A stretch of DNA of 52,021 bases from Solirubrobacterales bacterium. GTDB taxonomy: Bacteria; Actinomycetota; Thermoleophilia; Solirubrobacterales; 70-9. Made by a program: the position numbers and the translations under genes. Shown in pieces: positions 1-52,021 of this stretch. The stretch's first letter is position 1; every line of letters begins with the position of its first letter. The stretch lies in contig JADGPJ010000008.1 of the NCBI GenBank assembly GCA_017882505.1, forward strand, positions 1-52,021, written 5' to 3'. The notes beneath the pieces are model-generated. The model ran no database searches, was not told where the DNA came from, and worked only from the letters and a program-made list of their open reading frames with translations.

Positions 1-28
1 GACCGTCGCTAGGCTTCAACCGCTTCTC

Positions 29-99
29 GGCGCCTTGGCGGAGTGGCTACGCAGCGGCCTGCAAAGCCGTTTACACCGGTTCGATTCCGGTAGGCGCCT
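29..99 (+). tRNA. tRNA-Cys (anticodon GCA)
   Basis: Full cloverleaf read by eye. The acceptor arms GGCGCCT (29-35) and AGGCGCC (92-98) pair over 7 bp. The anticodon stem is 54-58/66-70 and the anticodon GCA is at 61-63. The T arm holds GGTTCGATTCC. The discriminator is T99, as usual for tRNA-Cys. CCA is not encoded. The 3' T-arm sequence CGATTCCGGT (82-91) is repeated at 172-181, which suggests past integration next to this tRNA. Confidence 0.95.
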
Positions 100-111
100 T
101 TCGGTCTGGTA

Positions 112-228
112 AGCGGTTTGTGGCTCGCTAGAGCGGTTTGAGGAGCCTTAGAGCCGCTTCTCAATTCCGGCCGATTCCGGTTGTAACCGGTTATTTGGGT
201 GGCACAGGGTGGCACGGAGGGTGGCACG
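112..228. repeat. repeats downstream of tRNA-Cys (left island end)
   Basis: AGCGGTTTG occurs at 112-120 and 132-140. CGATTCCGGT from the tRNA T arm recurs at 172-181. Three closely spaced GGTGGCAC units follow at about 199-228. Two more GGTGGCAC units lie at about 1650-1672, on the far side of the next genes. A duplicated tRNA 3' segment plus short repeats at both ends is the usual look of an old integration site, and the GGTGGCAC units could be integrase arm sites. No integrase gene is left, so this is inference. Confidence 0.5.
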
Positions 229-277
229 GGTCGGCCGAGAGACAGCCACAGCCGGACGCCACGCGATCATTGTTCGC

Positions 278-1003
278 ATGGAGAGACCTCCGACCCGCCA
301 CCTCGACTGGGACGGTTGCTTCAACGTCCGCGACCTGGGTGGCCTACCGACGGTCGACGGACGATTCACCCGCTGGGGTGCGGTTGTCCGCGGCGACTCC
401 CTCGACTGCCTGAGCGCGCGCGGATGGGACCAGTTGGAGGCGCACGGCGTGCGAGCCGTGATTGACCTGCGCAACGAGGACGAGCGGGGCGAGAACGTGG
501 CGCCGCGGCCGCCCTCGATCGAGACGATCCGCATCCCGCTCGACGAAACCGCCGATCGCGAGTTTTGGGACGACTGGGAAAACGGACCCCAATTCGGGAC
601 GCCCCTCTACTACGGCCCGCACCTGCACCGCTTCCCTGCCAAGAGCGCTGAGGTGGTCGCCGCGATCGCGCAGGCACCTCCGGGCGGGGTTGCATTTCAC
701 TGCGCTGGGGGCAGGGACCGGTCGGGCCAAATCGCGATCTTGGTCTTGGCGTTGGTCGGAGTCGCCGAGGAGCAGATCGTCGCCGACTACCTGCTCAGCC
801 ACGAACGGTTGCCGGCGCTCTACGAGTCGAGAGGGGAGGAGGACCAAACGCCACTCCTGCAGGCGTTCCTGCGCGAGCGGGGAACCTGTGGCGCGGCCGA
901 GATCCATCGGCTGCTCGAAGTGGATTTGAAAGCCGTCCTCGTCCAGGGTGGCCTACGGTCGCAGGAGGTTGCCGCGCTCCGAGCAAGGCTCATGAATGGC
1001 TAA
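278..1003 (+). CDS. tyrosine/serine protein phosphatase (Y_phosphatase3 family)
   Basis: Probable dephosphorylation of phosphotyrosine/phosphoserine in proteins, or of phosphoinositide-like substrates; cytoplasmic, no signal peptide. The P-loop HCAGGRDRSG fits HCxxGxxR, with the catalytic Cys at residue 142 and Arg six residues later. The N-terminal FNVRDLGGLPT block and the IDLRNEDE strand are typical of this family. The length of 241 aa is normal. The ATG at 278 was chosen because family members begin shortly before the NVRDLGG block; an in-frame start at 209 would add 23 atypical residues and run through the GGTGGCAC repeats. No clear Shine-Dalgarno is seen. The gene lies alone in the tRNA-Cys-linked segment. 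Family sure, substrate unknown. Confidence 0.85.
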   Translation: MERPPTRHLDWDGCFNVRDLGGLPTVDGRFTRWGAVVRGDSLDCLSARGWDQLEAHGVRAVIDLRNEDERGENVAPRPPSIETIRIPLDETADREFWDDWENGPQFGTPLYYGPHLHRFPAKSAEVVAAIAQAPPGGVAFHCAGGRDRSGQIAILVLALVGVAEEQIVADYLLSHERLPALYESRGEEDQTPLLQAFLRERGTCGAAEIHRLLEVDLKAVLVQGGLRSQEVAALRARLMNG

Positions 1004-1031
1004 GGCTGAGGCGGATCTGGCTAGTGCCGCG

Positions 1032-1190
1032 TCAGGCAACGTTTGCGCGCTTGACCACCTCGCGCAGCGCTCGATCCTGCGCGTGTCGATTGCGCCAGGC
1101 GGTGTAGCACCGCGTGCAATCAAGGCAGTCGGCGAGGAGACTCAGGTGACGGTCGAGCGACGAAAAACTGAAGAGAGCGACGACAAACAT
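1032..1190 (-). pseudogene. possible remnant ORF with a C-x2-C-x2-C cluster
   Basis: A 52-codon frame on the minus strand ends with CLDCTRCYTAWRNRHA and a basic helix. The Cys spacing resembles small zinc-binding or HNH-type tails carried by mobile elements, but the piece is too short to assign. Its ATG (1190-1188) overlaps the ATG of the DUF1801 gene in the palindrome CATG (1188-1191). It is most likely the 3' remains of a lost island gene, and could also be chance. The stretch 1004-1188 holds nothing else recognised. Confidence 0.25.
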
Positions 1191-1620
1191 GAAGAAGACG
1201 AAGAACGGCTCGAAGGAGGGGAAAGGAGGAGACTCTCCCTCTCAGCTGATAGATGCGAGGATCGAGGAGCTGAGTGATTGGCGGGGAAAGACGCTCGCTC
1301 GGCTCCGAGTTCTCATCAAGCAGGCCGACCCCGAGGTGGTCGAGGAGTGGAAATGGAGAGGGGTTCCGGTGTGGTACCACGCCGGAATGATCTGCACCGG
1401 TGAGACGTACAAGAATCACGTGAAGATGACCTTCGCAAAGGGCGCCTCGCTGGAGGACCCTTCAGGCCTCTTCAACTCCAGCCTCGAAGGCAACACCAGG
1501 CGTGCCATCGATTTCCACGAGGGCGACGAGATTGATGAAAAGGCGTTGAAGGCGCTCATTCGCTCCGCCGTGGCGCTGAACACGTCCTCAGCCGGCCAGC
1601 GGCCGGGGACGAGGGCATAG
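1189..1620 (+). CDS. DUF1801 family protein (YdhG-like)
   Basis: Small soluble protein of 143 aa of the DUF1801 fold, which binds an unknown ligand; no enzyme activity is established for the family. Typical blocks seen: the helix with RGKTLARLRVLIKQADPEVVEEWKW (residues about 32-56, split here as RGKTLARLRVLIKQ and ADPEVVEEWKW), then GVPVWYHAGMICTG, then KMTFAKGASL and the terminal DEKALKALIRSAV helix. The Lys-rich N-terminus is not conserved. No strong ribosome site precedes the ATG. Second intact gene of the tRNA-Cys segment. The segment ends with GGTGGCAC repeats just after the stop (about 1650-1672). Confidence 0.8.
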   Translation: MKKTKNGSKEGKGGDSPSQLIDARIEELSDWRGKTLARLRVLIKQADPEVVEEWKWRGVPVWYHAGMICTGETYKNHVKMTFAKGASLEDPSGLFNSSLEGNTRRAIDFHEGDEIDEKALKALIRSAVALNTSSAGQRPGTRA

Positions 1621-1649
1621 ACGACCGGGAGGGGGGCAGGGGCCGCCCG

Positions 1650-1672
1650 GTGGCACGGACGGTGGCACGGCC
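1650..1672. repeat. GGTGGCACGG pair (right island end)
   Basis: Two GGTGGCACGG units spaced 11 bp apart. They match the three units at about 199-228 in the same orientation. Together they bracket the phosphatase and DUF1801 genes. Confidence 0.5.
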
Positions 1673-1712
1673 CACCGAAACCGCGAGCGATTGACGGCTA
1701 AAGGGCCGGCCC

Positions 1713-2726
1713 CTACAAGGGCCAGTAGTGCGATACGTAGGAGGCGGCGCGGGAGGTGAGCATCGCCTCCGGCGCGGCGCTGACCGCCTCCCCCTCGCCT
1801 CCCAGCGCGGCGAGGGTCGCGGCGACGGAATAGGCCAGGGCGATCGGTTCGTAACCGCCCTCCAGGATCGCCCCGATTGGCGCGTCCAGCCGGTCGGCGG
1901 CGTCGCGGACCTGGCAGGCGATGCGCGCGAAGGAGCTGGCGTGCAGCCGGCAGTCGCCGAGCGGGTCGTCCTCGTGGGCGTCGAACCCAGCCGAGATCAG
2001 GACCAGGTCCGGCTTGAACGCGAGCAGGACCGGGACCACGATGTGCTCCACCAGGGAGAGCCAGAGTTCCTCGCCGGAGCCGGCCGGGACCGGCAGGTTG
2101 ACCGTGTAGCCCTCACCGGCGCCGGAGCCGGCATCGCCGGGGGCGCCGGTGCCGGGGTAGATTCCGGCCTCGTGGATGCTGAGGACGAGGACGTCGGAGC
2201 GGTGGCGGAACGCCTCGGCGGTGCCGTTGCCGTGATGGACATCCCAGTCGAGCACGAAGACGCGCTCGGCGCCGAGCTCACGGATCGCCAGCTCGGCGGC
2301 GATCGCGACGTGGTTGAAGAGGCAGAACCCCATCGCCCGATCCGGTTCGGCGTGATGGCCGGCGGGCGCGCAGCCGCTGAAGCCGACCCTGGCTTCGCCG
2401 CCCAACAGCGCCCGCGTCATCTCGCAGGCTCCCCCGACCGCGTGCAGGGCGGCGCGGTAGGAGGCCTTGCCGACGAAGGTGTCGGCGTCGATCGCGCCGC
2501 CGCCGGCCGTGCAGAGGTCGGCGATCGAGCGCACCAGACGCTCGCTGTGGATCAGGCGGACCTCGTCCTCGCTTGCGGCCGGCGCCGCGCGCCGCTCCCA
2601 GCCGAGCCAGTCGCGGACTTCCAGCAGCCGTTCGATCGCCAGCAGGCGCTCCGGCGCGTCCGGGTGCCCCGGCAGCTGCTCCCCTGGGTCGTGTTCCAGG
2701 CAGGCCGGATGGCTGAAATAGAGCAT
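1713..2726 (-). CDS. AcuC-type histone deacetylase-like amidohydrolase
   Basis: Zinc-dependent deacetylase of the class II HDAC/AcuC/acetylpolyamine fold, 337 aa, cytoplasmic. Visible active site: PAGHHAEP with the paired His124-His125, DWDVHHGNG with zinc ligands Asp162 and His164, ISAGFDAH with zinc ligand Asp249, and the terminal LEGGYEP loop. The ATG at 2726 was chosen because MLYFSHPACLEHDPG is the normal family start. A -10 box TACAGT (2739-2734) stands 7 nt before it, so the transcript is probably leaderless. It is divergent from a GNAT/acyl-CoA synthetase fusion 62 bp away. That pairing recalls Bacillus AcuA/AcuC, where the deacetylase reverses acetylation of acetyl-CoA synthetase. 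The substrate here is inferred from context only; polyamine or small-molecule deacetylation is the alternative. Confidence 0.85.
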   Translation of the reverse strand: MLYFSHPACLEHDPGEQLPGHPDAPERLLAIERLLEVRDWLGWERRAAPAASEDEVRLIHSERLVRSIADLCTAGGGAIDADTFVGKASYRAALHAVGGACEMTRALLGGEARVGFSGCAPAGHHAEPDRAMGFCLFNHVAIAAELAIRELGAERVFVLDWDVHHGNGTAEAFRHRSDVLVLSIHEAGIYPGTGAPGDAGSGAGEGYTVNLPVPAGSGEELWLSLVEHIVVPVLLAFKPDLVLISAGFDAHEDDPLGDCRLHASSFARIACQVRDAADRLDAPIGAILEGGYEPIALAYSVAATLAALGGEGEAVSAAPEAMLTSRAASYVSHYWPL

Positions 2727-2733
2727 CGGGATG

Positions 2734-2739
2734 ACTGTA
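2734..2739 (-). promoter_or_regulatory. leaderless -10 box TACAGT for the deacetylase
   Basis: TACAGT on the minus strand, 7 nt before the ATG at 2726. Fits the TANNNT-N6-8-start pattern seen repeatedly in this window. Confidence 0.5.
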
Positions 2740-2776
2740 AGGGGCCGCGGCTCGATTGGAATCCGTCCCAAGCGCC

Positions 2777-2782
2777 TACGAT
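2777..2782 (+). promoter_or_regulatory. leaderless -10 box TACGAT for the GNAT/acyl-CoA synthetase gene
   Basis: TACGAT with 6 nt to the GTG at 2789. No Shine-Dalgarno is present. It decides the start in favour of 2789 over the upstream TTG at 2756. Confidence 0.55.
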
Positions 2783-2788
2783 CGTGCG

Positions 2789-5488
2789 GTGAACAGCGGA
2801 TACCCGGCCCATCGCGAAGCCGACGTCGTGCTGCGGGACGGCTCGACCGTCAGGCTGCGCCCGGTGCGGCCCGAGGACGAGGAGGCGCTGGCCGCGTTCT
2901 TCGGCGGGCTCAGCCTGCAGTCACTGGCGTTCCGCTTCTTCTCGGGGGCCGCGGACCTCGAGAAAGCTGCGCGGATGATGGCCGAGGTCGACTACGCGGA
3001 CCGCTACGGGATCCTCGCCACCCGCGGCGACGACGACCACCCGGTCGGCCACGGCGTCTACCTCGAGATGGGCGGCGGCCAGGCCGAAGTCGCCTTCGCG
3101 GTCAGCGAGGACATGCAGAAGATGGGATTGGGCACAATCCTGCTCGCCCACCTGGCCCAGACCGCCGACGAAAACGATATCCCCACCTTCGTCGCCGAGG
3201 TGCTGCCGCAGAACCACAAGATGATCGAGATGTTCCGCGAGAGTGGCTTTCCGGTCGAGTCGAAGTCGATTGCGGGCGCGATCCGGATCGCCTTCCCGAC
3301 CTCGCTCTCCAGCGGGGCGCTGGAGCGCTTCGAGGACCGTGACCGGCTCGCCGCCAAGGCCGCGGTCAGGCACTTCCTCGAGCCCCGCTCGGTCGCGATA
3401 GTCGGCGCCTCGCGCCGCCGCGGCACCGTCGGCGGCGAGGTCCTCCACAACATGGTCGAGTCCGGATACCCGGGCGGCCTCTACCCGGTCAACCCGGCGG
3501 CCGAGACCGTGCAGGGCGTGCCCGCCTTCCCGAGCATCGCCGCGGTCCCGGCCGACGTCGACCTGGCGGTGATCGCGGTCCCGGCCGAGGATGTTGTCGA
3601 TGTCGCTCGGGAATGCGCCGAGAAGGGGGTGCGTGGGGTGCTGGTGCTGTCCGCGGGCTTCGCCGAGACCGGCAAGAAGGGCGCCCGGCTGGAGCGGGAG
3701 CTGCTCGGCGTCTGCCGCGACGCCGGCATGCGGCTGGTCGGCCCGAACTGCCTCGGGGTCCTCGATACGGCGCCGGAGTCGGGGCTCAACGCCAGCTTCG
3801 CGCCCAGCGCGCCGCCGGCCGGCCACGTCGGCTTCGTCACCCAGAGCGGCGCCCTCGGCCTGGCCCTGATCGAGTTCGCCGAGGAGCGGGGTATCGGCGT
3901 CTCTTCCTTCGCTTCGGTCGGCAACCGCGCCGACATCACCGCCAACGACCTGCTCGAGTACTGGGAGGACGACAACGCGACCCGGGTGGCGCTGCTCTAC
4001 ATCGAGTCCTTCAGCGACCCGCGGCGCTTCTCCCGCGTCTCGCGGCGGCTGGGGCCGAAGATGCCGATCGTCGTCGTCAAGAGCGGGCGCTCGGCCGCCG
4101 GGGCGCGGGCGACCAGCTCCCACACCGGAGCCCTGCTGGCCGCCTCCGACCAGGCCACCGACGCGATCTTCGAGCAGTCCGGGGTGATCCGCACCGACAC
4201 GCTCTCGGAGCTGCTCGACGTCGCCTCGCTGCTCTCCAGCCAACCGCTCCCGGAGGGACCGAGGGTGGGGATCCTGACCAACGCCGGCGGCCCGGGAATC
4301 ATGTGCGCCGACGCTTGCGAGGCGTCAGGGCTTGAGCTGCCGGAGCTGCCGCGCTCCGTGCGCGCCCGCCTGCGCCGCTTCCTCCCCCCAGAGGCGTCCC
4401 TCGCCAATCCCGTCGACATGATCGCCACCGCGAGCCCCGAGCACTACCGGCGCGCGATCGAGGTCATGGCGGAGTGGGACGGCATCGACGCCCTGATCGT
4501 GATCTTCATCCGCCCGCTGCTGACCGAGGCCAGGGACGTCGCGGCGGCCATCGGCGACGCCGCCGCGAAGCTGGAGCGGCGGATCCCGATGCAGGCGGTG
4601 TTCATGACGGCGGGCGAGCGCGAGACGCTGGTTGCGGCGGCCGGCGTGCCGGCCCACACTCAGCCGGAGGATGCGGTGCGGGCGCTGAGGGAGGCCGTCG
4701 GGCACGCCAGGTGGCGCCAGCGGCCCGCCGGCGAGACGAGGGAGTTCGCCGACGTCCGCCCCGACGAGGCCGCGGCGACGATCTCGGAAGCGCTCGCCAC
4801 CGGCCGCGAGTGGCTCGACCTTGACGAGTGCCAGCGCCTGCTCGACTGCTACGGCGTCCGGCTGCCGCGCTCGCGGCTCGCCACGGGACCGGAGGCGGCG
4901 GGCGCGGCGGCCGTGGAGATCGGGGGACGGGTGGCGCTGAAGGCGCACGGGCCGACCATCCTCCACAAGAGCGAGCTGGGCGCGGTCCGGATCGGTCTCG
5001 AGGGCGGCGAGGAGGTGACCCGCGCCGCCGAGGAGATGGACGCCTCCCTGGCCGGCCTGGGGATCGAGCGCGACTCCTTCCTCGTGCAGGAGATGGTCTC
5101 GGGCGGGGTCGAGCTGCTGGTCGGCGTCGCCGCCGACCCGGTGTTCGGCCCCGTTCTGGCCTGCGGGGCGGGCGGCACCACCGCCGAGCTGCTGCACGAC
5201 GTCGCCGTGCGGATCTGCCCGCTGACCAGCGCCGACAGCGCCGAGATGCTGCGGGCGCTTGCAATCTTCCCGCTGCTGACCGGGTTCCGCGGCGCCGCCC
5301 CGGCCGACCTCGGCGCCGTCGACGAGCTGCTGCTGCGGGTCAGCGCGATGGCCGACGCCCACCGCGAGATCGTCGAGCTCGACCTCAATCCCGTCCTCGC
5401 CGGTCCCTCCGGCGCCGTCGCCGCCGACGCCAGGATCCGCGTCGCCAGTTCCACCCCGCCCCGCCCCTGGCCGCGGACCTGGGCGTAA
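2789..5488 (+). CDS. GNAT acetyltransferase fused to ADP-forming acyl-CoA synthetase (Pat-like)
   Basis: A 899-aa multidomain protein. In order: GNAT acetyltransferase (about 10-175, with the acetyl-CoA loop QKMGLGTILL), CoA-binding Rossmann domain (about 195-320, SVAIVGASRRRGTVGGEV), succinyl-CoA-ligase-like domains (about 330-640), and a C-terminal ATP-grasp domain (about 680-890, ending in ELDLNPVLAGP). The phospho-histidine motif SSHTGALLA is intact (His445), so the ligase half may still be active, unlike regulatory-only homologues. Bacterial Pat/YfiQ enzymes acetylate lysines of acyl-CoA synthetases, but in E. coli the GNAT part is C-terminal; here it is N-terminal. It is divergent from an AcuC-type deacetylase. 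The start at GTG 2789 rests on the -10 box. It could instead be chiefly an acyl-CoA synthetase with a sensory GNAT part. Confidence 0.88.
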   Translation: MNSGYPAHREADVVLRDGSTVRLRPVRPEDEEALAAFFGGLSLQSLAFRFFSGAADLEKAARMMAEVDYADRYGILATRGDDDHPVGHGVYLEMGGGQAEVAFAVSEDMQKMGLGTILLAHLAQTADENDIPTFVAEVLPQNHKMIEMFRESGFPVESKSIAGAIRIAFPTSLSSGALERFEDRDRLAAKAAVRHFLEPRSVAIVGASRRRGTVGGEVLHNMVESGYPGGLYPVNPAAETVQGVPAFPSIAAVPADVDLAVIAVPAEDVVDVARECAEKGVRGVLVLSAGFAETGKKGARLERELLGVCRDAGMRLVGPNCLGVLDTAPESGLNASFAPSAPPAGHVGFVTQSGALGLALIEFAEERGIGVSSFASVGNRADITANDLLEYWEDDNATRVALLYIESFSDPRRFSRVSRRLGPKMPIVVVKSGRSAAGARATSSHTGALLAASDQATDAIFEQSGVIRTDTLSELLDVASLLSSQPLPEGPRVGILTNAGGPGIMCADACEASGLELPELPRSVRARLRRFLPPEASLANPVDMIATASPEHYRRAIEVMAEWDGIDALIVIFIRPLLTEARDVAAAIGDAAAKLERRIPMQAVFMTAGERETLVAAAGVPAHTQPEDAVRALREAVGHARWRQRPAGETREFADVRPDEAAATISEALATGREWLDLDECQRLLDCYGVRLPRSRLATGPEAAGAAAVEIGGRVALKAHGPTILHKSELGAVRIGLEGGEEVTRAAEEMDASLAGLGIERDSFLVQEMVSGGVELLVGVAADPVFGPVLACGAGGTTAELLHDVAVRICPLTSADSAEMLRALAIFPLLTGFRGAAPADLGAVDELLLRVSAMADAHREIVELDLNPVLAGPSGAVAADARIRVASSTPPRPWPRTWA

Positions 5489-5625
5489 TGAGAGCGGCAT
5501 CGCCGAACCTGCCGGGGCCCCTCGCCGGGCTCGACGGAAGGACCAGGGATCGCCAGCAAGAGCCAGGCTGAGGCACTGCATTTCGCGCGCGCCATACACT
5601 CGCACCGCCACCACTCCGGCCCTCC
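5489..5625. other. intergenic region before the cyclase
   Basis: Contains a GGGGCCCC palindrome just after the upstream stop and a possible -10 TACACT (5595-5600), 25 nt before the cyclase GTG. No gene seen. Confidence 0.3.
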
Positions 5626-6432
5626 GTGTCCGAGATCCTCCTCACCCTCCTGATCACCGCGTGCGTGGCTCTGATCGCCACTAGCTTCCTCTGGCAGAGA
5701 GAGCGGCGCCGGGCCGGACGCCTGGAGAGCGAGCTCGCGAGCGAGCGCGCGAAGCGACCGGGCTGGGGCCTGGCGCCGTTGCCGCCCTTGAAGGCGGTGC
5801 TGCAGACCGCGACACGAGTCAGGGACGAAGGTCTTGGCGAGGTGCTTCGGAGCTCGTTTGAGGAGCTCGCGGGCTGGGCCGAGGATGCGGAACCCGAGCT
5901 GCGCCAGCTCGCGGCGCCCGACGGTACCTTGACAATCCTTTTCTCGGACATCGAGGATTCGACCGCGCTCAACGAACAGCTGGGCGACAAGTCCTGGCTC
6001 AAGGTCCTCGGCGCCCACGACCAGATCGTCCGCAGATGCGCCGGCAGGCACGGCGGACACGTCGTCAAGTCGCAGGGGGACGGCTTCATGATCGCCTTCG
6101 CCAGCGCTGAGGGCGCGGTCCGCTCGGCGATCGAGATCCAGCGCGTGCTCGCCTCCGGGCCTCGCCGCCTCCGCGGCACGCCGATCACGGTCCGGATCGG
6201 CGTTCACACCGGCCCGGCGCTCGAGAAGGGTGGCGATCTCTTCGGTCGCAACGTCGCGCTCGCGGCACGGGTCGCCGACCAGGCGTGCGCCGGCGAGATC
6301 CTGGTCACCGCCGAGGTCTGCGAGGCGGCCGCCGAAGCCGACGACCTCGTCTTCACCGACCCCCGCGAGGTCGAGCTCAGAGGCCTCCGAGGCAGCTACA
6401 CGCTGGTCGCGGTCGGGTGGCAGGACGCCTGA
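5626..6432 (+). CDS. membrane-anchored class III adenylate/guanylate cyclase
   Basis: Makes cyclic nucleotide (cAMP most likely) from NTP. It has 268 aa: one N-terminal membrane helix (about 4-23), a basic stop-transfer stretch, a linker, then a class III catalytic domain (about 100-265). The metal-binding aspartates are in LFSDIEDST (Asp108) and GDGFMIAF (Asp152). A Lys precedes the latter in VVKSQGDG, a position used for base recognition. VRIGVHTGPA and GRNVALAARVAD carry the transition-state region. The GTG at 5626 keeps the membrane helix intact. It lies 137 bp after the Pat-like gene on the same strand. In mycobacteria a Pat acetyltransferase is controlled by cAMP; a similar link here is only suggested by proximity, and the Pat-like protein has no visible cNMP domain. 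Confidence 0.88.
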   Translation: MSEILLTLLITACVALIATSFLWQRERRRAGRLESELASERAKRPGWGLAPLPPLKAVLQTATRVRDEGLGEVLRSSFEELAGWAEDAEPELRQLAAPDGTLTILFSDIEDSTALNEQLGDKSWLKVLGAHDQIVRRCAGRHGGHVVKSQGDGFMIAFASAEGAVRSAIEIQRVLASGPRRLRGTPITVRIGVHTGPALEKGGDLFGRNVALAARVADQACAGEILVTAEVCEAAAEADDLVFTDPREVELRGLRGSYTLVAVGWQDA

Positions 6433-6451
6433 GCCTCGGAAGTCGGCGGCC

Positions 6452-6559
6452 TCGGGCGTCTCGGTCTTGGGAAGACTGACGCCCGAGCTCGGGTATCAGG
6501 CGTACCCGCTCCCGATTCGAAACTCATCGTGGCCGGAAAAGGCCTTCCGCACGCTTTTT
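6452..6559 (+). terminator. hairpin cluster after the cyclase, candidate terminator
   Basis: TCGGGCGTC (6452-6460) pairs with GACGCCCGA at its 3' end (about 6477-6485), with an inner GTCTT-GGG-AAGAC. GGGTA/TACCC forms a second hairpin near 6491-6507. CGGAA (6534-6538) pairs with TTCCG (6545-6549) and is followed by TTTTT (6555-6559), which looks like a weak intrinsic terminator. Confidence 0.45.
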
Positions 6560-6589
6560 GGGAGGCTGACAGTGCACCCCTTTGGGGGG

Positions 6590-6620
6590 TTGACAGAGGG
6601 GCTCCCAAAGCGACTAGGGT
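6590..6620 (+). promoter_or_regulatory. promoter of the small protein gene
   Basis: -35 TTGACA (6590-6595) and -10 TAGGGT (6615-6620), spacer 19 bp. The start ATG at 6630 lies 9 nt after the -10, so the transcript would start at or just before it. GGCTGACAG upstream nearly repeats the -35 region. Confidence 0.5.
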
Positions 6621-6629
6621 TGCTGCGGG

Positions 6630-6866
6630 ATGCCGACCATCATTCATTTCGTCGGCCGGGACCAGGTGATGGTTCGGGAGGATGAGGCAGAGGTTCAGGC
6701 CGCGTTCAACGAGAACGGCGGCCAGCCGGTTGCGCTGACGCACCAGCGCTCGGGCCATCCGGTCTTCGTCAACCTCGGGCAGGTCACCTACTGGCAGGGC
6801 CGGGGCGCGCGCGACGCGGCGGCGATGCCCTGGTCGGGCGTCACCCAGATCCCGACTTCGCGCTAA
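6630..6866 (+). CDS. small protein of unknown function
   Basis: A 78-aa soluble protein that I do not recognise. It begins MPTIIHFVGRDQVMVREDE and contains ALTHQRSGHPVFVNLGQVTYWQ, which reads like a compact beta-rich fold. It has no membrane helix, no Cys and no signal peptide. Support for a real gene: a promoter with a near-consensus -35, a start right after the -10, and codon use like the neighbours. Its stop overlaps the stop of the convergent GNAT gene (6863-6866). No function can be inferred. Confidence 0.6.
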   Translation: MPTIIHFVGRDQVMVREDEAEVQAAFNENGGQPVALTHQRSGHPVFVNLGQVTYWQGRGARDAAAMPWSGVTQIPTSR

Positions 6867-7732
6867 CCGGCGCCCGGCGCCGCGGCCGCCCCAGCGCCGG
6901 CTCGCCGCCAGTTCGGGCAGAGGTAGGCCTCCTTGAAGCCGGCGCGGAGGATGTTGCGGTAACTGCCTGAGGGTCGGTCCGGGGCGCGCTCGCCGGTCTC
7001 GACGAAGAGCGTGTGGCAGCCGGCCGCGGAGGCGTCGAGGATGCGGCGGTGCAGGAGCGCCAGCTGACAGCCGCGACGGCGGGCGGACTCAAGCGTGGCG
7101 CCGATGCCGAGCTCGGCCACGCCCTCGTGGATCAGCATCGCCCCGCAGGCCTGAGTCTCGCCGTCGACGCGAGCGACGTAGCAGCGCATCTCCTCGCGGC
7201 CCGGCAGGCGGGCGAAGAAGGTCGAAGCCCAGGCCGGCATCCCGAATCCGGTCGCGGCGATCATCCCGAACGGCTCCTGGTCGTCGCCGCTCAGCTCGAT
7301 CACCTCCACATCGTCGGGAGGCGTGAAGCGCGGCGGGTGGGAGTCGCGGACGAATTTCATCCAGGAGTGCCCGACGGCGAAGCCGCTCGCGGTCAACTGG
7401 GCCTCGGCGGCGGCGGTGTCGGCGAGGCCGGGGGTGACCGGCACGTAGGGGAAGACGCCGCGAGTGATCACCCAATCGATCGCGGCCGAGAGGTGGCCTT
7501 CGGCGGCCGCGCCCGGCTCGGTGGCGCCCAGGATCAGGTTCAGCATCTCCACCCGGGAGAGGTCGCCGACCACCGTCGCCTGCACCGGCCCGAAGACACG
7601 CAGCTCGATGCCGTGCTCGGCGGCCACGGCGGGAGGGACCGAGTGCCAGATCTCGCGCCAGAAGCGGCGCTCGATCAGGTCCAGGGCCAGCGGGTCGCAG
7701 CTGACTCCGCCTTGTGTCTCACGGGGCGCCAT
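6863..7732 (-). CDS. GNAT-family N-acetyltransferase
   Basis: Probable acetyl-CoA dependent transferase acting on an unknown amine. 289 aa. The C-terminal GNAT half (about 135-280) shows the beta4 strand EGVAELGIGATLESARRRG, with the pyrophosphate loop degenerated to SARRRGCQ, then ALLHRRILDASAAGCHTLFVETG and the final YRNILRAGFKEAYLCPNW. The N-terminal half looks like a second, degenerate GNAT-like module. The ATG at 7732 was chosen; an upstream in-frame start at 7783 would overlap a -10-like TATGCT (7749-7744). It is divergent from zwf with 67 bp between starts. Confidence 0.75.
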   Translation of the reverse strand: MAPRETQGGVSCDPLALDLIERRFWREIWHSVPPAVAAEHGIELRVFGPVQATVVGDLSRVEMLNLILGATEPGAAAEGHLSAAIDWVITRGVFPYVPVTPGLADTAAAEAQLTASGFAVGHSWMKFVRDSHPPRFTPPDDVEVIELSGDDQEPFGMIAATGFGMPAWASTFFARLPGREEMRCYVARVDGETQACGAMLIHEGVAELGIGATLESARRRGCQLALLHRRILDASAAGCHTLFVETGERAPDRPSGSYRNILRAGFKEAYLCPNWRRAGAGAAAAPGAG

Positions 7733-7799
7733 CGAGTCGATCCAGCATAGGTCCCGGCCGGAGTGCCGGCCAGCGCTCGCCATCTGTCAGCCTGGAGAC

Positions 7800-9269
7800 G
7801 TGAGCGTCGCCATCGCCAGCGCCAGCGCCACCAAAGCGCCCTCGCAGATCCCCGAGGATCAGGTGATCGTGCTCTTCGGCGCGACCGGGGACCTGGCGAA
7901 GCGCAAGCTGTTGCCGGGGATGTTCCATCTCGCCCAGGTCGGCCTGATGCCGGAGCGGTTCCGGATCATCGGCGCGGCGCGGAAGGGGATCGAGCTCGAG
8001 GAGTTTCGCGAGATGGCGCGGGAATCGGTCCAGGGCTCCGGTCGCAAGACCCTCGATTCCGAGGCGTGGGAGCGCTTCGCCGACTCGCTGCGCTTCGCCG
8101 GGGTCGGAGACGGATTCGAGGCGCTCGGCGATGCGGTCTCCGCGGCGAAGAAGGAGCTCGGCGGCGGGGCGGAGCTCCTCTACTACCTGTCCCTGCCGCC
8201 TCTGGCCGCGGAAGGAACCGTGAAGAAGATCGGTGCGCTCGGGCTCGGCAACGGGGCGCGGGTGCTGACCGAGAAGCCGTTCGGGACCGACCTCGCTTCG
8301 GCCCGCAGGCTGAACGCGCAGCTGCGATCGGTCTTCGAGGAGAGCCGGATCTTCCGCATCGACCACTACCTCGGTCGCGAGGCGGTCCAGAACCTGCTGG
8401 CGCTGCGCTTCGCCAACGGCATGTTCGAGCCGGTCTGGAACCGCAACCACATCGACCACATCCAGATCGATATCCCCGAGACGCTCTCGATCGAGATGCG
8501 GGGGAGCTTCTACGAGGAGACGGGAGCCTTCCGCGACATGGTCGTCACGCATCTGTTCCAGGTGCTCGGCTTCGTCGCGATGGAGCCGCCGACCTCGCTC
8601 GAGCCCAAGGCGCTCGGCCTCGAGCGCGAGAAGGTCTTCGATTCGATGACGCCGCTGGCGCCGGAGGACGTCGTCCGCGGCCAGTACGACGGCTACCGCG
8701 AGGAGGACGGCGTCGTCGCCGACTCCGATACCGAGACCTTCGTCGCCGTCAAGGCCTTCGTCGACAACTGGCGCTGGGAGGGGGTGCCGTTCTACCTGCG
8801 CTCGGGCAAGCGGATGGCCGAGAGCAAGCACCTGCTGACGATCGCCTTCAAGCAGCCACCGCGGCGGATGTTCCCGCTCGATTGTGACCAGATCGCCGAG
8901 TCCTTCGGCCACGACCACCTCACCTTCGAGCTCGGCGATCCGGGCAGCATCTCGGCCTCGTTCCTCGCCAAGGTCCCGGGCCCGACGATCCAGCTGGGCG
9001 AGGCCCACATGCATTTCAGCTACGCCGACACCTTCGGTGGCAGCGACAACGCGCTCGACGCCTACGAGCGCCTGATCCACGACGTGATGCTCGGCGATCG
9101 CACCCTGTTCACCAGCTCCGACGCGATCGAGCGCCTCTGGGAGCTCTCGGCGCCGGTCCTCGAGGAGCCGCCCCCGATGCATGCCTACGAGCCGGAATCC
9201 TGGGGCCCCGAGGCCAGCGACCAGCTGATTCTGCCGCGCCGCTGGCACCTGCCCAGCGACCACGTCTGA
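7800..9269 (+). CDS. zwf: glucose-6-phosphate 1-dehydrogenase
   Basis: Oxidises glucose 6-phosphate to 6-phosphogluconolactone with NADP+, first step of the oxidative pentose phosphate path; cytoplasmic. 489 aa, normal length. The coenzyme fingerprint GATGDLAKRKL is at 27-37 and the substrate signature RIDHYLGREAVQ at about 186-197, with the catalytic His nearby (QIDIPETLSIEMR block later). The C-terminal PTIQLGEAHMHFSY block is also typical. GTG 7800 was chosen because GGAG sits 5 nt upstream and the protein then starts about 20 residues before the Rossmann strand; an open frame runs upstream to 7464 but overlaps the divergent gene. No tal, pgl or opcA neighbour is in the window. An intrinsic terminator follows. 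Confidence 0.95.
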   Translation: MSVAIASASATKAPSQIPEDQVIVLFGATGDLAKRKLLPGMFHLAQVGLMPERFRIIGAARKGIELEEFREMARESVQGSGRKTLDSEAWERFADSLRFAGVGDGFEALGDAVSAAKKELGGGAELLYYLSLPPLAAEGTVKKIGALGLGNGARVLTEKPFGTDLASARRLNAQLRSVFEESRIFRIDHYLGREAVQNLLALRFANGMFEPVWNRNHIDHIQIDIPETLSIEMRGSFYEETGAFRDMVVTHLFQVLGFVAMEPPTSLEPKALGLEREKVFDSMTPLAPEDVVRGQYDGYREEDGVVADSDTETFVAVKAFVDNWRWEGVPFYLRSGKRMAESKHLLTIAFKQPPRRMFPLDCDQIAESFGHDHLTFELGDPGSISASFLAKVPGPTIQLGEAHMHFSYADTFGGSDNALDAYERLIHDVMLGDRTLFTSSDAIERLWELSAPVLEEPPPMHAYEPESWGPEASDQLILPRRWHLPSDHV

Positions 9270-9290
9270 GCCCTGCTGGGGAACGGAAAA

Positions 9291-9319
9291 GGGCCCCTAT
9301 GAAGGGGCCCCTTTGTTTC
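9291..9319 (+). terminator. intrinsic terminator after zwf
   Basis: GGGCCCCT (9291-9298), loop ATGA, AGGGGCCC (9303-9310), then CTTTGTTT. Stem of 8 perfect pairs with a U-rich tail; 22 bp after the zwf stop. Confidence 0.85.
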
Positions 9320-9516
9320 CGAAGGACGTGCCACCAGAGAGTTTGAAGTCGCTGGCTCGTCGGTCCTCGAGCTTTGAAGTTCTAGCTGCCGCAACTCGGG
9401 CGACGTACCTATAGACACCGTCGGGACTGAAAAGTTGCACTAACTACCGCATCGGCCGTCGCGGCGGCGACCTTGAGCCATTCGACGCCCGTGGGCCGTG
9501 TCCGCTTTCCCGCTGC
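9320..9516. other. intergenic region between zwf terminator and tRNA-Val
   Basis: About 200 bp without a convincing gene. It holds an imperfect direct repeat: GAGTTTGAAGTCGCTGGCT near 9340 and GAGCTTTGAAGTTCTAGCT near 9369. It is slightly less GC-rich than the neighbourhood. I see no RNA gene in it. Confidence 0.35.
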
Positions 9517-9522
9517 TAGATT
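9517..9522 (+). promoter_or_regulatory. -10 box of tRNA-Val
   Basis: TAGATT ends 10 nt before the tRNA 5' end. No clear -35 is visible. Confidence 0.4.
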
Positions 9523-9532
9523 CACGCTTCCC

Positions 9533-9605
9533 GGGCGTTTAGCTCAGTTGGGAGAGCGCCACCTCGACAAGGTGGAGGTCACTGGTTCGAGCCCAGTAAC
9601 GCCCA
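9533..9605 (+). tRNA. tRNA-Val (anticodon GAC)
   Basis: Acceptor GGGCGTT (9533-9539) pairs with AACGCCC (9598-9604); discriminator A9605. D arm AGCTCAGTTGGGAGAGC. Anticodon stem CCACC/GGTGG with loop TCGACAA and anticodon GAC at 9566-9568. T arm CTGGTTCGAGCCCAG. CCA is not encoded. Confidence 0.95.
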
Positions 9606-9627
9606 TCGCCTGGCAAGTCGATCCGAG

Positions 9628-9750
9628 CCGCGCCGCGCGCGAGAGCCCGGCGGCGGCGGCGAGGTTCTCGACGCCGAGCGGCTCGAAGAAGCGGGCGTCG
9701 GCCAGGTCCTCGGCGCGGAGCAGGTGACGGGCGGGCGGGACAAACGCCAT
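9628..9750 (-). pseudogene. truncated AraC-family regulator (N-terminal HTH only)
   Basis: The minus-strand frame starts at ATG 9750 and reads MAFVPPARHLLRAEDLADAR, then FFEPLGVENLAAAAGLSRA. This is the typical first helix and first HTH helix of short AraC/XylS regulators, which normally continue with HFSREFRR and about 90-200 further residues. Similarity stops after about 41 codons. The open frame then runs into the tRNA-Val 3' end. The rest of the gene is not on the other side of the tRNA. It is probably a gene cut by an integration or deletion event at the tRNA 3' end. Confidence 0.6.
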
Positions 9751-9760
9751 GTCCGCACTC

Positions 9761-9766
9761 TAGGCT
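9761..9766 (+). promoter_or_regulatory. -10 box TAGGCT for the membrane protein gene
   Basis: TAGGCT, 10 nt before GTG 9777. Near-leaderless arrangement. It lies in the former upstream region of the truncated AraC gene. Confidence 0.35.
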
Positions 9767-9776
9767 CGCGGGCCTC

Positions 9777-11657
9777 GTGATCGGGACCTACGCAGCGGTA
9801 TCGGCGGTCTGCGCGGCGTCGCTGGCGATCGGGCAGGCGGCGATCGGAGTCTGCGGGTACCGTCGCTGGTCGTGGCTCTCGCCTGCCGTCGGGCTGGCGC
9901 TGCTCTGCGCCGTGTGCTGGGCGACGGTGCGGTTGCCGGGGCACGGGACGATTTCCGCGATGGTCGTTCTGGTCCTCGTCGTCGCCTCGGTGGCCTGCCT
10001 CTGGGGGCGAGTCGAAGGCGGGGGGGAGGCGCTGCGCGCGGGCTGGCCCGTTGCGATCGTTGCTCTGCTCGCCGCCTCGATCCCGTTCGTCGTCGAAGGG
10101 CACTTCGGGATCCTCGGCACCGGCTTCAACCCCGACATGTCCCAGCATCTGCTGGCCGCCGACCGCCTCGCCGGCGGCCAAACCTCCGAGCTCCTGCGCC
10201 AGGGCTACCCGCTCGGCCCGCACTCGGTCGTCGTCGCCCTCGACAAGGGGCTCGGCGTCGGCCTGGTCCAGGGCTTCACCGGCCTCACCGTCGCCGTCGC
10301 CATCCTCGCCCCGCTGACGGCCCTCTCCGCGTTCGCAAGCCTCAAGCCGATTCCCAGAACGGCCGGTGCCCTTGTGGTCGGCCTCGCCTACGTAGTCGCC
10401 TCCTACTTCGCCCAAGGAGCCTTCAAGGAGACGATCGAGGCTCTGCTAGTCCTCGCCTTCGCTTTGTCTCTCAGGGAAACCACCCGGCCCGCGTGGCGAA
10501 CCCTCAGCCTGCGCTTCGCACCTTCGGCCCTTCTGGCTGTCGGCGCCGTCTACACCTACAGCTTCCCCGGCCTGATCTGGCTGATCGGCACCGCGGTCAT
10601 CTGGGCGATCTTGCAGCTGTTCATCAGCCGATACCGGTCACCTGCGGGTGGCGGTGGGGCGGGGGTCCCCCGCGGCGCGGAGGTGCCTCCGGCACCGAGC
10701 ACCGTGGGGGGTGCCGCACCGACAGGACCCGCAGTTGTCCGCTCCGTCCTGATGGCGGTTTTGCTGTTCCTGATCCTGATAGCTCCCGAGATCGGCCGGA
10801 TGATCGACTTCCAGAGCTTTGAGACCTTCGACCCGCACGGCCCCGGCCTGGGCAACCTCTTCGGCCAGGTCTCGCCCTTCGAGGCGCTCGGGATCTGGCC
10901 CTCCGGCGACTTCCGGCTCGCCCCGGGTGACGGCGCCGTGCCGGCGGTCGGTTACTACCTCGGCGCCGCCTTCGCACTCGTGCTCCTGCTCTACGGAATC
11001 GTTCGGTGCTGGCGGCGGCGCGAGTCCGCGGTTCTCGCCGGGCTGGCCGCCGCGGCAATCGCGTACGCGGGCGCCCGCGCCGGCGGCACTCCCTACACCG
11101 CCGCCAAGGCGATCGAGGTCGGGGCGCCGCTGGTGGCGCTGACGATCCTGCTGCCGCTGCTCGGGGAAGCGGATTGGCGGATGGGTCGGCATATGGTCGA
11201 GAAAGGCGCCAGCCGAACCCTGCGCGATCTTGCCGCCGCGGTCTTCGTCCTCGCCGCTGGCGTCTGCTCGCTGCTGGCGCTCGCCAACGCCCCGGTCGGC
11301 CCGACCTCCTACTCGCCGGCCCTGACCGGGCTGCGCCCGCTCCTCGCCGCCGACTCGACCGTGGCTCTCGGCTCGAACGAGCTCCTCGACGAACAGCACG
11401 GAACTCCCTACATCGCCTGGGAGCTGCGCGGCGGCCACGTCTGCATCGAGACCGAGGCCGACGCCGAAGGCAAGCCGCCGCGCGGCGTGCGTTTCGTGGT
11501 GACGCAGGGCGCTCCCTCTGAGCGGCCGTTCCCCGGCCTGCGGGTGCGCAAGGTCGCCTCCCCCTACGTCCTCTGGGAAGTCACCGGCCCGATCGCCGCC
11601 AAGAGCCCCTGCCCGCTGATCGCCGTCCGCCAGGCGCGCCAGGGCCCCGCCCGCTGA
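9777..11657 (+). CDS. large polytopic membrane protein, glycosyltransferase-like
   Basis: A 626-aa integral membrane protein with about 10-12 predicted hydrophobic helices, starting at the N-terminus (AAVSAVCAASLAIGQAAIG), and a hydrophilic C-terminal domain (about 520-626). A short extracytoplasmic-type loop after helix 4 carries GFNPDMSQHLLAADRLAGG, where the Asp could correspond to the catalytic Asp of GT-C type glycosyltransferases; this is an inference from general form, not a firm family match. Residues about 289-319 (PAGGGGAGVPRGAEVPPAPS onward) are encoded by a 93-bp nested palindrome and look like an insertion in a loop between membrane helices. The GTG at 9777 has a -10 box 10 nt upstream. 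Single gene, no partners nearby. Confidence 0.7.
   Translation: MIGTYAAVSAVCAASLAIGQAAIGVCGYRRWSWLSPAVGLALLCAVCWATVRLPGHGTISAMVVLVLVVASVACLWGRVEGGGEALRAGWPVAIVALLAASIPFVVEGHFGILGTGFNPDMSQHLLAADRLAGGQTSELLRQGYPLGPHSVVVALDKGLGVGLVQGFTGLTVAVAILAPLTALSAFASLKPIPRTAGALVVGLAYVVASYFAQGAFKETIEALLVLAFALSLRETTRPAWRTLSLRFAPSALLAVGAVYTYSFPGLIWLIGTAVIWAILQLFISRYRSPAGGGGAGVPRGAEVPPAPSTVGGAAPTGPAVVRSVLMAVLLFLILIAPEIGRMIDFQSFETFDPHGPGLGNLFGQVSPFEALGIWPSGDFRLAPGDGAVPAVGYYLGAAFALVLLLYGIVRCWRRRESAVLAGLAAAAIAYAGARAGGTPYTAAKAIEVGAPLVALTILLPLLGEADWRMGRHMVEKGASRTLRDLAAAVFVLAAGVCSLLALANAPVGPTSYSPALTGLRPLLAADSTVALGSNELLDEQHGTPYIAWELRGGHVCIETEADAEGKPPRGVRFVVTQGAPSERPFPGLRVRKVASPYVLWEVTGPIAAKSPCPLIAVRQARQGPAR
10642..10734 (+). 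repeat. 93-bp nested palindromic element inside the membrane protein gene
   Basis: Outer arms CTGCGGGT (10642-10649) and ACCCGCAG (10727-10734) are perfect inverted repeats. Inside lie three more: GCGGGGG-T-CCCCCGC (10659-10673), GGTGCC-TCC-GGCACC (10682-10696) and GCACC/GGTGC (10699-10714). The length of 93 bp is exactly 31 codons, so the reading frame is kept. It resembles REP/MITE-type palindromes of actinobacteria that insert into genes. Whether other copies exist cannot be seen here. Confidence 0.6.
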
Positions 11658-11745
11658 CCGCGGTTGCTACTTGTCGCCCACAGGGCTAAAAGGGACAACC
11701 GCACCTGCAGGGGGGGCAGCGGCGACCAGGCGACGCCTGGGTACC
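11658..11745 (+). promoter_or_regulatory. structured leader before thrS
   Basis: GCGGTTG shortly after the upstream stop pairs with CAACCGC (about 11697-11703), with GCCC/GGGC inside. A second hairpin, CCAGG-CGACG-CCTGG (11726-11740), ends 5 nt before the ATG. It could control translation of thrS, as an operator stem does in E. coli, but no tRNA-Thr-like anticodon loop or T-box motif is evident. Confidence 0.35.
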
Positions 11746-13692
11746 ATGGCCGCCGTGGAGGCCGCAACCGAGAAGATCGTCGTCACCCTGCCCGACGGCA
11801 AGCCGCTGGAGCTGCCCGGAGGCGCCACCGGCGCCGAAGCCGCAGCGGCGATCGGGCCCGGCCTGGCGAAGGCGGCGCTGGCGATCAAGGTCGGCGAGGA
11901 CCTGCTCGACCTCTCGGCGCCGCTGCCCGACGGCGGTGAGATCGCGATCGTCACCGACCGCGACCCGGAGGCCCTGGAGCTGATCCGCCACGACGCCGCC
12001 CACGTGATGGCCGAGGCGGTGCTGGAGCTCTACCCGGGCACGAAGGTGACGATCGGGCCGCCGATCGATTCCGGCTTCTACTACGACTTCGAGTTCCCGG
12101 CCGATACGAAGATCACCGAGGACGACCTCGGCAAGATCGAGGAGGCGATGCGCCGGCACATCGGCGCCGACGAGTCCTTCGGCCGCCGCGAGGTCAGCGC
12201 CGCCGAGGCGATCGAGATCTTCCGCGGCCAGGATCAGGACTTCAAGGTCGAGCTGATCGAAGACCTCGTCCGCGACGAAGGCGTCGAGACCGTCTCGCTC
12301 TACCGCAACGGTCCCTTCGAGGATCTCTGCCGCGGTCCCCACGCTCCCTCGACCGGGCGGATCAAGGCGATCAAGCTCAACTCGGTCGCCGGCGCCTACT
12401 GGCGGGGCGACGAGAAGCGCGAGAGCCTGACCCGGATCTACGGCACCGCCTTCTTCTCGACCAAGGACCTGGAGGCGCATCTGGAGCTGATCGAGGAGGC
12501 GAAAGCCCGCGACCACCGCCGGCTCGGGCCCCAGCTGGGCATCTTCATGCTGCGCGACGAGGCGCCGGGGATGCCGTTCTGGCTGCCCAACGGGACGACG
12601 CTGCTGCGCCTGGTCGAAACCGAGGTCCGCGACCAGCTGCGCAAGCGCGGCTACCAGGAGATCGCAACGCCGCAGGTCCTCGACGAGGGTCTCTGGCACC
12701 GCTCCGGGCACTGGGACAACTACAAGGACGACATGTACTTCATGGACGACGGCGACCGCCGCTACGCGCTGCGGCCGATGAACTGCCCCGGCGCCTGCCT
12801 CGTCTACGCCGCCGATCGCCACTCCTACCGCGAGCTGCCGCTGCGCCTCGCCGAGTTCGGTCGCGTCTCCCGCAACGAGCGCGAGGGCGTCCTGCACGGG
12901 CTGCTGCGGGTGCGCGCCTTCACCCAGGACGACGCCCACGTCTACTGCACCGAGGACCAGATCATCGACGAGGTCACCTCGATCTGCGAGGCGATCGACG
13001 AGCTCTACGCGCGCTTCGGTTTCGAGGACGTCCACGTCGAGCTCTCGACTCGCCCCGAGAAGTCGATGGGTAGCGAGGAGCAGTGGGCGAAAGCCGAGGC
13101 GGCGCTGGCCGCGGCGCTCGAGAGCCAGGGGCGCGAGTACGAGCTCAACCCCGGCGACGGCGCCTTCTACGGGCCGAAGATCGACTTCCACATCACCGAC
13201 GCGCTCGGCCGCTCCTGGCAGTGCGGCACCTGCCAGCTCGACTTCCAGATGCCGGAGCGCTTCGACCTCTATTACACCGGCGCCGACGACTCCGCCCACC
13301 GGCCGGTGATGATCCACCGGGCCCTGCTCGGCTCGATGGAGCGCTTCGCCGGGATCCTGATCGAGCACTACGCCGGCCGCTTCCCGGTCTGGCTGGCGCC
13401 GGTGCAGGCGATCGTGCTGCCGATCTCCGACCGCCACAACGCCTACGGAGCGAAGGCGATGGAGGAGCTGCGCGAAGCCGGCGTGCGGGTCGCGGTCGAC
13501 GACCGCTCGGAGTCGATCGGGAAGAAGATCCGCGACAGCTCGATCGGCCGCTACCCCTACATGCTGGTCGTCGGCGACCGCGAGGAGGAGACCGGCTCCG
13601 TCGCCGTTCGCTCCCACGCCGACGGCGATCTCGGGGAGATGCCGATCGCCGAGTTCGCGGTTCGGGTCCGGTCCGAGACCGGGACAAGTTGA
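11746..13692 (+). CDS. thrS: threonine--tRNA ligase
   Basis: Charges tRNA-Thr with threonine and edits mischarged serine. 648 aa, full length. Domains in order: TGS (about 5-68), editing/SAD domain (about 75-230), class II core (about 265-540) and anticodon-binding domain (about 545-645). Core signatures: RPMNCPGAC (zinc Cys), EFGRVSRNEREG with motif 2, the FTQDDAHVYC block and HRALLGSMERF (motif 3). The ATG at 11746 gives a TGS domain of normal length; an earlier in-frame start at 11671 would lie inside the folded leader. The Shine-Dalgarno is weak. infC follows after a promoter of its own. Confidence 0.95.
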   Translation: MAAVEAATEKIVVTLPDGKPLELPGGATGAEAAAAIGPGLAKAALAIKVGEDLLDLSAPLPDGGEIAIVTDRDPEALELIRHDAAHVMAEAVLELYPGTKVTIGPPIDSGFYYDFEFPADTKITEDDLGKIEEAMRRHIGADESFGRREVSAAEAIEIFRGQDQDFKVELIEDLVRDEGVETVSLYRNGPFEDLCRGPHAPSTGRIKAIKLNSVAGAYWRGDEKRESLTRIYGTAFFSTKDLEAHLELIEEAKARDHRRLGPQLGIFMLRDEAPGMPFWLPNGTTLLRLVETEVRDQLRKRGYQEIATPQVLDEGLWHRSGHWDNYKDDMYFMDDGDRRYALRPMNCPGACLVYAADRHSYRELPLRLAEFGRVSRNEREGVLHGLLRVRAFTQDDAHVYCTEDQIIDEVTSICEAIDELYARFGFEDVHVELSTRPEKSMGSEEQWAKAEAALAAALESQGREYELNPGDGAFYGPKIDFHITDALGRSWQCGTCQLDFQMPERFDLYYTGADDSAHRPVMIHRALLGSMERFAGILIEHYAGRFPVWLAPVQAIVLPISDRHNAYGAKAMEELREAGVRVAVDDRSESIGKKIRDSSIGRYPYMLVVGDREEETGSVAVRSHADGDLGEMPIAEFAVRVRSETGTS

Positions 13693-13702
13693 GCACCGGC
13701 CC

Positions 13703-13730
13703 TTGCCAACTCTCCATCTGCCTCTATACT
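13703..13730 (+). promoter_or_regulatory. promoter of infC
   Basis: -35 TTGCCA (13703-13708), 16-bp spacer, -10 TATACT (13725-13730). Transcription would start near 13737, leaving a leader of about 100 nt before infC. Confidence 0.65.
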
Positions 13731-13746
13731 CCGCCTCACTTGACTG

Positions 13747-13789
13747 CAGGCACGCAAAATCACCGCCGCCGCTGAGCGCCCCGTGCCTG
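13747..13789 (+). promoter_or_regulatory. infC leader hairpin
   Basis: CAGGCACG (13747-13754) pairs perfectly with CGTGCCTG (13782-13789) around a 27-nt loop. The 3' arm contains the GTG of the upstream mini-ORF (13783). A role in infC/L20-type autoregulation is possible; there is no sequence proof. Confidence 0.45.
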
Positions 13790-13836
13790 TGTCCCGAACT
13801 CTCGTCCTCTTGAAGCTTCAGCGCCCCTCCCTCTAG
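13783..13836 (+). CDS. candidate leader peptide upstream of infC
   Basis: A 17-codon ORF starting GTG and reading [17 protein letters not shown]. Its TAG stop (13834-13836) overlaps the infC GTG (13836-13838) by one base. It lies wholly inside the infC leader and its start is buried in the hairpin 3' arm. It has no Shine-Dalgarno. If translated, it would couple to infC by termination-reinitiation. A chance ORF remains possible. Confidence 0.35.
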
Positions 13837-14630
13837 TGCCGGTCCCGCGTAGGTTCGATCGGCGCCCACCAGAGCGCGACACGACGAGGATCAACGAGCG
13901 GATCCGCGTCCCGCAGGTGCGCCTGATCGGCGCCGACGGCGAGCAGCTCGGCATCGTCGACATCGCCGAGGCGCTGAAACGAGCCCAGGACGCCGACCTC
14001 GATCTGGTCGAGGTCGCCCCCGGCAACAAGCCGCCGGTGACCCGCCTGCTCGACTACTCGAAGTACAAATACGAGCAGGAGCAGAAGCTGAAGCAGGCCC
14101 GCAAGCACCAGCAGCAGGTCAACATCCGCGAAATCAAGCTGCGCCCGAAGATCGCGACCCACGACTACGAGACGAAGAAGGGCCATGTCGAGCGCTTCCT
14201 CAAGCACCACGACAAGGTCAAGGTCACGATCATGTTCCGCGGTCGCGAGCAGGCTCACCCCGAGCGTGGCCGGGCGCTGCTGCAGAAGCTGTTCGAGGAC
14301 CTCGGCGGCATCGCGGTGATCGAGTCCGCGCCGCTGCAGGAAGGTCGCAACATGAGCATGCTGCTGGCGCCGAGCAAAGAGGTCGACAAGCTCGAGGAGC
14401 CGAGTCCGACCGACGGGGCGGCTCCCGCCGAGGCGCCGAGCGCACCGGCTGCCGCCGCCGCCGAGGAGGCCGCCGCCGACTCACCGGCCGAGGCCGCGGC
14501 CGACGGCGCATCGGCCGAGGCACCTGCCGCCGCGGAGGCGCCCACGGCCGAGGAGGCGCCCGCGGAGGCACCTGCTGCCGAGGAGGCGCCCGCAGAGGCA
14601 CCCACGGCTGACGCACCCGCCGACGCTTAG
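13836..14630 (+). CDS. infC: translation initiation factor IF-3
   Basis: Binds the 30S subunit, blocks 50S joining and proofreads the start codon. 264 aa, long for IF-3 (usually about 180). N-domain about 17-88 ([40 protein letters not shown]) and C-domain about 95-180 ([32 protein letters not shown]). After about residue 185 comes an Ala/Glu/Pro-rich low-complexity tail with repeats such as [17 protein letters not shown], a common actinobacterial addition. The GTG at 13836 starts 16 residues before the conserved INER block. Its stop overlaps the convergent epimerase gene, which separates infC from rpmI-rplT. Confidence 0.95.
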
Positions 14631-15703
14631 GCGCCGGCGATCACCACGTCGGCGATTCGCTCCGCCGCCTTGCCGTCCCAGAGGGGCGGTGGCTCCGTTG
14701 GAGCATCACCGCGAGCGGCCAGGGCCACCGGGATGCCGGCGATCGCCGCCGGATCGAGCCCAAGCAGGGTGTTGGTGCCGGCCTCGACCGTCACCGGGCG
14801 CTCCGTGTTGTCGCGCAGCGTGAAGCAGGGGATGTCGAGGTAGGTCGTCTCCTCCTGGATGCCGCCGGAATCGGTGAGGACGGCGCCGGCGTCGGCGAGC
14901 AGGGAGAGGAAGTCGAGGTAGCCGAGCGGCTCGATCAGGTGCAGGCCCGGATGCTCCGCATCGAGGCTCTCCATCATCTTGCGGGTGCGTGGGTGGACCG
15001 GGAACACGACCGGCATCGCGCCCGCCAGCGCCACCAGTTGCGCCATGGTCTCGCCCAGCAGCGGGCCGTCGACGAGCGCGGGGCGGTGCAGCGTGACCAG
15101 CGCGTAGGCGCCGGGCTCGACCCCGAGCCGGGCCGCGGTCCCAGCGGCTCGGAAGCGGTCTTCGAGCGCGATCAGGGTGTCGATCATCGTGTTGCCGACG
15201 AAGTGCATGCGCTCGTCGGCGATGCCTTCGGCGCGGAGATTGGCGACGGCCTCCTCGCTGTGGAGGAAGAGGTCGCGCGAGAAGCGGTCGGCGACGATCC
15301 GGTTGATCTCCTCCGGCATCGTCAGGTCGAAGCTGCGCAGGCCAGACTCGATATGGGCGACGGGAATTCCCATCTTGACCGCGGTCAGCACCGCCGCCAG
15401 GGTCGAGTTGACGTCACCGGGGACGATCACCAGGTCCGGCTTCTCCTCCAGCAGGACCGGCTCCAGGCGCTCCATCGTCCGCGCCGTCTGGACCGCGTGG
15501 GTGCCGGAGCCGATCTCGAGCATGTGGTCGGGCGCGGGGACCCCGAGCTCCTCGAGGAAGACCTCCGACATCAACCGGTCGTAGTGCTGGCCGGTGTGGA
15601 CGATCGCGTGCCTGCCGTCGGGTAGACGGGAGCGCAGAGCGCCGATCACCGGCGCCGTCTTGACGAAGTTCGGGCGCGTTCCAACCACGTAGACGATCCG
15701 CAC
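14627..15703 (-). CDS. wecB: UDP-N-acetylglucosamine 2-epimerase (non-hydrolysing)
   Basis: Interconverts UDP-GlcNAc and UDP-ManNAc for surface polysaccharide synthesis; cytoplasmic. 358 aa with a GT-B fold. Seen: [12 protein letters not shown] (N-terminal substrate loop), [52 protein letters not shown] and [10 protein letters not shown] near the C-terminus. All are family signatures. The GTG at 15703 is decided by the -10 box TACGCT (15716-15711) 7 nt upstream and by the family start [11 protein letters not shown]. It sits in reverse between infC and rpmI, splitting a normally contiguous operon. No other polysaccharide gene is adjacent. Confidence 0.9.
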
Positions 15704-15710
15704 GCGGCGC

Positions 15711-15716
15711 AGCGTA
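15711..15716 (-). promoter_or_regulatory. leaderless -10 box TACGCT for the epimerase
   Basis: TACGCT on the minus strand, 7 nt before GTG 15703. It lies in the 40-bp gap to rpmI. Confidence 0.5.
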
Positions 15717-15743
15717 CCCGCGTCTGCTTCAATAGCGAGCCCG

Positions 15744-15941
15744 ATGCCGAAGATGAAAACCCATTCGGGCGCCAAGAAGCGCTTTCGCAAGACCGGAACC
15801 GGCAAGCTGCGCGGCCGTCGTGCCTATTCCAGCCACATCCTGGAGAAAAAGTCGCCGAAGCGGAAGCGGAAGATGGCGCGGCCGGTCGAGATTTCGCCCA
15901 ACGACGCGCCGACGGTGCGGAAGCTGCTGGGTGGCAAGTGA
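15744..15941 (+). CDS. rpmI: 50S ribosomal protein L35
   Basis: Small basic protein of the large subunit, 65 aa, normal length. It begins [20 protein letters not shown] and holds the conserved [20 protein letters not shown] stretch. It starts 40 bp from the divergent epimerase start and must have a promoter in that gap; only a weak AATAGC-type -10 is visible. The stop overlaps the rplT start (GTGA, 15938-15941). Confidence 0.97.
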
Positions 15942-16297
15942 GCCGCGTCAAGCGCTCCGTCCCCGCGCGCAAGAAGCGCCGCAAGGTCCTGAAGGAAGCC
16001 AAGGGCTACTTCGGGCGCAAGCATTCCTCCTACCGCTTCGCCAAAGAGCAGGTGCAGCGGTCGGGCATGTACGCCTACCGCGACCGGCGCAACAGAAAGC
16101 GTGTGTTCCGGCGTCTCTGGATCACCAGGATCAACGCCGCCGCGCGGCTCGAGGGCATGAGCTACTCGGAACTGATTCATGGCCTCGGTAAGGCCGAAGT
16201 CGAGGTCAACCGCAAGATGCTCGCCGAGATCGCGGTCAGCGACCGCGACGCTTTCCGCCGATTTGTGGAGCTAGCCCGGGAGGGTGCGGCCGCCTAG
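15938..16297 (+). CDS. rplT: 50S ribosomal protein L20
   Basis: rRNA-binding assembly protein, 119 aa. It shows [56 protein letters not shown] and [19 protein letters not shown], the full family pattern. GTG start overlapping the rpmI stop by 4 nt indicates translational coupling. In other bacteria L20 represses its own operon; here infC is split away, so any L20 control would act on rpmI-rplT only, or on the separate infC leader. A strong terminator follows. Confidence 0.97.
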
Positions 16298-16324
16298 CGG
16301 CACACCGACACTCCACTTTCCCGG

Positions 16325-16351
16325 GCGGGCCGTGAAGACGGCCCGCTTTTT
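16325..16351 (+). terminator. intrinsic terminator after rplT
   Basis: GCGGGCCGT (16325-16333), loop GAAG, ACGGCCCGC (16338-16346), then TTTTT. Nine perfect pairs followed by a U run. Confidence 0.9.
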
Positions 16352-16405
16352 CGTTCCAGGAGAAGAAACCGCCGACCAGAAGGTCACACCCGACAGGATC
16401 CACCG

Positions 16406-17128
16406 ATGATCGCCAGTTCCCAAAACGAGAAGCTGAAGCTGGTCCGCAAGCTGCGCGACCGCAAGCACCGCGAGCGCGAGGGACTGTTTGCGACCGAGGG
16501 TGAGGATCTGGTCGACGCCGGCCTCGCCGCGGGCGCCGAGCCGCGCTTCCTGCTGACCGCGGCGGGCTCTGATCTCGGCGGCGAGGAGGTCGACCCGGAC
16601 CTGCTCGGCGAGGTCTCCTCGCTCGGCTCCGGCACCCGGGCGATCGCGGTCTGGCCACTGCGCTGGTCCGAGCGGCCCGAGCAGCCCTGCGTCTACCTGC
16701 ACGGCGTCGCCGACCCCGGCAACGTCGGCGCCATCGTCCGGACCGCCCACGCCCTTCTGCACGGCTCGGTCGTGCTCGGCCCCGGCTGCGCCGATCCCTA
16801 CTCGCCGAAGGCGGTGCGGGCGAGCATGGGCTCGATCTTCGCCCAGCCGCCGCTGCGGGCCGAGCTGGGGGAGACGCCGGCGCCGCGGGTGGCCCTGGTC
16901 GCCCACGGCGGCGCCGGGCTCGACGCCCTCGACGGAGCGCAGACCCTCTGCCTCGGCGCCGAGCGCGAGGGATTGCCGGCGTCGGTGCTCGCCGGCTGCG
17001 ACGCCGAGGCGACGATCCCGCTGCGCTCGGGCGGCGCCGAGTCGCTCAACGTCGCCGCGGCGGCTGCGATAGCCGCCCAGCGGATATCGTCGCCCGCCAT
17101 GCCGGCCAGGATGGCGCCCGATGCTTGA
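16406..17128 (+). CDS. SpoU/TrmH-family RNA 2'-O-methyltransferase
   Basis: Methylates a ribose in rRNA or tRNA with S-adenosylmethionine; cytoplasmic. 240 aa. SPOUT knot motifs: VADPGNVGAIVRTA (motif 1, with the catalytic Asn-Arg), LCLGAEREGLP (motif 2) and IPLRSGGAESLNVAAAAAI (motif 3). The N-terminal part (NEKLKLVRKLRDRKHRERE, FATEGEDLV) is the L30e-like RNA-binding domain. Position between rplT and pheS equals tsnR in mycobacteria. The ATG at 16406 sits about 50 bp after the rplT terminator. The last 8 nt overlap pheS (start 17121), so the two are probably co-translated. The target nucleotide is unknown. Confidence 0.9.
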   Translation: MIASSQNEKLKLVRKLRDRKHREREGLFATEGEDLVDAGLAAGAEPRFLLTAAGSDLGGEEVDPDLLGEVSSLGSGTRAIAVWPLRWSERPEQPCVYLHGVADPGNVGAIVRTAHALLHGSVVLGPGCADPYSPKAVRASMGSIFAQPPLRAELGETPAPRVALVAHGGAGLDALDGAQTLCLGAEREGLPASVLAGCDAEATIPLRSGGAESLNVAAAAAIAAQRISSPAMPARMAPDA

Positions 17129-18179
17129 GCGGATCGAGGAGATCAGAGCCGAGGCCAACGCGGCGATCGGCGCCGCCGCTTCCAGCGCCGAGCTCGAGGA
17201 GCTGCGGGTCCGCTACCTGGGCCGCAAAGCCGAGCTGACGGGAGTTCTGCGCGGGATCGCCGATCTGGCGCCGGAGGAACGCGGCAAGGTTGGCGGCGCG
17301 GCGAACAAGGCCCGTAAGGAGCTCGAAGCACTGCTCGAGGCCAGCGCCGAGCGGCTCGACGCGAGCGAGCTCGACGCCAGGCTCGTCGCCGACAGGGTCG
17401 ACGTCAGCCTGCCCGGGGCGCCGCCGCGGGCGGTCGGCCACACCCACCTGATCGCCCGCACCACGCGCCAGATCGAGGACATCATGGTCGGCCTCGGCTA
17501 CAGCGTCGCCGAAGGCCCGGAGATCGAGCACGACTACTACAACTTCACCGCGCTCAACCATCCCCCCGGGCATCCGGCGCGGATGCTCCAGGACACCTTC
17601 TACGTCCGCTCGCACCCCGAGGTGCTGCTGCGGACCCATACCTCGCCGATGCAGATCCGGGCGATGGAGACGCAGCCGCCGCCGATCTTCATCGTCATCC
17701 CCGGCAAGGTCTACCGGCGCGATTCGGACGCCACCCACAGCCCGATGTTCCACCAGATGGAGGGCCTGGCGATCGCCGAGGGACTCACCCTGGCCGATCT
17801 ACAGGGGACGCTGCTGGCGATGGTCCGGGGCATCTTCGGCGGCGAGCGCGAGGTTCGCCTGCGCCCGCACTTCTTCCCCTTCACCGAGCCCAGCGTCGAG
17901 GTCGACGTCTCCTGCTTCCAGTGCGAGGGCACCGGCACGCTCGCCGACGGCGAGCGCTGCAACCTCTGCAAGGGACAGGGCTGGATCGAGATCCTCGGCG
18001 CCGGCATGGTCGACCCCAACGTGCTCGGCTTCGTCGCGGACAGCGGCTACGACCCCGAGCGCGTCCAGGGCTTCGCCTTCGGTCTCGGGATCGAGCGGGT
18101 GGCGATGCTGCGCCACGGCGTCCCCGACCTGCGGCGCTTCTTCGACAACGACGTGCGGATGCTGGAGCAGTTCTCATGA
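17121..18179 (+). CDS. pheS: phenylalanine--tRNA ligase alpha subunit
   Basis: Catalytic subunit of the alpha2-beta2 enzyme that charges tRNA-Phe. 352 aa. N-terminal coiled coil (about 1-90), then class II core with HPPGHPARMLQDTFYV, LLRTHTSPMQIRAM (motif 1/2 area), KVYRRDSDATHSPMFHQMEG and the terminal GFAFGLGIERVAMLRHG (motif 3). Between them CFQCEGTG and CNLCKGQGW form a four-Cys insertion, probably a zinc knuckle as in many PheS. The ATG overlaps the upstream methyltransferase by 8 nt, and the stop overlaps the pheT ATG (ATGA). Confidence 0.97.
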   Translation: MLERIEEIRAEANAAIGAAASSAELEELRVRYLGRKAELTGVLRGIADLAPEERGKVGGAANKARKELEALLEASAERLDASELDARLVADRVDVSLPGAPPRAVGHTHLIARTTRQIEDIMVGLGYSVAEGPEIEHDYYNFTALNHPPGHPARMLQDTFYVRSHPEVLLRTHTSPMQIRAMETQPPPIFIVIPGKVYRRDSDATHSPMFHQMEGLAIAEGLTLADLQGTLLAMVRGIFGGEREVRLRPHFFPFTEPSVEVDVSCFQCEGTGTLADGERCNLCKGQGWIEILGAGMVDPNVLGFVADSGYDPERVQGFAFGLGIERVAMLRHGVPDLRRFFDNDVRMLEQFS

Positions 18180-20635
18180 AGGTGCCCTACTCCTGGCTGC
18201 GCGAGTACTGCGACCCCGGCGTCGCCCCCGAGGAGCTGGCCGAGCGCCTGGTGATGACCGGGACCGAGGTCGAGCGGGTGACGATCGCCGGGCCGCCGAG
18301 CGCGGAGAGCTTCGTCGTCGGCAAGGTGCTGAGCGCCGAGCAGCACCCCGATGCCGACCGCCTGCGTGTCTGCGCCGTCGACGTCGGCGACGGCGAGCGG
18401 ACGATCGTCTGCGGCGCCCCCAACGTCGCTGCGGGCCAGACCGTCGCGGTGGCGCTGCCGGGAGCGCGGATGCCGGGGGGCGAGAAGCTGCGCAAGGCGA
18501 TGCTGCGGGGCGTCGCCTCCGAAGGGATGATCCTGGCCGCCGACGAGCTCGAGGTCGGCGACGACCACGACGGCATCCTCGTCCTCGACGAGGGGCTGAG
18601 TGCCGGCGCGCCGCTGAGCGAGGTGCTGCCCCTGGCCGAGCCGGTGCTCGAGATCGAGGTGACGCCGAACCGGGTCGACTGCTTCGGCGTCCACGGCGTC
18701 GCCCGCGAGGTCCACGCGATCTCGGCCGCGCCGCTGGCGGCGGACCCCTGGGCGCAGGACGCCGCCGCCGAGGGCCAGGGCGAGGTCTCGGACTACGCCT
18801 CGGTCACGGTCGAGGTCCCCGACCTCTGCCCGCGCTTCACCGCCCGCGTCTTCACCGAGGTCGAGATCGGCCCCTCGCCGATCTGGCTGCGGGCGCGGCT
18901 GGCGGCGGCGGGGCAACGGCCGATCAACAACGTCGTCGACATCACCAACTACGTGATGCTGCTGACCGCCCAGCCGCTGCACGCCTTCGACCTCGACAAG
19001 GTGCCCGGCGGCGCCCTCACGGTTCGAGTGGCGGCCGAGGGCGAGAAGATGACGACGCTCGACGACGTCGAGCGCACGCTGGACGCCGAGACCGTCCTCG
19101 TCTGCGACGGCAACGGGCCCTCGGGGATCGCCGGCATCATGGGCGGCCAGGTCTCCGAGGTCTCCGCCGAGACCACCCGGGTGCTGCTCGAGGTGGCGAA
19201 CTGGAACGGCACCAACATCCTCCGCACCTCGCGCCAGCTCGGGCTCCGCTCGGAGGCCTCGTCGCGCTTCGAGAAGCAGCTGCACCCGGTGCTCTGCTGG
19301 CGGGCACAGGCGATCGCCTCGCGGCTGATGCTGGAGATCTGCGGTGCGAAGCTGGTGCCGGGGACGATCGACGTGGTCGGCGAGATCCCCGAGCCAAGGC
19401 GGATCCGCCTGCGCGCGGCGCGGGTCAAGGGCCTGCTCGGGATGACCGTCGCCCAGGCTGACCAGGTCTCCTACCTGGAGCGGCTCGGCTTCGGCGTCGA
19501 GGTCGACGGCGAGGATCTCGAGGTCGAGGTCCCGCCCGACCGCCACTACGACGTCACCCGCGAGGTCGACCTGATCGAGGAGGTCGCCCGGGTCCACGGG
19601 ATCGACGAGCACCTGCCGACGACGCTGCCGGCGGTCGCCCGCACGGTTGGCGGTGGCCTCACCCGCGAGCAGCGTCTGTGCCGCCGCGCCGAGGACGGGT
19701 TGCGCGACCTCGGCTTCGACCAGGCCGTCGGCTGGAGCTTCACCGACCCCGGCGAGCCCGGACGGCTGCGGATCCCCGATGACGACCCCAGGGCCGATCC
19801 CGTCCTGATGTCCAACCCGCTCTCCGAGGACCAGTCGGCGATGCGGACGATGGTGCTCGGCTCCCTGCTCGACATCGCCTCCCGCAACGTCGCCCGCGGC
19901 GTCGACCGGCTGGCGCTGTTCGAGGCCGGCAGCGTCTACCTGCGCGGCGCCCCGCCGGCGGACGGGCCGCTCGCCGGCGCCTTCCGCGGCAAGATCTCGG
20001 CGCCGGCGACCGAGCCACTGCGCTTCGCCGCGCTGGCGCTCGGGCCGCTCGCCGCGCGCTCCTGGCGCGGCGACGCGGAGGCGGTCGACTTCTTCGCCCT
20101 CAAGGGAGACCTGGAGGCACTCGCCCGGCAGCTCGGGGCTGAGTTCGCCTTCGCGCCCGCCGCCGAGCCCTTCCTGCACCCTGGCCGCGCAGCCGCGGTC
20201 TCGGTCGGCGGCGAGGCCGCCGGCTGGATCGGCGAGCTGCATCCGCTGGTCTGCCGTGCCTGGGACCTCGACGCAGCCGTCGCCTTCGAAGTCGACGCGG
20301 CGCCGCTGCTGGCCGCCGCCAGCGCCGGCGAGGAGACCTACGAGGACGTCACCACCTTCCCCGCCGCCTACCAGGATCTCGCCGTGGTCCTCCCCACCGA
20401 GGTGGCGGCGACCACGGTCCGCGAGGCGATCCTGGCCGGCGGTGGCGAGCTGCTGCGTTCGGCCGACGTCTTCGACCTCTTCGAAGGCGCGCAGCTGGGG
20501 GAGGGGCGCAAGAGCCTCGCGCTCAGCCTCGAGTTCCGCGCCCCCGATCGCACCCTCACCGACGCGGAGGTCACCGGCCTGCGCGACGCGATCAAGGCGA
20601 CGCTGGAGAAGATCGGGGGGACGCTGCGTGAATGA
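18176..20635 (+). CDS. pheT: phenylalanine--tRNA ligase beta subunit
   Basis: Editing and tRNA-binding subunit, 819 aa. In order: N-terminal MKVPYSWLREYCDPG, a tRNA-binding OB domain (about 40-155, EQHPDADRLRVCAVDVGDG, IVCGAPNV), B3/B4 editing domain (about 205-385, RPINNVVDITNYVM), B5 domain (about 395-470), core-like domain (DLGFDQAVGWSF) and a C-terminal ferredoxin-fold anticodon domain (TTFPAAYQDLAVVLP, VFDLFEG). The ATG overlaps the pheS stop by 4 nt. The end overlaps argC by 8 nt, tying PheRS to arginine synthesis in one transcript. Confidence 0.97.
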   Translation: MKVPYSWLREYCDPGVAPEELAERLVMTGTEVERVTIAGPPSAESFVVGKVLSAEQHPDADRLRVCAVDVGDGERTIVCGAPNVAAGQTVAVALPGARMPGGEKLRKAMLRGVASEGMILAADELEVGDDHDGILVLDEGLSAGAPLSEVLPLAEPVLEIEVTPNRVDCFGVHGVAREVHAISAAPLAADPWAQDAAAEGQGEVSDYASVTVEVPDLCPRFTARVFTEVEIGPSPIWLRARLAAAGQRPINNVVDITNYVMLLTAQPLHAFDLDKVPGGALTVRVAAEGEKMTTLDDVERTLDAETVLVCDGNGPSGIAGIMGGQVSEVSAETTRVLLEVANWNGTNILRTSRQLGLRSEASSRFEKQLHPVLCWRAQAIASRLMLEICGAKLVPGTIDVVGEIPEPRRIRLRAARVKGLLGMTVAQADQVSYLERLGFGVEVDGEDLEVEVPPDRHYDVTREVDLIEEVARVHGIDEHLPTTLPAVARTVGGGLTREQRLCRRAEDGLRDLGFDQAVGWSFTDPGEPGRLRIPDDDPRADPVLMSNPLSEDQSAMRTMVLGSLLDIASRNVARGVDRLALFEAGSVYLRGAPPADGPLAGAFRGKISAPATEPLRFAALALGPLAARSWRGDAEAVDFFALKGDLEALARQLGAEFAFAPAAEPFLHPGRAAAVSVGGEAAGWIGELHPLVCRAWDLDAAVAFEVDAAPLLAAASAGEETYEDVTTFPAAYQDLAVVLPTEVAATTVREAILAGGGELLRSADVFDLFEGAQLGEGRKSLALSLEFRAPDRTLTDAEVTGLRDAIKATLEKIGGTLRE

Positions 20636-21659
20636 CCGGGCCGCACAACCGCTCTCGGGCGAGCCCGCCGCGCGGGTCCTGGTCGCCGGTGCCTCCGGCT
20701 TCACCGGCGCCCTCGCGGCCGCGATCGTCTGGCGCCACCCGCGCCTCGAACTGGTCGCGGCGACCTCGCGCGGCGACGCCGGCAAGCGCCTCGATGCGCT
20801 CTACCCGCGCTACCGGGTGCCGATCGAGCTGACCGAGCTCGACCTCGGGAACCTTGACGGCGTCGACGCCGCGATCGTCGCCTACCCGCACGGGGCGGCG
20901 GCGCCGACCGTCGCCGCCATGCGCGTCCAGAACCTGCTCGTAGTCGACCTATCCGCCGACTTCCGCCTGCGCGACATGGACACCTACGAGCGCTGGTACG
21001 GCCCGCACGGCGCCCCCGCCCTCTTCGGAGAGGGCGTCTACGGGCTGACCGAGATGCACCGCGAGGAGCTGCGCGGGGCGAAGCTCGTCGCGACCCCCGG
21101 CTGCTACCCGACGGCCAGCGTCCTCGGCCTGGCGCCGCTGGCTGAAAAGGGCCTGCTCTCGGAGGTCTTCGTCGCCGCGATGCAGGGCACCTCCGGCTAC
21201 GGGCGCAGCAGCGACGACAGCGTCCACTTCTCGGCGATGACCGAGAACGCCTTCCCCTACAAGACCGAGGGCCACCGCCACCGGCCCGAGATCGAGCAGG
21301 AGCTGGCGGCGCTCGGCAGCCCGGCGCCGGTCACCTTCGTTCCCCACCTGCTGCCGCTCGACCAGGGCGAGCTGGCGACCTGCTTCGCGCAGCTGACTGA
21401 GCCGACCTCGGTCGAGGCGGTGCGAGCGCTCTACAACGAGCGCTACGAGGACGAGCCCTTCGTCCACGTGCTCCCGGGGCCGCCGAACCTGCGTGCGCTG
21501 CGCGATACCAATCAATGCCATGTTTATGCCACCGTCACGGACACGGGGCGAGTGATGGCCTTCTCCGCGATCGACAACCTCTGGAAGGGCGCCTCGAGCC
21601 AGGGCGTCCAGAACCTCAACCTGATGCTCGGCCTCGACGAGACCGCGGGGTTGGTGTGA
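20628..21659 (+). CDS. argC: N-acetyl-gamma-glutamyl-phosphate reductase
   Basis: Third step of arginine synthesis: NADPH reduction of N-acetylglutamyl phosphate to the semialdehyde. 343 aa. Rossmann motif VLVAGASGFTGALAA near the start, catalytic Cys159 in ATPGCYPTA, and GTSGYGRSS and HRHRPEIEQEL downstream. The GTG at 20628 lies inside pheT, leaving an 8-nt overlap and a normal N-terminus; an open frame further upstream is only the pheT shadow. The stop overlaps argJ by 4 nt (GTGA). First gene of argC-J-B-D. Confidence 0.95.
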   Translation: MNDRAAQPLSGEPAARVLVAGASGFTGALAAAIVWRHPRLELVAATSRGDAGKRLDALYPRYRVPIELTELDLGNLDGVDAAIVAYPHGAAAPTVAAMRVQNLLVVDLSADFRLRDMDTYERWYGPHGAPALFGEGVYGLTEMHREELRGAKLVATPGCYPTASVLGLAPLAEKGLLSEVFVAAMQGTSGYGRSSDDSVHFSAMTENAFPYKTEGHRHRPEIEQELAALGSPAPVTFVPHLLPLDQGELATCFAQLTEPTSVEAVRALYNERYEDEPFVHVLPGPPNLRALRDTNQCHVYATVTDTGRVMAFSAIDNLWKGASSQGVQNLNLMLGLDETAGLV

Positions 21660-22813
21660 GCGAGTCCTTCTTCAGATCGCGCTGGGTCGAGGCGCCGGCC
21701 GGGGTCGAGGAGCTCGATCCCGCTCGGCTCGCGCCCGGCTTCCGCGCCGGCGGGGCGCACTGCGGCCTCAAGGGCGGCGGCAGGACCGATGTCGGCCTGC
21801 TCGTCTGCGACGAGGAGGACGTGAACTCGGCGATGGTCCTGACCCGCAATGCCTCCGCCGCGGCTCCGATCCGGGTCTGCCGCGAGCGCTGCGACCGCGG
21901 TCATATTCGCGCCGCCGTCGTCAACTCCGGCAACGCCAACGCCGAGACCGGCCAGAAGGGCTACGAGGATGCGCTCGACATGTGCCGGCGTGCCGCCGAC
22001 GCCCTGGAGATAGGGGCCGCGAGCGTCGCCGTCGCCGAGACCGGCACGATCGGCGTGCCGCTGCCGATCGGCGCCGTCCTGCTCGGCATCGAGGAGGCTG
22101 CCGCCGGCCTTTCCGCGGATGGCGGCGGGACGTTCTCCGACGCGATCACGACCACCGATCGCTGGCCGAAGCGCTGCACGCTGCGGCTCGGCGGCGTCAC
22201 CCTCTCGGCGCAGGCCAAGGGCGCCGGGATGATCGAGCCGAAGATGGCGACGATGCTCTGCTTCGTCCAGACCGACGCCGTCGTCGAGGATCCCGGCACG
22301 GCGCTGCAGAGCGCCGTCGACGCCTCCTTCAACCGGATCACCGTCGACGGCCAGATGAGCACCAACGACACCGTCCTGCTGCAGGCCAGCGGCGCCGCCG
22401 GCAAGTCGCTCCCGGAGGGGCTGCTGGAGGCGGTACTGACCCAGCTGGCAATCGAGATCGTCCGCGACGGCGAGGGCGCGGCCCGGGTCGGGCGGATCGA
22501 GGTCAGCGAGGCCGCCAGCGCTGGCGAGGCCGAGCGGGTCGCCCGCGCGATCGCCAACTCGCAGCTGGTCAAGACGGCGCTGTTCGGCCGCGACCCCAAC
22601 TGGGGCCGGATCGCCCAGGCCGCCGGCGCGGCGCTGGTCGGCGAGGATCTGGAGGAGATCGGCGCCGACTCGATCGACGCCGCCGAGCTCGGGGCCGACC
22701 TCGATGAGGCGGAGATCGGGCTGCGGCTCGGCCGCGGCGAGCACGCGGCCAGCGTCTGGTTCTCGGACCTCGGCTACGAGTACGTGCGGATCAACGCGGA
22801 GTACACGACGTGA
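21656..22813 (+). CDS. argJ: bifunctional glutamate N-acetyltransferase / ornithine acetyltransferase
   Basis: Transfers acetyl from N-acetylornithine to glutamate, closing the acetyl cycle, and may also use acetyl-CoA. 385 aa before self-cleavage. The autoprocessing and nucleophile site is KGAGMIEPKMATML with Thr199. Other family blocks: GNANAETGQKGYEDA, AVAETGTIGVPLPI, VDGQMSTNDTV and GRDPNWGRIAQAAG. The GTG overlaps the argC stop. Its presence means a separate argA/argE route is not needed. Confidence 0.95.
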   Translation: MSESFFRSRWVEAPAGVEELDPARLAPGFRAGGAHCGLKGGGRTDVGLLVCDEEDVNSAMVLTRNASAAAPIRVCRERCDRGHIRAAVVNSGNANAETGQKGYEDALDMCRRAADALEIGAASVAVAETGTIGVPLPIGAVLLGIEEAAAGLSADGGGTFSDAITTTDRWPKRCTLRLGGVTLSAQAKGAGMIEPKMATMLCFVQTDAVVEDPGTALQSAVDASFNRITVDGQMSTNDTVLLQASGAAGKSLPEGLLEAVLTQLAIEIVRDGEGAARVGRIEVSEAASAGEAERVARAIANSQLVKTALFGRDPNWGRIAQAAGAALVGEDLEEIGADSIDAAELGADLDEAEIGLRLGRGEHAASVWFSDLGYEYVRINAEYTT

Positions 22814-22838
22814 GAACCACCGACGAAAGGAGCGGCAG

Positions 22839-23708
22839 ATGACCGAGCAGGCACCGCAGTCGCGGGCGGCCGGGGTAAGCGTCGAGACGCTGCTCGAGGC
22901 GCTGCCCTACATCCGCGAGTTCCACGGCCGCACGGTGGTGATCAAGTACGGCGGCGCCGCCATGCTCGACGAGAAGCTGCGCGACGACTTCGCCGCCGAC
23001 GTCGTCCTGCTCAAGTACGTCGGGCTCAAGCCGGTGATCGTCCACGGCGGCGGGCCGGAGATCAGCCGCTACATGGAGCGCCTCGGGCTCGAGATCAAGT
23101 TCCACGACGGCCTGCGCGTCTCCGACGCCGAGACGGTCGAGGTGGCGAAGATGGTCCTGGTCGGCAAACTCAACTCGGAGATCGTCCAGCGGCTCAACCG
23201 CCGCGGCCAGCCGGCGGTCGGGCTCGCCGGCGAGGACGGCTCGCTGTTCGAGGTGGCGCCCGTTCACAACGCCGACAAGGTCGGCTTCGTCGGCACCGTG
23301 CAGCGGGTCGACGTCGACGTCCTCAACCACATCGCCGCCGACTACATCCCGGTGATCGCCTCCTCCGCCTCCGACCGCTCGGGTCAGTCCTACAACGTCA
23401 ACGCCGACGAGGCCGCCGGCAAGGTCGCCGCCGCGCTCGGCGCCCACAAGGCGATCTTCCTCACCGACGTCGAGGGCTGGCTCGCCGACGCCGGCGACGA
23501 GGCCTCGCTGATCTCGCGCGCCTCGGTCGGCGAGGTCGAGGAGCTGTTGCCGGGAGTCGCGGGAGGGATGCGCCCGAAGCTGCAGGCCTGCGTCGACGCG
23601 ATCCGCGGCGGCGCGCAGTCGGCCGCCATCATTGACGGCCGCAAACCCCACAGCCTGCTGCTGGAGCTGTTCACCGACGCCGGCATCGGAACGATGGTGA
23701 CTCCGTGA
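22839..23708 (+). CDS. argB: acetylglutamate kinase
   Basis: Phosphorylates N-acetylglutamate with ATP; usually the feedback-controlled step. 289 aa. Seen: VVIKYGGAAMLDEKL (ATP site), VIVHGGGPEISRYMERLG (substrate glycine loop), NADEAAGKVAAALGAHKAIF and LTDVEGWL. This is the only arg gene here with a strong Shine-Dalgarno: AAAGGAG about 6 nt before the ATG, in a 25-nt gap after argJ. The N-terminal extension (about 1-20) is of the type found in arginine-sensitive hexameric kinases. The stop overlaps argD by 4 nt. Confidence 0.96.
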   Translation: MTEQAPQSRAAGVSVETLLEALPYIREFHGRTVVIKYGGAAMLDEKLRDDFAADVVLLKYVGLKPVIVHGGGPEISRYMERLGLEIKFHDGLRVSDAETVEVAKMVLVGKLNSEIVQRLNRRGQPAVGLAGEDGSLFEVAPVHNADKVGFVGTVQRVDVDVLNHIAADYIPVIASSASDRSGQSYNVNADEAAGKVAAALGAHKAIFLTDVEGWLADAGDEASLISRASVGEVEELLPGVAGGMRPKLQACVDAIRGGAQSAAIIDGRKPHSLLLELFTDAGIGTMVTP

Positions 23709-24895
23709 GCCTGGCGCAGGTGCAGACGCTTGGGGACCGCTACCTGATGCGGACCTACAAGCGGGCGCCGGTCGACTTCGTCCGCGGCGAGGGCTCGCTG
23801 CTCTGGGACGCCGACGGCAAGGAGTACCTCGACTTCCTCACCGGCATCTCGGTCTGCTCGATCGGCCATTGTCACCCGGCGGTCGTCGCCGCGGTCCAGG
23901 AGCAGAGCGCGCGCCTGATGCACGTCTCCAATCTCTTCTACACCGAGCCGATGGCGCGTCTGGCCGAGCGCCTCTCGGAGTCGAGCCTCGGCGGCCGTGT
24001 CTTCTTCACCAACTCCGGCACCGAGGCGGTCGAGTGCGCGATCAAGGTCGCCCGCAAGCACGCCCACGGCCGCGGCATCGCCGCGCCGGAGATCATCAGC
24101 TTCGAGGGCGAGTTCCACGGCCGCAGCTACGGCGCCCTGGCGGCGACCCCCGGCCTGGCCAAGAACGAGGCCCTGGGGCCGATGCTGCCCGGCTTCCGCT
24201 CGGTTCCCCGCAACGACGCCGAGGCGCTCCGCGCCGCCGTCGGCGAGAACACCGCCGCGGTCCTGATCGAGCCGATCCAGGGCGAGGCCGGGATCTACCC
24301 GACCAGCGACGAGGCGCTGCTGGCGGCCCGCCAGGCCTGCGACGAGGTCGGCGCGCTGCTGATCCTCGACGAGATCCAGACCGGGATGGGGCGGACCGGG
24401 TCGCTCTGGGCCTACCAGCAGACGCCGGTCAGGCCCGACGTGATGACCAGCGCCAAGGCGCTCGGCGGCGGCGTCCCGATCGGTGCCTGCATCACCGCCC
24501 CGGTCGCGGCCGACGTCCTCGAGCCCGGCGACCACGGCTCGACCTTCGCCGGCGGCCCGGTTGCCACCGGGGCGGCGCTGGCGGTTTTCGACGTCGTCAA
24601 CGATCCGGCGCTGCTGCGCCGGGTGCGGGAGCTGGGAGCCGCGCTGCGGCGGGATCTCGAGGGGCTCGACGGCGTCGCCGAGACCCGCGGGCGAGGCTTG
24701 ATGATCGGGGTCCGCCTCGAGGACGGGATCGACGCCCAGGCGCTCGGAGCCGATCTGCTCGGGCGCGGGCTGGTCGTCAACGTTCCCGCCCCGAGCACGC
24801 TGCGGCTGCTGCCGCCGCTGGTGGTCGATCCCGATCAGATCGAGCGTGCGGTTGGACTGATCGGCGAATCGCTTCTAGGGTTGTCCGTCTCGTGA
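23705..24895 (+). CDS. argD: acetylornithine aminotransferase
   Basis: PLP enzyme converting N-acetylglutamate semialdehyde to N-acetylornithine. 396 aa. The PLP lysine is Lys251 in TSAKALGGGVPIGA. Also seen: FTNSGTEAVECAIKVARKHA (phosphate loop), FEGEFHGRSYGA and LILDEIQTGMGRTG. GTG start overlapping argB. At its stop an inverted repeat TCCGTCT-CGTG-AGACGGA (24884-24901) forms a 7-bp hairpin without a U run. Confidence 0.95.
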   Translation: MSLAQVQTLGDRYLMRTYKRAPVDFVRGEGSLLWDADGKEYLDFLTGISVCSIGHCHPAVVAAVQEQSARLMHVSNLFYTEPMARLAERLSESSLGGRVFFTNSGTEAVECAIKVARKHAHGRGIAAPEIISFEGEFHGRSYGALAATPGLAKNEALGPMLPGFRSVPRNDAEALRAAVGENTAAVLIEPIQGEAGIYPTSDEALLAARQACDEVGALLILDEIQTGMGRTGSLWAYQQTPVRPDVMTSAKALGGGVPIGACITAPVAADVLEPGDHGSTFAGGPVATGAALAVFDVVNDPALLRRVRELGAALRRDLEGLDGVAETRGRGLMIGVRLEDGIDAQALGADLLGRGLVVNVPAPSTLRLLPPLVVDPDQIERAVGLIGESLLGLSVS

Positions 24896-25485
24896 GACGG
24901 AAAGACCGCCCCATGCAACGCAGCGCGCTGGAGACGAATACCTCCGAACGGCTGGCGGAGATCGTCGAAGCGGCCGAGCAGGCTGCCAGAAAGGTGATCG
25001 ACGATGCCGAATCGGAGGGCCGCCGCTATCTCTCCGAGGCGCAGGAGGAGGCCGACCGGATCGTCGCCGAGCGGCTCGGCTCCCTGTCGGAGGTCGCCGA
25101 CTCGCTGATCGCTCAGGCCGAGGCGATCAGGCGCCAGTCCGAGCGTTTGCTCGAATCGCTCGCCGTGGCGAAGGCCCAACTCGACGTCGACGGCGGCGCC
25201 GAAGCGGAGGCTGCTCCGGACCAGGCCGAGAGCACCCAAGCCGAGCACTGGTCGCGTGTCTCCCACCTCAGCGCCGTCGCTCCGGTCGCGAGGCCCGAGG
25301 AGGAGGGACCGCCGGCGGATCGGAGCGACCCAAAGCCCGGAACTCCCGCCGGAGCGCGCCTGCTGGCGACGCAGATGGCGGTTTCGGGCAACAGCCGAGA
25401 GGAAATCGAGTCCAGGCTCAGAAACGGTTTCGAGATCGACGACACCGACGCGATCCTGGACGCGATACTCGGACCGGAGGAATAG
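24892..25485 (+). CDS. coiled-coil protein of unknown function in the arg operon
   Basis: Unrecognised acidic protein of 197 aa. Residues about 10-95 form a long charged helix with heptad character (RLAEIVEAAEQAARKVI, EAQEEADRIVAERLGS), resembling DivIVA or F-ATPase b-type coiled coils. A Pro-rich linker follows (about 125-150). The C-terminal block ARLLATQMAVSGNSREEIES plus DAILDAILG looks like a conserved small helical domain. The start is uncertain: GTG 24892 overlaps the argD stop like the other arg junctions, while ATG 24913 has GGAAAG upstream. It occupies the place where argF/argR are found in related clusters. DivIVA-like scaffold or sensor role is speculation. Confidence 0.65.
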   Translation: MRRKDRPMQRSALETNTSERLAEIVEAAEQAARKVIDDAESEGRRYLSEAQEEADRIVAERLGSLSEVADSLIAQAEAIRRQSERLLESLAVAKAQLDVDGGAEAEAAPDQAESTQAEHWSRVSHLSAVAPVARPEEEGPPADRSDPKPGTPAGARLLATQMAVSGNSREEIESRLRNGFEIDDTDAILDAILGPEE

Positions 25486-25489
25486 ACAG

Positions 25490-25855
25490 GTGCACGAGGA
25501 CCCGACCCGAATGATGAGGACCCAAGGGGGCGACCCCGACGGCGGTCACCCGCGCGGCAACATGCGCCTGGTGGTGGCCTGCCTGGTCGCGGTGATCGTC
25601 GGCCTCGTCATCGCGGTGATCGTGATCGCCGGCAACGACAACGGCAGCAGCGCGACCACGTCGAGTTCGGAATCGGTGTCGACGACGCCGGAAACGAGCG
25701 CGAGCACGACGACCACGGGTTCGACCACGACCGAACAGACGACGTCGGAATCGACGTCTACCGAACCGACGGAAACGACGACTGGCGAAACGACGCCGAC
25801 CGAACCGACGACCCCCGAAGAAGAAGAAGGCAGCGGCGGCATCGAAGCGCCCTAG
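25490..25855 (+). CDS. single-pass membrane protein with Thr-rich tail
   Basis: 121 aa. Short cytosolic N-terminus (HEDPTRMMRTQGGDPDGG), one membrane helix (about 25-45, LVVACLVAVIVGLVIAVIVI), then an outside tail of Ser/Thr/Glu/Pro low complexity (about 50-115) that could be glycosylated or span the wall. No enzyme motif. The GTG at 25490 is fixed by GGAGG (25476-25480) 9 nt upstream, which lies in the end of the preceding coiled-coil gene. The two genes are therefore linked and may act together at the envelope. No function known. Confidence 0.65.
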   Translation: MHEDPTRMMRTQGGDPDGGHPRGNMRLVVACLVAVIVGLVIAVIVIAGNDNGSSATTSSSESVSTTPETSASTTTTGSTTTEQTTSESTSTEPTETTTGETTPTEPTTPEEEEGSGGIEAP

Positions 25856-25912
25856 CGCCGCCGCCGGCCGGGCACTCGCCACGAAGTTCGGCGTGCGAGA
25901 CTTGCGCCTCTC

Positions 25913-27193
25913 GTGAGCCCCCAGCCACCACACTCAGAGCCGACCGCCAGCTACGAGGCGAACCCGGCGGACGTGCACCGCGTGCTCCTGCTCTACTCGG
26001 GTGGGCTCGACACCAGCGTGATGCTGAAGTGGATCCAGGACTCCTACCAAGCCGAGGTGGTGTGCCTCACCGTCAACCTCGGCCAGCCCGGCGAGGACTA
26101 CGGCGTGATCGAGGCCAAGGCGCGCCAGCTCGGCGCCGTCGACTGCCACATCGTCGACGCCCGCCAGCGCTTTGCCGAGGAGTTCCTGGCGCCGGCGATC
26201 AAGGCCAACGCCGTCTACGGCAACGGCTACCCGCTCTTCACCGCCCTCGGTAGACCGCTGATTGCCCAGATGGCGGTGGAATACGCGCGGCAGAGCGGCT
26301 GCGACACGATCGCCCACGGCTGCACCGGCAAGGGCAATGACCAGGTGCGGATCGAGGCCACGGTGGCGACTCTGGCGCCGGAGCTGCGGACGATCGCCCC
26401 GGTTCGCTCCTGGCAGATGGGCCGCGAGGAGGAGATCGCCTACGCCCGCGAGCACGGGATCCCGGTCAAGGGCGGCACCGAGGCCGCCCCCTACTCGATC
26501 GACGACAACCTCTGGGGCCGCTCCTCGGAGGGTCGCTGGATCGAGGATCTCGGCCACGCGCCCGACGACGACGTCTTCCAGCTCGTCACCCGTCCCGAGT
26601 TGGCGCCCGACGAGGCGCAGACGGTGACGATCGGCTTCGAGGCCGGCCTGCCGGTCTCGCTCGACGGCGAGCGGATGGGGCTGGTCGACCTGCTCGAAGC
26701 GGCTGCCGAGATCGGCTGCCGTCACGGGGTCGGGATCCTCGACCACATCGAGGACCGGATCGTCGGCCTCAAGGTCCGCGACATCTACGAGGTCCCGGCG
26801 GCCGCCCTGGTCCTGACCGCGCACGAGGAGCTCGAGCGGCTGGTCGGGACGATCCACCAGAACCAGTTCAAGCCGGGCCTCGACCAGAAGTGGGGTTACC
26901 TGGTCTACGCCGGGCTCTGGTGGGAGCCGCTGCGCACCGACCTCGATGCCTACATGGACGCGGTCAACGCCCAGGTGACCGGGGAGATCGGCCTGCGCCT
27001 CTACAAAGGCGGCGTCCGCGTCGTCACCCGCTCCTCGCCCAACGCCGTCTACGACGCCGACCTGGCGAGCTTCTCGCAGTCCGGAGGCCTCTTCTCACAA
27101 TCCGCCTCGCCGGGCTTCATCGAGCTCTGGTCGCTGCAGTCGCGGATGGCGCACATGATCCGCCAGCGCGGCGGGGAGAAGGGGGGAGACTGA
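25913..27193 (+). CDS. argG: argininosuccinate synthase
   Basis: Joins citrulline and aspartate with ATP. 426 aa. P-loop LLLYSGGLDTSVMLKW near residue 25, then AHGCTGKGNDQVRIE, APVRSW, DDNLWGRSSEGRWIED and RLYKGGVRVVTR. The GTG at 25913 gives a 20-residue lead (MSPQPPHSEPTASYEANPAD) before the usual start; GTG 25972 is the alternative and would start directly at the first strand. It follows the two unknown genes with a 57-bp gap. Citrulline must come from an argF elsewhere, and argH is also outside the window. The stop overlaps the next small ORF. Confidence 0.95.
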   Translation: MSPQPPHSEPTASYEANPADVHRVLLLYSGGLDTSVMLKWIQDSYQAEVVCLTVNLGQPGEDYGVIEAKARQLGAVDCHIVDARQRFAEEFLAPAIKANAVYGNGYPLFTALGRPLIAQMAVEYARQSGCDTIAHGCTGKGNDQVRIEATVATLAPELRTIAPVRSWQMGREEEIAYAREHGIPVKGGTEAAPYSIDDNLWGRSSEGRWIEDLGHAPDDDVFQLVTRPELAPDEAQTVTIGFEAGLPVSLDGERMGLVDLLEAAAEIGCRHGVGILDHIEDRIVGLKVRDIYEVPAAALVLTAHEELERLVGTIHQNQFKPGLDQKWGYLVYAGLWWEPLRTDLDAYMDAVNAQVTGEIGLRLYKGGVRVVTRSSPNAVYDADLASFSQSGGLFSQSASPGFIELWSLQSRMAHMIRQRGGEKGGD

Positions 27194-27345
27194 TGTACGA
27201 CAGCTTCGGAAGAGCAGCCGTGCGGTTCGCGTTCGGATACCTGCGCCGTCGCTACCGGCGTGAGATCAGGATCGGCTTCGGCCTCAGCGTGGTGGTGATC
27301 GGCATCGGCGCGTTCCTGGCCAGCCGCAACGTACGCGAGGGCTGA
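27193..27345 (+). CDS. 50-aa membrane protein coupled to argG
   Basis: Small protein with a basic N-terminal segment (RFAFGYLRRRYRREIR) and one membrane helix (about 28-44, IGFGLSVVVIGIGAFLA). The ATG overlaps the argG stop (TGATG), and a good Shine-Dalgarno GGGGGGAG lies just upstream inside argG. Coupling plus ribosome site argue for a real gene. Function unknown. Confidence 0.55.
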   Translation: MYDSFGRAAVRFAFGYLRRRYRREIRIGFGLSVVVIGIGAFLASRNVREG

Positions 27346-27405
27346 TCCGCAACGCTTCCGATCCGCAAGTTTCCATGCGGGTTATCGTCAACTTGTGAGG
27401 AAGCG
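27344..27405. repeat. direct and inverted repeats before the Rpf-like gene
   Basis: GATCCGCAA occurs at 27344-27352 and 27360-27368, a 16-bp period that would place both units on nearly opposite helix faces. CGCTTCC (27353-27359) and GGAAGCG (27399-27405) form a perfect 7-bp inverted repeat around them. This could be an activator site or an RNA stem controlling the wall hydrolase. -10 TAGCCT (27420-27425) follows. Confidence 0.4.
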
Positions 27406-27441
27406 CTAACAAAGTCCGCTAGCCTCAGGCTCCTCTTGGGG

Positions 27442-28473
27442 GTGGCACGGACCAGAAACGAATTCGTCGCAATTTGCAGCGGGGTGGCGCTGTTCTGTGG
27501 CCTCTTGGTGGCGGTTCTGGCGATCGCCGCCAACGCGCGGGCCGCCGACGCCGGCAGCCTCGAAGCGAAGCTCTCCTCGGCGCGCGGCGAAGCCGGCTCG
27601 ATCGCCGCCGGCCTGCGCGAAAGCCACGAACAGCTCACCGCCGCCGAAGGCGAAGCGGCGGCGGCCGAAGCGCACGAGGAACGGCTCTCCGGCCTGCTGG
27701 CCGAAGGCGAAGAGCGCGCCGCGGCGCTGAGCGACAAGGTCGCGCTCACCCGCAGGCGACTGGCGTCCGAGAGGGCGCGACTGCGCCGCTCCCGTCAGGC
27801 CCTGGCCGAGCGGCTGGTGGCGATCTACGAGAGCGGCACGCCGAGCACCGCCAGCCTGGTGCTCGGCTCCAGCGACTACCAGGACCTGCTTACCCAGACC
27901 GAATACCTGCGCGAGATCTCCGAATCCGACAGCGCCCTGGCCAGCCGCGTCGAGCAGGTCCGCAACGCCGTCGAGCACGAGGTCGGTGTGGTCAGCGACC
28001 TGAGGCAGAAGGCCGTCGCCTACGACGAACGCCTGGCCGCGGCCCGCTCGGAAATCTCCGCGGTGCGCGAAGCCGCCCAGGCCTCCGCGTCTCACCTGCA
28101 GTCGGTCAGCGCCGGCCGCGAAGCCTCGCTCGCACAGTTGAAACGGAGCATCGGCAATTGGGTCGCCGAGGTCCAGGAAGCGCGGGCGGCCGAAGCGCGG
28201 GTGTCGACCGAAGCCGAAGCCGAAGAAGAAGTCGGGCGCTGGCTCGGCGGCCCGTACTCGATCCCGGCCTACATCGTGATGTGCGAGTCCGGCGGCAACT
28301 ACAGCGCCGTCAACCCATCTTCCGGCGCCGGCGGCGCCTACCAGGTGCTGCCGTCCACCTGGGAACTCTACGGCGGCAAGGGCGAACCCCAGAACGCCCT
28401 CAAAGCCGAACAGGACCGGATCGCGAGCGAAATCTGGGCGGATTCAGGACCTAGCGCTTGGGTGTGTGGGTGA
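27442..28473 (+). CDS. secreted coiled-coil protein with Rpf/transglycosylase-like domain
   Basis: Probable peptidoglycan-cleaving enzyme acting outside the cell. 343 aa. Signal peptide (about 1-36, core GVALFCGLLVAVLAIAANARA with AxA-like site), two long coiled coils (about 40-240) like those of RipA/EnvC-type wall hydrolases, then a C-terminal lysozyme-fold domain (about 265-343). That domain has IVMCESGGNYSAVNP with the catalytic Glu282 and GAYQVLPSTWELYGG, as in resuscitation-promoting factors, and ends SAWVCG with a Cys pairing with the one in MCESGG. GTG 27442 was preferred to TTG 27436. It probably ends with the folded element that starts right after its stop. Confidence 0.85.
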   Translation: MARTRNEFVAICSGVALFCGLLVAVLAIAANARAADAGSLEAKLSSARGEAGSIAAGLRESHEQLTAAEGEAAAAEAHEERLSGLLAEGEERAAALSDKVALTRRRLASERARLRRSRQALAERLVAIYESGTPSTASLVLGSSDYQDLLTQTEYLREISESDSALASRVEQVRNAVEHEVGVVSDLRQKAVAYDERLAAARSEISAVREAAQASASHLQSVSAGREASLAQLKRSIGNWVAEVQEARAAEARVSTEAEAEEEVGRWLGGPYSIPAYIVMCESGGNYSAVNPSSGAGGAYQVLPSTWELYGGKGEPQNALKAEQDRIASEIWADSGPSAWVCG

Positions 28474-28588
28474 CCAGGGACCCCGGGTAGGGGTTTCACT
28501 TAACTTTTTTGTGGGACCGCTTCCAGCTTCGCCCGGAGCTGGGAAGCAAAAAAGTACAAGACGTTCCACCCCTACCCGGGACCCCTGG
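28474..28588 (+). ncRNA. rod-like inverted-repeat element (possible structured RNA)
   Basis: Starts the base after the wall hydrolase stop. The outer arms 28474-28494 and 28568-28588 pair at 19 of 21 positions. Inside, ACTTTTTT (28503-28510) pairs with AAAAAAGT (28548-28555) and GCTTCCAGCT (28519-28528) with AGCTGGGAAGC (28537-28547, one bulged G). The loop is TCGCCCGG. The A/T-rich inner arm is striking in this high-GC DNA. It is not an ordinary terminator, because the A run follows the stem on both strands. It could be a stable RNA, a 3'-end processing structure or a MITE-like element. No known family recognised. Confidence 0.55.
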
Positions 28589-28605
28589 ACGCGCGCCGTC
28601 TAAGC

Positions 28606-28792
28606 GCTCGTCCCTCGGGACGGGCAGATTTCAACCTCTCTCGGTCAGAGCTTGCGAGGGACGGTGGAGGGGTTGCGGTGTCCCTCTCGCAAGCGGCGTC
28701 CTGATTTTCGCCATGCCCGTCGGCGAGAGATGCGCAGTTAACGGCGAAAATCCCAGCGCAGCGGGAGGGACGGCCCGACCCCTCCCTCCGCC
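28606..28792 (+). ncRNA. four further consecutive stem-loops
   Basis: Stem 1: GCTCGTCC-CTCG-GGACGGGC (28606-28625). Stem 2: GCTTGCGAGGGAC (28650-28662) with GTCCCTC-TC-GCAAGC (28680-28694). Stem 3: GATTTTCGCC (28703-28712) with GGCGAAAATC (28743-28752), 10 perfect pairs. Stem 4: GGAGGGA (28764-28770) with TCCCTCC (28783-28789), extended by GC/GC past a bulge. In stem 3, TCGCC can also pair with GGCGA at 28722-28726, giving two exclusive folds. The stretch has no supported reading frame. Together with the rod it fills most of the 418-bp gap before dnaE. Confidence 0.5.
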
Positions 28793-28891
28793 TATGCAGT
28801 TTTCTGCCCCGAAGACCCCCGGAAGTAGCGCGAAAGGGTCGTGGAAGGCGGCGGTGGCATCTGCCCCGGTTGGCATGATCGGCGACAGCCC
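28793..28891. other. dnaE upstream region
   Basis: About 100 bp after the last stem-loop. Contains CATGAT (28874-28879) as a possible -10, 12 nt before the dnaE GTG. No Shine-Dalgarno and no gene seen. Confidence 0.3.
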
Positions 28892-31800
28892 GTGAGTTCC
28901 CCTGCCGCCGTCCATCTGCATGCCCACAGCGAGTACTCGCTGCTCGATGGCGCCTGCAAGATCGATGCGATGGCGGCACGGGCGGCGGAGCTCGGTCAGC
29001 CTGCCCTTGGACTCACCGATCACGGGGTGATGAACGGCGCCGTCGATCTCTACAAGGCCTGCAAGAAGCACGGGATCAAACCGATCGTCGGGCTCGAGGC
29101 CTATCTGGTCGAGGATCGCAAGACGATCAGGGAACAGACTCGATACGAGCGCAACCACCTGACGCTCCTGGCCGAAAGCGACCTCGGCTTCTCCAACCTG
29201 GTCAAGCTCACCTCGGCCGGCTTCCTCGAGGGCTTCTCACGCGGGAAGGCCAACGTCGACATGGACCTGCTCTCCCAGCATTCCGAGGGCGTGATCGTCC
29301 TCACCGGCTGCCTGCAGTCCCGTTTTTGCCGCCGCCTGGTCGAAGAGCGCGCCGGCGACGCCCGCGCCCACCTCGACGACCTGATCCAGGCATTCGGGCC
29401 CGACCAGGTCTATTTCGAGGTGCAGAAGAACGGCATCGCCGAGCAGGACAAGGCCAACGCGGGGATCGTCCGCTTCGCCCGTGAGCTCGGCCGGCCGGTG
29501 GTCGGCACCGCCGACGTCCACTACCTGCGGCGCGAGGACTTCGCCAACCACGCGGCGCTGCTCTGCGTGCAGACGAAGTCGACCCTGGAAGCGCCGAAGA
29601 TGAGCTTCGACACGAACGAGTTCTACATCAAGAGCTCGGAGGAAATGATCGAGTCCTTCGCCGAGTGGCCGGAGGCCGTCCCGACCTCGCGCGAGATCGC
29701 CGAACGCTGCTCGCTGGACATCGAGCTCGGCAGCCTGCTGCTGCCGCGCTACCCGACCGAGAACGGCGAGGAGCCCGAGGCGATGCTGCGCCGGCTCGCC
29801 GGCGAGGGGCTGCGCGCGCGCTACGGCGACCCGGCTCCCGCCGAGGCCGTGGAGCGGCTCGAGTTCGAGCTCGGGGTGATCGAGGAGATGGGCTTTTCCT
29901 CCTATTTCCTGATCGTCTGGGACTTCGTCCGCTACGCGAAGGAGAACGGCGTCGCCGTCGGCCCGGGCCGAGGATCGGCGGCGGGCTCGATCGTCTCCTA
30001 CATCCTCAAGATCACCGATCTCGACCCGCTCGCCGAGGGCCTGATCTTCGAGCGCTTCCTCAACCCCGGCCGCAAGTCGATGCCGGACATCGACATCGAT
30101 TTCTCCGTCCGCGGCCGCGAGCGGATGATCCGCTACGTCGGCGAGAAGTACGGCCGCGAATCGGTCGCCCAGATCATCACCTTCGGCAAGATGGCGCCGC
30201 GCGCGGCGACCCGCGACGCCGCCCGCGTCCTCGGTTTCGACTACGGGACCGGCGACCGCCTTGCGAAGCAGATCCCGGAGCCGATCATGGGCCGCAGCCC
30301 CTCCTTCGAGGAATGCCTGAAGTCGGGCCAGGAGCTGAAACGGACCTACGACGCCGAGCCCGACGCGAAGAAGATCATCGACGTCGCCCAGGGCCTCGAG
30401 GGAATCATCCGCAACAACTCGATCCACGCCGCCGCGGTGGTGATCTCCGACCGTCCTCTGCAGGAGGTCGTGCCGCTGCAGCTGGCCGAGGACCGCAACG
30501 CCCCGGCGGCGGCCGGCAACGGCAACGGCTCGGCCAAGCCGGAGCGCCAGTACAAGATCGTGACCCAGTACTCGATGGGTCCGATCGAGGAGCTGGGACT
30601 GCTGAAGATGGACTTCCTCGGCCTCCGCAACCTCGACGTGATCGAGGACGCGATCGACATCATCGCCCGCTCGCGCGGCGAGACGATCGACATGGAGCAG
30701 ATCCCGATCGACGACGCCAAGACCTACGCGATGCTGGCCAAGGGCGACTCGACCGGCGTCTTCCAGTTCGAGTCCGAGGGCATGCGCGACGCGCTGCGCA
30801 AGGTCGGGCCGACCGAGTTCGCCGATCTGGTCGCGCTCGGCGCCCTCTACCGGCCCGGGGCGATGGCCTATATCCCCGCCTACGCGAAGGGCAAGAAAGA
30901 CCCATCGACGGTGCGCTACCCGGACCCGCGCCTGCGCGCGATCACCGAGGAGACCCACGGCTGCGTCATCTACCAGGAGCAGCTGATGGAGATCTCGCGC
31001 TCGATGGCGGGCTTCACGGGCGCCGAGGCGGACGACCTGCGCAAGGCGATCGGCAAGAAGAAGCGCGAGCTGATGGCGACGATGAAAGACAAATTCATGC
31101 AGGGGCTGGCGGAATCGAACACCGCCCCGAACGTCGCCAAGGACCTCTGGAAGCTGAACGAAGCGGCAGCCGACTACTCCTTCAACAAGTCCCACGCCGC
31201 CTGCTACGGGCTGATCTCCTACCGCACCGCCTACCTCAAGGCCAACTACCCGGCGGAGTACATGGCGGCGGTGATCTCCTCGGTGATGAACACCAAAGAC
31301 AAGGTCCCGTTCTTCGTCAACCGCTGCGCGGAGATGGGGATCGACGTGCTGCCGCCGGACGTCAACTCCTCCGACCACAGCTTCGTCGTCAACGAGAAGG
31401 CGATCCGCTTCGGCCTCGACGCGGTCAAGAACGTCGGCCACTCGGCGGTGGAGGCGATCCTGCGCGCCCGCGAGGACGGCGCCAGCTTGGCCTCGATCTG
31501 GGACTTCTGCGAGCGGGTCGACTCTCGCGCGGTCAACAAACGGGCGATCGAGTGCCTGATCAAGTGCGGCGCGCTCGACTCGACCGGGGCGACCCGCCGG
31601 GGAATGCTGGAGGCGCTGCCGGCAGCCCAGTCGGCCGGTCAGAAGGCCCAGGAGGACGCCCAGATGGGGCAGGGGTCGATCTTCGACTTCGGCGAGGACG
31701 CCGGCGGCGGGGCGACGCAGTCCCAGGCTCATCACCGGCCGCCGATCTCGGGCGCCGAGTTCGACCGGGCCGAGCTGCTGGCGATGGAGAAGGAGACCCT

Positions 31801-32422
31801 CGGCACCTACCTCTCCTCGCATCCGCTGGCCGAAGTCGGAGCCGCCCTGCGGGCGCGGGTGGACTGCAGCCTGGCCCAGCTCGGCGGCAAGCCCGACGGC
31901 GCCTGGGTGACGGTTGGCGGCATCGTCGTCGACTGCAAGAAGATCCGCACCAAGAGCGGCAGCCAGATGATGTTCGCGACCCTCGACGACGTCGAGGGTC
32001 AGGTCGAGATGCTGGTCTTCAAGGCCGACCAGGCCGAGAGCGCGGCGGTGATCGCCCCCGACGCGATCGTCCTCGTTCGCGGCCGGCTCGACCACAAGGA
32101 CCGCGGCGAGACCAAGCTTGTCGTTCAGGAGGCGCAGCGCTTCGAACCCGACAGCGACGAGATCGCCAGCGCCGCCAAGGTCGCGATCCCGACCGGGCCG
32201 ATCCAGCTGACGGTCGACGCCGCGACCCTCAACCCGGAACTCGTCGACGAACTGAAGGCCGTCTTCGAGCACCACAAGGGAGACTCCGACGTCCACCTCG
32301 TGATGCAGACCAGCGCCGGCCCGAAACGCCTGCGCTTCGGCAGCGAGTACCGGGTTCGGCCGTCGAGCAATCTGCGCAACGAGATCGGCCAGGTTCTGGG
32401 GCCGGACGCCCTGGCGGCTTGA
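28892..32422 (+). CDS. dnaE: DNA polymerase III alpha subunit (DnaE1 type)
   Basis: Replicative polymerase of the C family, 1176 aa. N-terminal PHP domain (about 5-270, HLHAHSEYSLLDGACK, LTDHGVMNG) with its metal ligands, hence a possible proofreading role as in other DnaE1 proteins. Catalytic aspartates are in PDIDIDFS (Asp401, Asp403) and MDFLGLRNL (Asp574). The tail has a helix-hairpin-helix region (about 830-890) and a C-terminal OB fold (about 990-1070, VTVGGIVVDCKKIRTKSGSQ). The GTG at 28892 gives the standard start SSPAAVHLHAHSEYSLLDG. Single-gene unit behind the folded region. Confidence 0.97.
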   Translation: MSSPAAVHLHAHSEYSLLDGACKIDAMAARAAELGQPALGLTDHGVMNGAVDLYKACKKHGIKPIVGLEAYLVEDRKTIREQTRYERNHLTLLAESDLGFSNLVKLTSAGFLEGFSRGKANVDMDLLSQHSEGVIVLTGCLQSRFCRRLVEERAGDARAHLDDLIQAFGPDQVYFEVQKNGIAEQDKANAGIVRFARELGRPVVGTADVHYLRREDFANHAALLCVQTKSTLEAPKMSFDTNEFYIKSSEEMIESFAEWPEAVPTSREIAERCSLDIELGSLLLPRYPTENGEEPEAMLRRLAGEGLRARYGDPAPAEAVERLEFELGVIEEMGFSSYFLIVWDFVRYAKENGVAVGPGRGSAAGSIVSYILKITDLDPLAEGLIFERFLNPGRKSMPDIDIDFSVRGRERMIRYVGEKYGRESVAQIITFGKMAPRAATRDAARVLGFDYGTGDRLAKQIPEPIMGRSPSFEECLKSGQELKRTYDAEPDAKKIIDVAQGLEGIIRNNSIHAAAVVISDRPLQEVVPLQLAEDRNAPAAAGNGNGSAKPERQYKIVTQYSMGPIEELGLLKMDFLGLRNLDVIEDAIDIIARSRGETIDMEQIPIDDAKTYAMLAKGDSTGVFQFESEGMRDALRKVGPTEFADLVALGALYRPGAMAYIPAYAKGKKDPSTVRYPDPRLRAITEETHGCVIYQEQLMEISRSMAGFTGAEADDLRKAIGKKKRELMATMKDKFMQGLAESNTAPNVAKDLWKLNEAAADYSFNKSHAACYGLISYRTAYLKANYPAEYMAAVISSVMNTKDKVPFFVNRCAEMGIDVLPPDVNSSDHSFVVNEKAIRFGLDAVKNVGHSAVEAILRAREDGASLASIWDFCERVDSRAVNKRAIECLIKCGALDSTGATRRGMLEALPAAQSAGQKAQEDAQMGQGSIFDFGEDAGGGATQSQAHHRPPISGAEFDRAELLAMEKETLGTYLSSHPLAEVGAALRARVDCSLAQLGGKPDGAWVTVGGIVVDCKKIRTKSGSQMMFATLDDVEGQVEMLVFKADQAESAAVIAPDAIVLVRGRLDHKDRGETKLVVQEAQRFEPDSDEIASAAKVAIPTGPIQLTVDAATLNPELVDELKAVFEHHKGDSDVHLVMQTSAGPKRLRFGSEYRVRPSSNLRNEIGQVLGPDALAA

Positions 32423-32459
32423 TTCGGCCAAACCGCTTGGTTCCGCGGTGTCGGCTCCC

Positions 32460-32465
32460 TAGACT
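32460..32465 (+). promoter_or_regulatory. leaderless -10 box TAGACT for the Cys-rich protein
   Basis: TAGACT, then TCACAC, then ATG 32472: spacing 6 nt. No Shine-Dalgarno. Confidence 0.6.
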
Positions 32466-32471
32466 TCACAC

Positions 32472-32846
32472 ATGACCGTCACGCGCACCGAGGTCGGCGA
32501 ATGCCGCCAGTGCCGTTCCTTCTGCGACAAGATGGTCGAGCCGCGCGGTTGCATCGAGCTTGGTTGCCGCTTCCTCTACAGCTACGTCGACCGCTTCAAC
32601 GGCAACCAGTACGTCGGCTGCATGCAGAAGGTGTTCGGGGCCGAGATCGAGCTCTCGGCGGTGCTCGAGCCCGGCGGCTTCGGCGGCGTCAAGATGACGG
32701 GCGATCCGCTGCCGCACTGCCAGTTTGCGGTCGAGCGGGCCTACGAGGGCAGCGGCGAGTCCTACGACTGCGTCAACCGTCGCTTCTTCGACTGCACCGA
32801 AGAGGGCTCCGAGGGCCTGCGCGCATTCGATCTGCGCGACGTCTGA
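32472..32846 (+). CDS. Cys-rich protein of unknown function
   Basis: 124 aa, soluble, not recognised as a named family. Nine cysteines at 11, 14, 18, 27, 32, 50, 83, 100 and 108. The first group ECRQCRSFCDKM looks like a metal or Fe-S site (C-x2-C-x3-C), followed by GCIELGCRF, GCMQK, HCQFA and DCVNRRFFDC. No signal peptide, so the cysteines are more likely metal ligands than disulfides. It has its own leaderless promoter, and its stop region carries the -35 of the acyl-CoA dehydrogenase promoter. A redox or metal role is inferred from composition only. Confidence 0.7.
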   Translation: MTVTRTEVGECRQCRSFCDKMVEPRGCIELGCRFLYSYVDRFNGNQYVGCMQKVFGAEIELSAVLEPGGFGGVKMTGDPLPHCQFAVERAYEGSGESYDCVNRRFFDCTEEGSEGLRAFDLRDV

Positions 32847-32870
32847 CAACGACACCGTTTCGTGTAATAC
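32843..32870 (+). promoter_or_regulatory. promoter of the acyl-CoA dehydrogenase
   Basis: -35 CTGACA (32843-32848), 16-bp spacer, -10 TAATAC (32865-32870), then 7 nt to ATG 32878. The -35 overlaps the stop codon of the preceding gene. Leaderless type. Confidence 0.6.
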
Positions 32871-32877
32871 TTCCGGC

Positions 32878-34179
32878 ATGTCGGAAGCGACGGCGGTTAC
32901 CGAGGTGGATGCGAACGGAGCTCTGAACGGGACGGCCGGAGACGGTGCCAAGTCCGATCAGAGCGGTCCGACCTTCACGCTCGAGCTCAACCAGGATCAG
33001 AAGGACATTCGCGACTGGGTCCACGGTTTCGCCGAGGGCGTCGTCAGGCCCGCCGCCGCGGAATGGGACGAGCGCGAGGAAACGCCTTGGCCCGTGATTC
33101 AGGAGGCCGCAAAGATCGGCCTCTACAGCTTCGAAGCGATGGGGCAGTTCTGGGCCGACGAGACCGGCCTGACTCTCCCGATCGCCAACGAGGAGCTCTT
33201 TTGGGGGGATGCCGGCATCGGCATGGCGATCATGGGCACCTCGCTCGCGGTCGCCGCAATCTTCGGGCAGGGAACCCCGGAGCAGATGGGTGAGTGGATA
33301 CCGCAGTGCTTCGGCACGCCGGACGATGTCAAGCTCGGTGCCTTCTGCGCCTCCGAGCCCGACGCCGGCTCCGACATCTCGGCGATCCGCACCACCGCCA
33401 AGTACGACGAGGCCGGCGAGGAGTGGGTGATCAACGGCCAGAAGGCTTGGGCGACCAACGGCGGCATCGCCAACGTCCATGTCGTGATCGCCTCGGTCGA
33501 TCGCGAGCTCGGTTCGCGCGGCCACGCCGCCTTCGTGATCCCGCCGGGGACCAAGGGCTGCGAACAGGGCGCCAAGGTCAAGAAGCACGGCCTGCGCGCC
33601 TCTCACACCGCCGACGTTCATCTCGACGACTGCCGCATCCCCGGCTCCTGCCTGCTGGGCGGCAAAGAGAAGCTCGACGAGCGCCTGGCGAGGGTCCGCG
33701 AGGGCAAGAAGTCGAAATCCCAGGCGGCGATGCAGACCTTCGAGGCGAGCAGGCCGACGGTCGGCGCCCAGGCGCTCGGCATCGCCCGCGCCGCCTACGA
33801 GTACGCGCTCGAGTACGCCAAGGAGCGCGAGCAGTTCGGCCGCGCGATCATCGAGAACCAGTCGATCGCCTTCACCCTGGCTGACATGAAGCTGGAGATC
33901 GACGCCGCTCGGCTGCTGGTCTGGCGGGCGGCATGGATGGGGCGGACCGGGCGGACCTTCGAAAACGCCGAGGGCTCGATGTCGAAGCTGAAGGCCGGCG
34001 AGGTCGCGGTTTGGGCGACCGAGCGGGCGATCCAGATCCTCGGCGGCAACGGCTACACCCGCGAGTTCCCGGTCGAGCGGATGCACCGCGACTCGAAGAT
34101 CTACACGATCTTCGAGGGCACCTCAGAGATCCAGCGCCTGGTCATCTCCCGCGCGATCTCCGGCGTCCACGTCAAATAA
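32878..34179 (+). CDS. acyl-CoA dehydrogenase
   Basis: FAD enzyme that forms the trans-2 double bond in acyl-CoA, passing electrons to ETF; cytoplasmic. 433 aa. A polar N-terminal lead (about 1-38, GALNGTAGDGAKSDQSGP) precedes the helical domain. FAD/substrate region GAFCASEPDAGSDISAIRTT, beta region with NGQKAWATNGGIA, C-terminal ILGGNGYTREFPVERMHRDS and IFEGTSEIQRLVISR with the catalytic Glu. An insertion rich in Lys/Arg (EKLDERLARVREGKKSKSQ, about 275-293) is unusual for small members and could mark an ACAD10/fadE-type branch. Substrate length unknown. Single gene with its own promoter. Confidence 0.9.
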   Translation: MSEATAVTEVDANGALNGTAGDGAKSDQSGPTFTLELNQDQKDIRDWVHGFAEGVVRPAAAEWDEREETPWPVIQEAAKIGLYSFEAMGQFWADETGLTLPIANEELFWGDAGIGMAIMGTSLAVAAIFGQGTPEQMGEWIPQCFGTPDDVKLGAFCASEPDAGSDISAIRTTAKYDEAGEEWVINGQKAWATNGGIANVHVVIASVDRELGSRGHAAFVIPPGTKGCEQGAKVKKHGLRASHTADVHLDDCRIPGSCLLGGKEKLDERLARVREGKKSKSQAAMQTFEASRPTVGAQALGIARAAYEYALEYAKEREQFGRAIIENQSIAFTLADMKLEIDAARLLVWRAAWMGRTGRTFENAEGSMSKLKAGEVAVWATERAIQILGGNGYTREFPVERMHRDSKIYTIFEGTSEIQRLVISRAISGVHVK

Positions 34180-34202
34180 GCGAATTTACGGCGGGAGAGC
34201 GA

Positions 34203-34226
34203 GGATCGGCCTTGTGGCCGGTCCTT
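34203..34226 (+). terminator. candidate terminator after the acyl-CoA dehydrogenase
   Basis: GGATCGGCC (34203-34211), loop TTGT, GGCCGGTCC (34216-34224), then TTGT. Nine pairs with one G-U, but a poor U tract. A second palindrome CCGGCC-GA-GGCCGG follows nearby. Confidence 0.5.
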
Positions 34227-34301
34227 GTCGCCTGCTTGGGGCGGGGCCGGCCGAGGCCGGGAGCTTCCGCGGGACGGTGGCGGGAGAGGGCGTCGACGTC
34301 A

Positions 34302-35165
34302 CTAGCCCTGGCGGCGTTTGAGGCCTTCGCGGCGGAGTTTCTTGGCGAGAGTGACTTCCTTCTCGTCTGAGCCCTTCTTGTCCGGGCCGGGGGTCTCGAG
34401 GGTGGCGGGGAGGCCCTCGAAGCGAGGCTCCGAGAGGAAGGCGGAGAGGCCCTTCTTGCCCATCTCGCCCTTGCCGACGTTGGCGTGGCGGTCGCGGCAG
34501 GAGCCGAGGGGGGCGGCGGCGTCGTTGACGTGGATGCAGCCGAGCCGGTCGAGGCCGACCTTCTGCTCGGCTTCGTCGAGGACGGCGCTGAGGTGCGCTT
34601 CGTCGGTGATGTCGTAGCCCTGGACGAACATATGGCAGGAGTCGAGGCAGAGACCGAGGCGCTTGCCCGAGCCGGCGAGCTCGATCAGGTCGGCGGTCTG
34701 GTCGAAGTCCCGCCCCAGCAGCCCTTTGTGGCCCGCGGTCTGCTCGAGCAGCAGCGGGCAGTGGTCGCTGTCCTTGAGCGCCGCCGCGATCGTCTTCGCC
34801 GCTCGTTTCATCGACGGGTCCAGCGGCTCGCCTTTCTGCGCTCCTGGGTGCAGCACGACTCCGGCGGCGCCGATCGCGTCGCCGATCCGCAGCGCGTGGG
34901 TCAGCGACGCGAGCGACTTCTTTCGCAGCTCGGCGTCTTTGCTGGCGCAGTTGATCAGGTAGACGGCGTGGATCACCACCGCTTCGACCGCGGAGGCCTC
35001 CATCGCCTCGCGGAAGGCGGTGAAGTCCTCCTCGCCGTATTTGGTCGGCCGCCACATGCGCGGGCTCTGGTGGAAGATCTGGATAGATTCGCAACCCCGC
35101 TCCTCGCCGCGCTCGATCGCGTTGGCGAGCCCGCCTGCGGTGGAAACGTGCGCCCCGATCAACAT
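34302..35165 (-). CDS. nfo: endonuclease IV (AP endonuclease)
   Basis: Cuts DNA 5' to abasic sites in base-excision repair; trinuclear zinc TIM barrel. 287 aa. Family blocks: MLIGAHVSTAGGLANAIERG, FHQSPRMW, VVIHAVYLINCAS, VVLHPGAQKGE, LLLEQTAGHKG, GLCLDSCHMFVQGYD, HVNDAAAPLGSCRDRHANVG and the terminal LETPGPDKKGSDEKE. The ATG at 35165 is the family start. It shares CATG (35163-35166) with the gltX start on the other strand. The C-terminal basic tail KKLRREGLKRRQG is slightly extended. Confidence 0.95.
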   Translation of the reverse strand: MLIGAHVSTAGGLANAIERGEERGCESIQIFHQSPRMWRPTKYGEEDFTAFREAMEASAVEAVVIHAVYLINCASKDAELRKKSLASLTHALRIGDAIGAAGVVLHPGAQKGEPLDPSMKRAAKTIAAALKDSDHCPLLLEQTAGHKGLLGRDFDQTADLIELAGSGKRLGLCLDSCHMFVQGYDITDEAHLSAVLDEAEQKVGLDRLGCIHVNDAAAPLGSCRDRHANVGKGEMGKKGLSAFLSEPRFEGLPATLETPGPDKKGSDEKEVTLAKKLRREGLKRRQG

Positions 35166-36543
35166 GACTAGCGAAAACCCCCGTCTCAGATTTGCCCCCT
35201 CGCCGACCGGTGCGCTGCACATCGGCGGAGCGAGGACGGCACTCTACAACTGGCTCGCGGCGCGGCACGAGGGCGGCAAGCTGGTGCTGCGGATCGAGGA
35301 CACCGACCGCGAGCGCTCGATCGCGGAGAACGTCGAGCAGATCCTCGACGCGATGCGCTGGCTCGAGCTCGACTGGGACGAGGGCCCGATCTCCCAGGCC
35401 GGCAGGGCGGACAGCCACGCCGCGGCCCTGGGGCGGCTGCTCGAGTCCGGCGCCGCCTACCGCGACGCCGCCACGGCCAAGGACGTCGAGGCCTGGAAGG
35501 CCGAGCACGGGACCCGGCGTGGCTACCGCGGCACCCCGACCGAGGAGCCCGGAGCGGCGGTGCGGCTGCGGGTGCCCGACTCGGGCGAGACCGTGGTCGA
35601 GGATCTGATCCGCGGTCCGGTCTCCTTTCCCAACACGAGCTACGACGACTTCGTCATCGCCCGCGGCGATGGCACCGTCCTCTACAACTTCGCGGTCGCG
35701 ATCGACGACGCCGAGATGGGGATCACCGACGTCGTCCGCGGCGACGACCACCTCTCCAACACCCCCAAGCAGCTGCTGGTCCTCGCCGCCCTCGGCCACG
35801 AGGCGCCGCGCTACGCCCACCTGCCGCTGCTGCACGGGCCCGACGGTAAGAAGCTCTCCAAGCGCCACGGCGCCGCCTCCGTCCAGGAGCTGCGCGACTC
35901 CGGCTACCTACCGGCGGCCGTCCGCAACTACCTGGCGCTGCTCGGCTGGGGCACCGACGACGACACGACGCTGATGCCGACCGAGGAGCTGGTCAGGCGC
36001 TTCCGGGTCGCCGACGTCGGCAAATCGGCGGCGATCTTCGACGAGCGCAAGCTGCGCTGGCTGAACGGCCGCTTCATGCGCGAGATGCCGCTGGACGAGT
36101 ACACGGCGGCGGTCGCCCGCCATCTCGGTCGCGAGTCCGACGCGCGGCTGCGCGCCGCCTGTGAGATCGCCCAGGAGAAAGCGCAGACGCTGGATGAGGT
36201 CTGGCCGCTGATCCGCTTCCTCTTCGAGCCGCCGGTCGACGACGAGAAAGCCTGGGCGAAGGTGATGAAAGCGGACACGGGGGCTCTCCTCGCGGCCGCG
36301 GCAGAGGCGCTGGCGGCGGTGGAGCCCTTCGATCCCGCCTCGATCGAGTCCGGGTTGGCGCCCCTGCTGGAGCGCTTCGAGATCAAGCCAGGCAGGCTCT
36401 ACCAGCCGATCAGGGTCGCGATCACCGGCAGCTCGGTCTCGCCGGGGATCTTCGAGTCCCTCTCCGTTTTGGGCCGTGAGCCGGCCCTGGACAGGATTTC
36501 GACCGCCGTGGAGCGCCTTTCGGCCTCATCTGCGGACGGATAG
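35164..36543 (+). CDS. gltX: glutamate--tRNA ligase
   Basis: Charges tRNA-Glu, and probably tRNA-Gln, with glutamate. 459 aa. HIGH-type motif APSPTGALHIGGARTALYNW at about 11-30, the RIEDTDRERS block, and KMSKS-type KKLSKRHGA near residue 237. The ATG at 35164 is the only usable start before the first motif and overlaps the nfo start codon on the opposite strand. Because gatCAB is in the same window, a non-discriminating enzyme that makes Glu-tRNA-Gln is likely; no glnS was seen here. Its promoter must lie inside nfo. Confidence 0.95.
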   Translation: MTSENPRLRFAPSPTGALHIGGARTALYNWLAARHEGGKLVLRIEDTDRERSIAENVEQILDAMRWLELDWDEGPISQAGRADSHAAALGRLLESGAAYRDAATAKDVEAWKAEHGTRRGYRGTPTEEPGAAVRLRVPDSGETVVEDLIRGPVSFPNTSYDDFVIARGDGTVLYNFAVAIDDAEMGITDVVRGDDHLSNTPKQLLVLAALGHEAPRYAHLPLLHGPDGKKLSKRHGAASVQELRDSGYLPAAVRNYLALLGWGTDDDTTLMPTEELVRRFRVADVGKSAAIFDERKLRWLNGRFMREMPLDEYTAAVARHLGRESDARLRAACEIAQEKAQTLDEVWPLIRFLFEPPVDDEKAWAKVMKADTGALLAAAAEALAAVEPFDPASIESGLAPLLERFEIKPGRLYQPIRVAITGSSVSPGIFESLSVLGREPALDRISTAVERLSASSADG

Positions 36544-36615
36544 GCGAACCCGGCCCACGTCGCGAAAGTACATTCGGCTAAACCAAACGTCCCTAACTGC
36601 CGATGAGTTGTGCCA

Positions 36616-37707
36616 ATGGCACCAACGTCCACTCAGCAGGGCAACGCCAAGGTCGGGACGCATAACGCTCCGGCGAAAGCCGGCGGCCGCGGGGCGCCCG
36701 CTCCGGGCAGCAGGCTGGCCGAAGCATTCGAGGCCGTAGAGCGCTTTCCGGTCCTGATCGAGTCGCGAGAGCGAGTGATCGCCGCCGCGACCGCCGAGAC
36801 GGCACGAATCGGCGAACTGGTTGAAGCCGTCGAGGCCGACGTCGCCCTGACCATCTCAGTGCTTCGCTTCGCCAATCGCAGCGGCCTCGTCGCCGGCGGC
36901 GTGGGGGGGATCCCCGATGCGGTCGACGTGCTCAAGCCCTCCGGTGTCCTGGCGATCGCCGGTACCGCCCCGAGCTTTGACTTCTTCGAATCCAACGGCG
37001 GTTGGGAGCTCAAACCCGAGCGCTTCCGCGTCCACGCCCTCGCCACCCAGCGCGCAGCCAGCCAGATCGGCCGCGCCATCGGCTGGGTCGAACGCGACGA
37101 GCTCGCGGTCGCGGCGCTCCTTCACGACGTCGGCAGGCTCGTGATCTCGCGCCTGCACCCGGGCTACAAGGTCTATTTCGACGCGATCTCCCGCACCCCC
37201 GAGCAGCGTCTGCGCGACGAACGTGAGCAGCTCGGCATCGACCACCCGCTGGTCGGTGGCGTGCTGGCCCGGCGCTGGAATCTGCCGCAGCGGATCGCGG
37301 TCGCGATCGAGCGCCACCACGCCGACGAGTCCGACGGTCTCGCCGCTCTCGTAGCCACCGCCGACATGGTCGCCCACTACTCCCAGGGCGAGGCGATCTC
37401 GCCGGACCGGCTGCACGCCAGTGCCGAGCGCTGCGGACTCAGCCCGGTCGCCCTCCGCGATCTTCTCTACGAGCTGCCGCTACCCCACCAGGAATCGTCT
37501 CGGATCAGCGAGCCGTGCCCGCTCTCGGCGCGCGAGCTCGACGTCCTCCGCCACCTCTCCGAGGGCATGGTCTACAAGCAGATCGCCGGCGAGATGCACC
37601 TCTCGGTCTCGACCATCCGCACCCACCTTCACAACGTCTACGGCAAGATCGGCGCCGTCGACCGCGCCCAGGCGGTTCTCACCGCCCGCGACCGCGGCTG
37701 GATCTAG
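36616..37707 (+). CDS. HDOD domain protein with C-terminal LuxR-type HTH
   Basis: Probable signalling regulator, 363 aa. A polar N-terminus (about 1-30) is followed by an HDOD domain (about 35-270; LHDVGRLVISRL and AIERHHADE are the HD-like parts) and a C-terminal GerE/LuxR DNA-binding domain (about 300-360; LSARELDVLRHLSEGMVYKQ, STIRTHLHNVYGKIG). HDOD with a LuxR output is uncommon; the HDOD ligand is unknown. The start is ATG 36616 or GTG 36610; no Shine-Dalgarno is seen. Its stop overlaps the stop of a convergent LuxR-type response regulator (37704-37707), so two HTH regulators face each other. Confidence 0.85.
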   Translation: MAPTSTQQGNAKVGTHNAPAKAGGRGAPAPGSRLAEAFEAVERFPVLIESRERVIAAATAETARIGELVEAVEADVALTISVLRFANRSGLVAGGVGGIPDAVDVLKPSGVLAIAGTAPSFDFFESNGGWELKPERFRVHALATQRAASQIGRAIGWVERDELAVAALLHDVGRLVISRLHPGYKVYFDAISRTPEQRLRDEREQLGIDHPLVGGVLARRWNLPQRIAVAIERHHADESDGLAALVATADMVAHYSQGEAISPDRLHASAERCGLSPVALRDLLYELPLPHQESSRISEPCPLSARELDVLRHLSEGMVYKQIAGEMHLSVSTIRTHLHNVYGKIGAVDRAQAVLTARDRGWI

Positions 37708-38300
37708 TCGACCAGACACTCGCGCAGGGCGATCGCCACTGCGTGGGTGCGGTTCTTGGCGCCGAGGCGGGCGATCGCGTTCTTCATGTGCGTCTTCACC
37801 GTCTCTTCGCTGAGATCGAGTTCGCGCGCCGCCACCGTCGTCGACTCGCCGTTGGCGAGCAGCTGCAGGATCTGGCGCTGGCGCTGGGTCAGCTTCCCGC
37901 GGCTTCCTTTCGGCGGCACCGCCGGGTCGACGAAGGTCTCCTGGGCGGCGGCGGCGTCGACCGCCTGACGCAGCTCCGCGGTGCCGGCGGTGCGGGCGAC
38001 GTAGGCGCTGGCGCCGGCCTGCAGCGCGGCGTTGGCGGTGTGGCGCTCGGGTCGCTCGCCGTGGGCGACGATGCCGATCGAGGCCGAGGTGCTGCGCAGG
38101 GCGCGGATCGCCTCCGGGCCGCTGATCGAGGCCTCGGTGCCGATCTGCCGCCGGCGCATGTCGACGATCGCGACATCGAAGTCGCCGATGTCGCGAACCA
38201 GGTCGAGAGCCTCCTCGCGACTCGAGGACTCGTGGACCTCGAAGCGGTCGCCGAGAACCTCGCGAACCCCCAACCGGACGAGAGGGTGATCGTCGATCAC
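37704..38300 (-). CDS. LuxR-family response regulator with atypical receiver
   Basis: Receiver domain (about 1-118) plus LuxR HTH (about 135-198; LTQRQRQILQLLANGESTTV, ETVKTHMKNAIARLG). The phospho-acceptor region AIVDMRRR keeps Asp, but the usual Lys in GYVLK is replaced (AYVARTAG), and the Ser/Thr switch position reads IVAHGE. Phosphorylation control may thus be lost or altered. The GTG at 38300 cuts into the first strand (LVIDDHPLV); the frame is open upstream to a TGA at 38339-38337, with CTG 38324 the only other start. A well-placed -10 and ATG (38381) lie beyond that stop; see the leader ORF. No histidine kinase is adjacent. Confidence 0.8.
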   Translation of the reverse strand: MIDDHPLVRLGVREVLGDRFEVHESSSREEALDLVRDIGDFDVAIVDMRRRQIGTEASISGPEAIRALRSTSASIGIVAHGERPERHTANAALQAGASAYVARTAGTAELRQAVDAAAAQETFVDPAVPPKGSRGKLTQRQRQILQLLANGESTTVAARELDLSEETVKTHMKNAIARLGAKNRTHAVAIALRECLVD

Positions 38301-38336
38301 AAGGCAGTTTGCGCGTTCGCTCAGGACTGCTTCCGA

Positions 38337-38381
38337 TCACTCGTCGCGGGCTCTGGCGCCAGGTGCTTCCCCGCGCCCCAT
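38337..38381 (-). CDS. candidate leaderless leader ORF before the response regulator
   Basis: ATG 38381 is 8 nt after the -10 TAGGAT (38395-38390). The frame reads MGRGEAPGARARDE and stops at TGA 38339-38337. It is in the same frame as the response regulator, so it is either a leader peptide, or the true N-terminus interrupted by a nonsense codon (or sequence error). Confidence 0.35.
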   Translation of the reverse strand: MGRGEAPGARARDE

Positions 38382-38389
38382 CGATTCCG

Positions 38390-38422
38390 ATCCTAGCCCA
38401 GGCCGCGAGCGTGCGGTAGAAA
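38390..38422. promoter_or_regulatory. divergent promoters of response regulator and Rrf2 gene
   Basis: Outward-facing -10 boxes: TAGGAT (minus strand, 38395-38390) and TAGAAA (plus strand, 38417-38422), 21 bp apart. Each -35 region would fall on the other promoter's -10, so the two are likely to compete. Confidence 0.4.
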
Positions 38423-38428
38423 GTCGTT

Positions 38429-38827
38429 GTGATCTCGATTACGTCCAAGTCTCGCTACGCCGTCGTCGCCCTCGCCGAGCTCGCCCGCTCCGGGGATCGG
38501 CCGGTTCCGATCAAGGAGCTGGCCGAGCGCCGGGACATCCCGGAGCAGTTCCTCGAGCAGCTCTTCTCGACCCTGCGTCGGGCCGGATTGCTGACCAGCC
38601 ACCGCGGAATGCGCGGCGGCTACACGCTCTCGAGGGCGCCGGAAGAGATCACCGTGCTCGAGGTGGTCCAGGCCCTCGACGGCAAAATCGGCCAGGAGGC
38701 CGACGAGGCCGGCGGGATCTGGGCCGAGGGCGTCACCGCCCTGCGCAAGGTCTTCGGCCAGACGACGATCGCCGAAGTCGCCAGGCGCGAGGCGGAAGAG
38801 GCGGGCAGTGGCATGTACTTCATCTAG
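38429..38827 (+). CDS. Rrf2-family regulator, CymR-like
   Basis: Winged-helix repressor, 132 aa. It starts ISITSKSRYAVVALAELA, with IKELAERRDIPEQFLEQLFS as the HTH and RGGYTLSRAPEEITVLEVVQ as wing and dimer helix, all typical of Rrf2. The three cysteines that hold the Fe-S cluster in IscR are absent; there is no Cys at all. That matches the CymR branch, which controls cysteine synthesis in Firmicutes and works with CysK. cysK-cysE lie 0.8 kb downstream, which supports such a role by context. The GTG at 38429 follows -10 TAGAAA by 6 nt. Not certain: NsrR-type members are excluded only by the missing Cys. Confidence 0.85.
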   Translation: MISITSKSRYAVVALAELARSGDRPVPIKELAERRDIPEQFLEQLFSTLRRAGLLTSHRGMRGGYTLSRAPEEITVLEVVQALDGKIGQEADEAGGIWAEGVTALRKVFGQTTIAEVARREAEEAGSGMYFI

Positions 38828-38973
38828 CGACCGTCGCTGTCGGGTGGCCGATGGAGCCAGGGGGACTTTCGGTTCTAGCAGGGCGGCGGCACGGGGACGG
38901 TCGGTCCTGAACTTTGGACCTGGCAGCCTCGTAGTCCAGGCAAGCCAAGAAACCGATGAAAGGGAGACAACTC
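38828..38973. other. intergenic region before the DUF5666-like gene
   Basis: 146 bp. Holds a small hairpin GGTCC-TGAACTTT-GGACC and, at its end, AAGGGAG about 8 nt before ATG 38974. No further gene seen. Confidence 0.3.
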
Positions 38974-39351
38974 ATGGCTCGCAACAAAGGTGTCCCGGCC
39001 CTGCTGGCGATAGCGGTGCTCGCGGGAGCATTGATGCTCGGCGTGCTCGCAACGCAAGCGCAGGCGGCCCTCATACATCTCGATGGGACGATTCTGTCGA
39101 AGGACGTCGGCGCGAAGACCTTTCGGATCAGTACCCAGAGCGGAAAACAGGTCCGCGTCAAGGTCAACGCGAGTACCGTGTTCCAGCGCATCACCGGGGG
39201 GTTCGGTGGCCTGCGGAAAGGGATGCGGGTCGAGGTCGAAGCCAAGCAGACCAGCAGTGGGCTGCTCGCCAAGCACGTTGAGCCCAAGGAAAGCGGTGGC
39301 GGCGGCGGTGGTGGTGGCGGCGGTGGCAATGACGGCCCGAACCACGGCTGA
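38974..39351 (+). CDS. secreted DUF5666-like protein
   Basis: 125 aa. Signal peptide (about 1-31, LLAIAVLAGALMLGVLATQA with AQA-A site). The mature part (about 32-100) is a small beta-barrel: HLDGTILSKDVGAKTFRIST, KQVRVKVNASTVFQR, GLRKGMRVEVEAKQT, the pattern of DUF5666. It ends in eleven glycines and NDGPNHG. ATG 38974 has a proper ribosome site (AAGGGAG), while the in-frame ATG 38956 does not. Function unknown; the domain resembles OB-type binding modules. It separates the Rrf2 regulator from cysK. Confidence 0.75.
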   Translation: MARNKGVPALLAIAVLAGALMLGVLATQAQAALIHLDGTILSKDVGAKTFRISTQSGKQVRVKVNASTVFQRITGGFGGLRKGMRVEVEAKQTSSGLLAKHVEPKESGGGGGGGGGGGNDGPNHG

Positions 39352-39377
39352 GCCCTCCATCTAGGGCGATTCTGGGC

Positions 39378-39602
39378 GAGACCGAGGCCCGGACGGTCAC
39401 GGAGCGGCTGCTGCTGCGCCCGCCCACGGCGGCGGACGACGCCGCGTACCTCGGGCTCTTCCTCCGTGAGGAGGTGGGGGAGTGGCTGCGACCGCAGCCG
39501 CTCCCTCCGCTCACGGTCGCGGGCGTGCGGGAGATGTTGAGCGAGGACATCCGCCTCTGGGGCGAACTCGGCTTCGGCCGCGGCCGGCGGAAACTGGCCT
39601 AG
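39378..39602 (+). pseudogene. truncated GNAT (RimJ-type) remnant
   Basis: The frame reads ERLLLRPPTAADDAAYLGLF and LREEVGEWLRP, the typical N-terminus of RimJ/RimL acetyltransferases, which are about 170-190 aa. It ends after about 75 codons at TAG 39600-39602, before the acetyl-CoA motif, and has no usual start codon. The region is probably a decayed gene. Its stop codon forms part of the -10 box for cysK. Confidence 0.55.
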
Positions 39603-39605
39603 AGT
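39600..39605 (+). promoter_or_regulatory. -10 box TAGAGT upstream of cysK
   Basis: TAGAGT, 8 nt before the ATG (39614) of a short leader ORF that overlaps the cysK start. Confidence 0.5.
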
Positions 39606-39613
39606 GCCGAGCC

Positions 39614-39646
39614 ATGCTTTCTCGAGACAGCGGCCAGCGGCGATGA
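39614..39646 (+). CDS. candidate leaderless leader peptide of cysK
   Basis: Ten codons reading [10 protein letters not shown], stop TGA (39644-39646) overlapping the cysK ATG (39643-39645) as ATGA. Its ATG is 8 nt after a -10 box and would be the first codon of the transcript. Could couple cysK translation to the 5' end. No Cys codon, so classic cysteine attenuation is not indicated. Confidence 0.4.
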
Positions 39647-40566
39647 GGATCGGGGCGGAGGCTTCGGCGGTCGTCGGCAACACGCCGATGGTGCTGCTGG
39701 ACCGGATGGCCGCGGGGCTCGGCGGGCAGGTCTGCGCCAAGCTCGAGTACTTCAATCCCGGCGGCTCGGTCAAGGACCGGATCGGGGTGGCGATGATCGA
39801 CGCCGCCGAAGAAGAGGGGCTGGTCAAGCCCGGTAGCTCGGTCGTGGTCGAGCCGACCAGCGGCAACACCGGGATCGCGCTGGCGATGGTCTGCGCCGCC
39901 CGTGGCTACGAGCTGATCCTGACCCTGCCGGAGGGGATGAGCCGCGAGCGCGCCAAGCTGCTGCGCGCCTACGGGGCCGAGGTCCGCGAGACGCCCTCGC
40001 TGGGCGGGATGAACGAGGCGGTGGCGCTGGCCGAGGAGATCCGCGAGCAGCGCAAAGGCTTCATGCCGATGCAGTTCTCCAACCCCGCCAACGCCGAGGC
40101 GCACCGCCGCGGCACCGCCGAGGAGATCTGGCGCGACACCGACGGCCAGATCGGCGCATTCGTCGCCGGCGTCGGCACCGGCGGCACGATCACCGGGGTC
40201 GGGCGGATGCTGAAGGAGCGGGCACCGGAGGCGCTGGTGGTCGCGGTCGAGCCGGCCGGCTCGCCGGTGCTCTCCGGCGGCCCCCCGGGCCCCCACAAGA
40301 TCCAGGGAATCGGCGCCGGCTTCGTTCCCGAGGTGCTCGACCGTGACGTCATCGACGAGATCCTCTCGGTCAGCGACGAGGATTCGCTCGAGACCGCCCG
40401 GCTGGCGGCGCGCGAGGAGGGCATTCTCTCGGGAATCTCCGCCGGCGCCAACATCTGGGCGGCGCTGCAGATCGCGGCGCGGCCGCAGATGGCCGGCAAG
40501 AGGGTCGTGACGATCGTCTGCGATTCGGGCGAGCGCTACATGTCCCTACCCTTCTTCTCACCATGA
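39643..40566 (+). CDS. cysK: cysteine synthase (O-acetylserine sulfhydrylase)
   Basis: PLP enzyme that makes cysteine from O-acetylserine and sulfide. 307 aa. PLP Lys44 in [11 protein letters not shown], phosphate/substrate loop [25 protein letters not shown] and the [17 protein letters not shown] loop, all CysK-type. The ATG at 39643 gives [20 protein letters not shown]; earlier in-frame starts fall in the -10 box. The stop overlaps the cysE ATG (ATGA), so both are made together and may form the cysteine synthase complex. Confidence 0.95.
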
Positions 40567-41291
40567 GCAGGTGGAAGAGGGTGGTCTCCGAGGTCCGCGC
40601 TGACGTCGCCACGGCGCGCGACCGCGACCCTGCCGCGCAGGGTGTCTCGACCTTCGAGATCCTCAGCAGCTGGGCCGGGGTGCAGGCGCTGCTCGCCCAC
40701 CGCGCCGCCCACGCGCTGCTCGAGGCACGGGTTCCGGTGCTGCCGCGGACGATCGCCTACATCACCCGCGCCGTGACCGGGGTGGAGATCCATCCTGCGG
40801 CCGAGATCGGCGAAGAGTTCTTCATCGACCACGGCTCCGGAGTGGTGATCGGAGAGACCGCCCGGATCGGCTCGCGGGTGACGCTCTACCAGGGGGTCAC
40901 CCTCGGCGGAACCGGCTTCCAGCGTGGCAAGCGCCACCCGACACTCGGGGACAACGTCACCGTCGGCTCCGGCGCCAAGCTGCTCGGGCCGATCGCCGTC
41001 GGCGACGGCGCCAAGGTCGGCGCCAACACCGTCGTCGTCGAGGACGTGCCGCCGGGCGCGACCGTCGTCGGCAATCCCGGCCACCCGGTCAGGGTCGAAG
41101 GCAAGCGGGTCGAGGGGCCCGACGCGGACTGGATCCACCTGCCGGACCCGATCGCCGATGCGATCAAGGCACTTTCGGAGCGGATCGTCGACCTCGAGCA
41201 GCGCCTTGCCGAGCTCGACGGCGGCAACGGGCCCGTCGCCGACGCGCCGGAGATCCGCCGCCGCACCGGGCGTTCGTCGGCCGGCGGCTGA
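40563..41291 (+). CDS. cysE: serine O-acetyltransferase
   Basis: Makes O-acetylserine from serine and acetyl-CoA, the committed step to cysteine. 242 aa. Helical N-terminus (about 1-60), then left-handed beta-helix hexapeptides (about 75-180) with [16 protein letters not shown] and [10 protein letters not shown] carrying the active-site His residues. The C-terminus is long and acidic (about 185-242), and does not end in the plain Ile used by E. coli CysE to bind CysK; it ends SSAGG, so complex formation may differ. Confidence 0.95.
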
Positions 41292-41292
41292 G

Positions 41293-41298
41293 ATAGCG
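41293..41298 (+). promoter_or_regulatory. possible -10 box of the lipoprotein gene
   Basis: TAGCGT just after the cysE stop, about 68 nt before ATG 41367. Weak evidence. Confidence 0.25.
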
Positions 41299-41366
41299 TG
41301 AGCGGACCGGTTTCGTCCCGCCCGGGTCTCCAGTCCACGCTCTCCCGCTCCGAAAGGACCGCCCTG

Positions 41367-41954
41367 ATGAAGCGCCACCTCCTGCTCTCCTGTCTCGTGC
41401 TCGTGTCCGCCCTTGCACTCGCGGCCTGCGGCGGCGGTGGCAGCAGCGACGAAGAGCAGATCGAAGAAGCGATCACGACTTCCGCAACGACCGCCGATCC
41501 GACCAACTGCACCAAGCTCGAGACCGCGAACTTCGTCGAACAGAGCTCTGACGAAAGCGGCAAGGCGGCGATCAAGGACTGCGAAAAGGAAGCCAAGGAT
41601 CCGTCCAGCAACGCCGACTCGGTCGACGTCACCAATGTCGAAGTCAACGGCTCGAAGGCGACCGCGGACGCCGCCATCAGCGGCGGCGGTTTCGACGGCC
41701 AGACGGTGACCATCGCCCTGGTCGAAGAAGGAGGCCAGTGGAAGCTCGACCAGATCACCGGTTTCGCCAAGCTCGACACGGCGAAGCTGGGGAAGACCTT
41801 CCGGACGCAGTTCGAAGCCTCCGGAGAACTGACCGCCAGACAGACCGACTGCATCGTCGGCGGAATCGAAGAAGCCTCGCAGCCGGAGATCGAAGAATTC
41901 CTCCTCAGTGGGTCGTCGACGGCGTTCGTCGAACTGGCCGAAAGCTGCGAATAA
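41367..41954 (+). CDS. lipoprotein of unknown function
   Basis: 195 aa. Lipoprotein signal: MKRHLLLSCLVLVSALALAA then Cys21 (lipobox ALAAC), followed by a GGGGSSDEEQ linker. The mature part has a fold like small NTF2/DUF4878-type export proteins (TADAAISGGGFDGQTVTIAL, EEGGQWKLDQITGF), which is only a resemblance. Three further Cys (about 49, 75 and 163) may form disulfides. ATG 41367 has AAAGGA upstream. Single gene between cysE and the helicase. Confidence 0.7.
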   Translation: MKRHLLLSCLVLVSALALAACGGGGSSDEEQIEEAITTSATTADPTNCTKLETANFVEQSSDESGKAAIKDCEKEAKDPSSNADSVDVTNVEVNGSKATADAAISGGGFDGQTVTIALVEEGGQWKLDQITGFAKLDTAKLGKTFRTQFEASGELTARQTDCIVGGIEEASQPEIEEFLLSGSSTAFVELAESCE

Positions 41955-41968
41955 CCCGGCCCTGGAGC

Positions 41969-41998
41969 CCCGCCGAGCCCCTGGCTATGCTCGGCGGG
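41969..41998. repeat. 10-bp perfect inverted repeat over the helicase promoter
   Basis: CCCGCCGAGC (41969-41978) and GCTCGGCGGG (41989-41998), 10-bp spacer. It covers the -10 TATGCT (41986-41991) and touches the GTG. It may be an operator for the helicase gene or the terminator hairpin of the lipoprotein gene; no U run follows. Confidence 0.45.
41986..41991 (+). promoter_or_regulatory. leaderless -10 box TATGCT for the helicase
   Basis: TATGCT, then CGGCGG, then GTG 41998: spacing 6 nt. Confidence 0.6.
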
Positions 41999-44265
41999 TG
42001 ACGTTTCAGACCGAGTCCGAGAGTCCGCCGGACCGCTACGAGCACCCCGGGGGAGCCCCGACCGAGCCGGGCGCCGACCGGATCGAGCGTCTGCTGGCGG
42101 GGCTGAACCCGCCCCAGCGCGAGGCCGTCGAACACAGCGAGGGCGCGCTGTTGGTGATCGCCGGCGCCGGCTCGGGCAAGACCCGGGTGCTGACCCACCG
42201 GATCGCCTACCTGCTGGCCACCGGCGAGGCCCGCCCGGGGGAGATCCTCGCGATCACCTTCACCAACAAGGCGGCCGCGGAGATGCGCGAGCGGGTCGGG
42301 GAGCTGATCGGCCGCTCGGTGCGGGCGATGTGGGTGACGACCTTCCACTCCGCCTGCGCGCGGATGCTGCGCGTCGACGCCGAGCGCCTCGGCTACTCGC
42401 GGGGCTTCACGATCTACGACCAGTCGGACTCGCTGCGGATGCTCAAACGCTGCCTGCGCGAGCTCGGGGTGGACCCGAAACGCTATCCGCCGCGGGCGAT
42501 CCACTCGAAGATCTCCGGCGCCAAGAACCAGCTGATCGACGCCGACATGTACGCGGAAACGCAGGGCAGTGTCTTCGAGGAGGTCGTCGCCGAAGCCTTC
42601 CCGCTCTACGAGAAAAGGATGCTGGAAGCCAACGCGATGGATTTCGACGACCTCCTGGTCCGGACGGTCAACGCGCTGGAGCTCTTCGAGGAGGTCCGCG
42701 AGCGCTGGCGCCGCACCTTCCGCCACGTCCTCGTCGACGAGTACCAGGACACCAACCACGCCCAGTACCGGCTGCTGCAACTTTTGGCTTCAGAGCACGG
42801 AAATCTGATGGTGGTGGGCGACGAGGACCAGTCGATCTATAGCTTCAGACACGCTGATATCCGCAACATCTTGAGCTTCGAGGAGGACTTCCCGGAGGCG
42901 GCGGTGGTCAAGCTCGAGCAGAACTACCGCTCTACCCAGACGATCCTCTCGGCCGCCAACGCGGTCGTCGAGCGCAACCGCGAGCGGCGCCCGAAGAAGC
43001 TCTGGACCGAGGTCGAGGGCGGGGAGAAGGTGCAGCTCTCCGAGCTCGGCGATGATCATGAGGAGGCGCGCTGGGTGGCGGCGGAGATCGAGCGGCTGGG
43101 CGAGGACCACGGCGTCGCCCGCTCCGACGTCGCGGTCTTCTACCGGACCAACGCGATGAGCCGGATCCTCGAGGACACGCTGGTCCGCTTCGAGCTGCCC
43201 TACCAGGTCATCGGGGGCACCAAGTTCTACGACCGCGCCGAGGTCAAGGACGCCGTCGCCTACCTCAACCTGCTGTTCAATCCCGCCGACCAGGTCTCCT
43301 TCGCGCGGATCGTCAACTCGCCGCGGCGGGGGATCGGCAACACCACCCAGGGCCGGCTCGCCTCCTACGCGAACACCGCCGGGCTGACGATCTGGGAGGT
43401 GATCGAACGGGCCGAGGAGGTGCCCGGGCTGAGCGCCGCCGCGATCAAGGCCGTCTCGCGCTTCTTCGAAACCGTCGACCTGTTGCGGGCGCGGGTGGAT
43501 TCCGGGGCGGCGGTCGCCGACGTCCTGCAGGCGGTGCTGAGCGAGACCGGCTACCTGGAAGCGCTCGAAAACGAGCGCACCGTTGAGGCCGAAGGGCGGG
43601 TCGAGAACCTCGAAGCGCTGGTCGAGGCGGCCACGGAGTTCGACGTGAACCGCGAGCGCGAGGGCGAGAGCGAGGTGCCGCCGCTGGAGGAGTTCCTGCA
43701 GCAGATCTCGCTGCTCAGCGACCAGGACTCGATCCAGGAGGAGCAGGAGCTGGTCACCCTGATGACCGTCCACAACGCCAAGGGGCTCGAGTACGACACG
43801 GTCTTCGTCGTCGGCTGCGAGGACGGCTCCTTCCCCCACATGCGGGCGCTCGAAGAGGGTGGCGAGGAAGAGGAGCGCCGGCTCTGTTACGTCGCCATCA
43901 CCCGCGCCCGCCAGCGCCTCTACATGACCTGGGCCCGCGAGCGGCGCCTCTTCGGGCGGGCCGAGCGCAACCTGCCCTCGCGCTTCATCGACGAGCTGCC
44001 GGTCGAGCTGACCGAACGCCATGCGACCGCGTCGACCACGGTCGGCGGCATGACCTGGAGCCCGACGCCCAGCGCCAACCCGGCCCAGCCGGTCGATCCG
44101 GGGCCGGCGCTGGAACTCCAAACCGGCGACGACGTCGTCCACGCCAGCTTCGGTGACGGGGTCGTGACCGGGGTCGAGCCCGGGGGCGTCGTCATCGTCC
44201 GCTTCTCCGGCGATGGCTCCGAGCGCAAGCTGATGGCCGATTACGCGCCGATCCGGAAGCGCTAG
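41998..44265 (+). CDS. pcrA: UvrD/PcrA-type superfamily 1 DNA helicase
   Basis: ATP-driven 3'-5' helicase for repair and replication restart. 755 aa. Motifs in order: IAGAGSGKTRVLTHR (I), FTNKAAAEMRERVG (Ia), DEYQDTNHAQYRLL (II), VVGDEDQSIYSFRHA (III), LEQNYRST (IV), MTVHNAKGLEYDTVF (V), YVAITRARQRLYM (VI). The C-terminus (about 700-755, TGDDVVHASFGDGVVTGVEP) is the Tudor-like RNAP-binding end typical of PcrA/UvrD. The GTG at 41998 is set by the -10 box 6 nt upstream. folD follows after 4 bp. Confidence 0.95.
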   Translation: MTFQTESESPPDRYEHPGGAPTEPGADRIERLLAGLNPPQREAVEHSEGALLVIAGAGSGKTRVLTHRIAYLLATGEARPGEILAITFTNKAAAEMRERVGELIGRSVRAMWVTTFHSACARMLRVDAERLGYSRGFTIYDQSDSLRMLKRCLRELGVDPKRYPPRAIHSKISGAKNQLIDADMYAETQGSVFEEVVAEAFPLYEKRMLEANAMDFDDLLVRTVNALELFEEVRERWRRTFRHVLVDEYQDTNHAQYRLLQLLASEHGNLMVVGDEDQSIYSFRHADIRNILSFEEDFPEAAVVKLEQNYRSTQTILSAANAVVERNRERRPKKLWTEVEGGEKVQLSELGDDHEEARWVAAEIERLGEDHGVARSDVAVFYRTNAMSRILEDTLVRFELPYQVIGGTKFYDRAEVKDAVAYLNLLFNPADQVSFARIVNSPRRGIGNTTQGRLASYANTAGLTIWEVIERAEEVPGLSAAAIKAVSRFFETVDLLRARVDSGAAVADVLQAVLSETGYLEALENERTVEAEGRVENLEALVEAATEFDVNREREGESEVPPLEEFLQQISLLSDQDSIQEEQELVTLMTVHNAKGLEYDTVFVVGCEDGSFPHMRALEEGGEEEERRLCYVAITRARQRLYMTWARERRLFGRAERNLPSRFIDELPVELTERHATASTTVGGMTWSPTPSANPAQPVDPGPALELQTGDDVVHASFGDGVVTGVEPGGVVIVRFSGDGSERKLMADYAPIRKR

Positions 44266-44269
44266 CCCG

Positions 44270-45124
44270 GTGTCCGCGCGGGTGATCGACGGCAAGGCGA
44301 TCGCCGCCGCGGTCCGCGAGCGGGTGCGCGGCGAAGTCGTCGCCTACGAGGCCGAGGAGGGGCGGGTCCCGACCCTGGCGACGGTGATCGTCGGCGAGGA
44401 CCCGGCCTCGGAGATCTACGTCGCCAACAAGCACCGTGCCTGTGAGGAGGTCGGGGTGCGCTCGGTCCACCACGGCCTCGCCGCGGGGACGACCCAGAAC
44501 GAGCTGCTCGAGCTGGTCGGACAGCTCGGCCTGGACCCCGACATCGACGGGATCCTCGTCCAGCTGCCGGTGCCGGCCCAGATCGACGCCGACGCGATCG
44601 TCGCCGCCATCGACCCCGGCAAGGACGTCGACGGCCTGACCCCGCTCAACGCCGGCCTGCTCGCCCACGGGACGCCCGGGCTGGTGCCCTGCACCCCCGC
44701 CGGGGTGATGGAGATCCTGCGCCACGAAGCGGTCGAGCTCGAGGGCGCGGAGGCCGTCGTGGTCGGGCGCTCGAAGCTGGTCGGGGTGCCGGTCGCGCGC
44801 CTGCTCCTCGCGGCCGACGCGACGGTGACGATCTGCCACTCCCGCACCGTCGACCTCGCCGCCACCTGCGCCCGCGCCGACGTCCTCGTCGCCGCGGTCG
44901 GCGTTCCCCGGCTGCTGGGCGCCGACGCGATCAAACCCGGGGCCGTGGTGATCGACGTCGGCATGAACCGGAGCGAGGACGGGCTCTGCGGCGACGTCGA
45001 CTTCGAGGCCGCCTCGGGGCTGGCCTGGGCGATCACCCCGGTCCCGGGCGGGGTCGGCCCGATGACGATCGCGATGCTGCTGGTCAACACCCTCGAGGCG
45101 GCCCGGAGGCGGTCGCGCGGGTGA
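44270..45124 (+). CDS. folD: methylenetetrahydrofolate dehydrogenase / cyclohydrolase
   Basis: Interconverts methylene-, methenyl- and formyl-tetrahydrofolate with NADP+. 284 aa. Catalytic Lys54 in SEIYVANKHRACEEVG, then GILVQLPVPAQID, KDVDGLTPLNAG, VPCTPAGVMEIL, the dinucleotide motif VVVGRSKLVGVPVARLL and ITPVPGGVGPMTIAML. The GTG at 44270 lies 4 bp after the helicase stop. The stop overlaps the next membrane gene by 4 nt (GTGA). Confidence 0.95.
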   Translation: MSARVIDGKAIAAAVRERVRGEVVAYEAEEGRVPTLATVIVGEDPASEIYVANKHRACEEVGVRSVHHGLAAGTTQNELLELVGQLGLDPDIDGILVQLPVPAQIDADAIVAAIDPGKDVDGLTPLNAGLLAHGTPGLVPCTPAGVMEILRHEAVELEGAEAVVVGRSKLVGVPVARLLLAADATVTICHSRTVDLAATCARADVLVAAVGVPRLLGADAIKPGAVVIDVGMNRSEDGLCGDVDFEAASGLAWAITPVPGGVGPMTIAMLLVNTLEAARRRSRG

Positions 45125-45651
45125 GGCTGAGCAGGCTGGCAGCAGGGGAGGTGATTGCGGCCGCCTCGGCGCTGCTGTTGTTCGTCCTCATGTTCTTCAG
45201 CTGGTACGGGTCCCAGGTCTCTGGTCAAGTCGAAAGCCTCGCGTACGTCGGGATCAGCAATGCAGACAGCGCCTGGCAGTCGCTGGGCCTGATCTCACTG
45301 GTGCTGACGTTGACCGTCGTCGTCGCCGTCGGGACCGCCGTTCTGCGCGCGTCCGGCTCGAGCTGGGAGCCTGCGATCCCGCCCAGCGGCGCGGTCGCCG
45401 TGCTCGGCGGCGTCTCGACTCTGCTGATCCTGTTTCGAATCCTCGTCCTGCCCGCGTTCGGCACCGTCGGCGGCATCACCGTCCGGGCCACTCTCGAGCT
45501 TGGTGCGTTCCTCGGCCTCGCCGCGGCCCTCGGCGTCGCCTACGGCGGCTACCGGGCGATGGGCGAACGCGGAACCTCGTTCGCGAAGATCGCCGACCGG
45601 CTCTCCGTCAGATCCTCCCGCCCAAAACGGGTCCGGACCAAGAAGGGCTAG
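45121..45651 (+). CDS. four-helix membrane protein (paralogue A)
   Basis: 176 aa with four membrane helices (about 9-30, 55-78, 88-108, 122-143) and a basic cytosolic tail (SSRPKRVRTKKG). It shares a clear pattern with the next gene: GEVIAAASALLLFVLMFFSW here versus GEKIAAVSAVLLFIFMFFNW there, and GVAYGGYRAMGERGTSFAKI versus GIAYGGFRAMQEEGSSFSEV. Translationally coupled to folD. Function unknown; the layout recalls small actinobacterial four-helix proteins with variable tails. Confidence 0.7.
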   Translation: MRLSRLAAGEVIAAASALLLFVLMFFSWYGSQVSGQVESLAYVGISNADSAWQSLGLISLVLTLTVVVAVGTAVLRASGSSWEPAIPPSGAVAVLGGVSTLLILFRILVLPAFGTVGGITVRATLELGAFLGLAAALGVAYGGYRAMGERGTSFAKIADRLSVRSSRPKRVRTKKG

Positions 45652-45736
45652 GAGAAGCGGCCAGGTCTGCGCATTTGACGCCTATTGCGGGTGTAGGGTC
45701 GCGCCGACCGTCCAAGTTCCACGGGAGGATCCGCAA

Positions 45737-46342
45737 ATGGATGTAGACAGGCTGGGCACGGGGGAAAAGATTGCCGCCGTTTCGGCGGTTCTGCTCTTCA
45801 TATTCATGTTCTTCAACTGGTTCGGAGTCGAAGTCTCGGGGGCGGGAGGCTTCTCGGGGTCGGTTCCCGGGGCGGGGGGCAGCGCCTGGGACGCGCTCGA
45901 CTTCATCCCGATAGTCCTCGTCGTCACGATCATCGCCGCGCTGGCGAGCGCCGGTCTGCGCCTCAGCGATTCCACCTACGAGCCGCCGATCTCACTCAAT
46001 GTCGTCGTTACCGCCCTCGGCGTCCTCTCGGCACTGCTGGTCCTCTTCCGCATCGTCGTCCCGCCGAGCTTCGGCAGCTTCGGCAACGTTTCAGTCGACG
46101 GCACGGTCGAATTCGGGATCTTCCTCGGCCTGCTGGCGGCCGCCGGCATCGCCTACGGGGGCTTCCGGGCGATGCAGGAGGAGGGCTCGTCCTTCTCCGA
46201 AGTTGGAGATCGTTTCTCGGGAGGCTCGGGCACCGGCCCGGCCGCACCGCCTCCGGCCCCGCCGAGCGCCGGAGCTCCGCCGCCGCCGCCACCACCGAGC
46301 AGCGAAGGTCCACCTCCGCCGCCACCGCCTCCTAGCGCCTGA
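45737..46342 (+). CDS. four-helix membrane protein with Pro-rich tail (paralogue B)
   Basis: 201 aa: four membrane helices like paralogue A, then a Gly/Pro tail (about 155-201) with two runs of seven to eight prolines. Such tails often bind partner proteins. ATG 45737 has a good Shine-Dalgarno (GGGAGG, 45723-45728). A possible -10 TAGGGT (45694-45699) suggests expression separate from paralogue A. It ends at a bidirectional hairpin shared with the convergent oxidoreductase gene. Function unknown. Confidence 0.7.
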   Translation: MDVDRLGTGEKIAAVSAVLLFIFMFFNWFGVEVSGAGGFSGSVPGAGGSAWDALDFIPIVLVVTIIAALASAGLRLSDSTYEPPISLNVVVTALGVLSALLVLFRIVVPPSFGSFGNVSVDGTVEFGIFLGLLAAAGIAYGGFRAMQEEGSSFSEVGDRFSGGSGTGPAAPPPAPPSAGAPPPPPPPSSEGPPPPPPPPSA

Positions 46343-46348
46343 AGGTCG

Positions 46349-46379
46349 GCGGGCTAGTCGGCCGTTTCGGCTAGCCCGC
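46349..46379. terminator. bidirectional terminator hairpin
   Basis: GCGGGCTAG (46349-46357) and CTAGCCCGC (46371-46379), 9 perfect pairs, with an inner CCG-TTT-CGG. It lies between convergent genes and includes the stop codon of the oxidoreductase. No U tract. Confidence 0.55.
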
Positions 46380-48180
46380 GCGATACCTGCTTGGCGAAGG
46401 CGATCACCGTCATCATCGGGTTGACGCCGACCGAGGTGGGGAAGAGGGAGGCGTCGGCGACGTAGAGGCCTCGGGTGCCGTGCACCGACCCGTCCGGCGC
46501 GCAGACACCCTCGCCGGCGTCGGCGGCGATCCGGGCGGTGCCCATCGGATGGAAGGCCTCCAGTCGCAGCTCGGCGGGCTTGAAGGTGGTCGTCTCGAAC
46601 TCGGCGAGGTCGCCCGGTTTCAACACCCCGACCCGGGCGATGTTGGGATAGACCTCGGTGGCGCCGGCGGCGAAGTGGATCTCGGCGGCGCGGGCGATCC
46701 CGAAGGCGAGCCGGCGGGCGTCGTCGCGGGTCAGCTTGTAGGAGGCGCGCAGGGACCCCGCGGAGCCGAGCCCGACGCGGCCGGAGGAGAGGTCGGAGAG
46801 GTGGACGCCGATCGAGCCGACGTGGCCGAAGTCGAGCATCGCCTGCTGGTGGCTGCGGCCGGCGCCGAGTAGCCAGGCTCCGCCGAAGGCCAGCGGCGTG
46901 AAGGTCGCCTCGAGCAGGACCCGCTCGTGCTCCCACTGATCGATGTAGAAGCTCTGCATGACGCCGTCCCAGCCGCGTACTTCCTCGTCGTAGCGGGCGC
47001 CGACCCAGCAGGCGGGGTGGATATGGAGGTTGCGGCCGACCTGGCGCCCGCCCAGACCCGAGCGTTGGAGCAGCTCCGGCGTGCCGAGGGCGCCGCCGGC
47101 GACGATCACCGCCCGCCTTGCCCGCACGGCAAAGGCGCGGCCGCCCCGGACCCTGCACTCGACGCCGACGGCGCGGCCGTCCTCGACGACGACGCTGCTC
47201 GCCTCAACGCCGGCGCGGATCCGCGCTCCGGCGGCGACGGCGCGGGGGAGGTAGCTGACGTGCATGCCGCGCTTGGCGTCGATCTCGCAGCCGAAGGGGC
47301 AGGAGCTGCATTGGACGCAGCTGCCGGCGTTGCGGTGGATCGGGGCGCCGCTGGCGCCGATCGCGGCGGCGCCCTCCATCGCCAGCTGGCCGTTGCGACC
47401 CATCCGCTCGGGGTCGAGCTGGGTGACGCGGAGGAAGTCCTCGGCCTCGGCGAAGTCGGCGTCGAGGTCGTGGGCCCAGCCGATGCCGAAGCGCTGGCGC
47501 CAGTCCTCGAGGACCGGGTCGGGGGCGCGGAAGCAGGTCCCCGAGTTGATCACCGTGGTGCCGCCGACGACCTTCGCCACCGGCACCGGGATCGGCGGCC
47601 TGCCATCGGCGATCGTCAGGCCGGAGTCGCGGTAGAGGCTGGCGATCGCCTCGAGGTGGTCGCTCGGGTAGCTGTCGCGGTTGTAGTGCTCGCCGGCCTC
47701 GAGCACGAGCACGTCGAGCCCGGCCTCGGCCAGGGTCGCCGCGGCGACGGCGCCGCCGGCACCGGAGCCGACGATGACGACGTCGCATTCCTCACCCGCA
47801 CCGGCGGGCTCGGTGTCGCCGAGCGAACCGGCGGGCTCGGGCAGCGATCCGTCGGCGAGGCCGCAGCCGATCTCGAAGCCGATCCGCTCCTGCACCTCGG
47901 GAGTCACCGCGTAGCCGAGGGTGGAGAACAGCTTTGCCATCAGCAGCAGGTCGTGGTGGAGGGAGAGGCGCGAGCGCTCCAGACGGTGCAGGAAGGCCTC
48001 GCGCGCCGGCGGGTCGAGATGGCTGAAGCGCCGTGGGAACGGCGCCCACTCGAATGCCCGCAGGCCGAGCTTCAGCCGGGTAAGCGTCCGCCGCGAGACC
48101 GAGCTGAGGAACTGGGCGACCGGGCCGGAGACCTCGACGTCGCGCTCGGCCGCGGGCAGGCCGTCGATGCCAGGCGCCAT
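46354..48180 (-). CDS. GMC-type oxidoreductase (long-chain alcohol oxidase-like)
   Basis: FAD flavoprotein, at least 608 aa, probably oxidising an alcohol or sterol-like substrate. A helical N-terminal domain (about 1-110) like gluconate dehydrogenase subunit 3 is followed by the Rossmann motif VVIVGSGAGGAVAAATLAEA (about 134-153), VVGGTTVINSGTCFRAP, a Cys cluster CVQCSSCPFGC (about 291-301) and the end block HPMGTARIAAD and GVNPMMTVIAFAKQ. All match FAO-like GMC proteins. ATG 48180 is used, but similarity-like sequence (LSTAEQRTLSAICAS) continues upstream to a TGA at 48243, with only a CTG (48225) as start. It directly follows a small membrane protein gene. Confidence 0.85.
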   Translation of the reverse strand: MAPGIDGLPAAERDVEVSGPVAQFLSSVSRRTLTRLKLGLRAFEWAPFPRRFSHLDPPAREAFLHRLERSRLSLHHDLLLMAKLFSTLGYAVTPEVQERIGFEIGCGLADGSLPEPAGSLGDTEPAGAGEECDVVIVGSGAGGAVAAATLAEAGLDVLVLEAGEHYNRDSYPSDHLEAIASLYRDSGLTIADGRPPIPVPVAKVVGGTTVINSGTCFRAPDPVLEDWRQRFGIGWAHDLDADFAEAEDFLRVTQLDPERMGRNGQLAMEGAAAIGASGAPIHRNAGSCVQCSSCPFGCEIDAKRGMHVSYLPRAVAAGARIRAGVEASSVVVEDGRAVGVECRVRGGRAFAVRARRAVIVAGGALGTPELLQRSGLGGRQVGRNLHIHPACWVGARYDEEVRGWDGVMQSFYIDQWEHERVLLEATFTPLAFGGAWLLGAGRSHQQAMLDFGHVGSIGVHLSDLSSGRVGLGSAGSLRASYKLTRDDARRLAFGIARAAEIHFAAGATEVYPNIARVGVLKPGDLAEFETTTFKPAELRLEAFHPMGTARIAADAGEGVCAPDGSVHGTRGLYVADASLFPTSVGVNPMMTVIAFAKQVSRGLAETAD

Positions 48181-48240
48181 CGACGCGCAGATCGCGCTCA
48201 GAGTCCGTTGCTCAGCGGTCGACAGCCCTGGCGGGCGCTG

Positions 48241-48684
48241 TCAACCGGGGTCGACCGGCCGGCCGATCCGGCCGACCAGGGCCCAGAGCCCGAGCGAGAT
48301 CACCACCAGCGAGCCGTCGAGCAGGAAGTTGAGCAGGTAGGCAAAGACCTGTTCGTCGAAGACGAAGAACCCGAGCGTCGCCAGCGATGACGCGGTCTTG
48401 CCGGCGGCAAGCACGAGCAGCAGGGCGCGATATCGCACGACATCGGCCTGTGCGACAAGGCAGATCCCGCTGATGACCACCATGTAGGCGAAGCCGAGCG
48501 AGAGCCAGAGCTGCTCGTCGCCGTGGGGGGCCCGCGTGTGGTTCCCGAACCATTCGCCGAAGTCCGAGAGCACGTCCAGGGTGCCGTTGGGGACGGCGAT
48601 GAACAGAAGCCCGACGAGGGCGAACGCGCCTGCGAGCAGGCGAAGGTTGAGGACGACGAATCTCTCGGCGGCGGGTCCCTGCAT
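48241..48684 (-). CDS. small four-helix membrane protein (DUF4345-like)
   Basis: 147 aa with four hydrophobic helices (about 12-32, 55-75, 80-100, 112-135). Motif-like parts: LFIAVPNGTLDVLSDFGEWF and WLSLGFAYMVVISGICL. The form agrees with DUF4345-type proteins, but that is tentative. ATG 48684 was chosen because a -10 TATTGT (48698-48693) lies 8 nt upstream; TTG 48696 would overlap the box. Its stop abuts the GMC oxidoreductase reading frame, so the two probably form one operon, with the membrane protein perhaps passing electrons or docking the enzyme. Confidence 0.65.
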   Translation of the reverse strand: MQGPAAERFVVLNLRLLAGAFALVGLLFIAVPNGTLDVLSDFGEWFGNHTRAPHGDEQLWLSLGFAYMVVISGICLVAQADVVRYRALLLVLAAGKTASSLATLGFFVFDEQVFAYLLNFLLDGSLVVISLGLWALVGRIGRPVDPG

Positions 48685-48697
48685 CCGCGAGGACAAT

Positions 48698-48715
48698 ACT
48701 GGCTAGCTGGCCAGT
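48698..48715. promoter_or_regulatory. palindromic operator candidate before the membrane protein/GMC operon
   Basis: ACTGGC (48698-48703), TAGCTG, GCCAGT (48710-48715); 16 of 18 bases symmetrical. It touches the minus-strand -10 TATTGT (48698-48693), a normal place for repression. Bound factor unknown. Confidence 0.4.
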
Positions 48716-48747
48716 CGGGGCGCGAGAGGCGATCTCGGAGCGGCACC

Positions 48748-48753
48748 TAGAAT
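48748..48753 (+). promoter_or_regulatory. leaderless -10 box TAGAAT for gatC
   Basis: TAGAAT, 7 nt before ATG 48761. It excludes the in-frame ATG 48752, which lies in the box. Confidence 0.6.
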
Positions 48754-48760
48754 GCGGCCG

Positions 48761-49051
48761 ATGATCGACCGGGATCAGGTCCTGCATGTGGCTCGACTCG
48801 CGCGGCTGAGGCTGAGCGAGGACGACGTCGAGACGATGACGGGGGAGCTGTCGGGGATTCTCGAGCACGTGGATCGGATCGGGAACCTGGATCTGGAGGG
48901 GGTCGAGCCGACTTCGCACGTGGTGGCGCTGGAGAACGTGCTCAGGCCCGACGTGCCGCGGCCGAGCTTGCCCCAGGACGTTGCGCTGGCTTCGGCTCCC
49001 GAACCGCTGAACGGCGCCTTTCGCGTCCCCTCGCCCCAGGCTGACGCCTGA
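48761..49051 (+). CDS. gatC: Asp-tRNA(Asn)/Glu-tRNA(Gln) amidotransferase subunit C
   Basis: Small subunit that stabilises GatA-GatB. 96 aa. It shows [40 protein letters not shown] and [11 protein letters not shown], the family pattern. ATG 48761 follows the -10 by 7 nt (leaderless). The stop overlaps the gatA ATG (TGATG). Confidence 0.95.
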
Positions 49052-50493
49052 TGGGGGAGCTACTGGGGCTGACCGTCGCTCAGGCGGCGGCGAAGATCGC
49101 CGCCGGGGACGTTTCCGCGGCGGAGTACTTCGGGGCTTGGCAGGGCGCGGCGGCGGGCGACGAGCTCAACGCCTACCTCTGGTCGGTCGAGAACGCCGGC
49201 GACTACGAGGTCAAGGACGGGCCGCTCGGCGGTATCCCCGTCGCGGTCAAGGACATCTTCTGCACCGAGGGGACGCCGACGACCGCGGGTTCGCGGATCA
49301 TCGAGGGCTACCGACCCCCCTACACCGCCACCGCCGTGCGCCGCCTCGACGCGGCCGGCGCCCGGGTGCTGGGCAAGACCAACATGGACGAGTTCGCGAT
49401 GGGCTCCTCGAACGAGAACTCGGCCTACGGGCCGGTGCTCAACCCGTGGGACCGCGGCCGCGTCCCCGGCGGCTCCTCGGGCGGCTCGGCCGCGGCGGTC
49501 GCCGGCGGGCTCGCCCCCTGTGCGATCGGCACCGACACCGGCGGCTCGATCCGCCAGCCCGCCTCGCTCTGCGGGATCGTCGGGCTCAAGCCCACCTACG
49601 GCGCGATTTCCCGCTACGGGATGATCGCCTTCGCCTCCTCGCTCGATCAGTGCGGCCCGCTGACCCGCGACGTCACCGACGCGGCGCTGCTGCTCGCGGC
49701 GATGCAGGGGCGCGACCCCTGCGACTCGACCTCGGTCGGGATCGAGGGGGGGATCGCCGCCCCCAGCCGCGAGGATCTCAAGGGTCTGCGCTTCGGCGTA
49801 CCGAGCGAGCTCGCCCGCGACACCTTCGACGCCGGCGTTCGCGCGGTCTTCGAGGCCACCCTGGCGCGGATCGAGGAGCTGGGCGGCGAGATCGCCGAGG
49901 TCGCGCTGCCGAGCGCCGAGCACGGCATCTCCGCCTATTACGTGATCGCCCCGGCCGAGGCTTCCTCGAACCTGGCCCGCTACGACGGCGTCCGCTACGG
50001 GATGCGATCGGGTGGCGACGGCGACCTGCTGGAGATGTACGAGACGACCCGGGCGGAGGGCTTCGGGACCGAGGTGAAGCGGCGGATCATGCTCGGTACC
50101 TACGCGCTCTCCTCCGGCTACTACGAGGCCTACTACGGCCAGGCGCAGAAGGTCCGCACCCGGATCGCCGAGGACTTCAAGGCGGCGTTCGCGGAGGTCG
50201 ACTTCGTCGTCACCCCGACCTCGCCCACGGTCGCCTTCGGGCTCGGTGAGAAGACCGCCGACCCGCTCTCGATGTACCTCAACGACTTCTTCACCGTGCC
50301 GATGAGCCTCGCCGGCATCCCGGCGATCTCGATCCCGGCAGGCCTGGCCGAGCCCGAGGGCGGCGGCAGGCGGCTGCCGGTCGGCTTCCAGATCGCGGCC
50401 CCGGCCTTCGCCGAGCAGAAGCTGCTCGAGGCCTCCTACGCGCTGGAGCGGGCGATCGGGTTCGACGCCAGGCCGGAGGGCGTAGATGGCTGA
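49051..50493 (+). CDS. gatA: Asp-tRNA(Asn)/Glu-tRNA(Gln) amidotransferase subunit A
   Basis: Glutaminase subunit that frees ammonia from glutamine for transamidation. 480 aa. Amidase signature with the Ser-cisSer-Lys triad: Lys67 in [11 protein letters not shown], the [15 protein letters not shown] loop and nucleophile Ser166 in [11 protein letters not shown]. Also [13 protein letters not shown]. It overlaps gatB by 8 nt. Confidence 0.97.
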
Positions 50494-51925
50494 GCTCGAG
50501 GCGGTGATCGGGCTGGAGATCCACGTCCAGCTGGCGACGAAGACGAAGATGTTCTGCGGCTGCGAACTGTCCTTCGGCGACGAGCCGAACGTCCACACCT
50601 GCCCGGTCTGCCTCGCCCATCCGGGGGTGCTGCCGGTGCCCAACGAACAGGCGATCCTCTACGCGCTGCAGATCGCCGCGGCGCTGGAGTGCGAGGTGGC
50701 GCCGCGCTCGATCTTCCATCGCAAGAACTACTTCTATCCGGACAACCCGAAGGCCTACCAGATCAGTCAGTACGACATCCCGCTCGCCAGCAACGGCCGG
50801 CTCGGCGAGATCCGCATCCACCGCGCCCACCTCGAGGAGGACGCGGCGAAGATGATCCATGTCGGCGAGTCCGGCCGGATCCACGGCTCCGGCGCCTCGC
50901 TGGTCGACTTCAACCGCGGGGGCACGCCGCTGGTCGAGATCGTCACCGAGCCCGACCTGCGCGGCGCCGCCGAAGCGGCCGAGTGGGCGCGGCTACTGCG
51001 CGAGACGGTGCGCCAGCTCGGCGTCTCCGACGTCAACATGGAGGAGGGGAGCCTGCGGGTCGACGCCAACGTTTCGGTCCGCCCGGCCGGCAGCGAGGAG
51101 CTCGGGACCAAGACCGAGCTGAAGAACATGAACAGCTTCCGCTTCCTCCAGCGCGGCGTCGAAGCCGAGCTCGAGCGCCAGCGCGAGCTGATCGCGGCGG
51201 GGGGGACGGTCGAACAGGAGACCCTCCACTTCGACCCCCAGAGCGGCAGCCTCACCTCGCTGCGCTCGAAGGAGGAAGCCCACGACTACCGCTACTTCCC
51301 CGAGCCCGACCTGGTGCCGCTGGCGCCGACCGAGGAGATGCTGCGGGACGCGCGCGAGGCGCTGCCGGAGCTGCCGGCGGTGCGGATCGAGCGCTACGTC
51401 GGCGACGGCCTCGCCCGCGACGTCGCCACCGTGCTGGCAACCGACCCCGAGACCGCCGACTACTTTGAGCGCGCCGCGACCGCCGCGAGCGGGGTGGAGG
51501 CGAAGACGGTCGCGATCTGGGTCACCGGCGAGCTTGCCGCCGCCCTGCGCCAAGCCGACTCTGAGACCGGCGCCGCCGGCTCCAAGGTCTCGCCGGAGTC
51601 GCTCGCCGCGCTGGTGGCGCTGGTCCAGGGGAAGAAGATCTCCCACGGCAGCGGCAAGACCGTGCTGGCGGCGCTGGTGGCCGAGGGCGGCGACCCGGCC
51701 GCGATCGTCGAGCGCGAGGGCCTCGCGGGCATGTCCTCCGAAGACGGCGAGCTGGAGTCGATCGTCGCCGCCGCGGTCGAGGCCAACCCCGAAGCCGCCG
51801 AGCAGATCAAGGCTGGCAACGGCAAGGCGATCGGCGCCATCGTCGGCGCCGTGATGAGGGAGACCAAGGGCCGCGCCGACGGCGGCGAGGTCACCCGTCT
51901 GATCCGCTCCCAACTCGGCCTCTAG
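50486..51925 (+). CDS. gatB: Asp-tRNA(Asn)/Glu-tRNA(Gln) amidotransferase subunit B
   Basis: Kinase and transamidase subunit that binds the mischarged tRNA. 479 aa. [18 protein letters not shown] and [17 protein letters not shown] give the four zinc cysteines. The kinase region holds [36 protein letters not shown] and [20 protein letters not shown]. The C-terminal YqeY-like tRNA-binding domain is about 330-479. The ATG lies within gatA. Last gene of gatCAB; no terminator is obvious before the next promoter. Confidence 0.97.
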
Positions 51926-51947
51926 CCAGTTCACGATGGTGCGGTTC

Positions 51948-51978
51948 AGCACTTTGTAACAACCTGTTACAAAGTGCT
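51948..51978. promoter_or_regulatory. perfect 14-bp inverted repeat operator
   Basis: AGCACTTTGTAACA (51948-51961), spacer ACC, TGTTACAAAGTGCT (51965-51978). All 14 bases match. It covers the -35 region and the first base of the -10 (51978-51983) of the next gene, a classic repressor position. The core TTTGTAACA/TGTTACAAA resembles TetR-family operators. The regulator is not in the window. Confidence 0.75.
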
Positions 51979-51983
51979 AAGTT
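51978..51983 (+). promoter_or_regulatory. leaderless -10 box TAAGTT for the last gene
   Basis: TAAGTT, then CAAGGC, then ATG 51990: spacing 6 nt. Confidence 0.6.
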
Positions 51984-51989
51984 CAAGGC

Positions 51990-52021
51990 ATGGCCTGGAA
52001 CGTCGTCATCGCCGGAGGTGG
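51990..52021 (+). CDS. start of a dinucleotide-binding protein (cut by window end)
   Basis: Only MAWNVVIAGG is visible. A hydrophobic strand followed by Gly residues right at the start is the beginning of a Rossmann FAD/NAD(P)-binding protein, such as an NDH-2 type dehydrogenase. The family cannot be fixed from ten residues. Control by the adjacent operator is likely. Confidence 0.5.
   Translation, partial: MAWNVVIAGG

What the first reader, a model, noticed from the sequence alone, without database searches (positions are those of the whole stretch)
28474..28792. Five consecutive stem-loops fill the gap between a wall hydrolase and dnaE
Over 320 bp there is a rod-like 115-bp inverted repeat followed by four further hairpins with 7-13 paired bases each. 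No reading frame there is convincing and no known RNA family (RNase P, tmRNA, SRP, 6S) could be matched by its signature motifs. This density of perfect stems suggests a structured RNA or a regulatory 5'/3' region not yet described.
Basis: partly seen in the sequence, partly recalled or inferred. Interest (0 to 1): 0.75.

Follow-up and report, generated by a model that had tools for sequence, protein, structure and literature searches.

The report
Paired mobile DNA hairpins before dnaE
The gap between a cell-wall enzyme gene and dnaE in this soil bacterium is filled by a pair of long DNA hairpins belonging to a previously undescribed, scattered (apparently mobile) repeat family, found here in only two related genera, that resembles the known "CGTC" palindromic repeats wrapped in longer, co-varying arms.

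Summary
The hairpins are real, but they are not five independent stems and not a private RNA gene. Window 28474-28794 holds two long compound palindromes, A (28474-28588) and B (28667-28784), facing each other. Both belong to one dispersed family: about 170 copies in 13 genomes of two genera of one Solirubrobacterales family, none elsewhere in 232 order genomes (model A) or 399 class genomes (model B). Covariation is strong (21 of 33 pairs in A, 18 of 35 in B change on both sides; 0/500 shuffles). Relatives with the same two genes lack the whole block, so it is a lineage-specific insertion directly after the hydrolase stop codon. Elsewhere such pairs move as a unit: similarity between copies begins and ends at the pair's outer ends. 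19 of 20 neighbouring pairs are head-to-head. Copies hug stop codons, lie between convergent genes, and some sit in frame inside proteins. These habits, plus an unpaired CGTC tag beside a 9-bp stem (with a CCA tail in B), match CGTC-tagged REPs, which also lack a known transposase; size, loop and 20-bp covarying outer arms do not. No Y1 transposase was found in any carrier searched. Stems show no G-U excess over A-C, so pairing looks maintained at DNA level; an RNA role is unproven.

The parts
27436..28473 (+). Upstream gene: PcsB-like coiled coil plus transglycosylase-like domain; stop codon TGA 28471-28473 abuts element A
   Evidence: ORF, Pfam PF06737 57.8 bits, codon-usage scan
28474..28588 (+). 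Element A, rod orientation (+): compound palindrome; outer arms 28474-28494/28568-28588, conserved core GGGGTTTCACTTAACTTTTTT (28490-28510) and the 3' core around AAAAGTACAAGACGTTCCACCCC (28550-28572)
   Evidence: the repeat finder; CM R1 120 bits; alignment of 22 copies
28560..28563 (-). CGTC tag of element A (GACG on the + strand), on the inner side of A, mostly unpaired
   Evidence: near-invariant columns of alignment A1; consensus fold
28589..28666 (.). Spacer between the two palindromes, with a small hairpin GTCCCTCGGGAC
   Evidence: sequence; no other copy of this spacer among the loci fetched
28667..28784 (-). Element B, same rod superfamily in the opposite orientation: outer arms 28667-28685/28766-28784, inner stem GATTTTCGC 28703-28711 / GCGAAAATC 28744-28752
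   Evidence: CM R2 122 bits; alignment of 18 copies; R2 also finds A elements on the opposite strand
28697..28700 (+). CGTC tag of element B, invariant in 18/18 copies, unpaired, facing element A
   Evidence: alignment A2 and fold
28753..28757 (+). CCAGC tail directly after the inner stem of B, invariant
   Evidence: alignment A2
28817..28838 (+). First sequence downstream of the block that matches the empty site of G002 (CGGAAGTAGCGCGAAAGNGTC)
28904..32422 (+). dnaE (coding signal from 28904; start about 28891)

Best explanation
The block is a head-to-head pair of members of a mobile, non-autonomous palindromic DNA repeat family. Each unit is a CGTC-tagged, REP-like stem nested inside about 20 bp of outer arms whose sequence differs between copies but stays complementary. 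The pair (hairpin, spacer, inverted hairpin; roughly 320-480 bp) is the unit that moves. It inserted directly behind the hydrolase stop codon in the lineage of this genome, and such pairs settle mainly between gene 3' ends. Shown: repeat family, covariation, empty sites, pair-wise dispersal, head-to-head geometry, stop-codon adjacency. Inferred: that an enzyme not encoded by the element recognises the folded single strand (conserved unpaired motifs beside a stem) and moves it. Possible side effect, also inferred: the hairpin at the mRNA 3' end may alter mRNA decay or termination of the upstream gene.
For: Own genome: about 10 A copies and about 17 B copies; up to 22 A copies in relatives. Covariation: A 21/33 pairs, B 18/35 pairs with both-side changes, 0/500 shuffles, and sliding partners by one column collapses the pairing. 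R2 finds A on the opposite strand at up to 72 bits, so A and B are one superfamily. Empty site: G002 and G009 (same genus, dnaE 89% identical) and G019, G026 (second genus) have the same hydrolase directly before dnaE without A or B. Moving unit: two pairs in G006 share 427 nt at 89% with both ends at the pair's outer ends and unrelated flanks; three pairs in G010 likewise, 74-81% over about 475 nt. Geometry: 19 of 20 neighbouring pairs are head-to-head, tags inward. Position: stop codon to stem median 6 nt, 35 of 53 within -6..+15. In-frame copies inside ORFs with element-free orthologues. DNA level: G-U 14 versus A-C 23 among 1528 stem pairs; sense-only copies 4 versus 9.
Against: No transposase or target-site duplication was found, and no insertion was caught between nearly identical genomes, so the mechanism is inferred. 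Four genomes of two genera share an insertion at the same place in one gene, which means either long retention with precise losses, or repeated targeting; long retention with compensating changes could mean host function rather than selfish mobility. The orientation bias after stop codons fits an RNA role.
Confidence: 0.82

Rival explanations
1. A conserved 3'-UTR RNA element: each copy is transcribed behind its gene and its conserved internal loops are bound by a protein or RNase, controlling mRNA stability or termination; convergent genes each carry their own copy, which produces the inverted pairs.
For: Stop codons abut the rod in the sense orientation; among codirectional genes 24 sense versus 6 antisense; several copies exactly fill the gap between two convergent stops; strong covariation and near-invariant internal loops.
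Against: No G-U excess over A-C, even in sense-only copies (4 vs 9); copies inside ORFs in both orientations; in the window the second unit (B) is not behind a stop codon on its outer side but about 110 nt before dnaE; presence/absence is patchy at orthologous sites; whole pairs with shared spacers recur at unrelated sites.
Confidence: 0.2
2. Intrinsic transcription terminators of the upstream genes (bidirectional between convergent genes).
For: Position directly after stop codons, GC-rich near-perfect stems.
Against: No T-run after the 3' arm in the listed copies; the terminator scan finds only one weak site in the region, not at the end of the rods, against 0.5 expected; termination does not need conserved unpaired motifs; element-free relatives seem to have short ordinary hairpins there instead (read by eye).
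Confidence: 0.08
3. REPIN/BIME elements of the GTAG type mobilised by a resident RAYT (Y1) transposase.
For: Inverted pairs of palindromes with spacers, dispersed between genes, as in REPINs (PMC3116915).
Against: No Y1_Tnp (PF01797) match in any of the carriers of A or B among the 61 genomes searched, although the search rings in five control genomes including E. coli; the tag is CGTC, not GTAG.
Confidence: 0.04
4. A sub-question rather than an alternative identity: outer-arm complementarity is made by a mutational process (template-switch correction of quasi-palindromes, or copying during insertion), not by selection on the hairpin.
For: Near-perfect Watson-Crick arms with no G-U bias; arms at the shared insertion in one gene differ completely between genomes yet remain complementary.
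Against: The adjoining asymmetric internal loop is not corrected and stays conserved, so correction would have to spare it.
Confidence: 0.3

Closest known systems
CGTC-tagged REP superfamily (PMC3733652; includes Neisseria dRS3, Rickettsia RPE-4/RPE-6)
   Same: Unpaired CGTC tag beside an 8-9 bp stem; CCA tail (B); head-to-head dimers with spacers; between convergent or codirectional genes; some intragenic; no associated transposase
   Different: 115-140 nt instead of 20-40; about 30-nt variable inner part instead of a 4-5 nt loop; 20-bp covarying outer arms enclosing tag and tail; tag separated from the stem by 2 (B) or about 4 (A) nt; A lacks the CCA tail; in Actinomycetota, not among the five phyla listed there for CGTC repeats
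REPINs / BIMEs with RAYT (PMC3116915)
   Same: Replicative unit is an inverted pair with spacer; compensatory changes; mostly extragenic
   Different: Each half is itself a long rod; no Y1 transposase detected in carriers; no GTAG tag
ERIC and other bacterial MITEs (reviewed in PMC10969869)
   Same: Size class, palindromic, dispersed, often at gene 3' ends, no own gene
   Different: No conserved terminal inverted repeat (outer arms vary), no target-site duplication seen, different sequence
Rickettsia palindromic elements (described in PMC10969869)
   Same: In-frame palindromic insertions inside protein genes
   Different: Here only about 11 of 93 copies are intragenic, in both orientations, and the conservation is of nucleotides rather than of a peptide

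Membership tests
CGTC-tagged REP | CGTC tag not involved in pairing, next to the stem | tested here: met
   CGTC invariant in 18/18 B copies and unpaired; GACG (= CGTC) near-invariant in A, in the asymmetric internal-loop strand, part of it can pair in the RNAalifold model
CGTC-tagged REP | Stem of 8-9 bp | tested here: met
   9-pair core helices in A and B; but outer arms of about 20 bp are added
CGTC-tagged REP | Loop of 4-5 nt and total size 20-40 bp | tested here: not met
   inner region about 30 nt; units 115-140 nt
CGTC-tagged REP | 3-bp tail, mostly CCA | tested here: inconclusive
   CCAGC invariant directly after the stem in B; A has TTAAG
CGTC-tagged REP | Head-to-head dimers predominate, tail-to-tail rare | tested here: met
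   19 head-to-head, 0 tail-to-tail, 1 head-to-tail
CGTC-tagged REP | No associated transposase gene | tested here: met
   no PF01797 in any carrier searched; no coding signal inside the pairs; other transposase families not searched
RAYT/GTAG REPIN | Resident RAYT (Y1) transposase | tested here: not met
Intrinsic terminator | Stem followed by a T-run | tested here: not met
MITE / ERIC-like | Target-site duplication and conserved terminal inverted repeats | tested here: not met
   no duplication visible at five moved pairs; outer arms variable
Structured non-coding RNA / Rfam family | Match to a curated family | tested here: not met
Structured non-coding RNA | Discrete transcript | not testable with these tools
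   no RNA-seq available

The most novel reading that the evidence does not exclude
A distinct class of compound palindromic mobile DNA in Actinomycetota, moved as head-to-head pairs without any Y1 transposase and recognised by shape: the outer arms drift freely in sequence but are kept complementary, at long-held sites including inside genes, by a not yet described recombinase acting on folded single strands.
Probability: 0.2. Interest if true: 0.75.

Novelty: new variant of a known kind. Interest (0 to 1): 0.48.

Why it matters
CGTC-tagged REPs are widespread yet have no known mobilising enzyme (PMC3733652). Here is a family with the same tag and habits that shows empty sites and moved copies, is found in only two genera, and whose carrier genomes show no Y1 transposase. 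Comparing these with element-free relatives could identify the enzyme. It also extends CGTC-like palindromes to Actinomycetota and warns that strong covariation alone does not prove an RNA.

Tried and rejected
Rfam at gathering and relaxed thresholds: nothing. RAYT/Y1 search: absent in carriers. Intrinsic terminator: no T-run. Integron attC: considered because copies follow stop codons and A contains RYYYAAC, but the partner box GTTRRRY is missing and the variable arms lie outside, not inside; integrase was not searched. Viral origin: the core pattern is absent from the viral contig collection. Wider spread: the exact core occurs in 24 stretches of GTDB species, all Thermoleophilia MAGs; model A in 12 of 232 order genomes, model B in 7 of 399 class genomes. 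Searching the held literature for palindromic repeats in Solirubrobacterales gave nothing relevant.

Full report
OBSERVATION. The region was read and folded. It is far more structured than shuffles of the same dinucleotide content: -170.7 versus -135.9 +/- 6.4 kcal/mol, z = -5.4. The 115-bp rod at 28474-28588 is as described. The remaining stems resolve into one second long palindrome at 28667-28784 and a small hairpin in the spacer. There is no coding signal between the hydrolase stop codon at 28471-28473 and dnaE, and no Rfam match.

IT IS A REPEAT. Searching the genome in which the window lies with this stretch gave 24 matches in two groups, one for each palindrome. 22 copies of the first (A) and 18 of the second (B) were aligned. 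RNAalifold finds 33 and 35 pairs, of which 21 and 18 change on both sides while still pairing. Shuffles never reach these values, and sliding one arm by a single column drops pairing from 95% to about 50%. Covariance models find about 10 A and about 17 B copies in this genome and 171 listed elements in 13 genomes (tallied). Several B copies lie at contig ends.

A AND B ARE ONE SUPERFAMILY. The B model recognises A elements on the opposite strand with up to 72 bits. In common orientation both carry CGTC, then a 9-bp stem rich in A and T, inside long outer arms. The window therefore holds an inverted pair, A forward and B reversed, with the CGTC tags facing each other. Of 20 neighbouring pairs within 700 nt, 19 have this head-to-head geometry and none is tail-to-tail.

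IT IS AN INSERTION. The dnaE N-terminus was used to fetch the same junction in 50 relatives. G002 and G009 (same genus, dnaE 89% identical) and G019 and G026 (another genus) have the same hydrolase in front of dnaE without the block, and the covariance models find nothing there. The first shared sequence after the block is CGGAAGTAGCGCGAAAG at about 28817. G001 and G010 have an A element before dnaE too, but behind different upstream genes and, in G001, reversed.

THE PAIR IS THE MOVING UNIT. In G006 two pairs 4.6 kb apart share 427 nt at 89%, and the similarity starts and stops at the outer ends of the pair; three pairs of G010 behave alike, one of them in opposite orientation to the other two. 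The flanks are unrelated and show no target-site duplication. No coding segment lies inside these pairs.

WHERE COPIES SIT. In 53 copies with a measurable gene 3' end upstream, the distance from stop codon to stem has a median of 6 nt and 35 lie within -6 to +15. 24 copies lie between codirectional genes in the sense orientation against 6 antisense, and 36 between convergent genes. B shows the mirror pattern in most copies. TAG is over-represented among adjoining stops (35 of 67 versus 66 of 197, p = 0.009). About 11 A copies lie inside reading frames: a membrane protein without Pfam match, a family-4 glycosyltransferase between its two domains, and the linker of a two-domain ABC ATPase. In the membrane protein the N-terminal insert is present in G000, G026, G019 and G031 and absent in G001, G009, G010 and others. 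Its arms differ entirely between carriers yet pair in each.

DNA OR RNA. If RNA stems were selected, G-U should clearly exceed A-C mismatches on the transcribed strand. Over all stems there are 1476 Watson-Crick pairs, 14 G-U and 23 A-C; in sense-only copies 405, 4 and 9. This points to pairing in DNA, or on both strands. For comparison, G-T pairing in REP stems has been taken as a sign of transcription (PMC3733652). The test is limited by the small number of mismatches; the extension rule penalised both types equally.

COMPARISON WITH KNOWN KINDS. CGTC-tagged REPs (PMC3733652, read) have an unpaired CGTC tag, an 8-9 bp stem, a 3-bp tail usually CCA, mainly head-to-head dimers with spacers, sites between convergent or codirectional genes, some intragenic copies, and no transposase. 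The present units meet tag, stem length, dimer geometry, location and lack of a transposase; B also has CCA. They fail on loop and total size and add 20-bp covarying arms. Palindromes enclosing CGTC dimers have a precedent there (H. neapolitanus). They should therefore be called CGTC-REP-like, a new variant, rather than a plain member. GTAG/RAYT REPINs (PMC3116915) are excluded as the resident system as far as tested: no Y1_Tnp was found in any of the carriers among 61 genomes.

VERDICT. A real, strongly covarying structure, misread as a locus-specific RNA. It is most likely a pair of mobile hairpin elements inserted behind the hydrolase stop codon. Movement by shape recognition of folded single strands is inferred, not shown.

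Noticed in passing
L089, L092, L093, L152, L103 (G000:C56, G026:C8, G019:C102, G031:C24, G001:C192): A elements inserted in frame, in both orientations, in a membrane protein gene; relatives have the gene without them; arms differ completely between the shared insertions yet remain complementary.
   Followed up: partly
L191:1502-1630 and L100:976-1104: A element in the linker between the two ABC ATPase domains of what looks like the same gene in two genera (G019 and G000).
   Followed up: partly
G000 contigs C50:1-58, C54:1-81, C64:10790-10928, C87:1-58: Several contigs of this assembly end inside or next to B elements, as expected for a repeat that breaks assemblies.
   Followed up: no
alignment A1, columns 32/100 and 35/97: In A the base before CTTAAC (A or G) covaries with the base after GACG (T or C), and a T-to-C change in CTTAAC tends to go with A-to-C in AAGACG, which would be a non-Watson-Crick covariation in the internal loop. 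Seen by eye only.
   Followed up: no
L149:1590-1718 and 1725-1852 (G019:C92): The only head-to-tail neighbours: two A elements 7 nt apart in the same orientation.
   Followed up: no
stop codons next to A elements: TAG stops are enriched beside A elements (35/67 versus 66/197, p = 0.009); the TAG often lies in the base of the outer stem.
   Followed up: partly
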